Shown piece after piece: positions 1 to 64,000 of a stretch of DNA of 64,000 bases (position 1 is the first letter of the stretch; each line of letters starts with the position of its first letter). Made by a program: the position numbers and the translations under genes. The notes beneath the pieces were generated by a model. That model did no database searches, had not been told where the DNA came from, and saw nothing but the letters and a program-made list of their open reading frames with translations. Source of the stretch: an uncultured Lacinutrix sp. (lineage in GTDB: Bacteria; Bacteroidota; Bacteroidia; Flavobacteriales; Flavobacteriaceae). The stretch lies in NCBI RefSeq assembly GCF_947500325.1, contig NZ_CANMRQ010000008.1:62001-126000 (forward strand), in the 5' to 3' direction.

Positions 1-236
1 TAGACCCGAAAGATGTAGGAGTCACCGAATCTGCAATTGTATTAACGGCTCGTAGTGGACGAGCAGCTTTAGCTTATAGAGCTAAGAATGTTGGTTATGA
101 ATTAACTAAATTACAACTAGATGATGTTTACGCAAATTTCTTGTCTTTTGCAGACAAAAAGAAAGAGATTAATGATGGAGACATTCATCAAATAATTGAA
201 ACAAGTAAAGTTTACAATCAAATAATAAGTGCATAG
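1..236 (+). CDS. leuA: 2-isopropylmalate synthase, C-terminal end (partial)
   Basis: The window opens inside this gene; the frame starts at base 3 and ends with TAG at 234-236, leaving 77 residues. They include [20 protein letters not shown], which resembles the conserved C-terminal part of the catalytic region of 2-isopropylmalate synthases that make leucine (2-oxoisovalerate plus acetyl-CoA to 2-isopropylmalate). The stop lies only 4 nt before the leuC start, so the two are one operon with leuD and leuB. The protein ends soon after this motif, which suggests the short LeuA form without a full leucine-binding regulatory domain, but the N-terminal part is outside the window. A homocitrate-synthase-like relative cannot be excluded from 77 residues alone. 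Confidence 0.85.
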
Positions 237-240
237 TATC

Positions 241-1623
241 ATGAAGAAGACATTATTTGATAAAGTTTGGGATGCTCATGTCGTTGATTCTATAGAAAAT
301 GGCCCACAAGTTTTATATATAGATAAACATTTAATTCATGAAGTGACTAGTCCACAAGCCTTTAATGAATTAGAAAAACGTAGGATTCCTATCTTTCGTC
401 CAAATCAAATTGTGGCTACTGCAGACCACAATACACCTACAGAAAACCAACACTTACCAATTAAAGATGAGAACTCTAGAAAACAACTAGAACAACTCTC
501 TAATAATTGTAAAAAAAATAACATTACACTTTATGAATTAGGACACGAGTATAATGGTATTGTTCACGTTATGGCTCCAGAATTGGGCATTACTCAACCT
601 GGAATGACTATTGTTTGCGGAGACAGCCATACCTCAACACATGGCGCTTTTGGTACTATTGCTTTTGGTATTGGTACTAGTCAAGTGGCTCAAGTTTTCG
701 CAAGTCAATGTTTACTATTAAAAAAACCAAAAAGCTTGCGTGTTTCTGTAAATGGCAAACTAAAAAAAGGTGTATTACCTAAAGATGTTATTTTATATAT
801 TATTGCTAAGTTAGGCACCAATGCTGGCACAGGATACTTTTGCGAATATGCAGGCGATGTATTTGAAAACATGTCTATGGAAGGCAGAATGACGGTTTGT
901 AATATGAGTATTGAAATGGGAGCACGCGGAGGCATGATTGCTCCAGACCAAACCACTTTTGATTATGTAAAAGGAAAAACATTTGCACCAATTGGAAATG
1001 ATTTTGATAAAAAAGTTAACTATTGGAAAACATTACCAACAGATCAAGGCGCTACCTTCGATAAAGAATACTTTTTTGATGCCGAAGATATTGAACCAAT
1101 GGTTACTTATGGAACAAATCCAGGAATGGGAATAAAAGTTTCCGAAAACATACCAGAATTAAACGATGCTTCTTTTGAAAAATCTTTAGAATATATGGAT
1201 TTCAAAAAAGGAGAATCATTAGTTAATAAACCAATAAACTTCGTATTTATAGGAAGCTGTACCAACTCAAGAATTGAAGATTTTAGAGTTGCTGCAAACT
1301 ACATAAAAGGCAAACAAAAAGCAGATAATGTAACTGCTTGGCTTGTTCCTGGAAGCAAGCAAGTTGAAGCTCAAATTATTAAAGAAGGTTTAAAAACAAT
1401 TTTTGACGCAGCAGGTTTTAAATTACGTCAACCAGGCTGTAGTGCTTGTTTAGCCATGAACGACGATAAAATTCCTCAAGGAGAATACTGTGTCTCTACA
1501 AGTAACAGGAATTTTGAAGGTAGACAAGGACAAGGTGCCCGAACTATTTTAGCAAGTCCTTTAGTAGCTGCAGCCACAGCTGTTGAAGGCAAAATTATTG
1601 ACATAACTAAACAATTGAATTAA
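241..1623 (+). CDS. leuC: 3-isopropylmalate dehydratase large subunit
   Basis: With LeuD this aconitase-family enzyme isomerises 2-isopropylmalate to 3-isopropylmalate in the cytosol. The 460-residue length is normal. The [4Fe-4S] ligands are visible as C340 (in IGSCTNSR) and C400/C403 (in [10 protein letters not shown]), matching the C-x59-C-x2-C pattern of the family, and [13 protein letters not shown] near residue 125 is the usual substrate-loop motif. I chose ATG 241 ([15 protein letters not shown]), the normal family N terminus, over an in-frame GTG at 229 that would overlap leuA. It is followed after 1 nt by leuD, so the two subunits are translated from the same mRNA. Confidence 0.97.
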
Positions 1624-1624
1624 G

Positions 1625-2218
1625 ATGGAAAAGTTTACAACATTACAGTCGAAAGCTATTCCATTAGCGATTGAAAATATAGATACAGATCAAATTATTC
1701 CTGCTCGCTTTTTAAAAGCAACAGACAGAAATGGTTTTGGTGATAATGTTTTTAGAGATTGGCGTTTTAACGAGGATAATTCTAAAAATGAAGATTTCAC
1801 ATTGAACAACCCAAAATATTCTGGCAGCATTTTAGTTGCTGGCGATAATTTTGGTTGCGGTTCTAGTAGAGAACATGCCGCATGGGCTTTAAGCGATTAT
1901 GGTTTTAAGGTTATTGTTTCAAGTTTCTTTGCAGATATTTTTAAAGGAAACGCCTTAAACAATGGTCTACTTCCTGTTCAAGTTTCGCCAGAATTTTTAA
2001 AAGTGCTATTAGCTGAAATCACTGAAAAACCTGAAATTAAATTAGAAGTGAATTTAGAACATCAGACGATTTCAGTTGTAGACACTTCTTTTAAAGACGC
2101 TTTTGAAATTGATCCATATAAAAAAACATGCTTAATAAATGGTTATGATGATATTGACTACCTATTGAGTAAAAAAACAGAAATAGAAGCTTTTGAAGCT
2201 AAGAACTTAACTAAATAA
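1625..2218 (+). CDS. leuD: 3-isopropylmalate dehydratase small subunit
   Basis: Small swivel-domain subunit of isopropylmalate isomerase (197 aa, normal length), partner of Leu[15 protein letters not shown] near the N terminus and [17 protein letters not shown] around residue 75-90 are the LeuD signature blocks; the latter holds the conserved Ser-Ser-Arg substrate-binding loop. It starts 1 nt after the leuC stop. A 40-nt gap with a small hairpin separates it from leuB. Confidence 0.97.
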
Positions 2219-2224
2219 AACAAG

Positions 2225-2244
2225 ATTCCTGTTTTAGCAGGAAT
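2225..2244 (+). repeat. small hairpin in the leuD-leuB gap
   Basis: ATTCCTG at 2225-2231 is complementary to CAGGAAT at 2238-2244, giving a 7-bp stem with a 6-nt loop between leuD and leuB. It is followed by an A tract on the + strand, so it is not an intrinsic terminator for the leu operon. It might affect mRNA stability or processing; that is a guess. Confidence 0.35.
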
Positions 2245-2258
2245 AAAAAATATTATCT

Positions 2259-3377
2259 ATGAAATTAAACATAGCAGTATTACCAGGTGATGGTATTGGT
2301 CCCGAAGTCACATCGCAAGCTATAAAAGTATTAAAAGCTATTGCTTTAGAATTTAATCATACATTTTTATTTAAAGAAGCTCCTGTTGGAGCTATTGCGA
2401 TAGATGAGAAAAATAACCCATTGCCAGATAGCACTTTAGATTTGTGTAAATCGAGTGATGCCATTTTATTTGGCGCCATTGGGCATCCTAAATATGATAA
2501 TGACCCAAGTGCTAAAATACGCCCAGAGCAAGGCTTATTAAAATTAAGAAAAGAATTAGGTCTATATGCTAATGTAAGACCAGTAAAAGCGTACGATACA
2601 CTTTTAGACAAATCACCATTAAAACGTGAAATAGTCTCTGGCACAGATATTAGTATTTATAGAGAATTAACAGGCGGTATTTATTTTGGAGAGAAGCAAT
2701 TAAGTGATGATGGAGATACGGCTTCAGATTTATGCGAGTATTCTCGTTACGAAATTGAACGTATCGCTCAAATGGCATTTAAAACAGCACAATCTCGACG
2801 TAAAAAAGTAACATTAGTAGATAAAGCTAATGTACTAGAAACCTCTCGTTTGTGGCGTAAAGTAGTTACAGAACTGGCACCTAATTATCCAGATGTGACA
2901 CTTGATTTTTTATTTGTTGATAATGCAGCCATGCAAATGATTTTAAACCCAAAACAGTTTGATGTTATTTTAACCGAAAACCTTTTTGGTGATGTTATTA
3001 GTGATGAAGCTAGCGTTATTGGTGGATCTATAGGCTTATTAGCCTCTGCTTCTCTTGGAGATCGTTATGCTATGTTCGAACCTATTCATGGGTCGTACCC
3101 TCAAGCAACGGGTAAAGGCATTGCTAATCCTGTGGCTTCTATTTTAAGCGCAGCCATGTTATTAGAGCATTTTGAATTATTTGATGAAGCTGAACTTATT
3201 AAAACTGGTGTAGAAAAATCTTTAAAACTAAATATTACAACTCCAGATTTAAATAGTGTTTACGATAATATAACAACATCTAAAGTTGGTGATTTTATTG
3301 CCGATTTTATTAGTAACCCAAATGATACGAATATTAACTTTAATAATATTCATTTAGGACAATCTACAATTATATAA
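2259..3377 (+). CDS. leuB: 3-isopropylmalate dehydrogenase
   Basis: NAD-dependent decarboxylating dehydrogenase that turns 3-isopropylmalate into 2-oxoisocaproate, the third leucine-specific step. The 372 aa include VLPGDGIGPEV at the N terminus, DKANVLETSRLWR around residues 187-199, NLFGDVISDEASVIGGSIGLL around 246-266 and EPIHGSYPQATGKGIANP, the usual substrate, metal and NAD sites of the beta-decarboxylating dehydrogenases. It is the last gene of leuACDB and ends about 20 nt before a palindromic terminator shared with argH. Confidence 0.97.
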   Translation: MKLNIAVLPGDGIGPEVTSQAIKVLKAIALEFNHTFLFKEAPVGAIAIDEKNNPLPDSTLDLCKSSDAILFGAIGHPKYDNDPSAKIRPEQGLLKLRKELGLYANVRPVKAYDTLLDKSPLKREIVSGTDISIYRELTGGIYFGEKQLSDDGDTASDLCEYSRYEIERIAQMAFKTAQSRRKKVTLVDKANVLETSRLWRKVVTELAPNYPDVTLDFLFVDNAAMQMILNPKQFDVILTENLFGDVISDEASVIGGSIGLLASASLGDRYAMFEPIHGSYPQATGKGIANPVASILSAAMLLEHFELFDEAELIKTGVEKSLKLNITTPDLNSVYDNITTSKVGDFIADFISNPNDTNINFNNIHLGQSTII

Positions 3378-3396
3378 TATTTATTAGTCAAATATT

Positions 3397-3428
3397 AAAA
3401 AAGCACCTTGATATCAAGGTGCTTTTTT
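3397..3428. terminator. bidirectional terminator between leuB and argH
   Basis: A perfect 32-nt palindrome: six A, GCACCTTGAT, its reverse complement, six T. It reads as a stem with a U tract on both strands and lies between convergent leuB (+) and argH (-). The argH stop codon (3414-3416 on the - strand) and its last codons lie inside the right half, so the terminator stem is partly coding. Confidence 0.88.
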
Positions 3429-4700
3429 CTTTGGGAATTTATTACGAATCTCATCCAAACACAGATTACCAATACTTCCAATATGAGAATGTTGCTTTGA
3501 TATATCTGGAATATAAGTATCATCTTGAACTTGTTTCCCTATACTTTGATATGCTTCTCTAAATGACATGCCTTTCTCTACCAAACTATTAATATTATCT
3601 ACTGTATATAAGTATTTATACTTCTCATCATCTAAATCAATACTATTAACCACAATCTTCTGTATTGCATAATTAAAGACGTCTAATATATTTTTAGTTT
3701 CTTCAATTGCTTTAATAACATTCTCTTTTAATAATTGGTAATCTCTATGATAACCACTTGGCAAATTATTAGTTAACAACAACATTTCTGTTTGTAATGC
3801 TTGTATTTTATTACTCTTACCACGAATTAACTCAAATACATCTGGATTTTTTTTATGAGGCATAATACTACTCCCAGTAGTCAACTCTTCTGGAAAGCTA
3901 ACAAATCCAAAATTCTGACTCATATACAAACAAATATCCATAGCAAAACGAGACAAAGTATTTGCGATACTACCTAAAGCAGTTGATACTACACGCTCAC
4001 TCTTACCACGACTCATTTGTGCAGCTACCACATTATATTTTAATGTTGAAAAACCTAATTCTTGAGTTGTAAACACTCTATCTATTGGAAATGAACTACC
4101 ATAACCTGCTGCAGATCCTAAAGGGTTTTGATCCACTGTTTTTAAAGCTGCATCCAACACATAAATATCATCAATAAGTAGTTCTGCATAAGCCGAAAAC
4201 CATAACCCAAAAGAAGATGACATAGCTACTTGTAAATGTGTATATCCAGGAATACATACATTTTTATGTTTTTCAGCTAAACCAATAAGTGTATCAAAAA
4301 ATATTTTAGTTTTTTCTTTAATAGTATTTAGCTCTACTTTATAATACAATTGAAGCGCTACTAATACTTGATCATTTCTAGAACGCGCCGTATGCATTTT
4401 CTTTCCTACATCTCCTAACTGTTTTGTTAATTCAAATTCTATTTTAGAATGTACATCTTCAAATTCTAATCCTATTTTAAAAGTTCCTGCTTTTATTTGC
4501 TTTTCTATTACTTGTAAACCTTTTTCTAATTGCTTTAATTCTTCGTTAGATAGTATTTCAATTTTATGTAACATTTTAGCATGTGCTAACGATGCTTGTA
4601 TATCGTACTTAGCAATATGTAAATCTATTTCTCTATCATTACCAACAGTAAATTCATCTATCTTTTTATCTATTGCAATCCCTTTATCCCACAATTTCAT
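3414..4700 (-). CDS. argH: argininosuccinate lyase
   Basis: Last step of arginine synthesis: argininosuccinate to arginine plus fumarate. The 428 aa are slightly short for the family (about 450-470). The fumarase/ASL superfamily signature GSSIMPHKKNPD is present around residue 275-286, with TARSRNDQ near residue 104-111 and PGYTHLQ near 155. It is the distal gene of the minus-strand arginine operon, 11 nt after the deacylase gene. Its stop codon is embedded in the terminator palindrome at 3397-3428. Confidence 0.96.
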   Translation of the reverse strand: MKLWDKGIAIDKKIDEFTVGNDREIDLHIAKYDIQASLAHAKMLHKIEILSNEELKQLEKGLQVIEKQIKAGTFKIGLEFEDVHSKIEFELTKQLGDVGKKMHTARSRNDQVLVALQLYYKVELNTIKEKTKIFFDTLIGLAEKHKNVCIPGYTHLQVAMSSSFGLWFSAYAELLIDDIYVLDAALKTVDQNPLGSAAGYGSSFPIDRVFTTQELGFSTLKYNVVAAQMSRGKSERVVSTALGSIANTLSRFAMDICLYMSQNFGFVSFPEELTTGSSIMPHKKNPDVFELIRGKSNKIQALQTEMLLLTNNLPSGYHRDYQLLKENVIKAIEETKNILDVFNYAIQKIVVNSIDLDDEKYKYLYTVDNINSLVEKGMSFREAYQSIGKQVQDDTYIPDISKQHSHIGSIGNLCLDEIRNKFPKKKAP

Positions 4701-4711
4701 AATTATATATT

Positions 4712-5776
4712 TTATAATACTTTTTCTAATAATTCAATATAAATAGCGATACCTTCTTCTATTTCTTTTAGATAAATAAACTCATCTGCAGTATGAGAAC
4801 GCTTACTATCTCCCGGGCCTAATTTTAACGACGGACAATTAAGTACTGCCTGATCTGATAAGGTTGGAGAACCGTATGTTTGTCTACCTATATCTATCCC
4901 TGCTTTTACTAAATCATGGCTTACTGGTATAGAAGACGAATTTAATTTAAGACTTCTAGGCACCAACTTTTTACAAGGTGAATTATTAGTTAATAATTCT
5001 ATAACTTCTGTATTTGAATACTTATCGTTTACACGTACATCTATTACCAAATTCACATTAGCCGGTACTGCATTATGCTGTTTACCTGCATTAATTTGTG
5101 TTACTGTCATTTTAACTTCTCCTAAAACATTAGAGACTTTAGAAAATTTAAAATCTCTAAACCATTTTAGAGCCTCTATTGTATTATAAATTGCATTATC
5201 ATTGTTAGGATGTGCGGCATGACTTGGCGTGCCATTTATTTCTGCATCAAAAACAACAAGCCCTTTTTCGGCAATAGCTAAATGCATTAAAGTTGGTTCT
5301 CCAACAATAGCTACATCTATTTTTGGAATAATAGACAACATACTATTCAATCCATTAGCGCCACTATTTTCTTCTTCGGCAGAAGCAACTATTACCAAGT
5401 TATAATTTAAATGATCTTGATTATAAAAATGATTAAATGTAGCCAATAAAGACACTAAACAACCACCAGCATCATTACTTCCTAAGCCATATAATTTTCC
5501 ATCCTGAATTAGAGCATTGAATGGATCTTTAGTATAACCATTATTAGGTTTTACTGTATCATGATGAGAGTTCAATAATAGCGTTGGTTTGGCCTCGTCA
5601 AAATATTTATTAGTAGCCCAAACATTATTATTAGTTCTTTTAAAAGGAATATTGTTCGTTTCAAACCATTGCTCAATATGATTTGCCGTATCATTTTCTT
5701 CAGTAGAAAATGAAGGTGTTTTTATAAGCTTCTTTAACAAACTAATGGCTTCCCTATTTAATTCTTGATATTTCAT
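4712..5776 (-). CDS. argE: M20 family N-acyl-ornithine/citrulline deacylase (ArgE-like)
   Basis: M20 zinc amidohydrolase (354 aa) that should remove the acyl group from the arginine-pathway intermediate. The metal and catalytic motifs are visible: LNSHHDTVKP (first His/Asp), GLGSNDAGG (bridging Asp), ASAEEENSGANGL (catalytic Glu and Glu ligand) and VGEPT. I chose ATG at 5776, whose ATGA overlaps the argB stop, instead of a start at 5836 inside argB; MKYQELNREAISLL is a normal N terminus. Because the adjacent carbamoyltransferase uses acylated ornithine, the likely substrate is N-succinyl- or N-acetyl-citrulline rather than acetylornithine. DapE-type desuccinylase is the main alternative, but the operon argues for arginine. 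Confidence 0.88.
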   Translation of the reverse strand: MKYQELNREAISLLKKLIKTPSFSTEENDTANHIEQWFETNNIPFKRTNNNVWATNKYFDEAKPTLLLNSHHDTVKPNNGYTKDPFNALIQDGKLYGLGSNDAGGCLVSLLATFNHFYNQDHLNYNLVIVASAEEENSGANGLNSMLSIIPKIDVAIVGEPTLMHLAIAEKGLVVFDAEINGTPSHAAHPNNDNAIYNTIEALKWFRDFKFSKVSNVLGEVKMTVTQINAGKQHNAVPANVNLVIDVRVNDKYSNTEVIELLTNNSPCKKLVPRSLKLNSSSIPVSHDLVKAGIDIGRQTYGSPTLSDQAVLNCPSLKLGPGDSKRSHTADEFIYLKEIEEGIAIYIELLEKVL

Positions 5777-6549
5777 TTTTGAATGGTTGTATACTTTAGC
5801 GTTTTGTTGAATACTATTTCTGGTTTCCCAATACATACTGTCTTAATATTATTTTGAATGGCACGAAAACAATTATTTAGTTTAGGTAACATTCCATTTG
5901 CTATGATTCCTTTTTCTTTAAGTCCTTTATAACGCTCTGTAGTAATAGTTTCAATTACAGAATCTTCATTATTTACATCTTCTAGAACACCATTTTTTCC
6001 AAAACAATAATACAGTTCTGTTTCAAATACATTAGCCAACCCAATGGCTATTTCTGAAGCCACGGTATCTGCATTAGTATTAAGTAATTGTCCTTGTTTA
6101 TCGTGCGTAATAGCACAAAAAACTGGCGTTATATTACTATGTAATAGCAACTCTAAAATTTCAATATTTACTTTTACAACATCACCAACCAATCCATAAT
6201 CTATAGTTTTTACTGGTCGTTTTTTAGATATAACACAATTACCATCTGCACCAGAAAGGCCTATAGCATTACAATTATTAGCTTGTAGTTTAGCAACAAT
6301 ATTTTTATTTATTTTACCAGCATACACCATTGTTGCAATATCAAGTGTAATAGCATCTGTAACTCGCCTTCCATCAACCATATTAACCTCAACCTGCATT
6401 TTATTTGCTAATTGCGTTGCTAATTTTCCGCCTCCATGAATTAAAATTCTAGGTCCTTTTATTTTAGAAAACTCGAGTAAAAAGTTTTGTAACATTATCT
6501 CGTTATCTATAATATTCCCTCCTATTTTTACAACTTTCAAGACTGCCAT
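5773..6549 (-). CDS. argB: N-acylglutamate kinase
   Basis: Amino-acid-kinase-fold enzyme (258 aa) that phosphorylates N-acetyl- or N-succinyl-glutamate with ATP. KIGGNIID at residues 8-15 and LIHGGGKLA near 37-45 form the glycine-rich phosphate-binding loops. It lies 2 nt after the carbamoyltransferase stop and overlaps the deacylase start by 4 nt (ATGA), implying translational coupling. No N-terminal extension of the arginine-inhibited hexameric type is seen, so feedback control probably lies elsewhere. Confidence 0.93.
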   Translation of the reverse strand: MAVLKVVKIGGNIIDNEIMLQNFLLEFSKIKGPRILIHGGGKLATQLANKMQVEVNMVDGRRVTDAITLDIATMVYAGKINKNIVAKLQANNCNAIGLSGADGNCVISKKRPVKTIDYGLVGDVVKVNIEILELLLHSNITPVFCAITHDKQGQLLNTNADTVASEIAIGLANVFETELYYCFGKNGVLEDVNNEDSVIETITTERYKGLKEKGIIANGMLPKLNNCFRAIQNNIKTVCIGKPEIVFNKTLKYTTIQK

Positions 6550-6551
6550 AA

Positions 6552-7487
6552 CTATAAATTTTCAAGAATACTTTTTAGCACTATTTGAGCAGCATAAGTT
6601 CTATTATTGGCCTGTGCCATTACTATAGAATTATTACTATCTAAAACCGTATCTTCTACAACAACATTTCGCCTTACTGGTAAACAATGCATAAATTTTG
6701 CTTGCCCTATCTTGTCTTGAGTTATCATCCAACTTGGATCACTATTCAAAACTTCCCCATAGTCATTATAACTACTCCAGTTTTTAGCACAAACGAAATC
6801 TGCGTTTGCAAACGCCTCTTTTTGATTATAAGAAATAATGGTATCTCCAGTAATTTTAGTATTTAATTCATATCCTTTAGGCTGTACAATGGTTAAATCT
6901 ACTGGTAACGCTTTCATAATATTTACAAACGAATTAGCTACGGCCTGAGGTAAAGCTTTAGGATGCGGCGCCCAAGACAAAACAACTTTTGGTCTATTTG
7001 TTGTCTTTAATTCTTCAATAGTTATTACATCACTTAAAGCTTGTAATGGATGACTAGTTGCACTTTCCATATTTATAATAGGAACAGTCGCATATTTTAT
7101 AAAACTATTTAAAACATATTCTGACTCATCTTTCTCTTTATCTTTTAAACTAGGGAATGCTCTAACCGCAATTATGTCTGCATATTGAGATATAACATTA
7201 GCTGCTTCTTTAATATGTTCAGACTTCTCCATATCCATTACAGTTCCATCTTCAAATTCTAATTTCCAAGTATCATTTACATTTAAAACCATGACTTCCA
7301 TACCTAGATTTTTTGCCGCTTTTTCTGTACTTAAACGTGTTCTTAAACTCGCATTAAAGAATAACATCACTAATGTTTTATGCTTCCCGAGTTCTGAAAA
7401 TGTATAAGGTTCTTTTTTTAATTCTATTCCGTTTTTTATAGTCTCGGAAAGATTAACTATGTCATATATATTTGTAAAATGCTTCAT
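6552..7487 (-). CDS. argF': N-succinyl(acetyl)ornithine carbamoyltransferase
   Basis: Transcarbamylase (311 aa) of the Bacteroidetes acyl-ornithine type, not ordinary OTCase. FFNASLRTRLSTEKAAKN (residues 43-60) contains the carbamoyl-phosphate loop in its S-x-R-T-R form. HPLQALSDVITIEE, WAPHPKALPQAV and FMHCLPVRRN are further conserved blocks. The residue known to set acyl specificity (Glu92 in Xanthomonas AOTCase, Pro90 in Bacteroides fragilis SOTCase) aligns with Ser89 here, in EKSEH. Replacing that Glu by Ser, Pro, Ala or Val is reported to convert AOTCase to SOTCase, so I infer N-succinylornithine as substrate. The alignment is from memory. The gene overlaps argD by ATGA. Confidence 0.9.
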   Translation of the reverse strand: MKHFTNIYDIVNLSETIKNGIELKKEPYTFSELGKHKTLVMLFFNASLRTRLSTEKAAKNLGMEVMVLNVNDTWKLEFEDGTVMDMEKSEHIKEAANVISQYADIIAVRAFPSLKDKEKDESEYVLNSFIKYATVPIINMESATSHPLQALSDVITIEELKTTNRPKVVLSWAPHPKALPQAVANSFVNIMKALPVDLTIVQPKGYELNTKITGDTIISYNQKEAFANADFVCAKNWSSYNDYGEVLNSDPSWMITQDKIGQAKFMHCLPVRRNVVVEDTVLDSNNSIVMAQANNRTYAAQIVLKSILENL

Positions 7488-8608
7488 AGTTCTTTATGTA
7501 ATGCTTCAAAAAACTTATCGATATGCATTTTTTGAATAGTTAATGGCGGAAGAATCCTTAAAATATTAGCATTTTTAGCACTTCCAGTAAATATTTTGTG
7601 TTTATAGAGCAATGCTTTTCTTAATGATGTTATAGGAAAATCAAATTCTAGACCTAACATTAATCCTCTTCCTTTTACTTTTTTTAATTGAGGTAATGCA
7701 CTCGCTTTTTCTAGAAAATAATCTGAAACTTCTTTTACATTTTGCATCAAACGCTCTTCATTTATAACATTTAAGACAGATAACGTAGCTGCACATGCCA
7801 AATGATTTCCTCCAAAAGTGCTTCCCAATAAACAAAAAGAAGGTTTAATATTTGGATGAATTAAAATACCACCTACAGGAAAACCATTACCCATACCTTT
7901 AGCCATTGTTATAATATCTGGTTGAATATTGTGTTTTTGAAATGCAAAAAAATCTCCTGTTCTACCAAATCCAGATTGTACTTCATCTACAATTAAAAGC
8001 GTATTGTACTTTTTACAAAGCAAACTTAATTCTTGATAGAATTTAGTTGTACTTTCATCTAAACCACCAACACCTTGAATACATTCTAAAATAACTGCAC
8101 ATGTTTCTTTTTTCTTTAAAATAGCATCTACAGCTTTTATATCGCCTAAGCCAACAAAATCAACTTCTTGCTGGCTATTAATTGGAGCTACAATTTTAGG
8201 ATTATCTGTAGCTGCGACTGCAGCTGAAGTTCTACCATGAAATGCATTTTTAAATGCAACAACTTTCTTTTTACCTGTATGAAACGATGCTAATTTTAAT
8301 GCATTTTCATTTGCTTCTGCTCCAGAATTACAAAGAAATAATTGGTAGTCTTTACAATTTGAAATGTCCTCTAATTTATTAGCCAATTCAACTTGTAACG
8401 AATTATGAACGGCATTACTATAAAACCCTATCTGTTTAATTTGATTTGAAATCGCAAAGACATATTTTGGATGCGAATGCCCGATAGAAATTACTGCATG
8501 TCCTCCATAAAGATCCAAATACTGTATTCCCTTTTTATCATATACATAAACATTATTTGCAATTACAGGTGTTATATCAAACAATGGATAAACATTAAAT
8601 AAACTCAT
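7484..8608 (-). CDS. argD: acetyl/succinylornithine aminotransferase
   Basis: PLP-dependent class III aminotransferase (374 aa) that makes N-acylornithine from the semialdehyde with glutamate as donor. CNSGAEANENALKLA (93-107) binds the cofactor phosphate, DEVQSGFGRTG starts at D208 (pyridine-nitrogen aspartate), and MAKGMGNGFPVGG carries the Schiff-base Lys at 237. Both ends overlap neighbours by the 4-nt ATGA arrangement (proC upstream, carbamoyltransferase downstream). Ornithine aminotransferase is the close alternative; operon position favours ArgD. Confidence 0.93.
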   Translation of the reverse strand: MSLFNVYPLFDITPVIANNVYVYDKKGIQYLDLYGGHAVISIGHSHPKYVFAISNQIKQIGFYSNAVHNSLQVELANKLEDISNCKDYQLFLCNSGAEANENALKLASFHTGKKKVVAFKNAFHGRTSAAVAATDNPKIVAPINSQQEVDFVGLGDIKAVDAILKKKETCAVILECIQGVGGLDESTTKFYQELSLLCKKYNTLLIVDEVQSGFGRTGDFFAFQKHNIQPDIITMAKGMGNGFPVGGILIHPNIKPSFCLLGSTFGGNHLACAATLSVLNVINEERLMQNVKEVSDYFLEKASALPQLKKVKGRGLMLGLEFDFPITSLRKALLYKHKIFTGSAKNANILRILPPLTIQKMHIDKFFEALHKEL

Positions 8609-9405
8609 ATTTGATTCTTTTTAATGTTATTTATCTTATTAAACGATGCTACCATACCTTGAATAAGCGAAGAACTTAATCCTTTGTGCTCCATTTCATT
8701 TAAACCTTCAATTGTACAACCTTTTGGCGTTGTTACACGATCAATTTCTTCTTCTGGGTGATTGCCATTAGTAATTAACAAGCTAGCAGCTCCTTCACTT
8801 GTATACATTGCTAATTCTTGTGCTTCTTTTGCATCAAAACCTAATTGAATAGCCGCTTGCGTTGTAGCACGAATTAATCGCATCCAAAAGGCAATACCAC
8901 TAGCGCAAACAACAGTAGCTGCTTGCATTTGAGTTTCTGGTATACTTATACTATTTCCTAATCGATTAAAAATGGCTTCTGCTACTTTTATGCGTTGTAT
9001 TCCTTTATCATTACTACATAAACACGTCATAGATTTACCAACGGCTATTGCTGTATTTGGCATGGCTCTAATTATAAATTGATGCGCTCCTAATACCGTT
9101 TCTATCTTAGAAATCGAGTATCCAGTTATTGTAGAAATAACAACATGGTTTTCGTTTAAAAAAGGTTTTATCTGTTTTAAAATAGTTTCAAAATGCCTTG
9201 GTTGAATTGCAAAAATTAAAATATCTGATTTCTGTACTGCTAGAATATTATCTGAAGTTAGCGTTACATTTTTATAACCTTCAAATTCTTGAATCTCTTC
9301 TAAATTCCTTTTTGTTAAATGCAAAGAAGTAATAGCGTTAGTTGTTATTAATCCTTTTGCTATTGAACTCCCTAAGTTTCCTGCTCCTATAATGGCTATT
9401 TTCAT
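8605..9405 (-). CDS. proC: pyrroline-5-carboxylate reductase
   Basis: NAD(P)H-dependent reductase (266 aa) that makes proline from pyrroline-5-carboxylate. The Rossmann motif IIGAGNLGSSIAKGL occupies residues 4-18. The C-terminal substrate region is recognisable in RATTQAAIQLGFDAKEAQEL and TTPKGCTIEGLNEMEHKGL. The usual GSGPAY block reads ASGIAFWM here, a deviation, but the surrounding helix and length fit the family. Its place inside an arginine operon joins proline and arginine synthesis at the glutamate-semialdehyde level. It is coupled to argD by an ATGA overlap. Confidence 0.92.
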   Translation of the reverse strand: MKIAIIGAGNLGSSIAKGLITTNAITSLHLTKRNLEEIQEFEGYKNVTLTSDNILAVQKSDILIFAIQPRHFETILKQIKPFLNENHVVISTITGYSISKIETVLGAHQFIIRAMPNTAIAVGKSMTCLCSNDKGIQRIKVAEAIFNRLGNSISIPETQMQAATVVCASGIAFWMRLIRATTQAAIQLGFDAKEAQELAMYTSEGAASLLITNGNHPEEEIDRVTTPKGCTIEGLNEMEHKGLSSSLIQGMVASFNKINNIKKNQI

Positions 9406-9441
9406 TTTTTAATATTTTAGTTATTAGTCTTTATGTCCTTT

Positions 9442-10419
9442 CTAAAAATAATTTGCTTTTAATTCTAAGCCTTCTGTTTCATCAAAACCAAACATTAAAT
9501 TCATGTTTTGAATTGCTTGCCCAGAAGCTCCTTTTAACAGATTATCTATAATACTTGTTATCAATAATTTGTTACCATGCTTATACAAATGAAGTATGCA
9601 TTTATTAGTGTTTACAACTTGTTTTAAATGAATATTTTCGTCTGAAATAAAAACAAAGGCTTCATCTTTATAGTAGTCTTGATAGATTGCTTTTACATGC
9701 TCTAAATCGTCTTCAAGTTTTGTGTAAGCTGTTGCAAATATGCCTCTTGAGAAATTACCTCGATTAGGCAAAAAATTAATTTCTGATGCAAAACCTTTTT
9801 GCAATTGGCCAATTGTTTGATTAATCTCACCCAAATGCTGATGCGAAAAAGGTTTATAATATGAAAAGTTATTATCTCTCCATGTGAAATGAGTCGTTTC
9901 GGAAAGAGATGTTCCTGCTCCAGTTGCACCAGTAACTGCATTAACACAAACATCACTAATGAGTTTCTGCTTATTAGCTAATGGTAGTAAAGCTAATTGA
10001 ATAGTCGTAGCAAAACACCCTGGATTTGCTATGTACGATGCTTTTTTTATAGCTTCTTTTTGAAATTCTGGCAAACCATAAACAAAGTTTTTAGTATTAA
10101 CAACACTACTACCTTCTAACCTAAAATCATGACTTAGATCAATAATTTTTGTAGTAGATGAAAAATTATTTTTGTCTAGAAAAACTTTAGAATTACCATG
10201 TCCTAGACATAGAAATAACACATCTACTTCTGTATTAATTTTACTAGTAAATTTTAAATCTGTTGAACCAAATAAATCTCGATGCACATTATGCACTTTA
10301 TTACCAGCATTAGAAGTACTAAATATGAAATTCAACTTTGCCTTTGGATGGTTAAGTAACACTCTAATTAATTCTCCAGCAGTATAACCTGCACCACCTA
10401 TAATTCCGACTTGTATCAT
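9442..10419 (-). CDS. argC: N-acyl-gamma-glutamyl-phosphate reductase
   Basis: Reduces N-acylglutamyl phosphate to the semialdehyde with NADPH (325 aa). GIIGGAGYTAGELIRVLLNH at the N terminus is the nucleotide-binding start typical of ArgC, and ANPGCFATTIQLALLPL contains the catalytic Cys135. HQHLGEINQ and FLPNRGNFSRGI are further ArgC blocks. It sits 2 nt after argG and 36 nt before proC. Confidence 0.95.
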   Translation of the reverse strand: MIQVGIIGGAGYTAGELIRVLLNHPKAKLNFIFSTSNAGNKVHNVHRDLFGSTDLKFTSKINTEVDVLFLCLGHGNSKVFLDKNNFSSTTKIIDLSHDFRLEGSSVVNTKNFVYGLPEFQKEAIKKASYIANPGCFATTIQLALLPLANKQKLISDVCVNAVTGATGAGTSLSETTHFTWRDNNFSYYKPFSHQHLGEINQTIGQLQKGFASEINFLPNRGNFSRGIFATAYTKLEDDLEHVKAIYQDYYKDEAFVFISDENIHLKQVVNTNKCILHLYKHGNKLLITSIIDNLLKGASGQAIQNMNLMFGFDETEGLELKANYF

Positions 10420-10421
10420 AA

Positions 10422-11600
10422 TTAAGAATTTACCTGTTGATATATTTTGTTCTGATTTCCAACAATTTTAATAAAGCCTTTTACTTCATCTGCAGTCCAA
10501 GTTTTGTTTTCCTCTCCATAACTCCCATACTTAATATTCATTAAATCGTGCTTAGAAACTATGCCATCCAAACTAAAATGATAAGGTTTCAAACTTACAA
10601 TCACATCTCCAGAAACATTGTTTTGAGTACTTTGAAAAAAAGCTTCCATATTTCTCATCACTGGATCTAAATATTGTCCTTCGTGTAAATGCATACCATA
10701 AAAACTGGACAAATAGTCTTTATGCTGCAATTGCCATTTAGTAAGTGTGTGCTTCTCTAATAAATGATGTGCTTTTATAATAATTAAAGCCGCTCCGGCT
10801 TCAAAACCAACACGTCCTTTTATTCCAACTATAGTATCTCCAACATGAATATCTCTTCCTATAGCATAAGCAGAAGCTATTTTATTTACTATTTCTATAT
10901 TTTTTTCTGAAGTATTTTTAATTCTATTTACTGCCGTTAGTTCTCCTTTACTGAAAGTCAATATTACTTTTTCTTCCTGTTGTTTTACTAATTGAGACGG
11001 ATACGCTACTTCTGGCAAAGGCGTACTTGATGTTAATGTTTCTTCGCCACCTATACTTGTTCCCCAAAGCCCTTTATTTATTGAATACTTTGCTTTTTCC
11101 CAAGACAAATCAATTTCATTTTTCTTAAGAAATTCTATTTCCTGCTGTCTGGTTAATTTTTGATCTCTTATAGGTGTTATAATTTTAATTTCTGGAGCTA
11201 AGGTTTGAAAAACCATATCAAAACGAACTTGGTCATTGCCAGCTCCTGTACTTCCATGCGCTACATATTCTGCATTTATACTTTTTGCATATTTTATAAT
11301 TTCAATAGCTTGAACAATTCGTTCTGCACTTACAGAAAGTGGATACGTATTATTTTTTAATACATTTCCAAAAATTAAATACTTGACTACTTTATTATAG
11401 AAGGTAGAAATTGCATCAATATTTTTATAGGCAGAAACGCCCATTTTATAGGCATTTTTCTCGACACCTTTTATTTCTTGAAAAGTGAATCCGCCAGTAT
11501 TTACAGAAACTGCATGTATATCATAACCTGCTTTACTTAAGCTTACTGCACAGTAAGAGGTATCTAATCCGCCACTATACGCTAATACTAATTTTTTCAT
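10422..11600 (-). CDS. argG: argininosuccinate synthase
   Basis: Joins citrulline and aspartate using ATP (392 aa, normal length). The PP-loop AYSGGLDTSYC lies at residues 7-17, and HGSTGAGNDQVRFD around 113-126 is the ArgG citrulline/ATP signature. It overlaps the upstream GNAT gene by 4 nt (ATGA) and is followed after 2 nt by argC, so it is near the promoter-proximal end of the operon although it acts late in the pathway. Confidence 0.96.
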   Translation of the reverse strand: MKKLVLAYSGGLDTSYCAVSLSKAGYDIHAVSVNTGGFTFQEIKGVEKNAYKMGVSAYKNIDAISTFYNKVVKYLIFGNVLKNNTYPLSVSAERIVQAIEIIKYAKSINAEYVAHGSTGAGNDQVRFDMVFQTLAPEIKIITPIRDQKLTRQQEIEFLKKNEIDLSWEKAKYSINKGLWGTSIGGEETLTSSTPLPEVAYPSQLVKQQEEKVILTFSKGELTAVNRIKNTSEKNIEIVNKIASAYAIGRDIHVGDTIVGIKGRVGFEAGAALIIIKAHHLLEKHTLTKWQLQHKDYLSSFYGMHLHEGQYLDPVMRNMEAFFQSTQNNVSGDVIVSLKPYHFSLDGIVSKHDLMNIKYGSYGEENKTWTADEVKGFIKIVGNQNKIYQQVNS

Positions 11601-12211
11601 TTTTTTTCTTTTTTTAAAAACAGAGTTTGTTTTATATTTTTTAATCGGTTAAAAGTGCTGTCTTTTACTTTTTTTACTTTATTATCTTTAGATTCAGGAT
11701 CATATAACATACCTGTACACAAACACATTGTTTGATTAGTACGTTGTAAAACATCATAGTTTTTACAGGTTTGACAACCTTTCCAAAATGTTTGATCACT
11801 GGTTAATTCTGAAAAAGTGACTGGTTTATAACCTAGGTTGCTATTTAATTTCATTACTGCTAAACCTGTAGTAATACTAAATATTTTAGCTTTTGGAAAT
11901 GTAGTCCGGGAATGCTCAAATACCTTTTTCTTTATTTGCTTCGCTATGCCTTTCCCTCTATAATTTGGGTGCACAATTAATCCAGAGTTAGCTACAAATT
12001 TTCCATGATTCCATGATTCGATATAACAAAAGCCAACAAAAATGCCCTGATCTAGAGCTATAACAGCATGACCTCTTTCAATTTTAGAAATGATATATTC
12101 CGGCTTTCTTTTAGCTATTCCTGTGCCTCTTATTTGTGCAGCATTAGAAATAGTTTCACAGATTGTATTAGCATATATGCTATGTGATTTGTCAGTAATA
12201 CTAATCTTCAT
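11597..12211 (-). CDS. GNAT acyltransferase, candidate N-acylglutamate synthase
   Basis: First gene of the arginine operon (204 aa). The GNAT core is visible: FVGFCYIESWN (beta4), VANSGLIVHPNYRGKGIAKQIKK (acyl-CoA pyrophosphate loop, residues 73-95) and LNSNLGYKPV near 122-131. An unusual C-terminal part carries C146-x2-C149 and C163-x-C165, which could bind zinc or iron; ordinary GNATs lack this. The operon has no argA or argJ, so this is the best candidate for the first step, acylation of glutamate, with either acetyl-CoA or succinyl-CoA. That role is inferred from position. It is coupled to argG by an ATGA overlap. Confidence 0.75.
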   Translation of the reverse strand: MKISITDKSHSIYANTICETISNAAQIRGTGIAKRKPEYIISKIERGHAVIALDQGIFVGFCYIESWNHGKFVANSGLIVHPNYRGKGIAKQIKKKVFEHSRTTFPKAKIFSITTGLAVMKLNSNLGYKPVTFSELTSDQTFWKGCQTCKNYDVLQRTNQTMCLCTGMLYDPESKDNKVKKVKDSTFNRLKNIKQTLFLKKEKK

Positions 12212-12597
12212 TAGTTACTATATTTTACAGATAATAGAAACCTTGAAGGCTTATTATCTTGGTTTTTAATTGAATGATTTGATTTTTGAAAGAAGAACCG
12301 GACTCACCTAAGTTCATAAAATAGAAGTATACCCTTACGGGCGACGCGGGAAAAAGCGGCGTACAGTTATAGTGTTATTAGAGATAATAACTAAATTTAA
12401 AAGAAACTGTATGTATGTAATTGGTGTCAAAAAAATGAAATAAAAATAAAAATGTATTGTAAACTATTAGCTCTAAGATATAAGCATTAGTTACGTCGCT
12501 TGCGTAGTGACAAACTTGTGGGCCTTTCGACTCTATTTTTATTTTTTAATGTAAATTTCATTACTACAAATGTATTTATTTATTTTTATAAAACACT
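12212..12597. other. gene-poor spacer with GC-richer structured patches
   Basis: No convincing gene is seen between ilvA and the arginine operon. Against an AT-rich background two patches stand out: 12296-12365, with CCCTTACGGG and ACGC/GCGT inverted repeats, and 12489-12535, with the imperfect palindrome GTTAC..CGC-TT-GCG..GTGAC. On the - strand a box TACATTTG (12574 to 12567) matches the flavobacterial -7 consensus, but the nearest TTG is 26 nt upstream, which is too far, so a promoter is only possible. If used, the patches would form a roughly 350-nt structured leader of the arginine operon. A decayed mobile element is the alternative. Confidence 0.4.
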
Positions 12598-12631
12598 AAA
12601 CAACAATTCTTTATTTAAAGAATTGTTGTTT
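12598..12631. terminator. terminator hairpin after the ilv operon
   Basis: A perfect 16-bp stem (12598-12613 with 12616-12631) with a 2-nt loop, about 95 nt past the ilvA stop. The stem itself ends in TTGTTGTTT on either strand. The following U tract is weak on the minus strand, so termination strength is uncertain. Confidence 0.6.
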
Positions 12632-12725
12632 TATTATTTTATAGCTTATATATTTTGTAATATCTCATTTTTATGATAAAAAAATAGCATTAAATACAAT
12701 TTACACTAGTAATGATTTAGAAGTT

Positions 12726-13988
12726 TCATACTAAAAACTGAAACAAATCTGGTTTATCATTCAAATAATCTCCATAAAAATTATGCAACTTCATTTTAGT
12801 AATTAAAGGCTCTAAATCTTTTGAAGATTTTAGTTGTAACCCAACAACAGCAGCACCATTTTCACGATTGGTTTTTTTAGTATATTCAAAATGCGTGATA
12901 TCATCTGTAGGACTTAAAATATCGACTACAAACTCTCTTAAAGCACCTGCTCTTTGTGGGAACTTAATAATAAAATAGTGTTTTAAATTAGCATACAATA
13001 AAGCTCTCTCTTTAATTTCTGCTGTTCTTGTAATATCATTATTACTTCCGCTAACAACGCACACCACATTCTTTCCCTTTATTTCTTCTTTGTAAAAATC
13101 TAAAGCAGAAATACTAAGCGCTCCAGCAGGCTCGACCACAATAGCATCTTTATTGTACAAATCTAAAATAGTTTCACACACTTTGCCTTCTGGAACTGTA
13201 ATCATGTCTGATAGGTTCTGCTTACATATAGTATAATTTAAATCACCCACACGTTGCACAGCTGCACCATCTACAAACTTCTCTATATATTTTAATTCTG
13301 TGTTTCTATTATTCCTAAAAGATGTAGACATTGATGGTGCGCCTTCAGGCTCTACACCTATAATCTTTGTTTTTGGTGACAAGTATTTAAAAACAGTAGA
13401 TAACCCAGAAGACAATCCACCACCACCAACAGGAACAAAAATATAATCAACAGGTGTTTCAGTTTGCTTTAAAATTTCTAATGCAACTGTAGCTTGTCCT
13501 TCTATAACTTTTTCATCATTAAATGGATGAATAAACGTTTTATTTAATCGTTCACATTCTAATTTTGCTGCATAATAAGAATCGTCGAAAGTATCTCCTT
13601 CTAAAACTATTTCAATATACTCTTCCCCAAACATTTTTACTTGTTCCACCTTTTGATTAGGTGTTGGTGAAGGCATATAAATAGTTCCTTTTATTTTTAA
13701 TATTTTACATGATAAAGCTACACCTTGCGCATGATTACCAGCACTTGCACAAACAATTCCGTTTTCGATCTCAGTATTAGTAAGTGAAGACATTTTATTA
13801 TAAGCACCACGAATTTTATACGAACGTACTACTTGTAAATCTTCCCTTTTAAAGAGTACATTACAATTAAATTGTTTTGAATAATTTGCATTTGTGCTTA
13901 AAGGCGTAATTGATGCTACGCCTTTAAGTTTTTTAGCTGCGACTTCTACTGCTTCTATCGTTGGAAAATAAGTCGTCTGAACTTCCAT
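12726..13988 (-). CDS. ilvA: threonine dehydratase (threonine ammonia-lyase)
   Basis: PLP enzyme (420 aa) that converts threonine to 2-oxobutanoate, the entry to isoleucine. The PLP Lys is K58 in SYKIRGAYNKM, SAGNHAQGVA is the phosphate-side loop and PVGGGGLSSGL the glycine loop. Residues from about 335 on (LKHYFIIKFPQRAGALREFV...) form one ACT-like regulatory domain, the shorter IlvA type, so isoleucine feedback is expected. It is the last gene of ilvDBNCA, 2 nt after ilvC. Confidence 0.94.
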   Translation of the reverse strand: MEVQTTYFPTIEAVEVAAKKLKGVASITPLSTNANYSKQFNCNVLFKREDLQVVRSYKIRGAYNKMSSLTNTEIENGIVCASAGNHAQGVALSCKILKIKGTIYMPSPTPNQKVEQVKMFGEEYIEIVLEGDTFDDSYYAAKLECERLNKTFIHPFNDEKVIEGQATVALEILKQTETPVDYIFVPVGGGGLSSGLSTVFKYLSPKTKIIGVEPEGAPSMSTSFRNNRNTELKYIEKFVDGAAVQRVGDLNYTICKQNLSDMITVPEGKVCETILDLYNKDAIVVEPAGALSISALDFYKEEIKGKNVVCVVSGSNNDITRTAEIKERALLYANLKHYFIIKFPQRAGALREFVVDILSPTDDITHFEYTKKTNRENGAAVVGLQLKSSKDLEPLITKMKLHNFYGDYLNDKPDLFQFLV

Positions 13989-13990
13989 GA

Positions 13991-15493
13991 TTATACTAGA
14001 GCAGCCTCTTGAGATTTAACATCAGATTTTATAATTTTCATTGCGGTCATTGCACTTCGCAATTCTTTACCAATACTTTCAATTGGATGATTTCTAATAG
14101 CATCATTTACAGCAATAAGCTCTATATTATCTACTCCATTTGATGTATTAAATGGTTTGCCTATAATATCTGTAGTTACCGTTTTCATAAACTCAGTCAA
14201 TAAAGGCTTACAAGCATGATCAAATAAATAACAACCATATTCTGCTGTATCAGAAATCACTCTATTCATTTCAAACAACTTCTTTCTGGCAATTGTGTTA
14301 GCGATTAATGGTAATTCATGAAGCGATTCATAATAAGCAGAATCTTCAATAATACCAGCACTTACCATTGTTTCGAACGCTAATTCTACTCCAGACTTAA
14401 CAAAAGCAACTAACAACACTCCATTATCAAAGTATTCTTGTTCTGAAATATGTTCTGTAGTTAATGCTGTTTTTTCAAAAGCAGTTTCTCCAGTTTCTGC
14501 TCTCCATTTTAATAAATTAGTATCGTTATTCGCCCAATCCTCCATCATCGTTTTTGAAAAATGACCAGAGATTATATCATCCATATGCTTTTCAAATAAA
14601 GGCCGCATAATAGCTTTTAATTCTTCAGATAATTTGTAAGCTTTTATTTTCGCTGGATTAGATAAGCGGTCCATCATATTTGTAATACCTCCATGCTTTA
14701 ATGCCTCAGTAATCGTTTCCCATCCAAATTGAATTAATTTTGCTGCATAACCAGCTTCAATACCTTCATTTACCATTTTATCAAAACTTAAAATAGCACC
14801 CGTTTGTAACAAACCACATAAAATCGTTTGTTCTCCCATTAAATCACTCTTAACCTCAGCCACAAAAGACGATTGTAAGACACCTGCTTTATGACCACCT
14901 GTTGCCACTGCATATGCTTTTGCCTGTTCCCAACCTTTATTTTCAGGATCATTTTCAGGATGTACAGCAATTAATGTAGGCACACCAAAACCACGTTTAT
15001 ACTCCTCACGCACTTCTGTACCTGGACACTTTGGAGCAACCATAATTACAGTAATATCTTTACGAATTTGCGTTCCTTCTTCTACAATATTAAAGCCATG
15101 AGAATAAGATAATGTTGCTCCTTTTTTCATTAAAGGCATCACTGCTTTAACAACATTTGTATGTTGCTTATCTGGCGTTAGATTTAATACTAAATCTGCC
15201 GTAGGAATTAAATCTTCGTATGTTCCTACATTAAATTCATTAGTGCTTGCATTAACAAATGAAGCTCTTTTTTCATCTATAGCTTGTTGCCGTAATGCAT
15301 AAGAAATATTTAATCCAGAATCTCTCATATTCAATCCTTGATTTAGACCTTGTGCTCCACAACCAACAATTACAATTCTTTTATTTTTTAATGAGCTTAC
15401 TCCGTCTTCAAATTCTGAAGCACCCATAAAGCGACATTTTCCTAATTGTTCTAATTGAGTTCTTAACGGTAATGTGTTAAAATAATTTGTCAT
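13991..15493 (-). CDS. ilvC: ketol-acid reductoisomerase (class II)
   Basis: NADPH/Mg-dependent isomeroreductase common to valine and isoleucine synthesis. At 500 aa it is the long class II form with a duplicated knotted domain. [20 protein letters not shown] (residues 42-61) is the Rossmann motif, followed by [25 protein letters not shown] and [13 protein letters not shown] are conserved blocks near the active site. It lies between ilvN (12 nt) and ilvA (2 nt). Confidence 0.96.
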
Positions 15494-15505
15494 TTTTTTA
15501 TTTTT

Positions 15506-16033
15506 TTAATTGAATGCTTCTAGCATTTTTGAAATTTCCATAGGTTCTTTAGTAACTGCAATACGTCCAGCACGAACAAATTGCATAATTCCAAAAGGTT
15601 TTAATTCTCTATATAATAATTCGATTTCGTTTTTTCTTCCCGATTTTTCAATCACGAAAAATTCTTTATTCACTGTAACAATTCTAGAATTACTTTCTTT
15701 AATTATATTTTGAATTTGACGTTCTTCGAACAGTAAGTCTGATTTTACTTTAAACAAACAAGATTCTTGATAAATTGTATCATCATCTGTATGGTAATAT
15801 GCTTTAATAACTTCTACTTGCTTTTCAATTTGACCAATGATTTTTTTCATCTGCTCTTCTGAAACATTAATCAATATTGTAAATCTTGATACACCATCTA
15901 TTTCTGAAACTGAAATATTGATACTTTCAATATTTATATGTCTACGCTGAAAAATTGCTGAAACACGGTTAAGCAATCCGATGTTGTTTTCTGTATATAC
16001 TGTTACTGTGTATAATTGTTTTTCTTTTTCCAT
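15506..16033 (-). CDS. ilvN: acetolactate synthase small (regulatory) subunit
   Basis: Regulatory subunit (175 aa) that binds branched-chain amino acids and controls IlvB. The N-terminal ACT domain is clear: YTVTVYTENNIGLLNRVSAI followed by FQRRHINIESINIS (about residues 8-41), the valine-binding loop region. A C-terminal domain completes the usual two-domain form. It follows ilvB after 2 nt. Confidence 0.94.
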   Translation of the reverse strand: MEKEKQLYTVTVYTENNIGLLNRVSAIFQRRHINIESINISVSEIDGVSRFTILINVSEEQMKKIIGQIEKQVEVIKAYYHTDDDTIYQESCLFKVKSDLLFEERQIQNIIKESNSRIVTVNKEFFVIEKSGRKNEIELLYRELKPFGIMQFVRAGRIAVTKEPMEISKMLEAFN

Positions 16034-16035
16034 AA

Positions 16036-17769
16036 CTAACTTAATCTTATATCTGAAACACTTGCGCCTGTAGGTATCATAGGAAATACATTCGCTTCTT
16101 TTTCTACTGAAACCTCTAAAAAATAAGCTTCTTTACACTGCATCATTTCTTCTACAGCTGCTGCTAATTCTTCACGTTTAGTGACTTTTTTAGCATTAAT
16201 TGAATAGCCTTTAGCTATAGCTACAAAATCAGGGTTTTGAATTTCTGTTGACGCATAACGCTTATCAAAAAACAGTTGCTGCCATTGACGCACCATCCCT
16301 AAAAAATCATTATTTAAAACCACTATTTTAACAGGGACTTTAGTTTGAAAAATAGTTCCTAATTCTTGAATAGTCATTTGATAACCACCATCACCAATTA
16401 TGGCTACAACCTCTCGATTTGGCGCAGCCATTTTTGCACCAATAGCTGCTGGTAATGCAAATCCCATTGTACCCAAACCACCAGAAGTAATATTACTTTT
16501 AGTTTCATTAAACTCTGCATAACGACAGGCAATCATTTGATGTTGACCAACATCGCTAACAATAGCTGCTTTACCGCCACTTTGTTTGTTTATTTCTTTA
16601 ACAACTTCGCCCATAGTTAAACCTTCTTTAACAGGGTATAAATCGTTATTTATAACTTTCTCTAGTTCTATTTTATATAAGTCTTTAAATTTTTGATGCC
16701 ATTCTTCATGTCTATTTTTATTTAACAATGGCAATAAAGCTTTCAATGTTTCTTTAGAATTACCTAAAACTGCCACATCAGTTTTTACATTTTTATCTAC
16801 CTCAGCTGGGTCGATTTCAAAATGAACTACTTTTGCTTGTTTAGCATAGGTCTCTAAATTTCCAGTTACTCGATCATCGAAACGCATACCAATCGCAATT
16901 AATAAATCGCATTCATTTGTTAACACATTAGGTGCATAATTACCATGCATACCAACCATACCAACATTTAGCGGATGATTAGTCTCTATTGCTGAAGCGC
17001 CTAAGATTGTCCAAGCTGATGGCAAGCCGGCCTTTTCAATAACAGCTTTAAATTCTGTTTCTGCTGCTCCTAATATCACACCTTGTCCCCAAACCACTAA
17101 TGGTTTCTTAGCTTCATTAATTAACTTAGCTGCAGCGTATAAACTCTCATTAGATGTTTCTGGAACTGGCTTATAACTCCTAATAGATTCACATTTTTTA
17201 TAAGTAAAATCTAATTCCTCAAATTGAGCATCTTTAGTAATATCTATTAATACTGGTCCTGGCCTTCCACTTTTAGCGATATAAAATGCCTTTGCTAAAA
17301 CTTCTGGAATTTCAGATGCTTTTGTTATTTGATGGTTCCACTTAGTTACTGGAGTTGAGATACTAATAACATCAGTTTCTTGAAAAGCATCTGTTCCTAA
17401 TAAATGAGATCCTACTTGCCCTGTAATACACACCATAGGAGTAGAATCTATTTGAGCATCTGCTATACCGGTAATTAAATTGGTAGCCCCTGGACCAGAC
17501 GTAGCTATTGCTACACCAACTTTTCCAGAAATACGAGCATAGCCTTGTGCAGAATGTGTAGCTCCTTGTTCGTGACGTGTTAAAACATGTTGAATCTCGT
17601 CTTGAAACTTATACAATTCGTCATAGACAGGCATAATAGCGCCACCAGGGTAGCCATATAGAATATCTACACCTTCAGCAATTAAAGAACGTACGACTGC
17701 TTCACTACCAGAAATACGAGTTGTTGTTATTGTTTCTTTTACTTTAGCTGTTATTGTTTCTGTATTCAT
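16036..17769 (-). CDS. ilvB: acetolactate synthase large (catalytic) subunit
   Basis: ThDP/FAD enzyme (577 aa) that condenses pyruvate with pyruvate or 2-oxobutanoate. GYPGGAIMPVYDEL and the catalytic-Glu region RHEQGATHSAQGYARISG (about residues 64-81) are in the N-terminal Pyr domain. GDGGYQMTIQELGT.. is the ThDP diphosphate/Mg motif near residue 458. The N terminus MNTETITAKVKETITTTRISGSEAVV is the only good start. It lies 30 nt after ilvD and 2 nt before ilvN. Confidence 0.96.
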   Translation of the reverse strand: MNTETITAKVKETITTTRISGSEAVVRSLIAEGVDILYGYPGGAIMPVYDELYKFQDEIQHVLTRHEQGATHSAQGYARISGKVGVAIATSGPGATNLITGIADAQIDSTPMVCITGQVGSHLLGTDAFQETDVISISTPVTKWNHQITKASEIPEVLAKAFYIAKSGRPGPVLIDITKDAQFEELDFTYKKCESIRSYKPVPETSNESLYAAAKLINEAKKPLVVWGQGVILGAAETEFKAVIEKAGLPSAWTILGASAIETNHPLNVGMVGMHGNYAPNVLTNECDLLIAIGMRFDDRVTGNLETYAKQAKVVHFEIDPAEVDKNVKTDVAVLGNSKETLKALLPLLNKNRHEEWHQKFKDLYKIELEKVINNDLYPVKEGLTMGEVVKEINKQSGGKAAIVSDVGQHQMIACRYAEFNETKSNITSGGLGTMGFALPAAIGAKMAAPNREVVAIIGDGGYQMTIQELGTIFQTKVPVKIVVLNNDFLGMVRQWQQLFFDKRYASTEIQNPDFVAIAKGYSINAKKVTKREELAAAVEEMMQCKEAYFLEVSVEKEANVFPMIPTGASVSDIRLS

Positions 17770-17799
17770 AATTGAACCTTATTAGGATTATTTTTTTCT

Positions 17800-19476
17800 C
17801 TAAAACTCATCTGTTACACATCCTTTTGATGCTGATGAAACTGTTTTTGCATATTTATAAAGTACGCCGCGTTTAAATTTAAGAGCAGGCTCTTTCCAAT
17901 ATTGTTTTCTCTGCTTTAATTCTTCTTCAGGAACTTCTAAGACAATACTATTTGTTTCTGCATCGATAGTGATATAGTCTCCATCTTTAACAAGAGCAAT
18001 TGTCCCTCCTTCTTGTGCTTCAGGTGTTATATGACCAACTACAAAACCATGCGTTCCTCCAGAGAAACGGCCATCGGTAATTAAGGCAACATCTTTTCCT
18101 AAACCAGCACCCATAATCGCTGCTGTTGGTTTTAACATTTCTGGCATTCCTGGTCCACCTTTTGGCCCTTCATAACGAATAACAACAACATCTCCTTTTT
18201 CTACTTTCCCGTCTCTAATACCATCATTAGCATCGTATTCCCCTTCAAAAACCTTCGCTTTGCCTCGGAAACGCAAACCTTCTTTTCCTGTTATTTTTGC
18301 AACACTTCCTTCTTTAGCAAGGTTCCCATATAACATTCTTAAATGCCCTGAAATTTTAATTGGTTTTTCTATTGGTTTTATAACCTCTTGCCCTTCAGAC
18401 AAATCATTAACATCTAATAAATTCTCAGCAATAGTTCTTCCTGTAACAGTTAAACAATCACCGTGAATTAAGCCTTTTTTCAAAAGATATTTTAATACTG
18501 CAGGTATACCTCCAACTGCATGTACATCTTCCATTAAGTATTTTCCACTAGGTTTTAAATCTGCTAAGAAAGGAGTAGTATCACTAATCTCTTGAAAATC
18601 TTTTAGAGTAAAATCAATATCTGCTGCCCTTGCAATTGCTAAAAAATGCAATACTGCATTTGTAGAACCTCCTAAAATCGTTACTAATCTCACTGCATTT
18701 TCAAGAGATTTTCGTGTTATAATATCGCTTGGTTTTATGTCTTTTTCTAATAAAACCTTAATAGCTTCTCCAGCTTTAATAGCTTCTTTCTTTTTTGCAT
18801 CACTAAGCGCAGGGTTTGAGGAATTAAAAGGAAGCGTCATGCCTAAAGCCTCTATAGCAGATGCCATAGTATTTGCCGTGTACATACCTCCACACGCTCC
18901 AGCTCCTGGACATGCTTTTTCAACAATATTTTGATATTCATTCTCGGTCATAGTACCAGCTACTTTACTTCCCCAAGCTTCAAAAGCAGAAACGACATCT
19001 AACTTCTTTCCATTATGACATCCAGAATCTATGGTACCTCCATATACTAAAATACTAGGTCTATTTAATCGAATCATTGCCATTAAAGCACCTGGCATAT
19101 TTTTATCACAGCCAACAACGGTAATTAATCCATCGTAACTCATCGCTTGCACTACAGTTTCCATTGAATCTGCAATAATATCTCGTGATGGCAACGAATA
19201 ACGCATACCTGGAGTTCCCATAGAAATACCATCACTAACTCCTATTGTATTAAAGATTAAACCAACTACATCTTCATTTTTAGTTCCTTGCTTGGATAAC
19301 TTTGCTAAATCATTTAAATGCATGTTACAAGGATTCCCTTCATAACCAGTACTTGCGATACCAATAATAGGTTTATAAAAATCCTCTTTTGTTAACCCAA
19401 TAGCATGTAACATAGCTTGAGCTGCTGGTTGCGTTGGATCCTGAGTGACTGTTTTACTGTATTTATTTAATATCAT
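17800..19476 (-). CDS. ilvD: dihydroxy-acid dehydratase
   Basis: Fe-S dehydratase (558 aa) that gives 2-oxoisovalerate and 2-oxo-3-methylvalerate. Cluster cysteines are seen in [14 protein letters not shown] and [30 protein letters not shown] and the C-terminal block around [15 protein letters not shown] are typical. It is the first structural gene of ilvDBNCA. The untranslated leader upstream (19477-19897) carries two Ile/Val leader peptides and two terminators; the last 165 nt before the start are AT-rich and hold no further hairpin that I can see. Confidence 0.96.
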
Positions 19477-19643
19477 TTTAATTATATCTTCTTTTATATT
19501 TCGAAATTATATGTTTTACTTTTCTTCATTTTTCTATTCCTTTAATACTTCTTAAATTCAAAGCATTCTTTACACACCTAAAAACTTAATTATCAATTAC
19601 TTAAATTCAATTTACTGTTACATCCAACTATGTTTTTTTTCAT

Positions 19644-19678
19644 AAAAAAAAGCCTGCATCAAAATTGATACAGGCTTT
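19644..19678 (-). terminator. second attenuator terminator of the ilv leader
   Basis: Read on the minus strand, AAAGCCTGTATCAA pairs with TTGATGCAGGCTTT with one mismatch and is followed by a run of eight T: an intrinsic terminator upstream of ilvD. Its 5' arm (19665-19673) is also perfectly complementary over 9 nt to a segment just after leader peptide 2 (19697-19705), so a competing antiterminator can form. This is the classical amino-acid attenuator layout. Confidence 0.85.
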
Positions 19679-19706
19679 ATTTTACAAAACAGCTTTCTGT
19701 ATCAAC

Positions 19707-19760
19707 TCAGGTCGAGTTAATAATGACAATAATTATAATAATGCTGTTTACTAATTTCAT
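19707..19760 (-). CDS. ilv leader peptide 2 (17 aa)
   Basis: The minus-strand ORF reads MKLVNSIIIIIVIINST with a TGA stop. Seven Ile and two Val among 17 residues, in a near-continuous run, are what attenuation control by charged tRNA-Ile/Val requires. The last codons and stop overlap a small AACTC/GAGTT hairpin. The segment right after the stop (19697-19705) can pair with the 5' arm of the terminator at 19644-19678. A ribosome stalled at the Ile run would free that segment (read-through); one that reaches the stop would cover it (termination). It has no role as a protein. It lies between the first and second attenuator terminators. Confidence 0.85.
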   Translation of the reverse strand: MKLVNSIIIIIVIINST

Positions 19761-19773
19761 ATTGTAACTGAAT

Positions 19774-19803
19774 AAAAAAAGCCTTCCGTTTCGGAAGGCT
19801 TTT
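19774..19803 (-). terminator. first attenuator terminator of the ilv leader
   Basis: A perfect 12-bp stem (AAAAGCCTTCCG with CGGAAGGCTTTT, 3-nt loop), followed on the minus strand by seven T. It lies 31 nt after the stop of leader peptide 1. The terminator's 5' arm segment 19795-19800 is complementary over 6 nt to 19837-19842, which overlaps the last codons and stop of leader peptide 1, so an alternative antiterminator is possible. Confidence 0.85.
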
Positions 19804-19834
19804 AAATATTAAATTTATTTTTATACACCATTCC

Positions 19835-19897
19835 TTAGCCTTGTGAAATAATCACAATGACAATAATTGAAATGATATTTACTATTTGTTTTTTCAT
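19835..19897 (-). CDS. ilv leader peptide 1 (20 aa)
   Basis: The minus-strand ORF reads MKKQIVNIISIIVIVIISQG, with eight Ile and three Val. It is the promoter-proximal of two leader peptides and is followed by its own terminator (19774-19803). The codons CAA-GGC-TAA at its end overlap the AAGGCT that could pair with the terminator's 5' arm. Stalling at Ile/Val codons would leave this pairing free and let transcription proceed to leader 2. The promoter must lie in the 70 nt up to the protease stop at 19971, but no full consensus is visible there. Confidence 0.85.
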   Translation of the reverse strand: MKKQIVNIISIIVIVIISQG

Positions 19898-19970
19898 TTG
19901 AATGATAAAATTATAAAACTTATTTTAATAAACGACTATTTTTTGTTTTTTTTATTTAAAAACAATCTAA

Positions 19971-22900
19971 TTACTTTATCATTATTTTAGTAATTACAGC
20001 TTCAGCCTCACTACTTAATCTTACTTTCAAAAAGTAAACTCCTGCCAATAGACTTCTATTAAGTTCAATTGTTTTTACTCTTTCTGAACCTTTCTGCTCT
20101 CTTTTTTCAAAAATTTTCATACCTGCAACATCATAAAGTTCCATTTGCACTTCGCCTATTTCTGAAGAATTAAAGTTGATATTTATTTTACCATCTGTTA
20201 CTGGATTTGGATGTACATTAATAATATTGGTATTAGTTTTAATGCCTTCAATTTTTTCTTTATATACCAATTTAACTAAAGAACTACCAAATATATTTAA
20301 AGTATAATCTTCATATTCTCCATAACGCACATCATTTGCACCTGTATTACATGAATTATTTTCTGTATCGTAATAAGACACTAACACACGCATTCTTGTC
20401 AATCCGTTTATAGCTGCTTGTGGAACAGTTACAGAAACACTCCCTAAAAGGTTATTAGTTTTTGTCAATGTATAAAACTCGCCTGCGTCAGTAAAATCGC
20501 CATCACTATTCCAATCAAACCAAGCGTATATTTCATCATTTGCTCCACCTTGATAACCAATAATATTCACTTTCAAGTTATAACTTGCTCCTACATTTAC
20601 GCTTGTAGATATAGACGTAAAATCGTCATAACCAGTAGCGTTTCGAGTTGACGCATTATTTATTCCAGCAAACTCAACATTGGACACTCCTTCTGGCCCA
20701 TCATTTCCTGTTGCAGAACAATACACAACATTAGACTGGCAAGGCGGACATGAACCACCACAATCAACTCCTGTTTCTGTACCATTCTGTATACCATCTG
20801 AACATGTTGGCGTTGGTGTACCTCCACCTGAAATACTTATGTTATAATCTTCAATTTCTCCATAAGCAATCGCCCCAATTCCACAAGAATTATTTCCATC
20901 TGCTGCATTATAACCTAATGCAATACGCATTCTTGTTGTTCCTGTTGTTGCTGTAGATGGCACTGCTATTGATAATTCACGAACAGCATTACTAGGCGCG
21001 GTAGTGACATTGAATTTCTCACCTGTATCTGTAAAGTCGCCATCTGCATTCCAATCAAACCAAGCATACACTTCATTGCTTGCTCCACCTTGATAACCTA
21101 CAAAAGTGACTTTTAAATTATAAGAACTTCCACTAGAAACACTAGCTACTGTTCCAGAAGTATAATCATCATAGCCATTTGTTGTAGCTCTAACTGAAGT
21201 ATTATTTATACCTGCAAAATTTACATTTGTAATATAATCATCTGTATTATTGCTACTTGTTATATCACAATAGGTTACATTAGGAGGTATTGTATCACAT
21301 GGCGCACATGAACCTCCACAATCAACACCTGTTTCATCTCCATTCTGGGTACCATCATTACAGGTTGGACTAGAACTTTCGCCTATAATAAACACAAAAT
21401 AATCTTCTACTTCATTACCCGTAGCTGATGTTGTTCCACAAGGCTCAGGGCTAGTATGTATTTTATAACGCACTCTTAATCTGGTTGCACCATTTTGTGC
21501 GGTATTAGGAACTACAACTGTTGTTGTAACACCACCAGGACCATTAGTTTTCAATAAAACTTCTTCACCTGCATCCGTGAAGTCTCCATCTTTATTCCAA
21601 TCAATCCAAGCTCCAAAATAATTAGGATCATGGAAATCGATTCCCGGATTTACTGTTAAAGCAACAGACTCTCCTTTAACAAGGTTGGTTCCTAGGTTAG
21701 TAAAATCGGAATACCCACTATTTCCACTTTTATTATTGATATCACCAAAAATAACTTCGTCTATATAATTTGAACCTTGAAAACCTGCGTCACAATAATC
21801 TGTAGGCATAGGAGCAGAGTTTCCATCTGTTATACTAAAATTAGCATTTGTAATATCGAAAAAGATATTATTCGTTCCTCTTACCATAATTCTATTTACA
21901 CCTCCTTGATTGTCTGGTATAGTAATTTGATGAGAACCATCATTAGGTACCGCAGAAGCTAACGATATTGGGTATGTATTTCCACCATCTGTAGATAATA
22001 AAATATCTACAGTAGCCGCATTCACCCCATTTCCTGTGGTTCCTGCAACGTTCCAGGTTACCGTTTGCGTAGAGCCTACTGGCGCGTCAAATCTAGTATT
22101 TTGAGAAGTTACTACAAAAGGACCAGCAGTTCCACTTACTGTAATAACAGCATCCTTAGTATCTGTATTACCTCCTCCTGGATGATTATCCCTTACAGTA
22201 AATCTAAAATTCATCGTTCTGGCAACTGAAGGTACTACCTCCCATTCAGAAGAAGCATTTCCTGCTTTTATCGTAGTAAGGTTAGGCATATATCGATTTG
22301 AAGATGCTGAAGGAGGTTTATAACGGAATAAAGGACCGCCAGTTGACGTAGCCCGAGGAGGCATTGGAGCTATTTCTTTATCCATTTGATTCCAAGTATA
22401 CGTTAGTTGATCGGCAGCTGTATTAACATCAGTAGCTGACCCTTCTAATATAAATGGAGTAGATCTTGGAATCGTATAGTTACCTCCTATACTAGCTGTT
22501 GGCGCACTATTACCTACTGATTTTGTGGTACCACAACCTGCTGTGTTTACAATATGATTCCACATTTCATCTATTTGTTTAGCATGAAAAAAAACATATT
22601 GCGTATTTTCTGTATTAGGAGCACAACCTGTATACGCCATGATACTATTACCTCCTCCTGGTTCAACAGCTCCTTCGTCTAGACGATTACCACCACATGA
22701 GTTATTAAATGAATGGTTAGCACCGAATTGATGACCTATTTCGTGAACGAATGTGCGAAAGAAATAATCTGCGACAGATGTGAAAGGATGTGCACCTGTG
22801 GATCCTTCAGCTTTTTTACTATCAACACATACAGAATTTAAAGCTCCACGTCCAGTCCCATCTGAATCTAAAACATGACCAATATCATAGTTAGCGTTAC

Positions 22901-23789
22901 CAATTGCAGCATCAAGAACACCTTGAGACTCATTTATAGATATTCCAGTATTACCATGCGTAATACCGTCAGTTGCTGGGTCAAGAAAAATAGAATTCTC
23001 AATATTAGGTACTAATTCAAACGTCGTTCCAAGATCTCGCTCATAAACTGCATTCACTCTTGTCATGAGTTCATTTAACTCGGCAAGTACTGCAGCTTTC
23101 CTTTGTTGGGTTGATCCATTTGTAACGTTTGCCGCATCAGTATAAATTTTAGACAATTCTCCCGTTACTGCTATAGCCATTCGGTAAACTCTAACAAGAC
23201 CATCATTAGCGCTTTTTTTTACTTGGTTAGATTTTTCAGTTTGCTTTTTATTTTTTTCTGAAAAAATTTTGGTTGTATCATCAACTGTTTGACAGTCAAT
23301 TGGTTTTTGTAATCCATCCGTTTTTGAAGTAACTATATACGTTTTACTATTACTAGTAGAAGGTTTGATATTAGCTATTGTAGCATCAGGCTTCATAATC
23401 ATAGCCCTAAAGTTATTATTACTCAAACTAAAATGTACTACTTCATTTTCTCCACTAACAGATGTACCAACATAAGATTTAATATCTGGGAACTTTTTGG
23501 CTAAATCTGGATGTAAAACATTGGTTTCCTTTATACGGTATTCTTTGAATTTTCCGCCTTCAGCAGGAAGAGCGACAATAACGTTTGATTTACCAAATGA
23601 ATTGAATCTTTTTGGACAATTAGCTAGTACTTTTTTTAGTTTTTCAACACTTAGAGTGTAAGTGACTTGGTTTAAAATTTTAGTATTCTTCTCTTCAGAA
23701 GAAACACTTTCTTTCCAGTAGTTATTTGTTTGTGAAAATCCACAAGAGAGAACAAATAAGCATGCGAATAAAATAATTTGATTTTTCAT
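19971..23789 (-). CDS. secreted reprolysin-like metalloprotease with GEVED domains and T9SS sorting tail
   Basis: A 1272-aa secreted protein. MKNQIILFACLFVLSCGFSQT is a signal peptide (type I likely; the Cys16 context is a weak lipobox). A propeptide-like part runs to about 195. The metzincin zinc site HEIGHQFGANH lies at 349-359, with a downstream SIMAYTGC that fits the Met-turn. A Kre9/Ig-like segment follows. Then come three GEVED-type repeats (WIDWNKDGDFTDAGEE...GNEVEDYF and two more), separated by two cysteine linkers of the form CxDGxQNGxExGVDCGGSC. The last 80 residues (VHPNPVTDGKININF... to KIMIK) are a type A T9SS C-terminal domain. It stands alone. The substrate is unknown; extracellular protein degradation is likely. 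Confidence 0.9.
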   Translation of the reverse strand: MKNQIILFACLFVLSCGFSQTNNYWKESVSSEEKNTKILNQVTYTLSVEKLKKVLANCPKRFNSFGKSNVIVALPAEGGKFKEYRIKETNVLHPDLAKKFPDIKSYVGTSVSGENEVVHFSLSNNNFRAMIMKPDATIANIKPSTSNSKTYIVTSKTDGLQKPIDCQTVDDTTKIFSEKNKKQTEKSNQVKKSANDGLVRVYRMAIAVTGELSKIYTDAANVTNGSTQQRKAAVLAELNELMTRVNAVYERDLGTTFELVPNIENSIFLDPATDGITHGNTGISINESQGVLDAAIGNANYDIGHVLDSDGTGRGALNSVCVDSKKAEGSTGAHPFTSVADYFFRTFVHEIGHQFGANHSFNNSCGGNRLDEGAVEPGGGNSIMAYTGCAPNTENTQYVFFHAKQIDEMWNHIVNTAGCGTTKSVGNSAPTASIGGNYTIPRSTPFILEGSATDVNTAADQLTYTWNQMDKEIAPMPPRATSTGGPLFRYKPPSASSNRYMPNLTTIKAGNASSEWEVVPSVARTMNFRFTVRDNHPGGGNTDTKDAVITVSGTAGPFVVTSQNTRFDAPVGSTQTVTWNVAGTTGNGVNAATVDILLSTDGGNTYPISLASAVPNDGSHQITIPDNQGGVNRIMVRGTNNIFFDITNANFSITDGNSAPMPTDYCDAGFQGSNYIDEVIFGDINNKSGNSGYSDFTNLGTNLVKGESVALTVNPGIDFHDPNYFGAWIDWNKDGDFTDAGEEVLLKTNGPGGVTTTVVVPNTAQNGATRLRVRYKIHTSPEPCGTTSATGNEVEDYFVFIIGESSSPTCNDGTQNGDETGVDCGGSCAPCDTIPPNVTYCDITSSNNTDDYITNVNFAGINNTSVRATTNGYDDYTSGTVASVSSGSSYNLKVTFVGYQGGASNEVYAWFDWNADGDFTDTGEKFNVTTAPSNAVRELSIAVPSTATTGTTRMRIALGYNAADGNNSCGIGAIAYGEIEDYNISISGGGTPTPTCSDGIQNGTETGVDCGGSCPPCQSNVVYCSATGNDGPEGVSNVEFAGINNASTRNATGYDDFTSISTSVNVGASYNLKVNIIGYQGGANDEIYAWFDWNSDGDFTDAGEFYTLTKTNNLLGSVSVTVPQAAINGLTRMRVLVSYYDTENNSCNTGANDVRYGEYEDYTLNIFGSSLVKLVYKEKIEGIKTNTNIINVHPNPVTDGKININFNSSEIGEVQMELYDVAGMKIFEKREQKGSERVKTIELNRSLLAGVYFLKVRLSSEAEAVITKIMIK

Positions 23790-23832
23790 AATTTAAATGG
23801 ATGATTATCGTTAAATAATTATTAATTATCCA

Positions 23833-23862
23833 CAAAACTATTACTTATGCATCTCCATAAGT
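23833..23862 (-). promoter_or_regulatory. putative promoter box and dyad upstream of the metalloprotease
   Basis: On the minus strand a perfect TAnnTTTG box (TAGTTTTG, 23840 to 23833) lies about 44 nt before the protease start. Two nt upstream is an inverted repeat, ACTTATG / CATAAGT with a 6-nt spacer (23843-23862). No TTG is found at the -33 distance. The dyad could be an operator; binding is not shown. The rest of 23863-23995 is AT-rich without visible features. Confidence 0.4.
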
Positions 23863-23995
23863 TACTCTATATTATCCAATCATTATACTATATAACTCAA
23901 TACTTAAGAATTATTAAAAAAATATACATTAAACTAAGATATCCATAATTTAAATGTTAAAAAATTACACAAAACACCTTTTTAAACACATAAAG

Positions 23996-25462
23996 CTATA
24001 TCCTTGGCAAATCACCTTCAGATTTTAATGGTAAATTGGATTTACCCATTAAATATTTATCAACATGATGCGCAGCTTGACGACCTTCTGAAATTGCCCA
24101 TACAATTAAAGATTGTCCACGACGCATATCTCCCGCACTAAAAATTCCAGGAATATTTGTAGCATAATCTTTTATTGTTGCTTTTACATTAGTTCTAAAA
24201 TCCAGTTCCAAACCAAATTGTTCTGGTAATGTTTTTTCAGCCCCTGTGAAACCTAAAGCTAATAATGCAAGATCACATTCCCATTCTTTTTCTGTTCCAG
24301 CAATCTCTTTTAATTCTGGTCGCTCACCTTCTTTAAACACCCATTCTACCTGAACAGTTATTAAACCTTTTAAATTGCCGTTTTCATCCCCCAAAAACTC
24401 TTTAGTAGACACACTAAAACAACGTTTTACGCCTTCTTGATGTGATGAACTTGTACGTAACCTCATAGGCCAATATGGCCAAGGCTGATTTACTGGACGT
24501 CCTTTTGAAGGCTTATTTAAAATCTCAAAATTTGCTATTGATTTTGCTCCTTGACGATTAGATGTCCCAATACAATCTGAACCAGTGTCTCCGCCACCAA
24601 TAACAATAACATTCTTGTTTTTTGCAATCAATTCTTCTTTAAAACCTGCAATACCGTCAACACGTTGGTTATTTTGTTTTAAAAAATCCATAGCCTGAAC
24701 AACCCCTTTTAAATGTGCTCCTTTTATTGGCATACCTCTTCTTATTGTTGAACCGCCACACAATATAATTGCATCGTACTCATTTTTTAATCGCTCTACA
24801 CTTACATTTTTCCCTACATAAGCATTAGTTTCAAACACAATACCTTCTTCCTTTAACACCTCTAGTCGCCTATCGATAACATCTTTTTGTAATTTAAAAT
24901 CTGGAATACCATAACGTAGTAATCCACCGATTTTTTCATCACGCTCAAAAACTGTTACTAAATGCCCTACACGATTTAATTGCTGTGCAGCAGCTAAACC
25001 CGATGGCCCAGAACCAACAATCGCAACCTTTTTTCCTGAACGTTCTTTTGGAGGTCGAGCTACAATCCAACCTTCGGAAAAGGCTTTTTCTATAATATTT
25101 TTCTCAATATTCTCTATAGCTACTGGATCTTCATTAATTCCTAACACACATGATTCCTCACATGGAGCAGGACATAAACGCCCTGTGAATTCTGGAAAAT
25201 TATTCGTTGAATGCAAAATTTCTGCAGCTTTTTTCCAGCGCCCTTTATACACATTATCATTAAAATCTGGAATTAAATTCCCTAAAGGGCAGCCACTATG
25301 ACAAAATGGAACACCACAATCCATACAACGGGCACCTTGATCTTTTAGTTCCTTCTCTTTCATTGGAACCGTAAACTCTTTATAATTTTTAAGTCGGTTT
25401 TCAACCTTATCGTAAGTTTCGACTTGTCTTTCAATTTCTAAAAATCCTGTTGTCTTTCCCAT
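23996..25462 (-). CDS. gltD: glutamate synthase small subunit
   Basis: NADPH-oxidising beta subunit (488 aa) that feeds electrons to GltB. N-terminal cysteine clusters CMDCGVPFCHSGCPLGNLIPD (about 41-61) and CPAPCEESC (near 96) bind Fe-S. VAIVGSGPSGLAAAQQL (about 147-163) is the FAD motif, and VIGGGDTGSDCIGTSNRQGA the NADPH motif. It begins 2 nt after the gltB stop, so both subunits come from one mRNA. Confidence 0.96.
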   Translation of the reverse strand: MGKTTGFLEIERQVETYDKVENRLKNYKEFTVPMKEKELKDQGARCMDCGVPFCHSGCPLGNLIPDFNDNVYKGRWKKAAEILHSTNNFPEFTGRLCPAPCEESCVLGINEDPVAIENIEKNIIEKAFSEGWIVARPPKERSGKKVAIVGSGPSGLAAAQQLNRVGHLVTVFERDEKIGGLLRYGIPDFKLQKDVIDRRLEVLKEEGIVFETNAYVGKNVSVERLKNEYDAIILCGGSTIRRGMPIKGAHLKGVVQAMDFLKQNNQRVDGIAGFKEELIAKNKNVIVIGGGDTGSDCIGTSNRQGAKSIANFEILNKPSKGRPVNQPWPYWPMRLRTSSSHQEGVKRCFSVSTKEFLGDENGNLKGLITVQVEWVFKEGERPELKEIAGTEKEWECDLALLALGFTGAEKTLPEQFGLELDFRTNVKATIKDYATNIPGIFSAGDMRRGQSLIVWAISEGRQAAHHVDKYLMGKSNLPLKSEGDLPRI

Positions 25463-25464
25463 AC

Positions 25465-28400
25465 CTACGCGTTTATTGTTTGTTCTTCTTCTAATCTAAT
25501 TAAAGCTTGTTTGTATTCTTCTGGCAATACTTTTATAAATTTTGGCAATTCTTTTTCCCAATTCTCTAGAATACTTTGCCCTAATGGACTTAATGTTGCA
25601 TTATAATGCTTTTCAATAAGTGCTTTTAATTCTGAAATATCTTCAGTTTCAACTAAAGGATCTAGATTTAAACCTTCCTTATTGCATTGCTTTTCAAACG
25701 TGTTATTTGGATTGTAAATATATGCTATACCACCACTCATTCCTGCTCCAAAATTACGTCCAACTTCACCTAAAATAACAGCTCTACCTCCTGTCATATA
25801 CTCACAACCATGATCACCAATACCTTCTACAATAGCTAATGCTCCTGAGTTTCTAACACAAAAACGCTCACCCGCTTTTCCATTAATATAAGCTTCACCT
25901 GATGTTGCACCATACAATGCCACATTACCAATTATTATATTATCATGAGGCACAATAGTAGCTTCCTCTGGCACCTTTACAACCACCTTAGCTCCAGACA
26001 AACCTTTACCCAGATAATCATTTGAATTTCCATTTATAATAAGCGTTAGTCCTCTAGTCGCGAAAGCTGCAAAACTTTGACCTGCAGAACCGGTAAAGTT
26101 AATTTTCAAGGTATTTTCAGGTAAACCTTGAGTTCCATAAATTTTAGAAATCTCGTTACTTAAAATCGCACCAAATGCGCGATCCATATTATTTATTTTA
26201 GATTCTATAACCGTTTTTTCTTTTCGGAATAAGGCTGGATGTGCTTGTTTAATAATTTTAAAATCCAATGCTTTTTCTAAATCGTGATCCTGCAACTCTG
26301 TATTAAACAAGTCTACACCTTCCGGCACTTCTACTTTATGCAAAATTGGCGATAAATCTAAACCGTTAGCCTTATAGAAATCAATGGTTTTATTTCTGTC
26401 TAACTTCTGAACTTGCCCTACCATTTCATCAACTGTTCTAAACCCAAGTTGAGCCATAATTTCACGTAGTTCTTGCGCTATGAAATACATAAAATTAACA
26501 ACATGTTCTGGCTTGCCTTTAAACTTTTTTCGCAAGTCTGGGTTTTGTGTTGCTATACCGACTGGGCAAGTATTTAAATGACACACACGCATCATAACAC
26601 AACCAGAAGCCACTAAAGGTGCCGTTGCAAAACCAAATTCTTCAGCTCCTAAAAGACAAGCAATTGCCACATCTCGCCCTGTTTTTAATTGTCCGTCGCA
26701 TTCTAAAACCACACGATTCCTAAGATTGTTCATCACTAACGTTTGTTGCGCTTCTGCCAATCCTAATTCCCAAGGTAAGCCTGCATGTTTTAATGAGGTT
26801 AATGGAGATGCTCCTGTTCCACCATCGTGACCAGAAATTAAAATAACATCGCCTTTTGCTTTGGCAACACCAGCAGCTACAGTACCAATTCCTACCTCAG
26901 ATACTAGTTTCACATTAATTCGTGCTTCACGATTTGCCGATTTTAAATCATAAATTAATTGTGATAAATCTTCAATAGAGTAAATATCATGATGTGGTGG
27001 CGGAGAAATTAAACCTACATAAGGTGTAGAATTTCTTGTTTTAGCAATATCTGGGTTTACTTTTGGCCCCGGCAACTGTCCTCCTTCTCCAGGCTTTGCG
27101 CCTTGCGCCATTTTTATCTGAATCTCTGAAGCGTTAGTTAAATAATTTGAAGTTACTCCAAAACGACCAGATGCAACTTGCTTGATTGCTGAGTTCTTCC
27201 AATCTCCATTAGAATCTTTATAGAAACGCACTTCATCTTCACCGCCTTCACCAGAATTACTTTTTCCTCCAATGCGATTCATAGCTATAGCTAAATTTTC
27301 ATGCGCTTCTTTACTAATAGAACCATAAGACATGGCTCCTGTTTTAAAACGCTTAACAATTTTTGTCCAAGGCTCTACTTCTTCCAAAGGAATAGGATCG
27401 AAGTTTGTAAACTCAAACAATCCTCGAATTGTCATTAACTGTTTAGATTGCTCATTAATTAAATCTGAATATTCTTTATAAGAACTGTGTTTATTACTAC
27501 GAACTGATTCTTGCAATTTTGCAATAGTTAAAGGATTAAATAAATGTTTTTCTCCATCTCTTCTCCATTTATATTGCCCCCCAAATTCTAAATCTAAATC
27601 CGCTTCAACAGCTTCATTTTTATACGCCATATTATGACGTTTTGAAATTTCTATTTCAATTTCCCTTAAACCAACACCTTGAATTCTTGTTACCGTATTA
27701 GGAAAGTAATCATTAACAACTTTAGCATTTAACCCAACGCATTCAAATAATTGCGAGCCTCTATATGAGTTTAAAGTTGAAATACCAATCTTATTCATAA
27801 CCTTTAAAATACCAGTTCCAATTGCCTTATTATAGTTTCTAATTGCCGTTAAATACTCTAAGTTCTCCACATCTTGAGCTTCCACTTGATTGTATACAAT
27901 TTCATTTACTATGTATGGATTAATAGCACTAGCTCCATAACCAAAAAGCAAAGCAAAATGATGAACTTCTCTGGGTTCTGCAGATTCAATAATCAAGCTT
28001 ACTTTTGCACGCTTCCCTATTTTATACAACTCATGATTAACATATGAACACGCCACTAAAGCTGGAATTGGCGCAAATTTCTCATTCACACCTCTATCTG
28101 ATAAAATAATAATATTACCACCTACATCAATTGCTTTAGACGCCTGCTTCACTATTCTTTCAAGCGCTCGTTCTAATTCGTTTAATCCTTTATCAACTTC
28201 ATAAAGAATTGAAATGGTAGTCACTGAAAAATCAGGATTAGTATCGTAATTTTTTATTTTATCTAAATCATGTTTTGAAATAACAGGATTTTGAATTTTT
28301 AGTTTTCTACATTGATCTTCATTAATTTTAAAAATATTTGTATCACTACCCAATGTTAAACTAATATCTGTAATTAGTTTTTCGCGAATACCATCTAATG

Positions 28401-29970
28401 GTGGATTGGTAACCTGAGCGAATAACTGCTTAAAGTAGTTATAAATGAGTTGTGGTCTTTGAGAGAGCACAGCAATTGGCGTATCGTTTCCCATAGACCC
28501 AATAGGTTCTTTACCTAATTGCGCCATAGGCTTTATAATGACATCGATATCTTCTTGTGTGTAACCAAATACTATTTGTCTTTTTTCCAAAACATCTTCT
28601 TTATGATTTATTGGTCCTTTTTTAGCTGGGATATCTCGCAAATGGACTAAGTTTTTATTTAGCCATTTCTCATAAGGATGTTTAGAAATAATATCTTTTT
28701 TTATTTCTTCATCATTTACTATTCGACCTTGACTCATATCTACTAAAAACATTTTTCCTGGCTCTAACCTTCCATGATATTCTATATTTTTAGGATCAAT
28801 TTCAATAACACCAGTTTCAGATGACATAACTACAAATCCATCTTTAGTTACAGAATATCGTGATGGACGCAAACCATTTCTATCTAATACTGCTCCAATA
28901 TAATTACCATCTGTAAAAGGTATAGAAGCAGGACCATCCCAAGGCTCCATAATACATGAATTATATTCGTAGAATGCCTTTTTTGCTTCAGACATTTCCG
29001 GATTTTTCTCCCAAGCCTCTGGCACTAACATCATCATAACTTCTGGTAACGAACGACCAGTCATTAACAACAATTCTACAACCATATCCATTGATGCTGA
29101 ATCTGATTTTCCTTTTAAAATAATTGGAAAAATACTTTTAATATCATCCCCAAACCAATCACTTTCCATTAGTTCTTGACGAGATAATGTACGTGATACG
29201 TTTCCTCTTAATGTATTAATCTCACCATTATGACACATATAACGAAATGGCTGCGCCAAATCCCATGTTGGAAATGTATTTGTAGAAAATCGTTGGTGCA
29301 CTAATGCTAATCGCGTAACCAATGAAGGATCTTGCAAATCTGTATAATATAATTTGATGTCTTCTGGAATTAAAAGCCCTTTAAATATTATCGTTTTTGC
29401 TGATAGACTTGGTAAATAAAAACGACTACTCTCCGATAATTTTGAATTATATATTTTATGCTCTGCTTGTTTTCTTGCTGTAAACAATTTTAAATTGAAT
29501 TGAAAATTATCCAATTTTTTTTCAGATTTACCAATGAATATTTGCCTTACAAAAGGTTCAGATTCCGAAGCTATCCTACCAATAACTGAAGAATCTACTG
29601 GCACATTTCTCCACCCTAAGACTTCGAGACCTTGTGCCTCTAAATAACCTTCAAAAGTTTCAATACAATATTGACGTTGATTTTCTTTTTGTGGCAAGAA
29701 TACATTGCTTACCGCATACTGGCCAAACTCAGGTAAATTAAAATTACAATGCTTCACAAAGAAATCATGAGGTATATCTATTAAAATACCAGCACCATCA
29801 CCAGTCTTTCCATCACTACTCACAGCACCACGATGTTCTAATTTCTCTAAAATTTCGAGAGCTTTATGAATAATTTCATTGGATTTATTTCCTTTTAAAC
29901 TACAAATAAATCCTGCACCACAATTATCGTGTTCGAATTCTGGTAAATACAAGCCTTGTTTCATTAGCAT
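25465..29970 (-). CDS. gltB: glutamate synthase large subunit
   Basis: Ferredoxin-fold glutamine amidotransferase / FMN synthase of 1501 aa, the normal size. The nucleophile is Cys17 in [12 protein letters not shown], so a short propeptide is removed; a second ATG at 29964 would make it Cys15, and the start is not resolved. The synthase half has [19 protein letters not shown] (FMN/2-oxoglutarate site) and [15 protein letters not shown] (3Fe-4S cysteines). The C-terminal GXGXG beta-helix appears as [20 protein letters not shown] and [21 protein letters not shown]. It makes two glutamates from glutamine and 2-oxoglutarate, and is divergent from the porin-P-II-Amt operon. Confidence 0.96.
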
Positions 29971-30283
29971 AATTGTTCCGTTTTTAACAGTTATTTTCTA
30001 TCTGACAATCACTAATGTATAATGAAGAAATTGAATAGAAAAATTCAACAATCATTATTCCGAAATTGAAAATATAAGTCTTCAAAAACAACAATTTTAC
30101 ATTTTAACAAGTACAATTTTATCAAATTTTCAAATAAAATTTTTGCCCAATAAAAATATTTTAATGAATTAAACACATACAAAACAAAAATTAAGTGAAT
30201 AATATTTATTAAAAATAAAAAATCAATAAGAATAATTAAATTTTTAATTATTGAATTTTTAAAAAAATATCATCAAAAAAATA
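29971..30283. other. AT-rich divergent intergenic region upstream of gltB
   Basis: Very AT-rich sequence between gltB (-) and the nitrogen-uptake operon (+). I see no ORF, hairpin terminator or complete TTG / TAnnTTTG promoter for gltB here. The gltB promoter must nevertheless lie in it. Confidence 0.4.
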
Positions 30284-30380
30284 TAACCCTAATTTTTATA
30301 GGGTTAAAATTAAAAATATAATAAAAATACTATTTTAAACCCTAATTATTATGGGGTATAATATTTTTTAAATAGTTTTG
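30284..30380 (+). promoter_or_regulatory. twin dyad operators and promoter of the porin-P-II-Amt operon
   Basis: Site 1 (30284-30306) is a perfect inverted repeat, TAACCCTA / TAGGGTTA with a 7-nt spacer. Site 2 (30337-30359) is a copy at the same spacing with a decayed right half (AAACCCTA / TGGGGTAT). The two lie exactly 53 bp apart, five helical turns. A perfect -7 box TAGTTTTG follows at 30373-30380, with no TTG at -33; site 2 occupies that place. With a start near 30386 the sites centre near -91 and -38, an activator-like geometry. The cognate regulator is unknown. Confidence 0.6.
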
Positions 30381-30409
30381 AGCATCAATCAATCAAAAAA
30401 CGAACTTTT

Positions 30410-31408
30410 ATGAAATCATTTATTTACATTTCCATGCTATTATCAACCTCAGCATTATTTGCACAAGAAACTTCTGAAAACCCTGAAGAAAAACCTATAA
30501 AAAAAGTATTCAGTTTTGAAGGTAGTATTGATGCTTATTATAGAGCTAATTTAACCGCTCCTAACGACACTACTCAAATTGCACCAGCAACTTCTTTTGC
30601 AGACAAATCTGGCTTCTCTTTAGGAATGGCTAATATTATTGCTTCTTATGAAAAAAGAAAAGTAGGAGCTGTAGCAGATTTAGTATTTGGACCACGTGGT
30701 GAAGCTGCTAGCGCCACAATATTGAATCAATTATATGCTTTTTGGAATATAAGCGAGAATACTAAATTGACTTTTGGTAAATTCAACACTTATTTAGGCT
30801 ACGAAGTTATTGCTCCAACAGGAAATTTTAATTATAGTACTTCTTATCTCTTTTCAAATGGCCCTTTTTCACATACTGGAATAAAAGCAGACATTGCTAT
30901 ATCTGATGATTTTAGCTTAATGCTAGGCATATTTAACCAAACCGATGTCACCGAATTTAATCCCGATGGAAGTTATGCAGTTGGCGCACAATTTGGATAT
31001 GATGGTCAATTTCTAAATCTATTATACGATAAAGAAGGTTTAGGTTTCGAAATAGACTATACTGGCGGTTTTGATGTTTCAAAAAAATTCTTTATTGGTA
31101 TTAATGCTGCTTATACAGATAATGATGGTGAAGGATTTTACGGCACAGCACTTTACCCACAATACAGCATTAACAATTCTTTAAAGCTAGGATTAAGAAG
31201 CGAATATTTCGCAACTCAAAGCAACTTAACTACAGACGATCCTAATATTATTACTGTAACACTAACTGGAAGTTATACTATTGAAGACCTAATTATTAAA
31301 CCAGAATTTAGACTAGATAACGGTTCAGATGATATCTTCATTGACACCGATTTAAAACCAACAGAAAGTCTAGCATCTTTTGTTGTAGCAGCGATTTATA
31401 AATTTTAA
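30410..31408 (+). CDS. outer-membrane beta-barrel porin-like protein
   Basis: A 332-aa protein with signal peptide MKSFIYISMLLSTSALFAQ, then alternating beta strands rich in aromatic ends (FEGSIDAYYRANL, GVKADLVFG-like segments) and a C-terminal SLASFVVAAIYKF that ends in Phe like many outer-membrane barrels. This fits the OmpL-like 'putative beta-barrel porin-2' type common next to ammonium transporters in Bacteroidetes. Its position before P-II and Amt suggests it passes a nitrogen source across the outer membrane. The substrate is not visible from the sequence. Confidence 0.78.
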   Translation: MKSFIYISMLLSTSALFAQETSENPEEKPIKKVFSFEGSIDAYYRANLTAPNDTTQIAPATSFADKSGFSLGMANIIASYEKRKVGAVADLVFGPRGEAASATILNQLYAFWNISENTKLTFGKFNTYLGYEVIAPTGNFNYSTSYLFSNGPFSHTGIKADIAISDDFSLMLGIFNQTDVTEFNPDGSYAVGAQFGYDGQFLNLLYDKEGLGFEIDYTGGFDVSKKFFIGINAAYTDNDGEGFYGTALYPQYSINNSLKLGLRSEYFATQSNLTTDDPNIITVTLTGSYTIEDLIIKPEFRLDNGSDDIFIDTDLKPTESLASFVVAAIYKF

Positions 31409-31480
31409 CTATCAACTAAATATTAATAAAATTTCCACCTAACAGCCATTGGAATCATGGAAATAAAAAACATGTTTTTT

Positions 31481-31819
31481 ATGAAAAAAATAGAAGCAAT
31501 TATTAGAAAATCTAAGTTTTCTGCAGTAAAAAAAGCACTACATGAAGTAGGCGTAAACTTTCTCTCGTACTGGGATGTTACTGGTCTTGGAAATGAAAAA
31601 GTAGGCCATGTCTACAGAGGTGTTTCATATAGCACAAGCGACATACAACGTCGCTATTTATCAATCGTCGTTAATGATGATTTTGAAGATATCACCGTAA
31701 AAACCATTATTGAAGCCGCCAAAACTGGTGAAGTTGGAGATGGCAAGGTATTTATTTCAGATATCAACGAAGTTTACAGAATTAGAACAAGCGAAAAAGG
31801 AGGAGACACTCTAAAATAA
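31481..31819 (+). CDS. glnK: P-II family nitrogen regulatory protein
   Basis: A 112-aa trimeric signalling protein that senses 2-oxoglutarate and ATP/ADP and gates Amt. MKKIEAIIRKSKFSAVKKAL is the usual N terminus; AKTGEVGDGKVFI and YRIRTSEKG are the P-II C-terminal signature. In the T-loop YRGVSYSTSDIQRRY, Tyr50 corresponds to the Tyr51 uridylylated in enterics, although the following residues differ strongly from the enteric loop. In-frame ATGs at 31457 and 31472 would add 8 or 3 residues; I prefer 31481 by family length. The symbol is inferred from the amt neighbour. Confidence 0.93.
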   Translation: MKKIEAIIRKSKFSAVKKALHEVGVNFLSYWDVTGLGNEKVGHVYRGVSYSTSDIQRRYLSIVVNDDFEDITVKTIIEAAKTGEVGDGKVFISDINEVYRIRTSEKGGDTLK

Positions 31820-31845
31820 AACTAACTACCTATTATATAATTATT

Positions 31846-33069
31846 ATGGAATTATTAACTAATAATGTATGGATGATGATCTGTACAGCACTTGTTTTTT
31901 TTATGCATTTAGGATTTTCATTTTTGGAGATTGGACTAACAAGACAAAAAAACACAATCAATATTTTATTTAAAAATATCTTTATTATTTGCGTTGGACT
32001 TCTGCTATACTGTTTAGTAGGCTTCAACTTAATGTATCCAGGAGATTTTAATGGTTTTTTAGGATTTGCAGGATTTGGCCTAGATGCTCCTCTAAACACT
32101 GAAGGCGCTTTAGATTTAACATACAACACAGGCTACACTTATTGGACAGATTTCTTATTTCAGGGTATGTTTGCTGCCACTGCAGCCACTATTGTCTCTG
32201 GCGCTGTAGCTGAGCGCATTAAACTAGGTCCATTTATGATTTTTGTTATTGTATATGTTGGAATTGTTTACCCTATAGCTGGTTCTTGGAAATGGGGAGC
32301 TGGCTGGTTGGATAAATTAGGATTCTATGATTTTGCAGGCTCTACATTAGTACATTCTGTAGGTGGCTGGGCTGCATTAATAGCTGTTTGGTTATTAGGT
32401 GCTCGCATTGGGAAATTTAAAAACGGAAAAGTGTTAGTGATTTTAGGTCACAATATTCCACTAGCAACAGCTGGTGTTTTAATTTTATGGTTAGGATGGT
32501 TTGGATTTAATGGCGGCTCTGTATTATCTGCAAATCCAGAATTAACTTCTTTAACACTAGTTACCACTTCTTTAGCAGCTGCAGCTGGTGGCGTTGGCTC
32601 ATTTATCATTTCCACTTTAGCATATAAAAACTATGATTTAACCATGTTTTTAAATGGTATTTTAGGTGGATTAGTAGGCATCACAGCTGGCGCAGACCAA
32701 ATGTCTCCAACTGATGCTATTTTAATTGGTGTTATCGCTGGCGGATTAATTGTTGCTGCTGTTGCATTAATAGATAAATTACGTCTGGATGACCCTGTTG
32801 GAGCAATAGCAGTACATTTAATTTGTGGAATATGGGGAACACTAGCAGTTGGGATTTTTGGAAAACTAGCCAGCGGAACACAATTTTTATACCAACTAAC
32901 TGGCGTTGGTGCTTATGCAGTATTTTGCCTATTTACATCGTTTATAATATTATTCACCTTGAAAAAAACTATTGGCATACGTGTTTCGGAAAGAGAAGAA
33001 CTAGAAGGACTTGATGGTCACGAACACGGCATGAATGCTTACTCAGATTTTAGAATGAATGAGCATTAA
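31846..33069 (+). CDS. amt: ammonium transporter
   Basis: Amt/Mep/Rh-family inner-membrane channel (407 aa) with about eleven hydrophobic segments starting MELLTNNVWMMICTALVFFMHLGFSFLEIGL. AGSTLVHSVGGWAALIAVWLLG holds the first pore His, and DPVGAIAVHLICGIWGTLAVGIFG the second. GAVAERIKLGPFMIFVIVYV is another Amt block. The C-terminal tail is short and has no fused domain. It lies 26 nt after the P-II gene, the usual GlnK-AmtB pair, and ends at a strong terminator. Confidence 0.96.
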   Translation: MELLTNNVWMMICTALVFFMHLGFSFLEIGLTRQKNTINILFKNIFIICVGLLLYCLVGFNLMYPGDFNGFLGFAGFGLDAPLNTEGALDLTYNTGYTYWTDFLFQGMFAATAATIVSGAVAERIKLGPFMIFVIVYVGIVYPIAGSWKWGAGWLDKLGFYDFAGSTLVHSVGGWAALIAVWLLGARIGKFKNGKVLVILGHNIPLATAGVLILWLGWFGFNGGSVLSANPELTSLTLVTTSLAAAAGGVGSFIISTLAYKNYDLTMFLNGILGGLVGITAGADQMSPTDAILIGVIAGGLIVAAVALIDKLRLDDPVGAIAVHLICGIWGTLAVGIFGKLASGTQFLYQLTGVGAYAVFCLFTSFIILFTLKKTIGIRVSEREELEGLDGHEHGMNAYSDFRMNEH

Positions 33070-33089
33070 GGTTTGATTATTTAGCTAGT

Positions 33090-33125
33090 AAAAGCCTCAA
33101 AACTTTTAAAGTTTTGAGGCTTTTT
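33090..33125 (+). terminator. terminator after amt
   Basis: AAAGCCTCAAAACTTT pairs with its complement AAAGTTTTGAGGCTTT, followed by further T on the + strand. It lies 20 nt past the amt stop and before convergent ppc, and is nearly symmetric so could serve both strands. Confidence 0.85.
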
Positions 33126-33187
33126 ATTTAACCTTTTCAATTTTTGATTTAAAAGAAAAGCATTTTACTAATTGATAACTTCTTAAA

Positions 33188-35767
33188 TTAAGCCGAATTA
33201 CGACTTGCATTAATATTTCCAAATAGAGATCTTGTTACTAATTTTTCAAAAACAGCAATTTGTTCTACATCCTTAACTTCCGCTTTATGTAATTCTTGAA
33301 TTTGCTTTAACGCATATTGCTGTATCGTTAATAACGGCAATACTATTGATTCTCGCATACTAATAGAAGCCTTTCCTGCTGGCTCTTCCTGCATTAACTG
33401 AGTGTAACCCGTTAATTTTAATATAAGGCGTTTCGTTGTTTCATACTCTGTATAAATAATATTCCAAAACTCACCATAAACCTCATCTTCGCTCATGTAT
33501 TTTGTTAAATCGAAAAACGATTTAGATAAAGACATCATACTATTTTCTATTAAAGTTTTAAAGAAACTAGACGTTTTAAATAGCTTTTGCACTTTTTCAA
33601 ACTCACCTGCATCCTCATAAGATTTCAAAGCCGTACCTACTCCAAAAAAACCTGGAACGTTTTGTTTTAATTGACTCCAAGAACCAACAAATGGTATTGC
33701 CCTTAAATCTTCAAAAACTAAACCTTCTGCTTTACCACGTTTAGACGGGCGACTTCCTATATTTGTTTTTGCATAATACTTTAAAGTACTCATATGCTCT
33801 AAGTAAGAAATAAATTTAGGATGCTGCTTAAAACTCACATAAGTTTCATAACTAAGTTTTGCTAGATCATCCATAACTACTCTATTTTCTGGAACCATTC
33901 TTAAATCTGCATCACTCAAACTATTATATATTCCAGAACTAATAAGCTGCTCTATATTATATTGCGAAGAATCTAAAGTTCCAAAATTAGAGCTAATAGT
34001 CTGCCCCTGTATAGTTAATTGCACCTCTTTATCTTCAATTGTTGGTCCTAAAGAAGCGTAAAAATTATGTGTTTTACCACCTCCACGAGCTGGCGGACCT
34101 CCACGACCATCAAAGAAAATAACGGTAACACCGTACTTCCTAGAAACAGTAGTTAAGCGTTCTTTGGCTTTATATATCGCCCAATTAGCCATCAAATAAC
34201 CACCATCTTTCGTCCCATCACTAAAACCAAGCATAATTGTTTGCTTATTACCTCTAGTCTTTAAATGCGTAGCATATTCAGGATTAGTATACAATTCCTC
34301 CATAACTTTATGCGACACTTCTAAATCTGTAATAGTTTCAAAAAGCGGCCCAATATCTACAGTTAAATCATCTTCAAACGCCACTAACTTTAACATTGCA
34401 AATAACTGCATTACGTTTAAAGCTGTTTGATTATTACTAATGATATATCTATTCGCAGCTCGTTCACCATTTTTTTCCTGAATAGTTTTTATAACTTTCA
34501 TAGTACTTAGAGCCTTATATGCAACTTCATCTTTTATTATAGACAAATCAACCTTTCCTTTTATTTTTGAAAGCACTTTAACTTGTTCTTTTTCAGATAA
34601 TTCACGATATTTTTTTGGAAAAATATCACTTCCACCTTCCTCAAGAGCATCAACTAAAATATTAAAAACTTTATCATGTTCGCGACTATCCTGTCTAATA
34701 TCTAAAGCCGAAAAATGAAAACCAAAAAGATGCACTTTATTTATTAAGCTCTTTACCTCCCTTAAGTAAAGTGATTGATGCTTCTCTACTAAAATATTTT
34801 TTATAGTTTCTAATTCTAAAATAAAACTATCTAACGTTAAGTTTGAAGCCTCATGAACAACAATATTATACAACTCTTTTTCTAAAGCTATAATTTTATC
34901 TTCAACATCTACAAAAGTCAATTTTCTTCTCAGCTTCCTAACATCTCTGTAATAATTTTTAATAACAGTATCCTTTAATCGCATAGCAACTTTTAAGGTA
35001 ATATCTGGTGTCACAAATGGATTCCCATCCCTATCACCACCTGGCCAAAAACCGACATTAACAATATTATTATCTATCTGTTTTCCATCAAAAATATTTC
35101 GTTGAATATAATCGTAAATAGTTCCGAAAGAATGATAAAATACATTTTCTAAATACCAAATTAAACTCACTGCTTCATCATATGGCGTTGGTTTTTTATG
35201 TTTAAAAAATGGAGTCTTACCTAACTGAGCTAATAAATCATTTATTCTCAACAAGTCATTTTCCTTTATCGCCTCTGTTAAATCTGTAATAATTCCTAAA
35301 ACAGCACCAGGATAAAACTGAGTTGGATGAGCTGTTAACACGATTCTCACTTTAAATTCCTCTAAATATTTTCGCAACTTATCTAGTTTGTTTTCTGCTG
35401 TAGCGTTTTCTTTTAAACTACGTAAAGTCCCTATACCATCCATATTATTAACTACAGGAAAAGCAGCATCTTCTATTGCATCAAACAAAACCACCTGTCT
35501 TTCAATATATTGTATAAAACGAAAGAGCAAATTAATTTGACTTTTATCACTTCGTCTAGCTTGGTACTTTTTAAAAAAAGTCTCAACAATAACTGTTGGA
35601 TTATCTCCATTTCTAAATCCTTTTTCACATGTTTCATGAAATAGAGGCAGCAACACACCAGTTTTAGTAATTGTATCAAAAGGTAGCGTCATAAAAATAC
35701 CATTATAAATTTGATATTTTGACAAAACATTTTGATTGAAACGCGTTAATTTTGGTTGTAGTGGCAT
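33188..35767 (-). CDS. ppc: phosphoenolpyruvate carboxylase
   Basis: Cytosolic anaplerotic enzyme (859 aa, typical of Bacteroidetes) that makes oxaloacetate from PEP and bicarbonate. The catalytic His is H147 in VLTAHPTQFYPG. FWPGGDRDGNPFVT, GFSDGTKDGGYLMANW and FFDGRGGPPARGGGKTHNF are the further catalytic and glycine-rich motifs. The C terminus ends in RNSA, close to the family's usual N-T-G/S tail. It is monocistronic. No upstream promoter with both boxes was found; 35768-35963 otherwise shows no feature. Confidence 0.95.
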   Translation of the reverse strand: MPLQPKLTRFNQNVLSKYQIYNGIFMTLPFDTITKTGVLLPLFHETCEKGFRNGDNPTVIVETFFKKYQARRSDKSQINLLFRFIQYIERQVVLFDAIEDAAFPVVNNMDGIGTLRSLKENATAENKLDKLRKYLEEFKVRIVLTAHPTQFYPGAVLGIITDLTEAIKENDLLRINDLLAQLGKTPFFKHKKPTPYDEAVSLIWYLENVFYHSFGTIYDYIQRNIFDGKQIDNNIVNVGFWPGGDRDGNPFVTPDITLKVAMRLKDTVIKNYYRDVRKLRRKLTFVDVEDKIIALEKELYNIVVHEASNLTLDSFILELETIKNILVEKHQSLYLREVKSLINKVHLFGFHFSALDIRQDSREHDKVFNILVDALEEGGSDIFPKKYRELSEKEQVKVLSKIKGKVDLSIIKDEVAYKALSTMKVIKTIQEKNGERAANRYIISNNQTALNVMQLFAMLKLVAFEDDLTVDIGPLFETITDLEVSHKVMEELYTNPEYATHLKTRGNKQTIMLGFSDGTKDGGYLMANWAIYKAKERLTTVSRKYGVTVIFFDGRGGPPARGGGKTHNFYASLGPTIEDKEVQLTIQGQTISSNFGTLDSSQYNIEQLISSGIYNSLSDADLRMVPENRVVMDDLAKLSYETYVSFKQHPKFISYLEHMSTLKYYAKTNIGSRPSKRGKAEGLVFEDLRAIPFVGSWSQLKQNVPGFFGVGTALKSYEDAGEFEKVQKLFKTSSFFKTLIENSMMSLSKSFFDLTKYMSEDEVYGEFWNIIYTEYETTKRLILKLTGYTQLMQEEPAGKASISMRESIVLPLLTIQQYALKQIQELHKAEVKDVEQIAVFEKLVTRSLFGNINASRNSA

Positions 35768-35963
35768 AATAAATTTAATTTAATAGAAAGATAAAGTTAC
35801 TAAACAATACCTTGCTAGATAACAACATAGCTTAGTTTTACGATATACGCATTTATACTGATTTCAATTATGAAAACAATAATTAAAACGTCCTTTTTTA
35901 CTTTTTTCGAAACGGAATGAATTACACAAAAACATGCTAATCATTTTTAAGACACTTTAGCAA

Positions 35964-35991
35964 TTGAAATTCTTTATTTTTTGTATTTTCG
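35964..35991 (+). promoter_or_regulatory. promoter of the metK riboswitch transcript
   Basis: TTG at 35964-35966, 17 nt, then TATTTTCG at 35984-35991, a 7-of-8 match to TAnnTTTG. The predicted start near 35997 lies just before the riboswitch stem at 36009, which supports both calls. Confidence 0.55.
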
Positions 35992-36004
35992 CAGTCTTAA
36001 ACTA

Positions 36005-36090
36005 TTAAGAGGACGGATTTGACTGATTGCAACCTCATAAAAAAATGCTAAAGGCAGTGTAAACTTCCTTGGACGCTTTCGTCAAATCAT
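36005..36090 (+). ncRNA. SAM-II-type riboswitch (long-loop variant) upstream of metK
   Basis: The leader holds stem GAGG/CCTC (36009-36012 with 36033-36036) enclosing GGATTTGACTGATTGCA, then an A-rich stretch and ATGCTAAAGGC. This matches the SAM-II core as I remember it (GATTTAAC..TATTGCA, stem, then GCTAAA). An additional perfect 8-bp pairing joins 36016-36023 (GATTTGAC) to 36081-36088 (GTCAAATC), giving a pseudoknot with a loop longer than the proteobacterial type. SAM-I hallmarks are absent. It should lower MetK synthesis when SAM is high, probably at translation because no terminator lies before the ATG at 36111. Confidence 0.75.
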
Positions 36091-36110
36091 AAGAAAACAT
36101 AAAAGAAAAT

Positions 36111-37367
36111 ATGGCGTATTTATTTACATCAGAAAGTGTGTCTGAAGGACACCCAGATAAAGTAGCAGATCAAATTAGTGATGCTTTAATTGATAACTTT
36201 TTAGCTTTTGATAAAGACTCCAAGGTTGCCTGTGAAACATTAGTAACAACAGGTCAAGTGGTCTTAGCAGGAGAAGTAAAATCTAAAACCTATTTAGACG
36301 TACAAAAAATAGCTAGAGACACAATTAATAAAATTGGATACACCAAGAGCGAATACATGTTCGACGGCAATTCATGTGGTGTTTTTAGTGCTATTCATGA
36401 ACAAAGTGACGACATTAACAGAGGTGTAGATAGAGACACTAAAGAAGAGCAAGGCGCTGGAGATCAAGGCATGATGTTTGGCTACGCGACAAACGAGACA
36501 GATAACTACATGCCTTTAGCATTAGACTTGTCTCATAAAATACTAATAGAATTAGCTGAATTACGTCGAGAAAATAAAGACATCACCTATTTAAGACCAG
36601 ATTCCAAAAGTCAAGTAACTATTGAATATAGCGACGACAATATACCACAACGTATAGATGCTATTGTTGTTTCAACTCAACATGATGATTTTGATAGCAG
36701 CGACGAAACAATGCTTGCAAAAATTAGAAAAGACATCGTAGAGATTCTTATTCCAAGAGTTATCGCTCAATTGCCAGAAGAAATTAAAGCTCTATTTAAT
36801 AACGATATTAAATACCACATCAACCCAACAGGTAAATTTGTTATTGGTGGTCCACACGGAGACACAGGATTAACTGGCCGTAAAATCATAGTAGACACCT
36901 ATGGAGGAAAAGGAGCTCATGGTGGTGGCGCCTTCTCAGGGAAAGATCCTAGCAAAGTAGATAGAAGTGCAGCATATGCTACTAGACACATTGCAAAAAA
37001 TCTAGTCGCTGCTGGTGTTTGTGAAGAAATCCTAGTACAAGTAAGTTATGCTATTGGAGTTGTTGAACCTATGGGAATCTTTGTAGACACATATGGAACA
37101 TGCCCTTTTAACATGACTGATGGTGAAATTGCTGAGAAAATATCAAAAGTATTTGACATGCGACCAGCTGCGATTGAAGAGCGTTTAAAATTAAGAAACC
37201 CAATGTACAGTGAAACTGCTGCATATGGACATATGGGTAGACAAAATGAAACAGTTACCAAAACTTTTTCCCAACCTTACGGTGACGATTTAACTATAGA
37301 CGTTGAACTATTTACATGGGAGAAGCTAGATTATATAGAAAAAGTAAAAGCTGAATTTGGACTATAA
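36111..37367 (+). CDS. metK: S-adenosylmethionine synthase
   Basis: Makes SAM from methionine and ATP (418 aa). [21 protein letters not shown] at the N terminus, [12 protein letters not shown] near residues 119-130 and [19 protein letters not shown] around 269-287 are the methionine, P-loop and phosphate signatures. A SAM-II-type riboswitch lies directly upstream, consistent with feedback by the product. It is monocistronic with a terminator 20 nt downstream. Confidence 0.97.
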
Positions 37368-37387
37368 TCTATAACCACATACACAAT

Positions 37388-37416
37388 AAAAAACCTTCAA
37401 AATTGAAGGTTTTTTT
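37388..37416 (+). terminator. terminator after metK
   Basis: AAAAAACCTTCAA pairs with TTGAAGGTTTTTT with a 2-nt gap, followed by a T run. It lies 20 nt past the metK stop. Confidence 0.85.
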
Positions 37417-37518
37417 GTTTACCAAAAGAAATATATTTTATATCAAGGTAGGATTTTCAACAGTATTAGTGTTATATCTATATAATCGCTATATAAATCT
37501 AAAAACGAAACTCTTGTT

Positions 37519-38361
37519 ATGAAAAAAAGCATCACACTCTTAATTCTATCAATATTTTACATTTCTTGCAATAACGAACCTCTTGATACTGGCCTAACAA
37601 ATTCTGATCAAGATGAAATTATAGAAATACCAGAAAACATACTTATTATTAAAGAAATAAATGATGGAAGTTATGATTATATTTTTGACGCTGATGGCAA
37701 ATTAGAAAGAATAAACAGAGTACCAACCACTTGCTGTTATGACTTTGCTTATAGATACGAATACACAGATGACAATAAGCTAAATAGAGAAGTTACTGCC
37801 ATAGTTTCTGAAGAAGCACATATTGTAATTACATACAATAATGACACCATAGATTCCTATACTTCTTTTGGCTTCATATACAACAATCCTTATTCTATAA
37901 CCATTGAAAACAATATTATTACTAGGTCTTTAAATGAAAGTGTTTTTAAATACACATACGCATCTAATAATTTAAAAAAAATAACAAACTACACCTACAT
38001 AGAAAATAGCATTACAAAAACTAACATAAGCTATACATATGACAATAACAATAACTTAACAGGAGCCGAAGAAGTTATTATTAATGGTAACACAACTAAT
38101 ACCATTTATACTTTTACTTACGACGACAAGAAAAACCCAATTGCCGAATCTATGGATTCAAATAAATTAGTATACACATTAATTAAAGGATACTCACCAA
38201 ATGACCTTATAAGATTATCTCCAAATAATATTGTTAGTAATAGTAAAACTCAAGAATCGTTTATATACGAGTACAATACAGACAATTACCCAATAAATGC
38301 AATAAAAAATAACAGTACAGACAATAGCCTTATTAACACACTAACATATAACTATTACTAG
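37519..38361 (+). CDS. putative lipoprotein with YD-repeat-like strands
   Basis: A 280-aa protein of unknown function. MKKSITLLILSIFYISCNN has a lipobox ending at Cys17, so it should be a lipid-anchored envelope protein. The remainder is rich in Tyr, Asn and Thr and shows repeated strands such as YRYEYTDDNKLNRE, KYTYASNNLKKITNY, SYTYDNNNNLTGAE and TFTYDDKKNPIAE, resembling RHS/YD-type or DUF4595-like beta repeats. It stands alone between metK and tRNA-Tyr. Confidence 0.75.
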   Translation: MKKSITLLILSIFYISCNNEPLDTGLTNSDQDEIIEIPENILIIKEINDGSYDYIFDADGKLERINRVPTTCCYDFAYRYEYTDDNKLNREVTAIVSEEAHIVITYNNDTIDSYTSFGFIYNNPYSITIENNIITRSLNESVFKYTYASNNLKKITNYTYIENSITKTNISYTYDNNNNLTGAEEVIINGNTTNTIYTFTYDDKKNPIAESMDSNKLVYTLIKGYSPNDLIRLSPNNIVSNSKTQESFIYEYNTDNYPINAIKNNSTDNSLINTLTYNYY

Positions 38362-38394
38362 TATACTAATCCAAAAAACAACATCTAAAACAAA

Positions 38395-38425
38395 AAAAAG
38401 CCCAAACCTAAGTTTGAGCTTTTTT
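38395..38425. terminator. terminator shared by the lipoprotein gene and tRNA-Tyr
   Basis: AAAAAGC / GCTTTTT and CAAAC / GTTTG with one mismatch and loop CTAA form a stem with U tracts on both strands, between the convergent lipoprotein gene (+) and tRNA-Tyr (-). Confidence 0.7.
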
Positions 38426-38426
38426 G

Positions 38427-38508
<82 letters not shown>

Positions 38509-38613
38509 AAAACCGAGCGCAAATATATTACAGTTTTGCTATTGTACAAAACAATTTCATTAAAAAATGAGTCTTAAAAAAATTCACTTTCATTTTTAAT
38601 AATACATTTACTA

Positions 38614-41367
38614 TTACAAACTATATATAACCCTAAAAGTTAAGAATCTAGGTTGTATAAAATACTCTGTAGCACTTACTGAAAAATTATTAGAATTTGT
38701 AGTGCTCTGTGATTTTGCATCTAATAAATTGGTTGCTTTAAGCTCATATTCAAACTTACTATCTTCATTTTTTCTATATGACAAGGATGCATTCCAAAAC
38801 TGATATGTATTAATTGATCTCTCCTCATCTCTATAGTCGTTATAACTATAATCTGTTTTAAAAGTAAAACTATCTCCTATTAAGGCATCAAATTCTACTG
38901 ATGGCGCATGTGAAAAGAATTTAGAATTAGCAGAAGGCTGATCATTAATAGAATAACGGTAACCAATATCAAAATTTGGAGCTTTTCTAAAATTAGAACT
39001 AAACCCTACATTATAAGTCTGAATATAACTTTCATTGACCGTTGCTCTATTATTAAATAACTGATTAAATTTTGAATAGTTAAAATTACCTCTTAAAGTT
39101 GTTCTAAACTTCCCAAATCTTCTTTGAAACCTACCAAAAACATTTATACTCTCATCTGCAAAATCTGAATTAAACGATGAACTCTGAGTAATTACACTTC
39201 CTTCTGGAAATCTTGAGGTATTTCTAATACCATTTATATTTTTTGTATAATTAATATTTGCGCTTACATTAGTATAGTTAAACATATTAAAACTAAAGTA
39301 CCCCAAATTTAAATTATGAGCCGTTGCACTTTCTAATTCAGGGTTACCGCTATAAATAGAATTATAACTATTTAACACCAAGCCTTTTGCTAAATTAGTC
39401 ACATCAGTAAATTGCGTTTGCATTCTATAATTGAAAATAATATTCTCACTCTTTTTAAGCTGCATGCGCATTGTGAAATCTGGCAACAACCTAAAAAAGT
39501 CATCTTTATATTCTACATTAAATTGTGTGTTTTTAGAAGTGTATGCATGAGCAGAAACTCCAGGTGTAAATGTAAATATCCCAGTTATAAATCGATAATG
39601 CAACCCTAAATAGACATCATTAAAGGTATAAGCTGTATCATTTGTATCTAAACCGTCATTTACAACTGGTAACGGCGTAGGATCAAATACACTACCGTCA
39701 TCTAAATTTTGAAAAATATTACTATTAAAGTCTTGTTTACTATAAATTGTACCCAAAGTAAAATTTATGTTACTTTTTGCATTTAACACTCTCCAATAAT
39801 CAACCTTAGCATCCAACTGATTGGATTTTACTCTTTTTTCTTGAGCGACATCATAATTAGATTGTAAGCCATTTAACCCTAAGCCAAAAGCAGTAATATC
39901 ATAAGGATCTTGCATATCTGGTGGCAAATTATTATTTGTAGGGTCATTTTCTAAAACAGCATTATAAAATGGATCTTCGTCTTGTAGCAAATGTTGCCCT
40001 TCGAATGCAAAAATATTCTTATCATTTAAAGTATAATAATAATTTAAAGACTGCCTAATACTATAAGGTTGAGTCTCCTCTACCTGACCTATATCTCCTA
40101 TTAAAGAGGATACAAAATTTTGATCTTGTGTCTCCTTAGATAAACGCCCTAAAACATTATAGTCTAATTGATTATTTGTGTTAGGCTTGTATTTAGCATT
40201 CAATTTTAACATCCCTAAGTTACTTTTTTGCTCTGTGTTACTAGCAGTGTCTTCATCTGGCCTTGTAATAACGTCATTATCATTACTAATATATTCTACA
40301 CTCCTATTTTCTTGTAATTGTATTTTACTCCCAGAAAAAATAGCAAAACCACCAAGTGTTAATGCTTTATTTGGTGAAATACTAAAGTTAGCTGCTCCAA
40401 ACTTTGTATTGATATCTTTTGCTCTATTATTTTGAAGCTGCAAAAAACCTAATCCATTATTTCCTAGATTTAAATTAGTGCCACTTTGAGTACTTGGCAA
40501 TTGAAAACCTCCAGAGAAATTAAAATAATCTCGTCTAGTAAAAGCTACCTCTCCAATATTATTTAAATCACCAATAAGATTTATACTTTTCTCTGGACTA
40601 TAATAGAATAATTTAGGCTGCGCTATATATAATTCATTATTATCTGCTACTCCAGCACCTCCAGTAACAGTACCAAACCAAAAATTCTTTTTACCTTCTT
40701 TTAACTTTATATTAATAGCAATATTATCTTGATTATTAGTCACACCTCCTAATTGCCCTACATCTGAATAATTTTTAAGCACTTGAACTTTATCTACAGC
40801 ATCTGCAGGGATATTTTTTGTTGCTAATTTAGAATCTCCATCAAAAAACTCTTTTCCTTCAACCATTACTTTACTAACCTGTTTACCTTCTACTTCAATC
40901 TGGCCTTCATCATTAATTTCGACCCCTGGTAATTTTTTAAGCACATCTTCCAGCTTACGCTCTGTACCACTTTTAAAGGAATCTGCATTATAAATTAAAG
41001 TATCGCCACTAATAGTAACAGGCATTTCGTACACTAACTCCACTTCTTCCAAAGCATTATCAATTTTAAGATTAAAATCTTTAGAAATTGAGCTTTCTTT
41101 AGTCTCTAAAACCTCTTCCGAGGTCTTAAAACCTATATAACTCACCTGTATATTATAGGTGCTATTTTTTTCTAATGACAATCTAAATTTCCCTTGATCA
41201 TTAGTAATACCATAAGAATCCATGACTTTAGTTTCTTGATTAATTGCCACAACATTAGCAAGCTCTAAAGGAGAACCAATACTATCTTTTACGACGCCTT
41301 CAAATTTAATTTGGGCAATAGTTGTGCTTGTCACTAATAAAAGTAACAGTGTAAAAATGTTTTTCAT
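38614..41367 (-). CDS. outer-membrane beta-barrel receptor-like protein
   Basis: A 917-aa protein: signal peptide MKNIFTLLLLLVTSTTIAQ, a CarboxypepD_reg-like Ig fold (about 20-100, with VVAINQETKVMDSYGITNDQG), a plug-like region (about 115-210, GDTLIYNADSFKSGTERKLE, VLKKLPGVEI) and a long barrel ending in FLTFRVIYSL. No clear TonB box is seen, which fits the 'outer membrane beta-barrel family' related to TonB-dependent receptors. It is the distal gene of a cluster with two GLPGLI proteins and an aspartic protease, so an envelope transport or protein-handling role is likely. The ligand is unknown. Confidence 0.85.
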   Translation of the reverse strand: MKNIFTLLLLLVTSTTIAQIKFEGVVKDSIGSPLELANVVAINQETKVMDSYGITNDQGKFRLSLEKNSTYNIQVSYIGFKTSEEVLETKESSISKDFNLKIDNALEEVELVYEMPVTISGDTLIYNADSFKSGTERKLEDVLKKLPGVEINDEGQIEVEGKQVSKVMVEGKEFFDGDSKLATKNIPADAVDKVQVLKNYSDVGQLGGVTNNQDNIAINIKLKEGKKNFWFGTVTGGAGVADNNELYIAQPKLFYYSPEKSINLIGDLNNIGEVAFTRRDYFNFSGGFQLPSTQSGTNLNLGNNGLGFLQLQNNRAKDINTKFGAANFSISPNKALTLGGFAIFSGSKIQLQENRSVEYISNDNDVITRPDEDTASNTEQKSNLGMLKLNAKYKPNTNNQLDYNVLGRLSKETQDQNFVSSLIGDIGQVEETQPYSIRQSLNYYYTLNDKNIFAFEGQHLLQDEDPFYNAVLENDPTNNNLPPDMQDPYDITAFGLGLNGLQSNYDVAQEKRVKSNQLDAKVDYWRVLNAKSNINFTLGTIYSKQDFNSNIFQNLDDGSVFDPTPLPVVNDGLDTNDTAYTFNDVYLGLHYRFITGIFTFTPGVSAHAYTSKNTQFNVEYKDDFFRLLPDFTMRMQLKKSENIIFNYRMQTQFTDVTNLAKGLVLNSYNSIYSGNPELESATAHNLNLGYFSFNMFNYTNVSANINYTKNINGIRNTSRFPEGSVITQSSSFNSDFADESINVFGRFQRRFGKFRTTLRGNFNYSKFNQLFNNRATVNESYIQTYNVGFSSNFRKAPNFDIGYRYSINDQPSANSKFFSHAPSVEFDALIGDSFTFKTDYSYNDYRDEERSINTYQFWNASLSYRKNEDSKFEYELKATNLLDAKSQSTTNSNNFSVSATEYFIQPRFLTFRVIYSL

Positions 41368-41417
41368 TATTTGGTTTGGTTATTTTATTAATTAAAAGAA
41401 ATGAGATTAGACTTTTA

Positions 41418-42398
41418 TTAAAAACCACGTCTACCGCCACGATTTCTACCACCGTACATTTCACGCATTTCTTCCATTTTCTTTTTAATAATCTCGTTAT
41501 ATTCTTTCCTAGTTACTTCTTTACCCTTTGCAGGTCTTTTTATCTCTTCTTTTTCATCAGGATTCATTACAATTTTTGAACATAAAATAGTTGTTTTACC
41601 AGAATTCACTTCAAGAATTAAACCTGGTAAACCCCAATACTCTCCTGGGCCTTGATTTACTGGAATTTGCATTGTATACCATGCAACTACCTCTACTTCC
41701 TTAGGTGTCTCAATTAAATCTAAAGGATTTTTGGTTAAATCTACAGTATCGACTTTAGTTGTATCTTCCGTTTTTTCTTCAACTTCTACTTTTTCATTTA
41801 TCTTTTTTGCTGTACCATCTTTTGCAGCAATACTTCTACTCCCTTTATTTTCTTCTTTTTTACCATCTCGGTTACCTCTTCTTCTTCGCATATTTGACCA
41901 ATCCATTTCATCTACAGGTTTCATAGCAACGGCTTTCATACACATGTATTGACCAATTTTTTTTGTCTCGCCGGTCATTTTCCATTCTAAAGCAGTGAGA
42001 TCGTCTGTAATTAAAAACTGCTTTCCAAAAAACTCTTTATCCTCAATAATTTTTGCTTCTTTAACATTTTTATACTTAGCACCATCTGTAAAACTACTTG
42101 CAAATCCTCCAAATCTACCCATTCCCGCTCCTGGTGCTGCTAATTTTTGCTCTTCGGCATAAGTTGATTCAGATCTATTAAATGTTAATGTATATGTTTT
42201 CTCTAAAAAACTCTTCATACGCTCCATTATCATTTTTTTTCGCTCTGGACTCATTTGTCTTCCTCCAAACCCATCCATATCCATAGTAGTTTTAGATTCA
42301 TAAGTTGCTACACCTTGAAAATCTGCCTGAGCAAACGTAAATACAGATGTAAAAATAGCCAAAGAGGCTAAAATGGTCTTAATCGTTATTGATCTCAT
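41418..42398 (-). CDS. GLPGLI family protein (second copy)
   Basis: A 326-aa secreted or outer-membrane-associated protein of the Bacteroidetes GLPGLI family, whose function is unknown. The family motif GLPGLI is at residues 256-261, in PVNQGPGEYWGLPGLILEV. I chose ATG at 42398 (MRSITIKTILASLAIFTSVFTFAQ, a good signal peptide); the longer frame to 42464 runs through the promoter region. Compared with the 43746 copy it has a charged insert (about 165-235: RRRRGNRDGKKEENKG, EKVEVEEKTEDTTK) and a basic, Gly/Arg-rich tail (GGRNRGGRRGF). It lies 50 nt upstream of the barrel gene. Confidence 0.85.
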   Translation of the reverse strand: MRSITIKTILASLAIFTSVFTFAQADFQGVATYESKTTMDMDGFGGRQMSPERKKMIMERMKSFLEKTYTLTFNRSESTYAEEQKLAAPGAGMGRFGGFASSFTDGAKYKNVKEAKIIEDKEFFGKQFLITDDLTALEWKMTGETKKIGQYMCMKAVAMKPVDEMDWSNMRRRRGNRDGKKEENKGSRSIAAKDGTAKKINEKVEVEEKTEDTTKVDTVDLTKNPLDLIETPKEVEVVAWYTMQIPVNQGPGEYWGLPGLILEVNSGKTTILCSKIVMNPDEKEEIKRPAKGKEVTRKEYNEIIKKKMEEMREMYGGRNRGGRRGF

Positions 42399-42422
42399 TG
42401 TCTTGTGTCTTAGATATTTATT

Positions 42423-42448
42423 CAAAATTACAGTTATAATAACTGTAA
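42423..42448 (-). promoter_or_regulatory. internal promoter box overlapped by a perfect palindrome
   Basis: On the minus strand TAATTTTG (42430 to 42423) is a perfect TAnnTTTG box, 25 nt before the GLPGLI start at 42398. A perfect 9-3-9 palindrome (TTACAGTTA, 3 nt, TAACTGTAA; 42428-42448) overlaps its upstream edge and fills the spacer. The layout suggests an operator controlling a second transcript for this GLPGLI gene and the barrel gene. No TTG at -33 was found. Confidence 0.5.
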
Positions 42449-42550
42449 GACGACTGACGACCAAAAAAGTTTAGCTTAAATACGTTAAATTATTCTTAAA
42501 ATTTGATTTTAAACAAACTCTTCTTTCTGTTCAACTAACTTCTCGTTTTC

Positions 42551-43723
42551 TTAAATCAATCTTTTTAAGAAAATAATAATTTCTTTCGTTTTCCCTTCTA
42601 AGCTTTTCACCTTTACAACTACACTTTTTCCTTCCTCTTTTAAAAGACACCTATAGTTCTTTATGTTTTTTGATATTTCTGCATTTAAAGAAAGGACTTC
42701 ATCTCCATCCCTTACTCCTTTCTTATATGCCTCGCTATTTTTCACCACATTTTCAATCATTATTTTCCCTTCTTCTTTAACTAAAGAGAATCCGCTTAAT
42801 GGGAATTCAAATTCATTTACATATTGGCTATTAGCTTTAAAATATAGTTTCTTATTTCTATAATCTAAGATTGTATTAAGCCTCTTTATAATTTTTATTC
42901 CCAAAATCCCAGTGTAATTTGGAGATGCTGTTACACCAGATTCACTGTTTGTTATATCTATTGGCATCTCTCCAAATTCAAATTTTTTAAATTTTACTTT
43001 TTTAGCAGCACCAATCTTAAACACTGTAGTGGTAGTCAATCCTTCTGCTTTAGATTCTATTGTCTTCCCTATTAATGTTTCTATTTTATTTTTTTTTGCA
43101 AAAGGAGTGTTCAATAAAAAAGTTGTATTAGCACCAGAATCAAAAAGAAAATTCCCTTTAAATTTTTTATCATTCCCAATTAAAAACTCAAGTTCAACTT
43201 CTGGTATTAAACCATAACCAAGTACAACATCTGTTGACACATATTCTTTATATTTTTTTACGTCTTTAACATTATTATATAGTGCAATTTCTTCTTTATC
43301 AAAATCAAGTCTAGTTACATATTCATTTAAAATATCTGCACCAACAATTCCATCTATTTTCTGACTGGCCTTTTTAGATATTTTATTTAAATCTACCAAA
43401 ACCATATGCTTCCCATTTAACACCACATCATTTACTATTAATTTTTGTGACAATGCTATATTATACATTTCGCTTCCTCCTGCTCCAGTTGCTGGTTGTT
43501 GATAATCTGCTTTTATCCCAAGTTCTTTTGCTTTAGTTTCATCTAACACTATTGCGGATGCACCTGTATCAAAAATAAAATTTAACACCTCATCACTATC
43601 ATTCACTTTTACCTTAACATACATTAAACCATCTAACTCAAAAGGGATAGTAGCAACTTGGGCTTGTACTTGAATTATAGTAGCAAACAGAAATAACGAT
43701 ATTGTTTTATAAATCAATTTCAT
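42551..43723 (-). CDS. retropepsin-like aspartic protease with PDZ domain
   Basis: A 390-aa protein: signal peptide MKLIYKTISLFLFATIIQVQAQ, then two tandem pepsin-like half domains with FDTGA at 51-55 and FDSGA at 194-198. Each is followed by the usual hydrophobic strand (GIVGADIL, GILGIKII). A C-terminal PDZ domain spans about 312-385. The two D-(T/S)-G motifs in one chain mean an intramolecular active site could form. It should act in the periplasm or at the envelope. It lies between two GLPGLI genes, which makes them or the barrel protein plausible partners; that is inference. Confidence 0.85.
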   Translation of the reverse strand: MKLIYKTISLFLFATIIQVQAQVATIPFELDGLMYVKVKVNDSDEVLNFIFDTGASAIVLDETKAKELGIKADYQQPATGAGGSEMYNIALSQKLIVNDVVLNGKHMVLVDLNKISKKASQKIDGIVGADILNEYVTRLDFDKEEIALYNNVKDVKKYKEYVSTDVVLGYGLIPEVELEFLIGNDKKFKGNFLFDSGANTTFLLNTPFAKKNKIETLIGKTIESKAEGLTTTTVFKIGAAKKVKFKKFEFGEMPIDITNSESGVTASPNYTGILGIKIIKRLNTILDYRNKKLYFKANSQYVNEFEFPLSGFSLVKEEGKIMIENVVKNSEAYKKGVRDGDEVLSLNAEISKNIKNYRCLLKEEGKSVVVKVKSLEGKTKEIIIFLKRLI

Positions 43724-43745
43724 AAATATATTTAGCTATTTACAA

Positions 43746-44558
43746 TTACCCTCCAATACGGATTACAGATCTAGAACCGTCATTACCTCTACCATGAAAC
43801 TGCTCCATCATTTCTTGAGATTTCTTGTCCATGATAGCTTCAAACTTTTCTTGAGTAACTACTTTTCCTTTTTTAGGCTCAACAATATCAACTTTTTCTT
43901 TAGGATTTAATACTAATTTCGAACACACTAATGTCAATTCTCCATCATTAATTTCTAAAATTAGACCTGGCAAACCTTGAAAGTCTCCAGGACCATTATT
44001 TACAGGTATTTGCATTGTATACCAAGCTGTAGTTACTCTATCTTTTTCAACTGTTTCAATATTACCATCAGTTGTCATTGTCTTAGTTTCATATTTTTCT
44101 TTAAAAATAGCTTTGTTACATATATACTCTCCTATACTTTTAGTCTCTTTTACTAACTCCCATTTTCTTGGTTCTATAGAATCTTTTATTAAAAATCGTT
44201 TACCATAAACTTCTGAATCTCTAGTATACCTATTCTCCTTTATATTTTTATAAGTTACATCTGAATTACCTGATACTGTAATAGAAATACCACTAGATGG
44301 TTTTGGTGATGGCGCAGCTAAACTTTTATTTTGCTTGTAGATAGATTCTTCTTTTGTAAATACAAGTGTATATTCTTGTTGAAATTGCTTAACCAATTGA
44401 GCAGCAATCTGCTTTTGCATTTCAGAATCGATATTTGCATCATCCATTTTGAAATCTAATTTTCTATGAGACTTATAAGTTGCTACACCCTGAAAATCTT
44501 GTGCAAAAACAGAACCTGTAATAATAAATGTTATTAATAATAATATTATTCGTTTCAT
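43746..44558 (-). CDS. GLPGLI family protein (first copy)
   Basis: 270 aa with signal peptide MKRIILLLITFIITGSVFAQ and the motif GLPGLI at 195-200 inside PVNNGPGDFQGLPGLILEI. Shared blocks with the 41418 copy (DFQGVATY, TAWYTMQIPVN, LVCSK.VLNPKEK) show the two are paralogues. It lacks the long charged insert of the other copy. It lies 22 nt from its neighbours on both sides, so it is co-transcribed with the small upstream protein and the aspartic protease. The biochemical function is not known. Confidence 0.85.
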   Translation of the reverse strand: MKRIILLLITFIITGSVFAQDFQGVATYKSHRKLDFKMDDANIDSEMQKQIAAQLVKQFQQEYTLVFTKEESIYKQNKSLAAPSPKPSSGISITVSGNSDVTYKNIKENRYTRDSEVYGKRFLIKDSIEPRKWELVKETKSIGEYICNKAIFKEKYETKTMTTDGNIETVEKDRVTTAWYTMQIPVNNGPGDFQGLPGLILEINDGELTLVCSKLVLNPKEKVDIVEPKKGKVVTQEKFEAIMDKKSQEMMEQFHGRGNDGSRSVIRIGG

Positions 44559-44580
44559 CTTTAATTATATTTAATAGTTA

Positions 44581-45042
44581 TTAATTTATATAGTATTTCC
44601 TTGCTGCCTCATAAATTTTCTCTGCATTTTTAAAAAATTGTTCTCTATCTTCAACACCACCTGTAACCTTATAAGACAATTGTTTTGTAATTCCAGACTC
44701 GACATCTTCTTTCTTTAGGCATGTAATTTTAAATTCTAAACCACCTTTAGAATCTATTTCTGTAAAAATCTCATCTAAATCATCAATTTTAAAAGATTTC
44801 TCAAGTTCTTTAAGCGACTCTACTTTTAATTCAATTTTTAAATCGGTAACCTCTCCATTAGAATAAGCATTTCCCTTATTTAGATGTTGCTTATGAATAC
44901 TTAAATGTTTATTATGAGCATCCAAATGTTTAGTTTGACTAAAACCGTTTAGAGCAAATAAAGCAAAGCAAAGTGCTACTATTTTTTTACTCACATTACT
45001 TTTATTAATGCGGTGATTTTGTTTTTGTTTTAAAATTTCCAT
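44581..45042 (-). CDS. small secreted His-rich protein, unknown function
   Basis: 153 aa, first gene of the GLPGLI cluster. A long basic n-region precedes the hydrophobic VALCFALFALNGFSQ, giving a signal peptide cut near residue 36. Directly after it is a His-rich stretch, KHLDAHNKHLSIHKQHL, with five His in 17 residues, which could bind a metal. The remainder is a small alpha/beta region with one Cys. I do not recognise a family. The position next to a two-component system suggests it may be an accessory or signal protein. Confidence 0.7.
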   Translation of the reverse strand: MEILKQKQNHRINKSNVSKKIVALCFALFALNGFSQTKHLDAHNKHLSIHKQHLNKGNAYSNGEVTDLKIELKVESLKELEKSFKIDDLDEIFTEIDSKGGLEFKITCLKKEDVESGITKQLSYKVTGGVEDREQFFKNAEKIYEAARKYYIN

Positions 45043-45096
45043 TTTTGATTGTGTTTAAATTCCTTACAAATATCAATACGAATTTTAATTATTATA

Positions 45097-45121
45097 GTTA
45101 ACTACTGTTAACGAGTGTTAA
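45097..45121. promoter_or_regulatory. three GTTAA direct repeats, candidate response-regulator operator
   Basis: GTTAA occurs at 45097, 45107 and 45117, exactly one helical turn apart, in the 119-nt divergent region between the GLPGLI cluster (-) and the kinase/regulator pair (+). OmpR/PhoB-type regulators bind tandem direct repeats with 10-11 bp spacing. The repeats end 4 nt before the -33 TTG of the kinase promoter, an activator position, and lie 55-80 nt upstream of the minus-strand start. Confidence 0.65.
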
Positions 45122-45125
45122 GCGA

Positions 45126-45157
45126 TTGGTTTTCTATATATTTAACCTTTACTTTTG
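45126..45157 (+). promoter_or_regulatory. promoter of the kinase-regulator operon (leaderless)
   Basis: TTG at 45126-45128, 21 nt, then TACTTTTG at 45150-45157, a perfect TAnnTTTG. The expected start of transcription falls at or within a few nt of the ATG at 45162, so the mRNA is probably leaderless or nearly so. Confidence 0.65.
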
Positions 45158-45161
45158 ACCT

Positions 45162-46673
45162 ATGAATACAACTAAATTTAGGTGGGTTTTATACTTTATA
45201 ATACTTGTTATTATAAGTACAATAACAATTCAAGTCTATTGGAATTATAAAAATTACCAAATAAATAAACAGCAACTTATTAATGACGTTCAGGTTAGTT
45301 TAGATAATTCTATAGACACCTATTATGAGAATTTAGCAAAACAAAACACTATGGGTTTTGTTATAAATGGAAATAGCCAAGCCAATTTTTTTGAGGAAGG
45401 CGGCGAATTTAGCTCTATAATAAATGGATTAAAAATAGATGAAAACGGATTAGAAAAGGTTGATTCAATCTCTAGAAACTTACCTAAGGGCATTACTATT
45501 ATTCGCGGATTTGAAGCCGATTCTTTAAACAAAGAAATACATAACAATAATCATTTTTTTAAATTAGACAGCATAAAAAATCAAATTGAGTCCTCTAAAT
45601 TCAAAAGTAATAATACTCAAAAACCTGATTTTGAATTTTTAACTTCCAAAGTGGTACTTTCAATCACCAATGACACCTTAAAACTAAAAGACATAGATTC
45701 GCTTTTACAATTAGAATTAAACCGAAAAGCATTAAATTTAGATTACAGTCTTACTTTTAATCATCCTAATAAAGACATCCAAATATTTAATGCTTTACCT
45801 GAAGAAAACAAAGGTTTATCTACTTCATCAAAATCTTTGTTTTTACCTGAAAACAGCATTTTAAATGTTCATTTTAAAAATGAAACAAAACTTATTCTTA
45901 AACGCATTTTATCTGGCATTTTATTATCTACGCTTTTAGTATTAGCCGTTATCTCTTGTTTATTTTATCTATTAAACATTATAAACAAGCAAAAGCAACT
46001 AGCAGAAGTTAAAAATGACCTTATTAGTAATATCACCCATGAATTTAAAACACCTATTGCTACGATTGGAGTTGCATTAGAAAGTATTAAAGATTTTAAT
46101 GTTATTGACGATAAAGAGAAAACAAAAAAATATTTAAACCTATCAACCAACCAACTCTCTAAGTTAAATGTTATGGTAGAAAAACTTTTAGAAACTGCAA
46201 CTTTAGACAGTGATAATTTAGAGCTAAATAAAGAAAATATAAATATTTCACAATTACTAAATCTGCAAGTAGAAAAACACCAAATGCAAACACAGGAAAA
46301 GGAATTAAGTTTTAGTACTTCTCCTGACGACATCATTGCAAAAATTGATGGATTCCACTTTGAAAACGCAATCAATAATATTATAGATAATGCAGTAAAA
46401 TATGGAGGTGATTCTATTAAAGTGAATATCTCTAAAAAGGAAAACATTGTAGAAATAGCAATATCGGACACTGGAAACTCTTTAACTCAAGAACAATCAA
46501 ACCAAATTTTCGAGAAATTTTATCGCGTACCTAAAGGCAATACACACGATATAAAAGGTTTTGGCATTGGTCTATATTATACTAAAAAAATTATAGAAAA
46601 ACATGGTGGCACCATCTCTGTAGATCTATCTAACAATACAATTTTTAATATCACTATTCCAAATGAATACTAA
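45162..46673 (+). CDS. sensor histidine kinase
   Basis: A 503-aa membrane kinase. TM1 is at about 9-26 and TM2 at about 249-272, with a 220-residue periplasmic sensor between them of no recognisable family. The H box SNITHEFKTPIATIG has the phospho-acceptor His293. The N box (NAINNIIDNAVKYGG) and G boxes (SDTGN, GFGIGLYYTKKIIEKHGG) complete the HATPase. There is no HAMP domain of usual length between TM2 and the H box. It overlaps the response regulator by 11 nt and is divergent from the GLPGLI/protease/barrel cluster, its likely target. Confidence 0.92.
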   Translation: MNTTKFRWVLYFIILVIISTITIQVYWNYKNYQINKQQLINDVQVSLDNSIDTYYENLAKQNTMGFVINGNSQANFFEEGGEFSSIINGLKIDENGLEKVDSISRNLPKGITIIRGFEADSLNKEIHNNNHFFKLDSIKNQIESSKFKSNNTQKPDFEFLTSKVVLSITNDTLKLKDIDSLLQLELNRKALNLDYSLTFNHPNKDIQIFNALPEENKGLSTSSKSLFLPENSILNVHFKNETKLILKRILSGILLSTLLVLAVISCLFYLLNIINKQKQLAEVKNDLISNITHEFKTPIATIGVALESIKDFNVIDDKEKTKKYLNLSTNQLSKLNVMVEKLLETATLDSDNLELNKENINISQLLNLQVEKHQMQTQEKELSFSTSPDDIIAKIDGFHFENAINNIIDNAVKYGGDSIKVNISKKENIVEIAISDTGNSLTQEQSNQIFEKFYRVPKGNTHDIKGFGIGLYYTKKIIEKHGGTISVDLSNNTIFNITIPNEY

Positions 46674-47346
46674 GACTACTATTCTTTTAGCTGAAGACGA
46701 ACCAGCATTAGGCCAGATAATTAAAGAAAGTTTAGAAACTAGAAACTTTGATGTATTACTATGTGAAAATGGTGAAATAGCACTAGACACATATCATACT
46801 AAGACACCTAAAATATTAGTATTGGACGTTATGATGCCCAAGAAAGATGGCTTTACACTAGCCAAAGAAATTAGAGAAATAGATAATGAAATTCCTATTA
46901 TTTTTTTAACTGCCAAATCTCAAACTCAAGATGTCGTTGAAGGCTTTCATATTGGTGGTAACGATTACTTAAAAAAACCTTTTAGCATTGAAGAGCTTAT
47001 TGTACGTATTCAAAACTTATTGCAACGCAGTATAACACAAAAATCTGCTGAAACAATAATTATTTCTGACTTTACATTCGATTTCCCAAAACAATTACTA
47101 CAATATAAAAACGAAGCCCCGAAACAACTTACGCACAGAGAAGCACATCTATTATTTCATTTAACTAAAAATAAAAACCAAGTATTAAACCGCTCATTAA
47201 TTCTTAATAAACTTTGGGGTAACGACGATTTTTTTAGCGGAAGAAGCATGGACGTATTCATAACAAAATTGCGTAAAAAGCTTAAACAAGACGAAACCAT
47301 ACAAATTATTAACGTTCGTGGTTTTGGTTATAAATTGGTTTGCTAA
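46663..47346 (+). CDS. OmpR-family response regulator
   Basis: 227 aa. The receiver domain has acidic pair ED at 11-12, phospho-acceptor Asp55 in LVLDVMMPKKDGF and Lys in LKKPFSIEEL near 105. The C-terminal winged helix (about 130-227: LTHREAHLLFHL, MDVFITKLRKKLK, IINVRGFGYKLV) is of OmpR/PhoB type. It is translated from the same mRNA as the kinase through an 11-nt overlap. The GTTAA repeats at 45097-45121 are its candidate binding site. Confidence 0.94.
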   Translation: MNTKTTILLAEDEPALGQIIKESLETRNFDVLLCENGEIALDTYHTKTPKILVLDVMMPKKDGFTLAKEIREIDNEIPIIFLTAKSQTQDVVEGFHIGGNDYLKKPFSIEELIVRIQNLLQRSITQKSAETIIISDFTFDFPKQLLQYKNEAPKQLTHREAHLLFHLTKNKNQVLNRSLILNKLWGNDDFFSGRSMDVFITKLRKKLKQDETIQIINVRGFGYKLVC

Positions 47347-47379
47347 AAGTGGATTGATTTTTGTACTTTACAAACTATA

Positions 47380-48159
47380 ATGAAGTATCTCTATTACATT
47401 CTGTTTTTATTTGGCCATTTAGCATTCTCTCAAGACGCTATTAAAACGGAGTTATTAAACAAATCATCTTTTGATGCAGATTCTATTATTGGTATAGACA
47501 ATTTTAAAACAGTATTTTACACGCAAAACAACACTCTTATTAAGGCTAAAGAAAACATCTTTCTAAAATACAGCAATGTACAGTTAGGCTCTATCACATC
47601 GGCTAACAGCTTTAACCCTCTTAAAATAAACATATTTTATAAAGCATTTAACACCGTGATATTGCTAGATAATAGATTAGCAGAAATTTATAGAATAGAT
47701 TTTAGCCAAATAGACACATACAAAAACGTGTCTCATGTTTCTACTGGAAGCGATAATACTATTTGGATATTTAATCAAGATTTAATGCAATTAGAATTAT
47801 ACGATTATAAGAACAATACTGTTAGAGCCAAAACACTACCTATTACCACTAAAGTTATAGACATAGCAAGCAATTATAATTCCTGTTGGTTACTAACTAA
47901 TGATTATATCTATCATTATAATTATTTTGGAAGCTTAGTTTCAAAAATTAAAAATACTGGTTATACATCTATAAAAGAAAGTGATGAAAACCTACTTTTA
48001 AAAAAGAATAATGCTTTGTTTTATATCCCAAAAAAGACAGAGGTAATAAAACCAATTGACATTAAAAATTTGTTAATAAATCAGTTTTTGGTAACCAATG
48101 AAATCCTTTATATTTACACCGATGGATTACTCTATCAATACCAACTTAAATTAAAATAA
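47380..48159 (+). CDS. secreted propeller-like protein, unknown function
   Basis: 259 aa with signal peptide MKYLYYILFLFGHLAFSQ. The mature part is a series of short beta strands (NTVILLDNRLAEIYRIDFSQ, NTIWIFNQDLMQLELYDY, NSCWLLTNDYIYHYN, EILYIYTDGLLYQY), suggesting a small beta-propeller. I do not recognise a named family. It starts 33 nt after the response regulator and ends 1 nt before the deoxynucleoside kinase gene, so the two are probably co-transcribed. Confidence 0.7.
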   Translation: MKYLYYILFLFGHLAFSQDAIKTELLNKSSFDADSIIGIDNFKTVFYTQNNTLIKAKENIFLKYSNVQLGSITSANSFNPLKINIFYKAFNTVILLDNRLAEIYRIDFSQIDTYKNVSHVSTGSDNTIWIFNQDLMQLELYDYKNNTVRAKTLPITTKVIDIASNYNSCWLLTNDYIYHYNYFGSLVSKIKNTGYTSIKESDENLLLKKNNALFYIPKKTEVIKPIDIKNLLINQFLVTNEILYIYTDGLLYQYQLKLK

Positions 48160-48160
48160 T

Positions 48161-48775
48161 ATGCACGTTGCCATTGCCGGAAACATTGGAGCTGGAAAAA
48201 CTACGCTCACAAAATTACTTGCTAAACATTACAAGTGGGAAGCACAATTAGAAGACGTAGTAGACAATCCATATTTAGATGATTTCTACAATCAAATGGA
48301 ACGTTGGAGTTTTAACTTACAGGTTTACTTCTTAAATAGTCGTTTTCGACAAGTAGCGCAAATTCGCGAAAGCGGTAAAGATATTATTCAAGATCGTACT
48401 ATTTATGAAGACGCACATATCTTTGCTCCTAACTTGCACGCTATGGGATTAATGACAAATCGTGATTTTGAAAATTATTCTTCTCTATTTGAACTTATGG
48501 AAGGATTTGTTCAAGGCCCAGATTTACTTATTTATTTACGTAGTTCTATCTCTAATTTAGTTGCTCAAATTCATAAACGTGGACGCGATTATGAAAACTC
48601 AATTAGTATTGATTATTTAAGTAGGTTGAATGAACGTTATGAAGCATGGATACATGGCTATAATAAAGGAAAACTATTAATTATAGATGTAGACAATTTA
48701 GATTTTGTAGATAAGCCGGAAGATTTAGGATTAATACTGAATAAAATTGACGCTGAAATTAATGGTCTTTTTTAA
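48161..48775 (+). CDS. deoxynucleoside kinase
   Basis: A 204-aa salvage kinase of the dNK/dCK/dGK family that phosphorylates deoxynucleosides. The P-loop AGNIGAGKTT is at 6-15; RDFENYSSLF, IYLRSSISNL and KRGRDYENSISIDYL contain the family's ERS-like and lid-region Arg residues. Specificity (deoxyadenosine, deoxyguanosine or thymidine) cannot be read with confidence. It is 1 nt from the upstream propeller-like gene. Confidence 0.9.
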   Translation: MHVAIAGNIGAGKTTLTKLLAKHYKWEAQLEDVVDNPYLDDFYNQMERWSFNLQVYFLNSRFRQVAQIRESGKDIIQDRTIYEDAHIFAPNLHAMGLMTNRDFENYSSLFELMEGFVQGPDLLIYLRSSISNLVAQIHKRGRDYENSISIDYLSRLNERYEAWIHGYNKGKLLIIDVDNLDFVDKPEDLGLILNKIDAEINGLF

Positions 48776-48821
48776 ATATTTCTTATAATTTGTAGCATAA
48801 ACGAATCTAGTTTCACAAATT

Positions 48822-51308
48822 ATGCTTAATTTTTTTAAAACAACTAATGAAAAAGAAAATACAACCTATCTTTTCGTTAACTCATTCTTCGCGTTTAAAG
48901 CATTAAACTCTATAATTAAAGCTTCTTTTGAAACTTTTAAAATTGAAACATATAAATTAAAATCTAAAGAAAATAGTTTAATTATTGATTTTAATATCGA
49001 AGAAAAAAAAGATATCTTAACTTCATCAAGACTTCGTTTTCTTCAAAAAGAAAATATTATTTCCGTTTTTGCTGAATTGGTTTCAATAAGACTTGACAAC
49101 TATAGTGAAACAATTATTCCTTTAAAAACAGAGGTATCAAAACTTGAAGTTTTTAAAGCCATTCAAAACCATATTTTAGAAGCTCAAAACGACGGCTTAT
49201 ATGCGTTAAGAAATAAAGAAGGCATTGACTTTGTTCAAGAAACAAATCCTTTTACAAAGAACTATATATTTCATCAACTTAATAATGATGATTATGTTTT
49301 AGCTATTTTAAACATTAGTAGTATCACATTTAAAAAAGATCTTAAAACCCCCAAAGACACTAAATGGTACTTTGTACTCACTTCTACTAAAAAACTATTA
49401 ATTGGGACAACTAAAGACAGTTTTAGCTCTATAAATATATCAAGTGAAAAAATAAAAATCAAAGAAGCAATAGGTAGAGATACTGTTTCTGGAGATTCTT
49501 TTACATTCTTGACTGAATTGATGAACGATAATTACTACACAAGTATACTTCCAGCAATTAAAGCTACAAATAACAGATTAGACATCTTTACAGACTGCTT
49601 ACTTAAATCTTACAATAACAAAACAGAATATTTAGAATTAGCCTCACGTGCTTATTACTTTCAATACAAACAATCTAGTTTAAAAACCCATGAACTAAAA
49701 AGTGATCTCATCAAATATTTAGAGTCTTTTAAAATAAACGATAAACAAGAAAAACCTATAATCGATGTTTTAAAGAAACATAGTATAGATTCAACTTTAT
49801 TTGGAAACAACCTAGTAGAAATAGTTATTTCTTGGGAATTAAGCTACAAAACAAAATTTGATTTATCTAAACTGCTTTTCAAAACTCAAGACATTACAGC
49901 TATAAAAAACAGTATCTATTACCAAACCTATTTTAGAACATTATTCTTAGAAAAGGAAAAGAATGAAGAACACATATTTGAGTTTAATTTAAAATATGCT
50001 AAAGCATTAACTAAAGCCTCATTTTTCTCTAAAGCTATTTTAGTTTACAACACTATATACGATACATTACCAGATGACAGTATTACAGATCTATTACCCG
50101 GAAATAAAACAAATCTTTTAAAAGGAGAAAGTGATCGATTACTAAAAATTTCTATTTTAGAATCTATATTAGAGTCTGAAAAGAAAGCCAAACTAGACAC
50201 CTCTAAAACATTAATTAAACTTGCTCAATTACAACCATTATTACAATCAAGAATTGAAGCTTTAAAAACAGTTGACAATTACAAAAACAAAGCTAACACT
50301 ATAATCAATGTTATGCATTTAAAAGATATGCAGTATAATAATATTGATTATGAAGAAGAATATTATAATAAACTAAACAAAACACAAGTTCTAAAAAATG
50401 TTGTCCCAGAATGTTTTAAAAATGCTAACGGCTTTTTTGATACTTTAAACACTTACATAGCGACTATTAAGCAACCAAATTATGATGCTGTTATAGCTTT
50501 CTCTGATAAACTAACAAAGGCAAATTACCCATATATACATAAAGACATTACTAACATTTGTTATGCTTTAAAAATAAACACTCCTGAGTGCTATATTGGT
50601 AGAGCCAATTATAGTAATGTAATTATAGGAGTAGAAGGAAAACCTAATTATTTAATAATTGGTAATGATTTTATAGACAGTAACAGCGATAGACAATTAA
50701 ATTTTAATGAATTAAAATTTCTGATAGCTATAGAATTAGCTCACATTTATTTTGAACATTCAAAAATCACATCAACAGATGTTTGGCGTGGAGCTGCCGA
50801 AAAAGGTTTTTCTGTTATTAATGTTTTACTCACAGTACTGCCTTTTGCAGGAAGTATTGGTGGTATGTTAGGTAATTTTGTCAATATTGAAAAGTACTCA
50901 AAAATATTTAACAAAGTAGAAAAAGCTTCTAATGTTATAGAAAAAGGCCAAAACATAATTGATATTGGAGAAAAACTAAATATTAACTCATTAAACAAGA
51001 GTAATACAACAAATAACTCTCAAGATTTATTAATTACTTCAAGGTTAATGGAAATAATAGCAGACAAAGTTGCTTTATTATTTTGTAATGATCTAAATGC
51101 TGCTATAAAAAGCATAATATCTAGTTCTAAATTATTTGAAGAAGAGGTCATAAATATTGAAAGATATAATCTATCTAAATTATTAGAACGCACTAATGAA
51201 AATGATGAGTTCTACTATCAAGAAACTATTATAAGAATAAAAAACCTTTGTGCTTTTTATCTCTCTGACACTTATGAGCTTTTAAAAAACAAACTAAAAG
51301 TTAATTAA
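48822..51308 (+). CDS. large protein with a degenerate M48-like peptidase domain
   Basis: 828 aa without a clear signal peptide. The first 600 residues are mostly helical, Lys-rich and unrecognised. The C-terminal part resembles M48 peptidases: NYLIIGNDFID, then IELAHIYFEHS where HExxHxxxxHS is expected, a hydrophobic hairpin (665-690) and RLMEIIADKVALLF like the ExxAD segment that gives the third zinc ligand (E744, D748). The first zinc His is Ile637 here; E638 and H641 remain. It is probably catalytically dead or changed. Its stop shares TTAA with the convergent phosphatase gene. Confidence 0.7.
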   Translation: MLNFFKTTNEKENTTYLFVNSFFAFKALNSIIKASFETFKIETYKLKSKENSLIIDFNIEEKKDILTSSRLRFLQKENIISVFAELVSIRLDNYSETIIPLKTEVSKLEVFKAIQNHILEAQNDGLYALRNKEGIDFVQETNPFTKNYIFHQLNNDDYVLAILNISSITFKKDLKTPKDTKWYFVLTSTKKLLIGTTKDSFSSINISSEKIKIKEAIGRDTVSGDSFTFLTELMNDNYYTSILPAIKATNNRLDIFTDCLLKSYNNKTEYLELASRAYYFQYKQSSLKTHELKSDLIKYLESFKINDKQEKPIIDVLKKHSIDSTLFGNNLVEIVISWELSYKTKFDLSKLLFKTQDITAIKNSIYYQTYFRTLFLEKEKNEEHIFEFNLKYAKALTKASFFSKAILVYNTIYDTLPDDSITDLLPGNKTNLLKGESDRLLKISILESILESEKKAKLDTSKTLIKLAQLQPLLQSRIEALKTVDNYKNKANTIINVMHLKDMQYNNIDYEEEYYNKLNKTQVLKNVVPECFKNANGFFDTLNTYIATIKQPNYDAVIAFSDKLTKANYPYIHKDITNICYALKINTPECYIGRANYSNVIIGVEGKPNYLIIGNDFIDSNSDRQLNFNELKFLIAIELAHIYFEHSKITSTDVWRGAAEKGFSVINVLLTVLPFAGSIGGMLGNFVNIEKYSKIFNKVEKASNVIEKGQNIIDIGEKLNINSLNKSNTTNNSQDLLITSRLMEIIADKVALLFCNDLNAAIKSIISSSKLFEEEVINIERYNLSKLLERTNENDEFYYQETIIRIKNLCAFYLSDTYELLKNKLKVN

Positions 51309-52306
51309 ATAAAACCATTGTTTTTAGCATGCATAATAGCTTGTTCACTTGTTTCTACTAGTAAAGCAGGAACTAACTTAAAATTTTCTAGCAAATTTTC
51401 AACCCTAAGCATTTTCTTTTTGTGTTTTACACTTCTTAAATAAATAGCTATAATCCTATTTGGAAACTGTTCTGCTATTTCAATATAAATATCAGGATCA
51501 TGTTCTCCACTATCTCCAATTAAAATAAATGGCAAACTTGGATACGTCTTTAATAAATTGATAATTTCTTTTTGCTTTTGTGGCTTATCATTTTCAGATT
51601 TCCGCTTTAATATATTACTAAAGCTACGAAGTAAAATAGGACCTTTAGGAAAATTGTTTTGTTTTAAAAACAATTCTAGATAGCGATATAAATTCCAAGG
51701 ACTATGACTTACGTAGAAAATAGGATTTGCATTATTACCATCTTTTCCTTTATGTAATAAATGATAAAGTTCTGCAGCTCCTTCTAAGGGCAATCTACTT
51801 TTAGCAGCTTTAAAAAAGGTATTAAATAATACTCTCCATTTTAATTTAGAAACCACACCTGTATGTAATATTGTATCATCAATATCACTAGCTATACCAA
51901 ATTGCGCTTTAGATGACGGAATTAAAATTTCTGCTGCAAAACAATTTTCTCTCTGAATTTTTCTATTGAGATTAAGATTACTATAAGCAATTTCACAAGA
52001 TAGCCAACCTTCATTATTAGTTAATTTTTTTAAACCTTCTAATTGCGCTTCTATTTTAAAATAACCTTTATTATTGGTTTTAGTTTCCAATACAACTCCA
52101 TTAGGTAATTTAATATTTAATGAAGCTTGTTTTATTTCATCTGTCTCAAAACGCTTCCATGTATTGATTAATAAACTAAACCAGCCTTTACTTTCTAAAT
52201 CTATAGATTCATCCTCTAAAGCTCTTCCTCGTATATAAAAATGTGTATTAGTGCCATAGCTTTGAAATGCTATTATTTGCAGCGGATCTCTTTTAAATAT
52301 TGACAT
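51305..52306 (-). CDS. APP1-type (DUF2183) phosphatase domain protein
   Basis: 333 aa. Residues 136-150 read FGIASDIDDTILHTG, the D-x-D-x-T motif (D141, D143, T145) of the phosphatidate phosphatase APP1 catalytic family. VSHSPWNLYRYLELFL and FILIGDSGEHDPDIY are the other HAD-like blocks. The first 130 residues form an Ig-like or C2-like beta region. I chose ATG 52306 (MSIFKRDPLQ) over a start 16 codons upstream. No membrane segment is seen. Lipid phosphate hydrolysis is known for the yeast homologue; the bacterial substrate is unknown. It shares TTAA with the facing gene at its stop. Confidence 0.85.
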   Translation of the reverse strand: MSIFKRDPLQIIAFQSYGTNTHFYIRGRALEDESIDLESKGWFSLLINTWKRFETDEIKQASLNIKLPNGVVLETKTNNKGYFKIEAQLEGLKKLTNNEGWLSCEIAYSNLNLNRKIQRENCFAAEILIPSSKAQFGIASDIDDTILHTGVVSKLKWRVLFNTFFKAAKSRLPLEGAAELYHLLHKGKDGNNANPIFYVSHSPWNLYRYLELFLKQNNFPKGPILLRSFSNILKRKSENDKPQKQKEIINLLKTYPSLPFILIGDSGEHDPDIYIEIAEQFPNRIIAIYLRSVKHKKKMLRVENLLENFKLVPALLVETSEQAIMHAKNNGFI

Positions 52307-52342
52307 ATATAAGTGGTCGTATTTAATATCATAAAGTAACAA

Positions 52343-52367
52343 AAAACCACGCATAAAGCGTGGTTTT
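52343..52367 (-). terminator. terminator after hppA
   Basis: AAAACCACGC pairs with GCGTGGTTTT over a 5-nt loop and is followed on the minus strand by a T run. It lies just past the pyrophosphatase stop and before the APP1-like gene, separating their transcripts. Confidence 0.8.
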
Positions 52368-52388
52368 ATAATTATAAAAATAGATAGA

Positions 52389-54785
52389 TTAGTTTTTTAC
52401 CTCAACCTCTATATCTTCCTTTAATGCTTCTACTTTAGACTCTACTTCTTGAAGAGTTCCTTCTACTACTTCTTCAGTCGTTTCAGTTTTTCCATCTTTA
52501 GTTACAGCATAAGTTACTACACCTTTTGCATTTTTATCGTCTGTAGCATTAACTTCAACTTTAATTTCTTGCCTAACCTCTGTCTTATCCTGAACCATAG
52601 CCATTCCTTCCTCAGTATGACCTCCTAAAATAGGAGCCACAACTAAACCTATTAAACATGTTAACTTAATTAAAATATTCATAGATGGCCCAGATGTATC
52701 TTTAAATGGATCTCCAACAGTATCTCCTGTAACAGCTGCTTTATGAGCGTCACTACCTTTATAAGTCATCTCTCCATTAATCTCTACACCAGCTTCGAAA
52801 GATTTTTTAGCATTATCCCAAGCTCCACCAGCATTGTTTTGGAAGATTGCCCAAAGTACACCAGAAACTGTAACTCCAGCCATATAACCACCTAACATTT
52901 CAGCAATCGCTAAATTATCCATCCCAAAAATCATAGGAACAAAAGCAATTACTAAAGGGAATCCAATAGTTAATAAACCTGGTAACATCATTTCTTTTAA
53001 AGAGGCTTTAGTAGAAATAGCTACACATTTATCATATTCTGGCTTCCCAGTACCTTCCATAATTCCTGGAATATCTCTAAACTGACGACGTACTTCTTCT
53101 ACCATTTCCATAGCGGCCTTACCTACAGCATTCATTGCTAACGCAGAAAATACTACTGGTACCATTCCTCCAACAAATAACATGGCTAATACTGGAGCTT
53201 TAAAGATGTTAATTCCGTCAATTCCTGTGAACGTTACATAAGCAGCAAATAATGCTAAAGACGTTAATGCTGCAGAAGCAATAGCAAATCCTTTACCTGT
53301 TGCAGCAGTTGTATTTCCTACTGAATCTAAAATATCTGTACGTTCTCTTACTATAGGCTCTTGTTCACTCATTTCAGCAATACCACCTGCATTATCAGAT
53401 ATTGGTCCAAAAGCATCAATTGCTAATTGCATAGCTGTTGTAGCCATCATTGCTGAAGCCGCTAATGCTACACCATAGAACCCAGCAAATGCATATGATG
53501 CCCAAATAGCTCCAGCAAATAATAATACAGAAGGGAATGTAGAGATCATACCGGTTGCTAAACCAGCAATAATGTTTGTTCCTGCTCCAGTAGATGATTG
53601 TTGTACTATATTTAAAATTGGTTTTTTACCTAATCCTGTGTAATATTCAGTAACTGAAGAAATCACGGCGCCTACAAATAAACCTACTAATGTTGCATAG
53701 AACACACGCATTGAAGAAATCTCTTGTAAACCTTCACCAAAGAAATTCATTTGCATTGTTTCTGGTAACATCCAATAACATAAACCAAAACACGCAACAG
53801 CCACTAATACAATTGATGTCCAATTACCTACATTTAAAGCGCCCATTACTTGAGATTCTTTTGCTTCGTTATTTTTAATTTTTACTAGCATTGTTCCAAT
53901 GATAGAAATAATTATTCCTACTCCTGCAATTGCCATTGGCAATAAAATTGGACCAATACCACTAAAAGCATCACCAATATTTCCACCCATGTCTTTAATA
54001 ACATAGTTTCCTAATACCATTGCTGCTAATACCGTAGCTACATAAGACCCAAATAAATCGGCTCCCATACCAGCTACATCTCCTACATTATCACCAACAT
54101 TATCTGCGATAGTTGCAGGGTTACGAGGATCATCTTCTGGAATACCAGCTTCTACCTTACCTACTAAATCTGCTCCAACATCTGCAGCCTTCGTGTAGAT
54201 TCCTCCACCAACACGTGCAAATAACGCAATAGATTCTGCCCCTAATGAAAAACCAGCTAATGTTTCAAGAACGATAGTCATATCATCAGTATTTGTCCAA
54301 GCTCCATCCATAAAAAAGTGAAAGAAAAATATAAAGAATGCTGTTAATCCTAAAACGGCTAAACCGGCAACTCCTAATCCCATTACCGTTCCTCCTCCAA
54401 AAGAAATATTTAATGCTTTTGGCAAACTAGTACGTGCTGCTTGAGTAGTTCTAACATTAGTTTTTGTTGCTATTTTCATGCCTATATTACCTGCAAAAGC
54501 CGAAAATACTGCTCCAAAAATAAAAGCTATTACAATAAGCCAATGTGTTGTTGGCACTACAAATGAAACAATAGCTAAAAGTATACTTACTACAACTACA
54601 AAAATGGTTAATAATTTATACTCTGCACTTAGAAAAGCTAATGCGCCTTCATATATATGATCTGAAATCTCTTTCATTTTACCATCTCCCGCATCTTGTT
54701 TCATCACCCATTTTTGCTTAATAAACATGTAAATTAAGCCTAATATCGCCAATGCAATTGGCACATAAATCATCATTGCTTCCAT
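52389..54785 (-). CDS. hppA: membrane-bound ion-pumping pyrophosphatase
   Basis: 798-aa polytopic inner-membrane pump that uses pyrophosphate to export Na+ or H+. [20 protein letters not shown] and the [14 protein letters not shown] block hold the acidic Mg-PPi ligands; [18 protein letters not shown] is the C-terminal site. [15 protein letters not shown] has Ala where K+-independent enzymes have Lys, so it is of the K+-dependent class, often Na+-pumping. After the last helix there is an unusual 76-residue charged tail (723-798, rich in Glu, Lys and Val), beyond the normal family end. It is monocistronic. Confidence 0.94.
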
Positions 54786-54997
54786 ATTAAATTTTTAGTT
54801 TGATTAGTTTTTAATGAACGCTAATGTAATAAAATCAGTGTGAAGTAAAAAATATTTTGAAACTGACATTTTTTTAATAATTTTTTTATCAATTTAATAA
54901 CACTAATTTAACTTACAACTGATAATGAACACAATAGCTAGCAAAGATTCGAACCCAAGGATATAAACGACTGATTAACAATTATTAGAGCATAAAA

Positions 54998-55023
54998 AAA
55001 GCCTACTCTATAGAGTAGGCTTT
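54998..55023 (-). terminator. terminator after the M1 peptidase
   Basis: A perfect palindrome, AAAGCCTACTCTA with its complement, followed on the minus strand by seven T, 20 nt past the stop of the M1 peptidase gene. The rest of 54786-54997 (upstream of hppA) shows no gene. Confidence 0.85.
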
Positions 55024-55043
55024 ACTTTATAATATTTAAAATA

Positions 55044-57338
55044 TTAGTTTTTTACTTTATTCTTAAATTTATCAAACTCACCTTGCTTAACTTCTTTTGG
55101 CCAAGAATTATTAGATGTGTCTACATCTGCCGTTTCTAAATCTGGATCAACAGTAATGCTAACAATTTCCTTATCTGATGCTACAGCTTTTCTAGCTGTA
55201 TTTTCATTCAATCTCCATATTTGAGCAGGATATGTTTCTCTTTTAGAAGTTCCATCTGCATATTTATACTCAACAATAATTGGCATAACTAAACCTCCTG
55301 GTTTTTCAAATTTCACACTATAAAAGAATTTAGGTTGCTTCATATTTGCTCTTTCTTGTGGCGTAAAGTTATCCATCAAATATGTTTTAAGTGGAGTAAT
55401 ACTTTCTGCTGACTCACTCTTCATAGATTCCTGAAAATCTGGACTGCCTTCTTCAACAAAGAATACTAGGTTATTTTCATCTAAACGACGTGATCTTTTT
55501 GCCATGTCTAATCCTTTTTGATTTGGCTTAGCTGTGATATAGTATTTTTTCACCTCACTAATTCCAATATCTACATAATCAGTAGTATAAAACCAACCTC
55601 TCCAAAACCAATCTAAATCGAATGCAGAAGCATCTTCCATTGTACGGAAAAAATCTTCTGGAGTAGGGTGTTTAAACATCCAACGCTGAGCATATTCTTT
55701 AAATGCATAATCGAATAATTCTGGCCCCATAACAGTTTCACGCAGAATATTTAATGCTGTTGCAGGTTTCCCATAGGCATTATTTCCAAATTGGTATGTA
55801 TTTAAACCTTTAGTCATAATTGGAGCTATATAATTTTGATCTCCACCCATGTAATACGTAATATTTTTTGCAGGTCCACGACGTGATGGATATGCTGTTT
55901 GTCCAGGTGATAACGCTGCAGGATACCATTTAGCAAAATCTTGTTCAGCTACATATTGCATAAAAGTGTTTAATCCTTCATCCATCCATGTCCATTGACG
56001 CTCGTCACTATTTACAATCATTGGGAAGAAATTATGTCCAACTTCATGTATAATTACAGACATCATCCCAAATTTAGTTCTGTCTCCAAATTTTCCATTT
56101 TTATCTGGACGACCATAATTCCAACAAATCATAGGATACTCCATACCTTGTTGCTTTGCATGTACAGAAATTGCTTTATGATATGGATAATCGAACGTCA
56201 TACGAGAGTATGATTTTAAAGTACTTGCTACGGCTTTTGTAGACCAATCTTCCCATAATGGATTTCCTTCTTTAGGATACATTGATACAGCCATTACATC
56301 TCTATTCCCAATTTTAACAGCCATCATATCCCAAATGAAACGTCTTGATGTTGCAAAACCAAAATCACGTACATTTTCTGCATATAATTTCCAAGTTTTC
56401 TTTTTAGTAGACTTCTTTTTTTCTGCTGCTTCAGCTTCGGCTTGAGTAACAATTACAACTGGCTCATCGTAAGATTTTTTAGCTTTATTGTAACGCTTCA
56501 TCATCTCCTTTGTATATACCTCTTTTCTATTCGTTAATACACCTGTACCATCCAGAATATGATCTGCAGGGACAGTAATATTTACTTCAAAGTTTCCAAA
56601 CGGCAATGCAAATTCATCACGTCCCCAGAATTGAGAGTTTTGCCATCCTTCTACATCACTATATACAGCCATTCTTGGATAAAACTGCGCTATAACATAA
56701 GCTCTATTATCGTCTTCTTTAAAATACTCATAGCCTGAACGTCCTCCTTGTTTTGTATGATCGTTAATATTATACCACCATTTAATTGAGAACGTAAATT
56801 TACCACCAGGGTTTAAAGCTTGAGGCATATCTATTCGCATCATAGTACGATTTATCATGTGAGATAATGCTTTACCGTTTTCATCTTTAACTGCCTCAAT
56901 ATTAAAACCGCCATCAAAACGTTCTGCCATATAGGCACTTGTAAAACTTGAAGGTGATTGTGCTGGTGAAATACCACTACCTCTAATTAAAGGGGATTTT
57001 GAATCTCTAGCACGTACATTTTGATCTAATTGAACCCATAAATACTTTAAAACGTCTGGAGAGTTATTTGTGTAAGTAATAGTTTCAAAGCCAGATAATT
57101 TAGCGTTAACATCATCTAATTCTAAATCCATTTTATAATCAGCTTGCTGCTGGTAATATGCAGATCCAGGAGCACCAGATGCAGCACGATACATGTTAGG
57201 ACTTGAGAACTCGTCGTATAGCTGCTTGAATTTGTTGTTATTTTGGTGACCTTGCTGTCTTTCTTTTTTTTCTTGTTGCGCAAATACACCAACAGTAACG
57301 AATAAAAAAGAAAGAAAATAGTACTTTAATTTGTTCAT
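55044..57338 (-). CDS. M1 family metallopeptidase (aminopeptidase-like)
   Basis: 764 aa with signal peptide MNKLKYYFLSFLFVTVGVFAQ. The zinc site is HEVGH (431-435) with Glu454 at the family spacing (HExxH-x18-E). The exopeptidase motif GMEYP (398-402) stands for the usual GxMEN. The N-terminal region (60-270) is the beta-sandwich that precedes the catalytic domain. It probably trims peptides in the periplasm. It is the distal gene of a cluster with a DUF6702-like protein and two CarboxypepD_reg-like proteins. Confidence 0.9.
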   Translation of the reverse strand: MNKLKYYFLSFLFVTVGVFAQQEKKERQQGHQNNNKFKQLYDEFSSPNMYRAASGAPGSAYYQQQADYKMDLELDDVNAKLSGFETITYTNNSPDVLKYLWVQLDQNVRARDSKSPLIRGSGISPAQSPSSFTSAYMAERFDGGFNIEAVKDENGKALSHMINRTMMRIDMPQALNPGGKFTFSIKWWYNINDHTKQGGRSGYEYFKEDDNRAYVIAQFYPRMAVYSDVEGWQNSQFWGRDEFALPFGNFEVNITVPADHILDGTGVLTNRKEVYTKEMMKRYNKAKKSYDEPVVIVTQAEAEAAEKKKSTKKKTWKLYAENVRDFGFATSRRFIWDMMAVKIGNRDVMAVSMYPKEGNPLWEDWSTKAVASTLKSYSRMTFDYPYHKAISVHAKQQGMEYPMICWNYGRPDKNGKFGDRTKFGMMSVIIHEVGHNFFPMIVNSDERQWTWMDEGLNTFMQYVAEQDFAKWYPAALSPGQTAYPSRRGPAKNITYYMGGDQNYIAPIMTKGLNTYQFGNNAYGKPATALNILRETVMGPELFDYAFKEYAQRWMFKHPTPEDFFRTMEDASAFDLDWFWRGWFYTTDYVDIGISEVKKYYITAKPNQKGLDMAKRSRRLDENNLVFFVEEGSPDFQESMKSESAESITPLKTYLMDNFTPQERANMKQPKFFYSVKFEKPGGLVMPIIVEYKYADGTSKRETYPAQIWRLNENTARKAVASDKEIVSITVDPDLETADVDTSNNSWPKEVKQGEFDKFKNKVKN

Positions 57339-57404
57339 TTTAATTTGATATTTTCAGAATAAGGGCTGAAATTAACAAATTTTAACGTCTCTCAAATCCT
57401 TTTA

Positions 57405-57905
57405 TTAGAAGTTTAACATTCCTTTATCGTTTTCGGGAATTAGAATAAAAGATTTATTTCTTTTATTAATAGACGTTCTTACAATATTCTTTTGATCGTT
57501 AAATATATCGAATAGTATCTTATTTGTTATACTAAATGAATTTATACGCTCTACATTTTCAATTTCTAAATAACATTGCACCACATCTTCATCGTATTCT
57601 TTGCCTATAAAAACAACCTCTGTTTCTTTTTCGTCTATAGTGATTTTTAGTTTTGAAAGTAAATATTTTTTAATATAATTATCTATCTCTTTTTCATCTC
57701 CATTAGAAGCTAAAGTGATTTTTTCATCATAACGTTCTTTTAAAAGCCTTTCAAGGTCATCTATAAAAATGCGAGTAATTATTTGAACAGATTGCTTCTC
57801 TTTAACATACTCAATTTTGGTAATGCTAACATAATATTTATGTATACTAGTATATGCTATAAATGACAATGCCAATAAAAGAATCAACCTTTTAATATAT
57901 TTCAT
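57405..57905 (-). CDS. DUF6702-like envelope protein
   Basis: 166 aa. An N-terminal hydrophobic segment (KRLILLLALSFIAYTSIH) is a signal peptide or anchor. HKYYVSITKIEY followed by IITRIFIDDLERLL is the pattern I recall from the DUF6702 family, found in Flavobacteria next to an M1 peptidase. Its function is unknown. It is 66 nt upstream of the peptidase gene on the same strand. Confidence 0.75.
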   Translation of the reverse strand: MKYIKRLILLLALSFIAYTSIHKYYVSITKIEYVKEKQSVQIITRIFIDDLERLLKERYDEKITLASNGDEKEIDNYIKKYLLSKLKITIDEKETEVVFIGKEYDEDVVQCYLEIENVERINSFSITNKILFDIFNDQKNIVRTSINKRNKSFILIPENDKGMLNF

Positions 57906-57967
57906 AGAATTAAAATTTCAATTACAAAATTACTTAAATGAGTCAAAAAGTATTCCAATACTAATAT

Positions 57968-58777
57968 TTATTCTTTAGAATTTAAATTTTCTTTATACTT
58001 AATATATTTTTCTTTCATAAACTCTAAAGTAATCAAATCGCTACCCGAGCATTTTTTTGTAAAATCTTTATCTTCTGCACAGAAATAGAAAAAATCCATT
58101 CTTTTGTCTTCATCTAAAGGATTATCATTAAAAAAAGATTCAGAAAGTCTTGATTTTACCTTATACATTAAAGCCGTATTAGCTTCTAGGGCTACTCGTT
58201 TTTTAAGCATTTTAGTTCGACCTGAAATCGCATTGATAACTGCTATCAAAGATACAGAACCCCCAAACCCACCAAGTGACCCACCAGCTTTTGGCGTAAG
58301 ATCTGAAGCTTCTTGTAAACGTCTTTCACTTTGGGTTTTTGGTTTTCCTGTATACCCAGGAATACCTAAATCATAAAAATTAATATCTCGTTTTGTTCCA
58401 GCATTAGCAATATCTTTTGTCAAATCGCCAGTTAAAGTATTTCCAACTATTACCTCTTGCAACTCATTGACATATTGTTCTAATTTTACTTTTACCGTTT
58501 TTGTAGTTATATGTTTTTGAGTAATTATAATTGTTTTAGGTCTGTATTGAATAGATGAAAAAACTAAAGTGTCATTTTTTTCTGCTTCAATTTTAAAAAC
58601 ACCTAGTTTATTTGAAGTTGCAAAAAGGTTTTTACTTTTATTTATAACATGGATACTTTCTAGATTATCTTCTGCCTCTACTCTTCCTAAGAGCTTTGTA
58701 TTTTGAGCACTTAAAACAGTACAAAAAAAGAAAAAGATTAAAACGTAATACTCTTTAATTCTTCTCACTTTTTTCAT
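57968..58777 (-). CDS. CarboxypepD_reg-like envelope protein
   Basis: 269 aa with signal peptide (VLIFFFFCTVLSAQ) and an N-terminal Ig-like CarboxypepD_reg fold (about 25-105: LLGRVEAEDNLESIHVINKSKNLFATSNKLGVF..., NELQEVIV). This resembles the first domain of TonB-dependent receptors but without plug or barrel. The C-terminal part has a Gly-rich segment (GGSLGGFGGSVSLIAVINAISG), then Lys/Glu-rich helices. It overlaps the upstream paralogue by 23 nt, so the two are translated together. Confidence 0.75.
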   Translation of the reverse strand: MKKVRRIKEYYVLIFFFFCTVLSAQNTKLLGRVEAEDNLESIHVINKSKNLFATSNKLGVFKIEAEKNDTLVFSSIQYRPKTIIITQKHITTKTVKVKLEQYVNELQEVIVGNTLTGDLTKDIANAGTKRDINFYDLGIPGYTGKPKTQSERRLQEASDLTPKAGGSLGGFGGSVSLIAVINAISGRTKMLKKRVALEANTALMYKVKSRLSESFFNDNPLDEDKRMDFFYFCAEDKDFTKKCSGSDLITLEFMKEKYIKYKENLNSKE

Positions 58778-59582
58778 TTAAAAAAACCTGACTTTTATTG
58801 TGTAGATATTCTATTAACTCAATTTCTTTACTTGGTTCTAAAAGTGCATAATCAAAATTAGACTCTTCTAAATAAACAATAAACTCGTTAACTTTTTGTT
58901 CTGGAATATTATAATTCTCTATATAATATTCGTTTTTAAAAACAGTTGCAAGTCTAGAAATTGGCACTTCAAATTTAACCCCTATTTTATTTTTTTTATT
59001 TTGTCTTTTCTTATTCTTTTTATTTTTTGTTTTAAAAATAGCATCAACCAATAATCCTATAATAGCCATTCCATTTGCTTGATATCTTATTCTATCATTT
59101 TGAGAGCCTATTGCAATATTATCTACTCCTGAATGATGATCATCTGGTAATTCTATTGCACTAACATCGCCTAGATTCGGCATTAATACTGGTTTATTAA
59201 CCTTTGCATTAGCGACATCTACTTCGAGATTTCCTGTTAAATCATATTGCAATAAAACAACCTCATCTAGAGTATTAACTTGCTCCTTCAAGTATATTCT
59301 TAAAAATTTAGAGTCTATTACATTTTGCGTAACTTTTGTCTTAAAAGATTTAAATTGAATTGCAGATATTTGTAATTCATCATTAAGCGCTACTTTTATT
59401 TTAAATCTTCCAATAGAATCTGTAACTGCTCCTTTATTAGACGACTCATTATAAATTGTAACATTATCTAAATCATCAGCACTAACAATAATTTCTCCAG
59501 AGACTTCAATACTTTCAACATTTTGAGAATTAACACAAAACACTGATACAAAAAGCATTGTGAAAAATAAGAGCTGTTTCAT
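58755..59582 (-). CDS. CarboxypepD_reg-like envelope protein (paralogue)
   Basis: 275 aa with signal peptide MKQLLFFTMLFVSVFCVNSQ, an N-terminal CarboxypepD_reg-like fold (VSGEIIVSADDLDNVTIYNESSNKGAVTD..., NTLDEVVLLQYDLTGNLEVDVANA) and a strongly basic patch (KTKNKKNKKRQNKKNK, about residues 184-199). The segment after the fold (LTGNLEVDVANA) matches LTGDLTKDIANA of the downstream gene, showing duplication. Function unknown; it is the first gene of the cluster that ends with the M1 peptidase. Confidence 0.75.
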   Translation of the reverse strand: MKQLLFFTMLFVSVFCVNSQNVESIEVSGEIIVSADDLDNVTIYNESSNKGAVTDSIGRFKIKVALNDELQISAIQFKSFKTKVTQNVIDSKFLRIYLKEQVNTLDEVVLLQYDLTGNLEVDVANAKVNKPVLMPNLGDVSAIELPDDHHSGVDNIAIGSQNDRIRYQANGMAIIGLLVDAIFKTKNKKNKKRQNKKNKIGVKFEVPISRLATVFKNEYYIENYNIPEQKVNEFIVYLEESNFDYALLEPSKEIELIEYLHNKSQVFLNEKSEKN

Positions 59583-59653
59583 TTTGGTTCGTTTTTAGTA
59601 TAGTAAAGAACGGCTTTCAATTCTTAAGGAAAATTAAAAACTCCTTTAAACTT

Positions 59654-59682
59654 TTGTTAAAAACATAGTTTATATAAATTTA
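59654..59682 (+). promoter_or_regulatory. probable pepE promoter
   Basis: TTG at 59654-59656, 18 nt, then TAAATTTA at 59675-59682, a 7-of-8 match to TAnnTTTG, placing the start about 13 nt before the ATG at 59701. Confidence 0.45.
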
Positions 59683-59700
59683 CAACAAATAATTTAGAGA

Positions 59701-60408
59701 ATGAAAAACATTATTATAGCAAGTACTTCAACCGTTTTTGGAGGTAAACCATTAGACTATTTGTTAACTGAGCTTGAAGAGTTATTTAAGGATACTTCAG
59801 AAATTCTTTTTATCCCATATGCAAGACCTAGTGGTATTTCTCATGATGAGTACACTAACAAAATAGCTAATGTTTTTAGTGCTATAAATAAAACAGTTGT
59901 TGGTATACATAAGTTTGATACAGCATCTGAAGCTATCAAACAAGCTAAAGGTATTTATGTTGGAGGAGGCAATACTTTTGTATTAGTTAGTCAATTATAT
60001 AAAAACGATTGCTTAAATAGCCTTAAAGATTCAATAAATAAAGGAATTCCATATTTAGGAACAAGCGCTGGGAGTAATATCTGTGGCTTAACTATGAGTA
60101 CAACCAACGATATGCCTGTAGTCTATCCTCCAAGTTTTAAAACATTAGGGTTTGTTCCATTTAATATTAATCCTCATTACTTAGACCCGATTCCTGGAAA
60201 TAAACACATGGGAGAAACAAGAGAAACTCGTATAAAAGAATTTCATCAATACAATACACAACCAGTGATTGGTTTACGTGAAGGTAGTTGGCTTAGAGTT
60301 AAAGGGACTGATATTCAATTAAAAGGGCAACTACAAGCTAGAATTTTTGAATATAAAACGCAACCCTATGAAATAGAAACAAACACGTCTCTTAATGATT
60401 TAAAATAA
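59701..60408 (+). CDS. pepE: dipeptidase E
   Basis: Cytosolic S51 serine peptidase (235 aa) that cleaves Asp-X dipeptides. YVGGGNTFVLVSQL is the glycine-rich segment, and YLGTSAGSN holds the nucleophile Ser122. Asp137 (in TNDMPV) and His159 (in INPHY) fit the remaining triad by spacing. It lacks a signal peptide. Cyanophycinase is the related alternative, but length and motifs fit PepE better. It is monocistronic between the envelope cluster and tRNA-Gly. Confidence 0.92.
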   Translation: MKNIIIASTSTVFGGKPLDYLLTELEELFKDTSEILFIPYARPSGISHDEYTNKIANVFSAINKTVVGIHKFDTASEAIKQAKGIYVGGGNTFVLVSQLYKNDCLNSLKDSINKGIPYLGTSAGSNICGLTMSTTNDMPVVYPPSFKTLGFVPFNINPHYLDPIPGNKHMGETRETRIKEFHQYNTQPVIGLREGSWLRVKGTDIQLKGQLQARIFEYKTQPYEIETNTSLNDLK

Positions 60409-60409
60409 A

Positions 60410-60436
60410 AAAGCTTCATCTATATGATGAAGCTTT
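60410..60436 (-). terminator. terminator after tRNA-Gly
   Basis: AAAGCTTCATC pairs with GATGAAGCTTT over a 5-nt loop and is followed by a T-rich tract on the minus strand, right after the tRNA 3' end. It also lies 2 nt past the pepE stop. Confidence 0.75.
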
Positions 60437-60440
60437 AAAG

Positions 60441-60513
60441 AGCGAGAGACCAGGTTCGAACTGGCGACATTCAGCTTGGAAGGCTGACGCTCTACCAACT
60501 GAGCTACTCTCGC
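60441..60513 (-). tRNA. tRNA-Gly (TCC)
   Basis: On the minus strand acceptor GCGAGAG pairs with CTCTCGC. The D arm is GCTCAGTTGGTAGAGC, the anticodon arm TCAGC-CTTCCAA-GCTGA (anticodon TCC), and the T arm GCCAG-TTCGAAC-CTGGT. The length of 73 nt includes the discriminator; CCA is not encoded. Confidence 0.96.
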
Positions 60514-60685
60514 ATTTCCGGATGCAAATTTAACAATAAAACTTAAATACCAACTATTATCACATTTATTTTTATTGCATTTCATCGACTATTTCAACCT
60601 TTTATCGATAACATGTTTTATGCATCGAGCTATATGCCCTTAATACTACGTAACATTATAATTTTAATAAAAAAGCCTCATTATA

Positions 60686-63600
60686 ATGAAAAAATTAGTA
60701 TTAATAATAGCATTAGCATTTTCGGCCAACCTATTTGCACAAGTAAAAATAGGAGACAACCCAAATACCATAAATACTACTTCAATACTTGAACTAGAAA
60801 GTACGGAAAAAGTATTAGTTGTTACTAGAGTTTCTAATATTGAAATGAATGCTATAACTCCACTAAATGGAGCAATAATATACAATACCGATGAAGAATG
60901 TTTATTTCAATATAATAATAACACATGGAATAGCTTATGTGTTGACGTTATGTCTAATGAAACTGTCACATCAATAACTCAAAATACTGATGGTACTTTT
61001 ACTTATACTGATGAAAATGGAAATGATACTATTATTTCCATAAATGATCAAGATAGTAATCCTACTAATGAGCTTAACCAAACTGTTGTTCTTAATGGTA
61101 CCAATCTTGAAACAACTGATGCTGGTGGTACTATTACTACTGACCTTTCTTCTTTAGACCAATCTACTGAAGTCACTACAAATGCGACTAACATTGCAAC
61201 TAACACAACTAATATTGCTACAAACGCTACAAGTATTGCAGACCATATTGCTGCAGATTTAGATATAGATGCTACTAACGAAATTCAAACTGTTGAATCT
61301 TCTGATGGTTCGGTAAACGTTACTAACGATGGTAGTGATAATTACGATTTATCTATTACCATTCCAGCTAATAACGATAACGATTCTACTAATGAGCTTA
61401 ACCAAACTGTTGTTCTTAATGGTACCAATCTTGAAACAACTGATGCTGGTGGTACTATTACTACAGATCTTTCTTCTTTAGATCAATCTACTGAAGTCAC
61501 TACAAATGCGACTAACATTGCATCTAACACAACTAATATTGCTACAAACGCTACAAGTATTGCAGACCATATTGCTGCAGATTTAGATATTGATGCTACT
61601 AACGAAATTCAAACTGTTGAATCTTCTGATGGTTCAGTAAACGTTACTAACGATGGCAATGATAATTATGATTTATCTATTACTATTCCTGCTAATAACG
61701 ATAACGATCCTACTAATGAGCTTAACCAAACTGTTGTTCTTAATGGTACCAATCTTGAAACAACTGATGCTGGTGGTACTATTACTACAGATCTTTCTTC
61801 TTTAGATCAGTCTAATGAAGTCACTACAAATGCTACTAATATCGCAACAAACACAACTAATATTGCAGACCATATTGCTGCAGATTTAGATATTGATGCT
61901 ACTAACGAAATTCAAACTGTTGAATCTTCTGATGGTTCGGTAAGCGTTACTAACGATGGTAATGATAATTATGATTTATCTATAACCATTCCAGCTAATA
62001 ACGATAACGATTCTACTAATGAGCTTAACCAAACTGTTGTTCTTAATGGTACCAATCTTGAAACGACTGATGCTGGTGGTACTATTACTACTGATCTTTC
62101 TTCTTTAGATCAATCTACTGAAGTCACTACAAATGCTACTAACATTGCTACAAATACTACCAATATTGCTACAAACGCTACAAGTATTGCAGACCATATT
62201 GCTGCAGATTTAGATATTGATGCTACTAACGAAATTCAAACTGTTGAATCTTCTGATGGTTCGGTAAACGTTACTAACGATGGTAATGATAATTATGATT
62301 TATCTATAACTATTCCAGCTAACAATGATAACGACTCTACTAATGAGCTTAACCAAACTGTTGTTCTTAATGGTACCAATCTTGAAACAACTGATGCTGG
62401 TGGCACTATTACTACTGATCTTTCTTCTTTAGATCAATCTACCGAAGTCACTACAAATACTACTAACATTGCTACTAACACTACCAATATCGCAACAAAC
62501 ACAACTGATATTGCTACAAACGCTACAAGTATTGCAGACCATATTGCTGCAGATTTAGATATTGATGCTACTAACGAAATTCAAACTGTAGAATCTACTG
62601 ATGGTTCGGTAAATGTTACTAACGATGGTAATGATAATTACGATTTATCTATTACCATTCCAGCTAATAACGATAACGACTCTACTAATGAGCTTAACCA
62701 AACTGTGGTTCTTAATGGCACCAATCTTGAAACGACTGATGCTGGTGGTACTATTACTACTGATCTTTCTTCTTTAGATCAATCTACCGAAGTCACTACA
62801 AATGTGGCTAACATTGCAACTAATACTACCAATATCGCTACAAACACAACTGATATCGCAACAAACGCAACTAATATTACAGACCATATTGCTGCAGATT
62901 TAGATATTGATGCCACTAACGAAATTCAAACGGTGGAATCTACTGATGGTTCGGTAAACGTTACTAACGATGGTAATGATAATTACGATTTATCTATTAC
63001 AATTCCAGCCAATAACGATAATGACTCTACTAATGAGCTTAACCAAACTGTGATTCTTAATGGCACCAATCTTGAAACGACTGATGCTGGTGGTACTATT
63101 ACTACAGATTTATCCTCATTAAATCAAAGTGCTCAAGTTGCAACTAACATAGCTTTAATAGCAACCAACACTACTAATATTGCAACTAATGCAGCTGGCA
63201 TTGCAACAAATGCTTCAGATATTGCTAATCATATAGCTAACGATTTAGATACAAATGCTACTAACGAAATTCAAACCGTAGAATCTACAGACAATACAGT
63301 TACTATAACTCAAAACGGAAATGACTATGATTTAAGTGTCACTCCTTTTGATGATACTGCTTTACAAACGCAAATAACTCAAAACGCAACTGATATTACG
63401 GCTAATACAACTAGTATCTCAACTAACACAACGGACATTGCAACTAATGCAACTAATATCTCTACTAATACAACCAACATTTCTACAAATACTACTAATA
63501 TTACTGCAAATACAACTGCTATAAATAATCATATTGCTAACGATTTAGATATAGATGCAACTAACGAAATTCAAACTGTAGAATCTTCTGATGGCTCTGT

Positions 63601-64000
63601 ATCGGTTACTCAAAATGGTAATGATTACGATTTATCTATTACTATTCCCACTAACAATGATAATGATGCAACTAATGAAATTCAAAACATTTCATCTAAT
63701 AATTCTCCTGGTAATATTACAATTTCAAGTGGTTCAACATTAAACTTAAATGTAGATGATGCAGATGCAGATGCGACTAACGAAATCCAAACATTAACGC
63801 AGACTGGTAATAACATTACCTTATCTAATGGTGGCGGAATGATTTCTGTGGCTGACAATGATAGTGATAGTAGTAATGAACTTAACGAAACTATTATTTT
63901 AAATGGAACTAATTTAGAAACTACAGATGCTGGAGGTACTATTATCACAGATTTATCTTCGCTTGATGAAAGTGCAGCTGTAGCTACTAATACAACAAAT
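60686..64000 (+). CDS. giant repetitive secreted adhesin-like protein (partial, runs off the window)
   Basis: ATG 60686 opens a frame with no stop to 64000, giving at least 1105 residues. It begins MKKLVLIIALAFSANLFAQ (signal peptide). A unique N domain follows (about 20-100, VKIGDNPNTINTTSILELES, with WNSLC) of the type seen in Bacteroidetes tail-fibre-like proteins. From residue 127 on it consists of units of about 101-115 residues: TNELNQTVVLNGTNLETTD, DLSSLDQSTEVTT, several heptads of the form TNIATNT, then ADHIAADLDIDATNEIQTVES and DGSVNVTNDG. The composition is Thr/Asn/Asp-rich with almost no Lys or Cys. Heptads with Ile every seventh residue suggest trimeric coiled-coil stalks as in trimeric adhesins. 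The C terminus is outside the window. Confidence 0.85.
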   Translation, partial: MKKLVLIIALAFSANLFAQVKIGDNPNTINTTSILELESTEKVLVVTRVSNIEMNAITPLNGAIIYNTDEECLFQYNNNTWNSLCVDVMSNETVTSITQNTDGTFTYTDENGNDTIISINDQDSNPTNELNQTVVLNGTNLETTDAGGTITTDLSSLDQSTEVTTNATNIATNTTNIATNATSIADHIAADLDIDATNEIQTVESSDGSVNVTNDGSDNYDLSITIPANNDNDSTNELNQTVVLNGTNLETTDAGGTITTDLSSLDQSTEVTTNATNIASNTTNIATNATSIADHIAADLDIDATNEIQTVESSDGSVNVTNDGNDNYDLSITIPANNDNDPTNELNQTVVLNGTNLETTDAGGTITTDLSSLDQSNEVTTNATNIATNTTNIADHIAADLDIDATNEIQTVESSDGSVSVTNDGNDNYDLSITIPANNDNDSTNELNQTVVLNGTNLETTDAGGTITTDLSSLDQSTEVTTNATNIATNTTNIATNATSIADHIAADLDIDATNEIQTVESSDGSVNVTNDGNDNYDLSITIPANNDNDSTNELNQTVVLNGTNLETTDAGGTITTDLSSLDQSTEVTTNTTNIATNTTNIATNTTDIATNATSIADHIAADLDIDATNEIQTVESTDGSVNVTNDGNDNYDLSITIPANNDNDSTNELNQTVVLNGTNLETTDAGGTITTDLSSLDQSTEVTTNVANIATNTTNIATNTTDIATNATNITDHIAADLDIDATNEIQTVESTDGSVNVTNDGNDNYDLSITIPANNDNDSTNELNQTVILNGTNLETTDAGGTITTDLSSLNQSAQVATNIALIATNTTNIATNAAGIATNASDIANHIANDLDTNATNEIQTVESTDNTVTITQNGNDYDLSVTPFDDTALQTQITQNATDITANTTSISTNTTDIATNATNISTNTTNISTNTTNITANTTAINNHIANDLDIDATNEIQTVESSDGSVSVTQNGNDYDLSITIPTNNDNDATNEIQNISSNNSPGNITISSGSTLNLNVDDADADATNEIQTLTQTGNNITLSNGGGMISVADNDSDSSNELNETIILNGTNLETTDAGGTIITDLSSLDESAAVATNTTN
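61064..63373 (+). repeat. long near-identical tandem DNA repeats in the adhesin gene
   Basis: The phrase ACTAATGAGCTTAACCAAAC starts units at 61064, 61388, 61712, 62015, 62339, 62684 and 63029. Spacings are 324, 324, 303, 324, 345 and 345 nt, all differing by multiples of 21 nt (7 codons). The difference lies in the number of TNIATNT heptads. Units are nearly identical at DNA level; the seventh, and later copies to 64000, are more diverged. Confidence 0.9.

Follow-up and report, generated by a model that had tools for sequence, protein, structure and literature searches.

What would two leader peptides, each with its own intrinsic terminator, accomplish in front of a single biosynthetic operon? 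Ribosome-mediated attenuation is a classic control of amino acid operons, as in the enteric ilvGMEDA, trp, his, and thr leaders. In the stretch of DNA analyzed here (64,000 nucleotides from an uncultured Lacinutrix sp., referred to as the window), NCBIfam assignments identify a minus-strand operon as ilvDBNCA, with a leader of about 420 nt. Its upstream neighbor, also on the minus strand, is a secreted-peptidase-like gene with a T9SS sorting domain that ends at 19971, and two minus-strand peptide-plus-terminator units lie between this position and the start of ilvD at 19476. Unit 1 belongs to class A and unit 2 to class B of the catalog described below. The features, in order of transcription, are as follows.

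19835..19897, minus strand: leader peptide 1 (class A), MKKQIVNIISIIVIVIISQG, with Ile plus Val at 11 of 20 residues and stop codon TAA at 19837-19835
19841..19857, minus strand: hairpin of the last Ile/Val codons, TTGTGA (19857-19852) with TCACAA (19846-19841), from the sequence
19827..19834, minus strand: 5' arm of the unit 1 antiterminator, GGAATGGT, the one conserved in class A
19777..19803, minus strand: terminator 1 (class A), from the terminator scan
19707..19760, minus strand: leader peptide 2 (class B), MKLVNSIIIIIVIINST, with Ile plus Val at 9 of 17 residues and stop codon TGA at 19709-19707
19704..19718, minus strand: short, weak hairpin across the stop codon of peptide 2, AACTC (19718-19714) with GAGTT (19708-19704), from the sequence
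19697..19705, minus strand: antiterminator 5' arm of unit 2, TTGATACAG, with its partner at 19673-19665, from the sequence and the class B alignment
19649..19678, minus strand: terminator 2 (class B), from the terminator scan
17800..19476, minus strand: ilvD, dihydroxy-acid dehydratase, the first structural gene (TIGR00110 and NF002068 above cut-off)
12726..17769, minus strand: ilvB, ilvN, ilvC, and ilvA (TIGR00118, TIGR00119, NF003557, and NF006390 above cut-offs)

Two minus-strand Ile/Val-rich peptides, each followed by an intrinsic terminator, had been described in the initial annotation and can be read directly in the sequence; a scan of the window and its randomization agreed. Exactly two terminator-like sites occurred in 19300-20400 (19803-19777 and 19678-19649), where 0.2 were expected. 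Out of four Ile/Val-rich ATG ORFs on both strands of the window (12 to 30 amino acids, at least 45% Ile plus Val), the two with a terminator within 60 nt were peptides 1 and 2, and ten Markov-1 randomized windows yielded no Ile/Val peptide pairs with terminators. The leader has the elements by which an attenuator is recognized, a short ORF rich (by sequence) in the regulated amino acids and an intrinsic terminator before the structural genes, and the perfect 9-bp pairing claimed for unit 2 (19705-19697 with 19673-19665) was likewise present. Two other terminator-like hairpins in the window, at 54985-55048 (minus strand) and 37338-37460, gave weak matches to the class A or B models described below, and the window scan paired no Ile/Val-rich peptide with either.

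Direct sensing of a tRNA or metabolite by a T-box or riboswitch-type RNA, with the peptides as by-products, is very unlikely. Rfam placed no family in the leader region at the gathering threshold, and a permissive scan found nothing there above its gathering score. The best weak match was Thr_leader (RF00506; 39.1 bits against a threshold of 55); Phe_leader (RF01859) scored 32.6 bits against 55, so both stayed below the level for membership. Nothing favors direct sensing beyond the general presence of structured RNA, whereas conservation was concentrated in the peptide, the stop-codon arm, and the terminator, and runs of Ile/Val codons were kept across the catalog although the residues varied. 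Elsewhere in the window, at 36003-36061 on the plus strand, a SAM-II riboswitch scored 64.1 bits against a gathering score of 44.

For comparison across loci, a total of 199 ilvD upstream stretches were gathered, with a few genomes present twice and named loci outside the family included; four fragments (L012, L013, L015, and L016) and one contig end (L129) were left out. A pattern catalog assigned 55 stretches to A, 24 to B, 14 to AB, and 106 to none before exclusions. Fourteen off-target, ambiguous, or far-upstream loci were then removed manually (L009, L025, L063, L065, L067, L069, L078, L079, L092, L111, L119, L122, L157, and L186), units with fewer than five Ile/Val residues or with repeated sequence were removed, and the B unit of L166 was entered manually. 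The resulting catalog held 55 A units, including peptide 1, and 29 B units, including peptide 2. Class A units had a GCCTTCC-loop-GGAAGGC terminator and a typical peptide near MKKQILNIISIIVIVIISQG, and class B units had a GCCTGTATC-loop-GATACAGGC terminator and a peptide with a run such as IIIIIVII. Terminators 1 and 2 matched the covariance models of their classes with E values of 1.2e-13 and 2.7e-12, respectively, though each model was built in part from the window's own sequence. The class A alignment contained 50 of the 55 units (without L042, L054, L055, L071, and L095), and two rows of the class B alignment were trimmed at the 5' end.

The catalog bears on the proposal that terminator 1 merely ends transcription of the upstream peptidase gene, peptide 1 being there by chance. 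That gene reads in the same direction, and its end at 19971 is separated from terminator 1 by no further terminator-like site, but the combination of class A peptide and terminator recurred in 55 cataloged units, with promoter-like boxes before the peptide. In several A loci a different gene, one ending in GDLPRV or similar, was seen by eye to end upstream, and wherever this was looked at the peptide and terminator were conserved despite the different upstream gene, making this explanation scarcely credible. A gene of the window at 23996-25462 ends in GDLPRI, which by eye resembles the ends found upstream of several class A units.

Covariation in the ilvD upstream regions of Flavobacteriaceae, suggested at the outset as a check on both terminators and antiterminators, was found for the terminators of both classes. 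In class A, 94.7% of terminator cells were paired, with two-sided changes in 5 of 10 pairs; in class B the values were 99.3% and 4 of 10. Antiterminators were kept with almost no covariation. The class A antiterminator was paired in 84.3% of cells, compared to 42 to 73% for slid partners, with two-sided changes in 0 pairs, and the class B antiterminator was paired in 90.8%, compared to 21 to 41%, with two-sided changes in 1 pair. Near absence of covariation is expected if the left half of the terminator must fit two partners, and as such is no positive proof. Of 100 dinucleotide shuffles per unit, no more than 5 did as well as the arm in 24 of the 55 A units and 20 of the 29 B units. For the window itself, none of 100 shuffles was as good as the antiterminator of unit 2, and the antiterminator of unit 1 was no better than shuffles (14 of 100 as good).

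The position of the unit 1 arm required revision. A 6-bp antiterminator had been placed at 19842-19837 with 19800-19795, and this pairing exists, but the arm conserved in class A is GGAATGGT, after the stop codon, rather than AAGGCT. GGAATGGT lies directly 3' of AAGGCT and pairs with 19799-19793 around a bulged T, the shared arm being the left half of terminator 1 (CCTTCC, 19798-19793). AAGGCT is an extra pairing in the window, where the duplex energy favors it. In class B the 5' arm is TGATACAG, which often includes the TGA stop codon.

A second structure of class A is built from the last Ile/Val codons and is possibly a pause or spacer hairpin. It exceeded synonymous-codon shuffles in 33 of 55 units; the value for the window's own unit 1 was not significant (0.125), from a folded stretch that ended at the AAGGCT arm and clipped the hairpin. 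All four pairs of the hairpin core had two-sided changes, but 73 of 500 shuffles matched that count; the covariation score was reached by 1 of 500 shuffles and the 82.0% pairing by none. A corresponding hairpin before the arm in class B was rejected as weak, with only 3 of 29 units beating synonymous shuffles. The stop-codon hairpin of peptide 2 was 68.9% paired in the class B alignment, yet a slide by −1 scored higher, making the assignment ambiguous.

How could these elements sense amino acid supply? If Ile- or Val-tRNA were uncharged, a ribosome would stall on the Ile/Val run, which ends approximately 13 to 16 nt before the antiterminator arm, and the freed arm would pair with the left terminator half, allowing RNA polymerase to continue. 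If charged tRNA were plentiful, the ribosome would reach the stop codon and cover the arm, and the terminator would form. The spacing in the catalog is compatible with such a device: the last Ile/Val codon is followed by the arm after 13 to 16 nt in 33 of the 55 class A units and after 14 to 19 nt in 21 of the 29 class B units. A codon-arm distance of this kind is about where a stalled ribosome, judged by its footprint, just leaves the arm free.

The scheme was modeled by folding each unit at the point where transcription has just cleared the left half of the terminator, with a ribosome-sized stretch forced unpaired. With the ribosome on Ile/Val codons, the modeled pairing of the left terminator half with upstream sequence averaged 0.81 in class A and 0.78 in class B, and with the ribosome at the stop codon it fell to 0.10 and 0.37. 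Pairing was higher for the Ile/Val stall than for the stop codon in 55 of 55 A and 27 of 29 B modeled units. Ile/Val codons stood out only in part, since other sense codons still gave means of 0.55 (A) and 0.60 (B). The model placed the last Ile/Val codon at 0.72 (A) and 0.78 (B) and a position two codons further at 0.28 and 0.54. The folding thus predicts, for both classes, an arm exposed by an Ile/Val stall and covered at the stop codon, less clearly for the class B stop (0.37) and also less clearly for unit 1 of the window, given its 14 of 100 shuffles. In the enteric trp model, an untranslated leader terminates by default through pairing of segments 1 and 2. Here, the modeled pairing without a ribosome mask was intermediate (0.53 in A and 0.46 in B), and clean default termination of an untranslated leader is therefore not predicted.

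Of special importance for two attenuators is whether one transcript meets both. A Bacteroidota-type −7 box, TAnnTTTG, is described for Flavobacteriaceae (PMC9723704), and the region contains these further candidate sites.

19906..19913, minus strand: −7 box of a candidate upstream promoter, TAATTTTA, 8 nt ahead of peptide 1 (consensus TAnnTTTG)
19553..19627, minus strand: three-box array, perhaps an operator (19627-19616, 19596-19586, and 19561-19553), with spacing as in relatives by eye
19502..19509, minus strand: −7 box of a candidate second promoter, TAATTTCG, located after terminator 2 and before ilvD

Boxes of this type closely preceded peptide A in 31 of 55 units, where 9.0 were expected; the box of the window has one mismatch and falls outside these 31. 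Before peptide B they occurred in 13 of 17 B-only leaders (3.1 expected) and in none of 12 tandem leaders (3.6 expected). Since promoter-like boxes precede only the first peptide, one transcript should meet both units, and the tandem looks, from the placement of these sites, like a series on a single transcript. Box spacing also suggests a very short 5' untranslated region for the first peptide. Two independent promoters, one per attenuator, would instead let the units work in parallel. A generic sigma-70 scan did find a 10-of-12 match inside peptide 2 (19760-19732), but sigma-70 sites were fewer overall than in shuffles (5 compared to 8.0), only 16 nt separate the stem of terminator 1 from the start of peptide 2, and the −7 box of B-only leaders is missing from the tandems. 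We regard the parallel arrangement as improbable.

A more serious challenge comes from the DNA after terminator 2. The three boxes, with consensus sequences TTGAACATCATA, CTGATAATCAG, and TTGAATTTA, were sought in all 199 loci. The first box, with up to three mismatches, was present in 111, where 41.6 were expected by chance; because this chance level is high, the evidence weighs through the fixed spacing, with the second box at +31 in 46 and at +32 in 15 boxed loci and the third at +66 in 60 and at +67 in 17. Of the 111 boxed loci, 86 had a promoter-like site before ilvD, compared to 10.9 expected, and so did 37 of the remaining 88, which lack the first box (8.7 expected). The window belongs to these 88, its box 1 having five mismatches to the consensus. 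The array is perhaps the operator of a regulator, and part of the operon's transcription may start after both attenuators, downstream of 19644, which the initial annotation had named as grounds for refutation. Folded RNA in 19648-19477 was considered and rejected, the consensus fold being empty in an alignment that included chance matches, and this stretch looks more like DNA sites than folded RNA.

These sites raise the alternative that, although the attenuators are genuine, most transcription in this strain bypasses them, with the promoter at TAATTTCG dominating and the upstream promoter decaying. The frequency of promoter-like sites before ilvD speaks for a bypass, as do the 51 of 111 boxed loci without an A or B unit by pattern, the off-consensus upstream −7 box of the window, and the lack of a leader in genus mates L002 to L005. 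The leader units were absent, in the stretches scanned, from L002 (the nearest IlvD relative in the tree) and from genus mates L003 to L005 and L008 to L010, which was counted against attenuators in series. In the window, however, the peptides, antiterminator arms, and terminators are all intact and match the models well (these sequences being part of the models), and array box 1 has diverged, from a box with a chance expectation of 41.6 in 199 loci. A dominant bypass is a real possibility, though a clearly less likely one than use of the attenuators.

Ribosome-mediated attenuators in series remain our favored reading: conservation, terminator covariation, arms at the stop codons, and promoter placement make it likely that two such attenuators lie on one ilvDBNCA transcript and sense a shared signal, which would keep leak low and steepen the response. 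Polymerase would pass unit A and then unit B, so that read-through would be the product of both, with a lower leak under Ile/Val plenty and a steeper response to the same shortage. We infer the stalling, the termination in the cell, the multiplication, and a useful share of transcripts from the upstream promoter.

The series arrangement had originally been proposed as a two-input or steeper switch on charged tRNA-Ile/Val, and the two-input part found no support. Across the 12 catalog tandems, mean Ile/Val/Leu counts were 6.4/2.3/1.0 and 6.3/2.0/1.0 for the paired peptides, with no difference in Ile, Val, or Leu content by paired tests (P values of 0.16, 0.77, and 0.75). The same comparison led to rejection of the idea that one unit serves Ile and the other Val. 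Because both peptides are equal in content, the same signal read twice is likelier than two inputs.

Are such tandems peculiar to this strain? Covariance models of A and B were applied to 199 family genomes, almost every one from a different genus; ilvD was found in 154, and 150 of these were compared with the model matches listed. Among those matches, A followed by B occurred in 19 of the 150 ilvD-bearing genomes, A only in 43, B only in 18, and neither, meaning no match at E 1e-3, in 70. The initial view that a tandem is unusual in a Bacteroidetes ilv leader does not hold for Flavobacteriaceae, where, at 19 of 150 ilvD-bearing genomes among the matches listed, it is not rare. The order was A then B in 19 of 19 tandems, with no case of B then A among the listed matches of the 150 genomes. 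One of the 19 (G104) is noncanonical, with three diverged units. Named carriers include Gaetbulibacter sp. S0825, Tenacibaculum caenipelagi, and an uncultured Lutibacter. Among the genomes fetched from the "neither" group, three had a pattern match, near ilvD in G037 and G055 and far from it in G148; ten other genomes showed the reverse, the covariance model finding more than the pattern.

Seven of the 19 tandems sit about 1 kb further upstream, before a branched-chain aminotransferase gene. Six of these genes pass ilvE cut-offs; the match of the seventh (in L271) covers only the first 123 amino acids, its frame being broken in the assembly. A class-wide model search of 247 genomes at E 1e-4 gave A matches in 11 genomes and B matches in 13. 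With the window's own genome excluded, all 12 genomes with B matches and 8 of the 10 with A matches were outside Flavobacteriaceae, to which seven listed genomes belong; the best out-of-family match (3.3e-6) was far weaker than the best match within the family.

Several loci carried other arrangements. In L271 (154-545), three attenuator units precede the aminotransferase gene, and units 2 and 3 are identical at 123 of 132 aligned bases. In Myroides sp. 1354 (L079, 4558-5061), there are seemingly at least three units before the aminotransferase gene, with an assembly gap inside the repeat. The later units in both loci are near-identical copies, and recent duplication does fit these extra units. 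Doubles with other terminator types were present in an uncultured Aquimarina (L055) and an Ignavibacteriae bacterium (L071). In the latter, at 5717-5974, two Ile-rich leader peptides precede ilvD, with terminator sequences other than those of A and B, possibly as an independent tandem.

A different leader was encountered among off-target class A matches. In L273 to L281, 9 of the 12 such matches fetched, Asn-rich leader peptides (e.g., MINNNNNNFNNPKF) are followed by a GCCTTCC-type terminator and directly precede a small GatC-like gene (in L278, Pfam GatC at 21.7 bits, cut-off 23). A second gene follows in the eight loci that are long enough, and in L278, the one locus tested, it matched Pfam Amidase at 7.7e-83. 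These leaders look like attenuators that would sense Asn-tRNA before a tRNA amidotransferase operon, an arrangement for which the literature search found no report.

The origin of the window's pair by recent duplication was rejected, as A and B units were no more alike within one genome than between genomes. Similarity was 0.52 for A-B within a genome, 0.52 for A-B between genomes, 0.64 for A-A, and 0.63 for B-B, which argues that both classes are old. A tree of IlvD with 79 rows (L045, L048, and L080 dropped as duplicates, labels set by hand, and L079 labeled "none" since its units are neither class A nor B) required 10 changes to explain AB and 29 to explain the full set of four labels. A simple history of gain or of loss was set aside, since these change counts fail to decide between the two. 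The constant order, together with the existence of two sequence classes, leads us to infer an ancestral A-plus-B leader with repeated loss. A fuller account, which we hold to be evenly balanced between right and wrong, is an ancient two-stage cascade for one signal, with noninterchangeable classes in a fixed order on one transcript, kept or lost piecemeal within the family, whose multiplied read-through would form an ultrasensitive gate; some lineages would have reached at least three units by tandem duplication, and the hairpins of regulatory codons may time pausing.

How does this leader compare with known systems? Ribosome-mediated attenuation has been reported for Corynebacterium ilvBNC (PMC11857589). 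Like the enteric and Corynebacterium attenuators, the ilvDBNCA leader combines an amino-acid-rich peptide, an alternative antiterminator, an intrinsic terminator, and a biosynthetic operon. Unlike them, it has two complete units in series, an arm at or across the stop codon, a class A hairpin built from the regulatory codons, and a 5' untranslated region that appears very short. In Salmonella mgtCBR, tandem leader ORFs answer ATP and proline, acting independently and additively, according to the available text of PMC3641672. That leader, as far as described there, shares with ilvDBNCA two short ORFs in one leader, both governing transcription of the genes that follow, a single transcript in our case being predicted from sequence. 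The ilvDBNCA peptides differ from the mgtCBR ORFs of that account in having the same Ile/Val content, their own intrinsic terminators, and biosynthetic genes downstream, and units answering different signals, as in mgtCBR, were not seen in the 12 tandems. Within the sources covered, mgtCBR was the sole described tandem of leader-ORF attenuators found, and its signals differ. Same-signal tandem leader-peptide attenuators, or such an ilv leader in Bacteroidota, were not found in the open-access literature, a scope that leaves aside most subscription papers. Excerpts of other reports describe leader-peptide-like small ORFs in Bacteroides thetaiotaomicron and, as a looser parallel, a second terminator in tandem in some rimP leaders. 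For Flavobacterium psychrophilum, which belongs to the same family as the window's source, "strong clues" were given for leader-peptide attenuation upstream of amino acid biosynthesis operons; the main text of that report (PMC9723704) does not contain "ilv," and its two mentions of "tandem" concern other things.

Repetition of a sensor also has precedents of another kind. Tandem riboswitches and T-boxes repeat sensing modules on one leader and have been proposed to steepen or combine responses, and the same argument for stacking has been made for tandem riboswitches. In these, a ligand or tRNA is sensed by RNA structure, unlike the ilvDBNCA leader, where the sensor would be a translating ribosome. 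If the reading in series is true, ribosome-mediated attenuators would emerge as evolvable modules whose stacking can shape a dose response. With A-only, B-only, A-plus-B, and triple leaders occurring naturally before the same operon, the value of stacking is directly testable. Control of branched-chain amino acid synthesis by leader peptides in Flavobacteriaceae would thereby gain a comparative footing, where the main text of PMC9723704 offers its clues without naming ilv.
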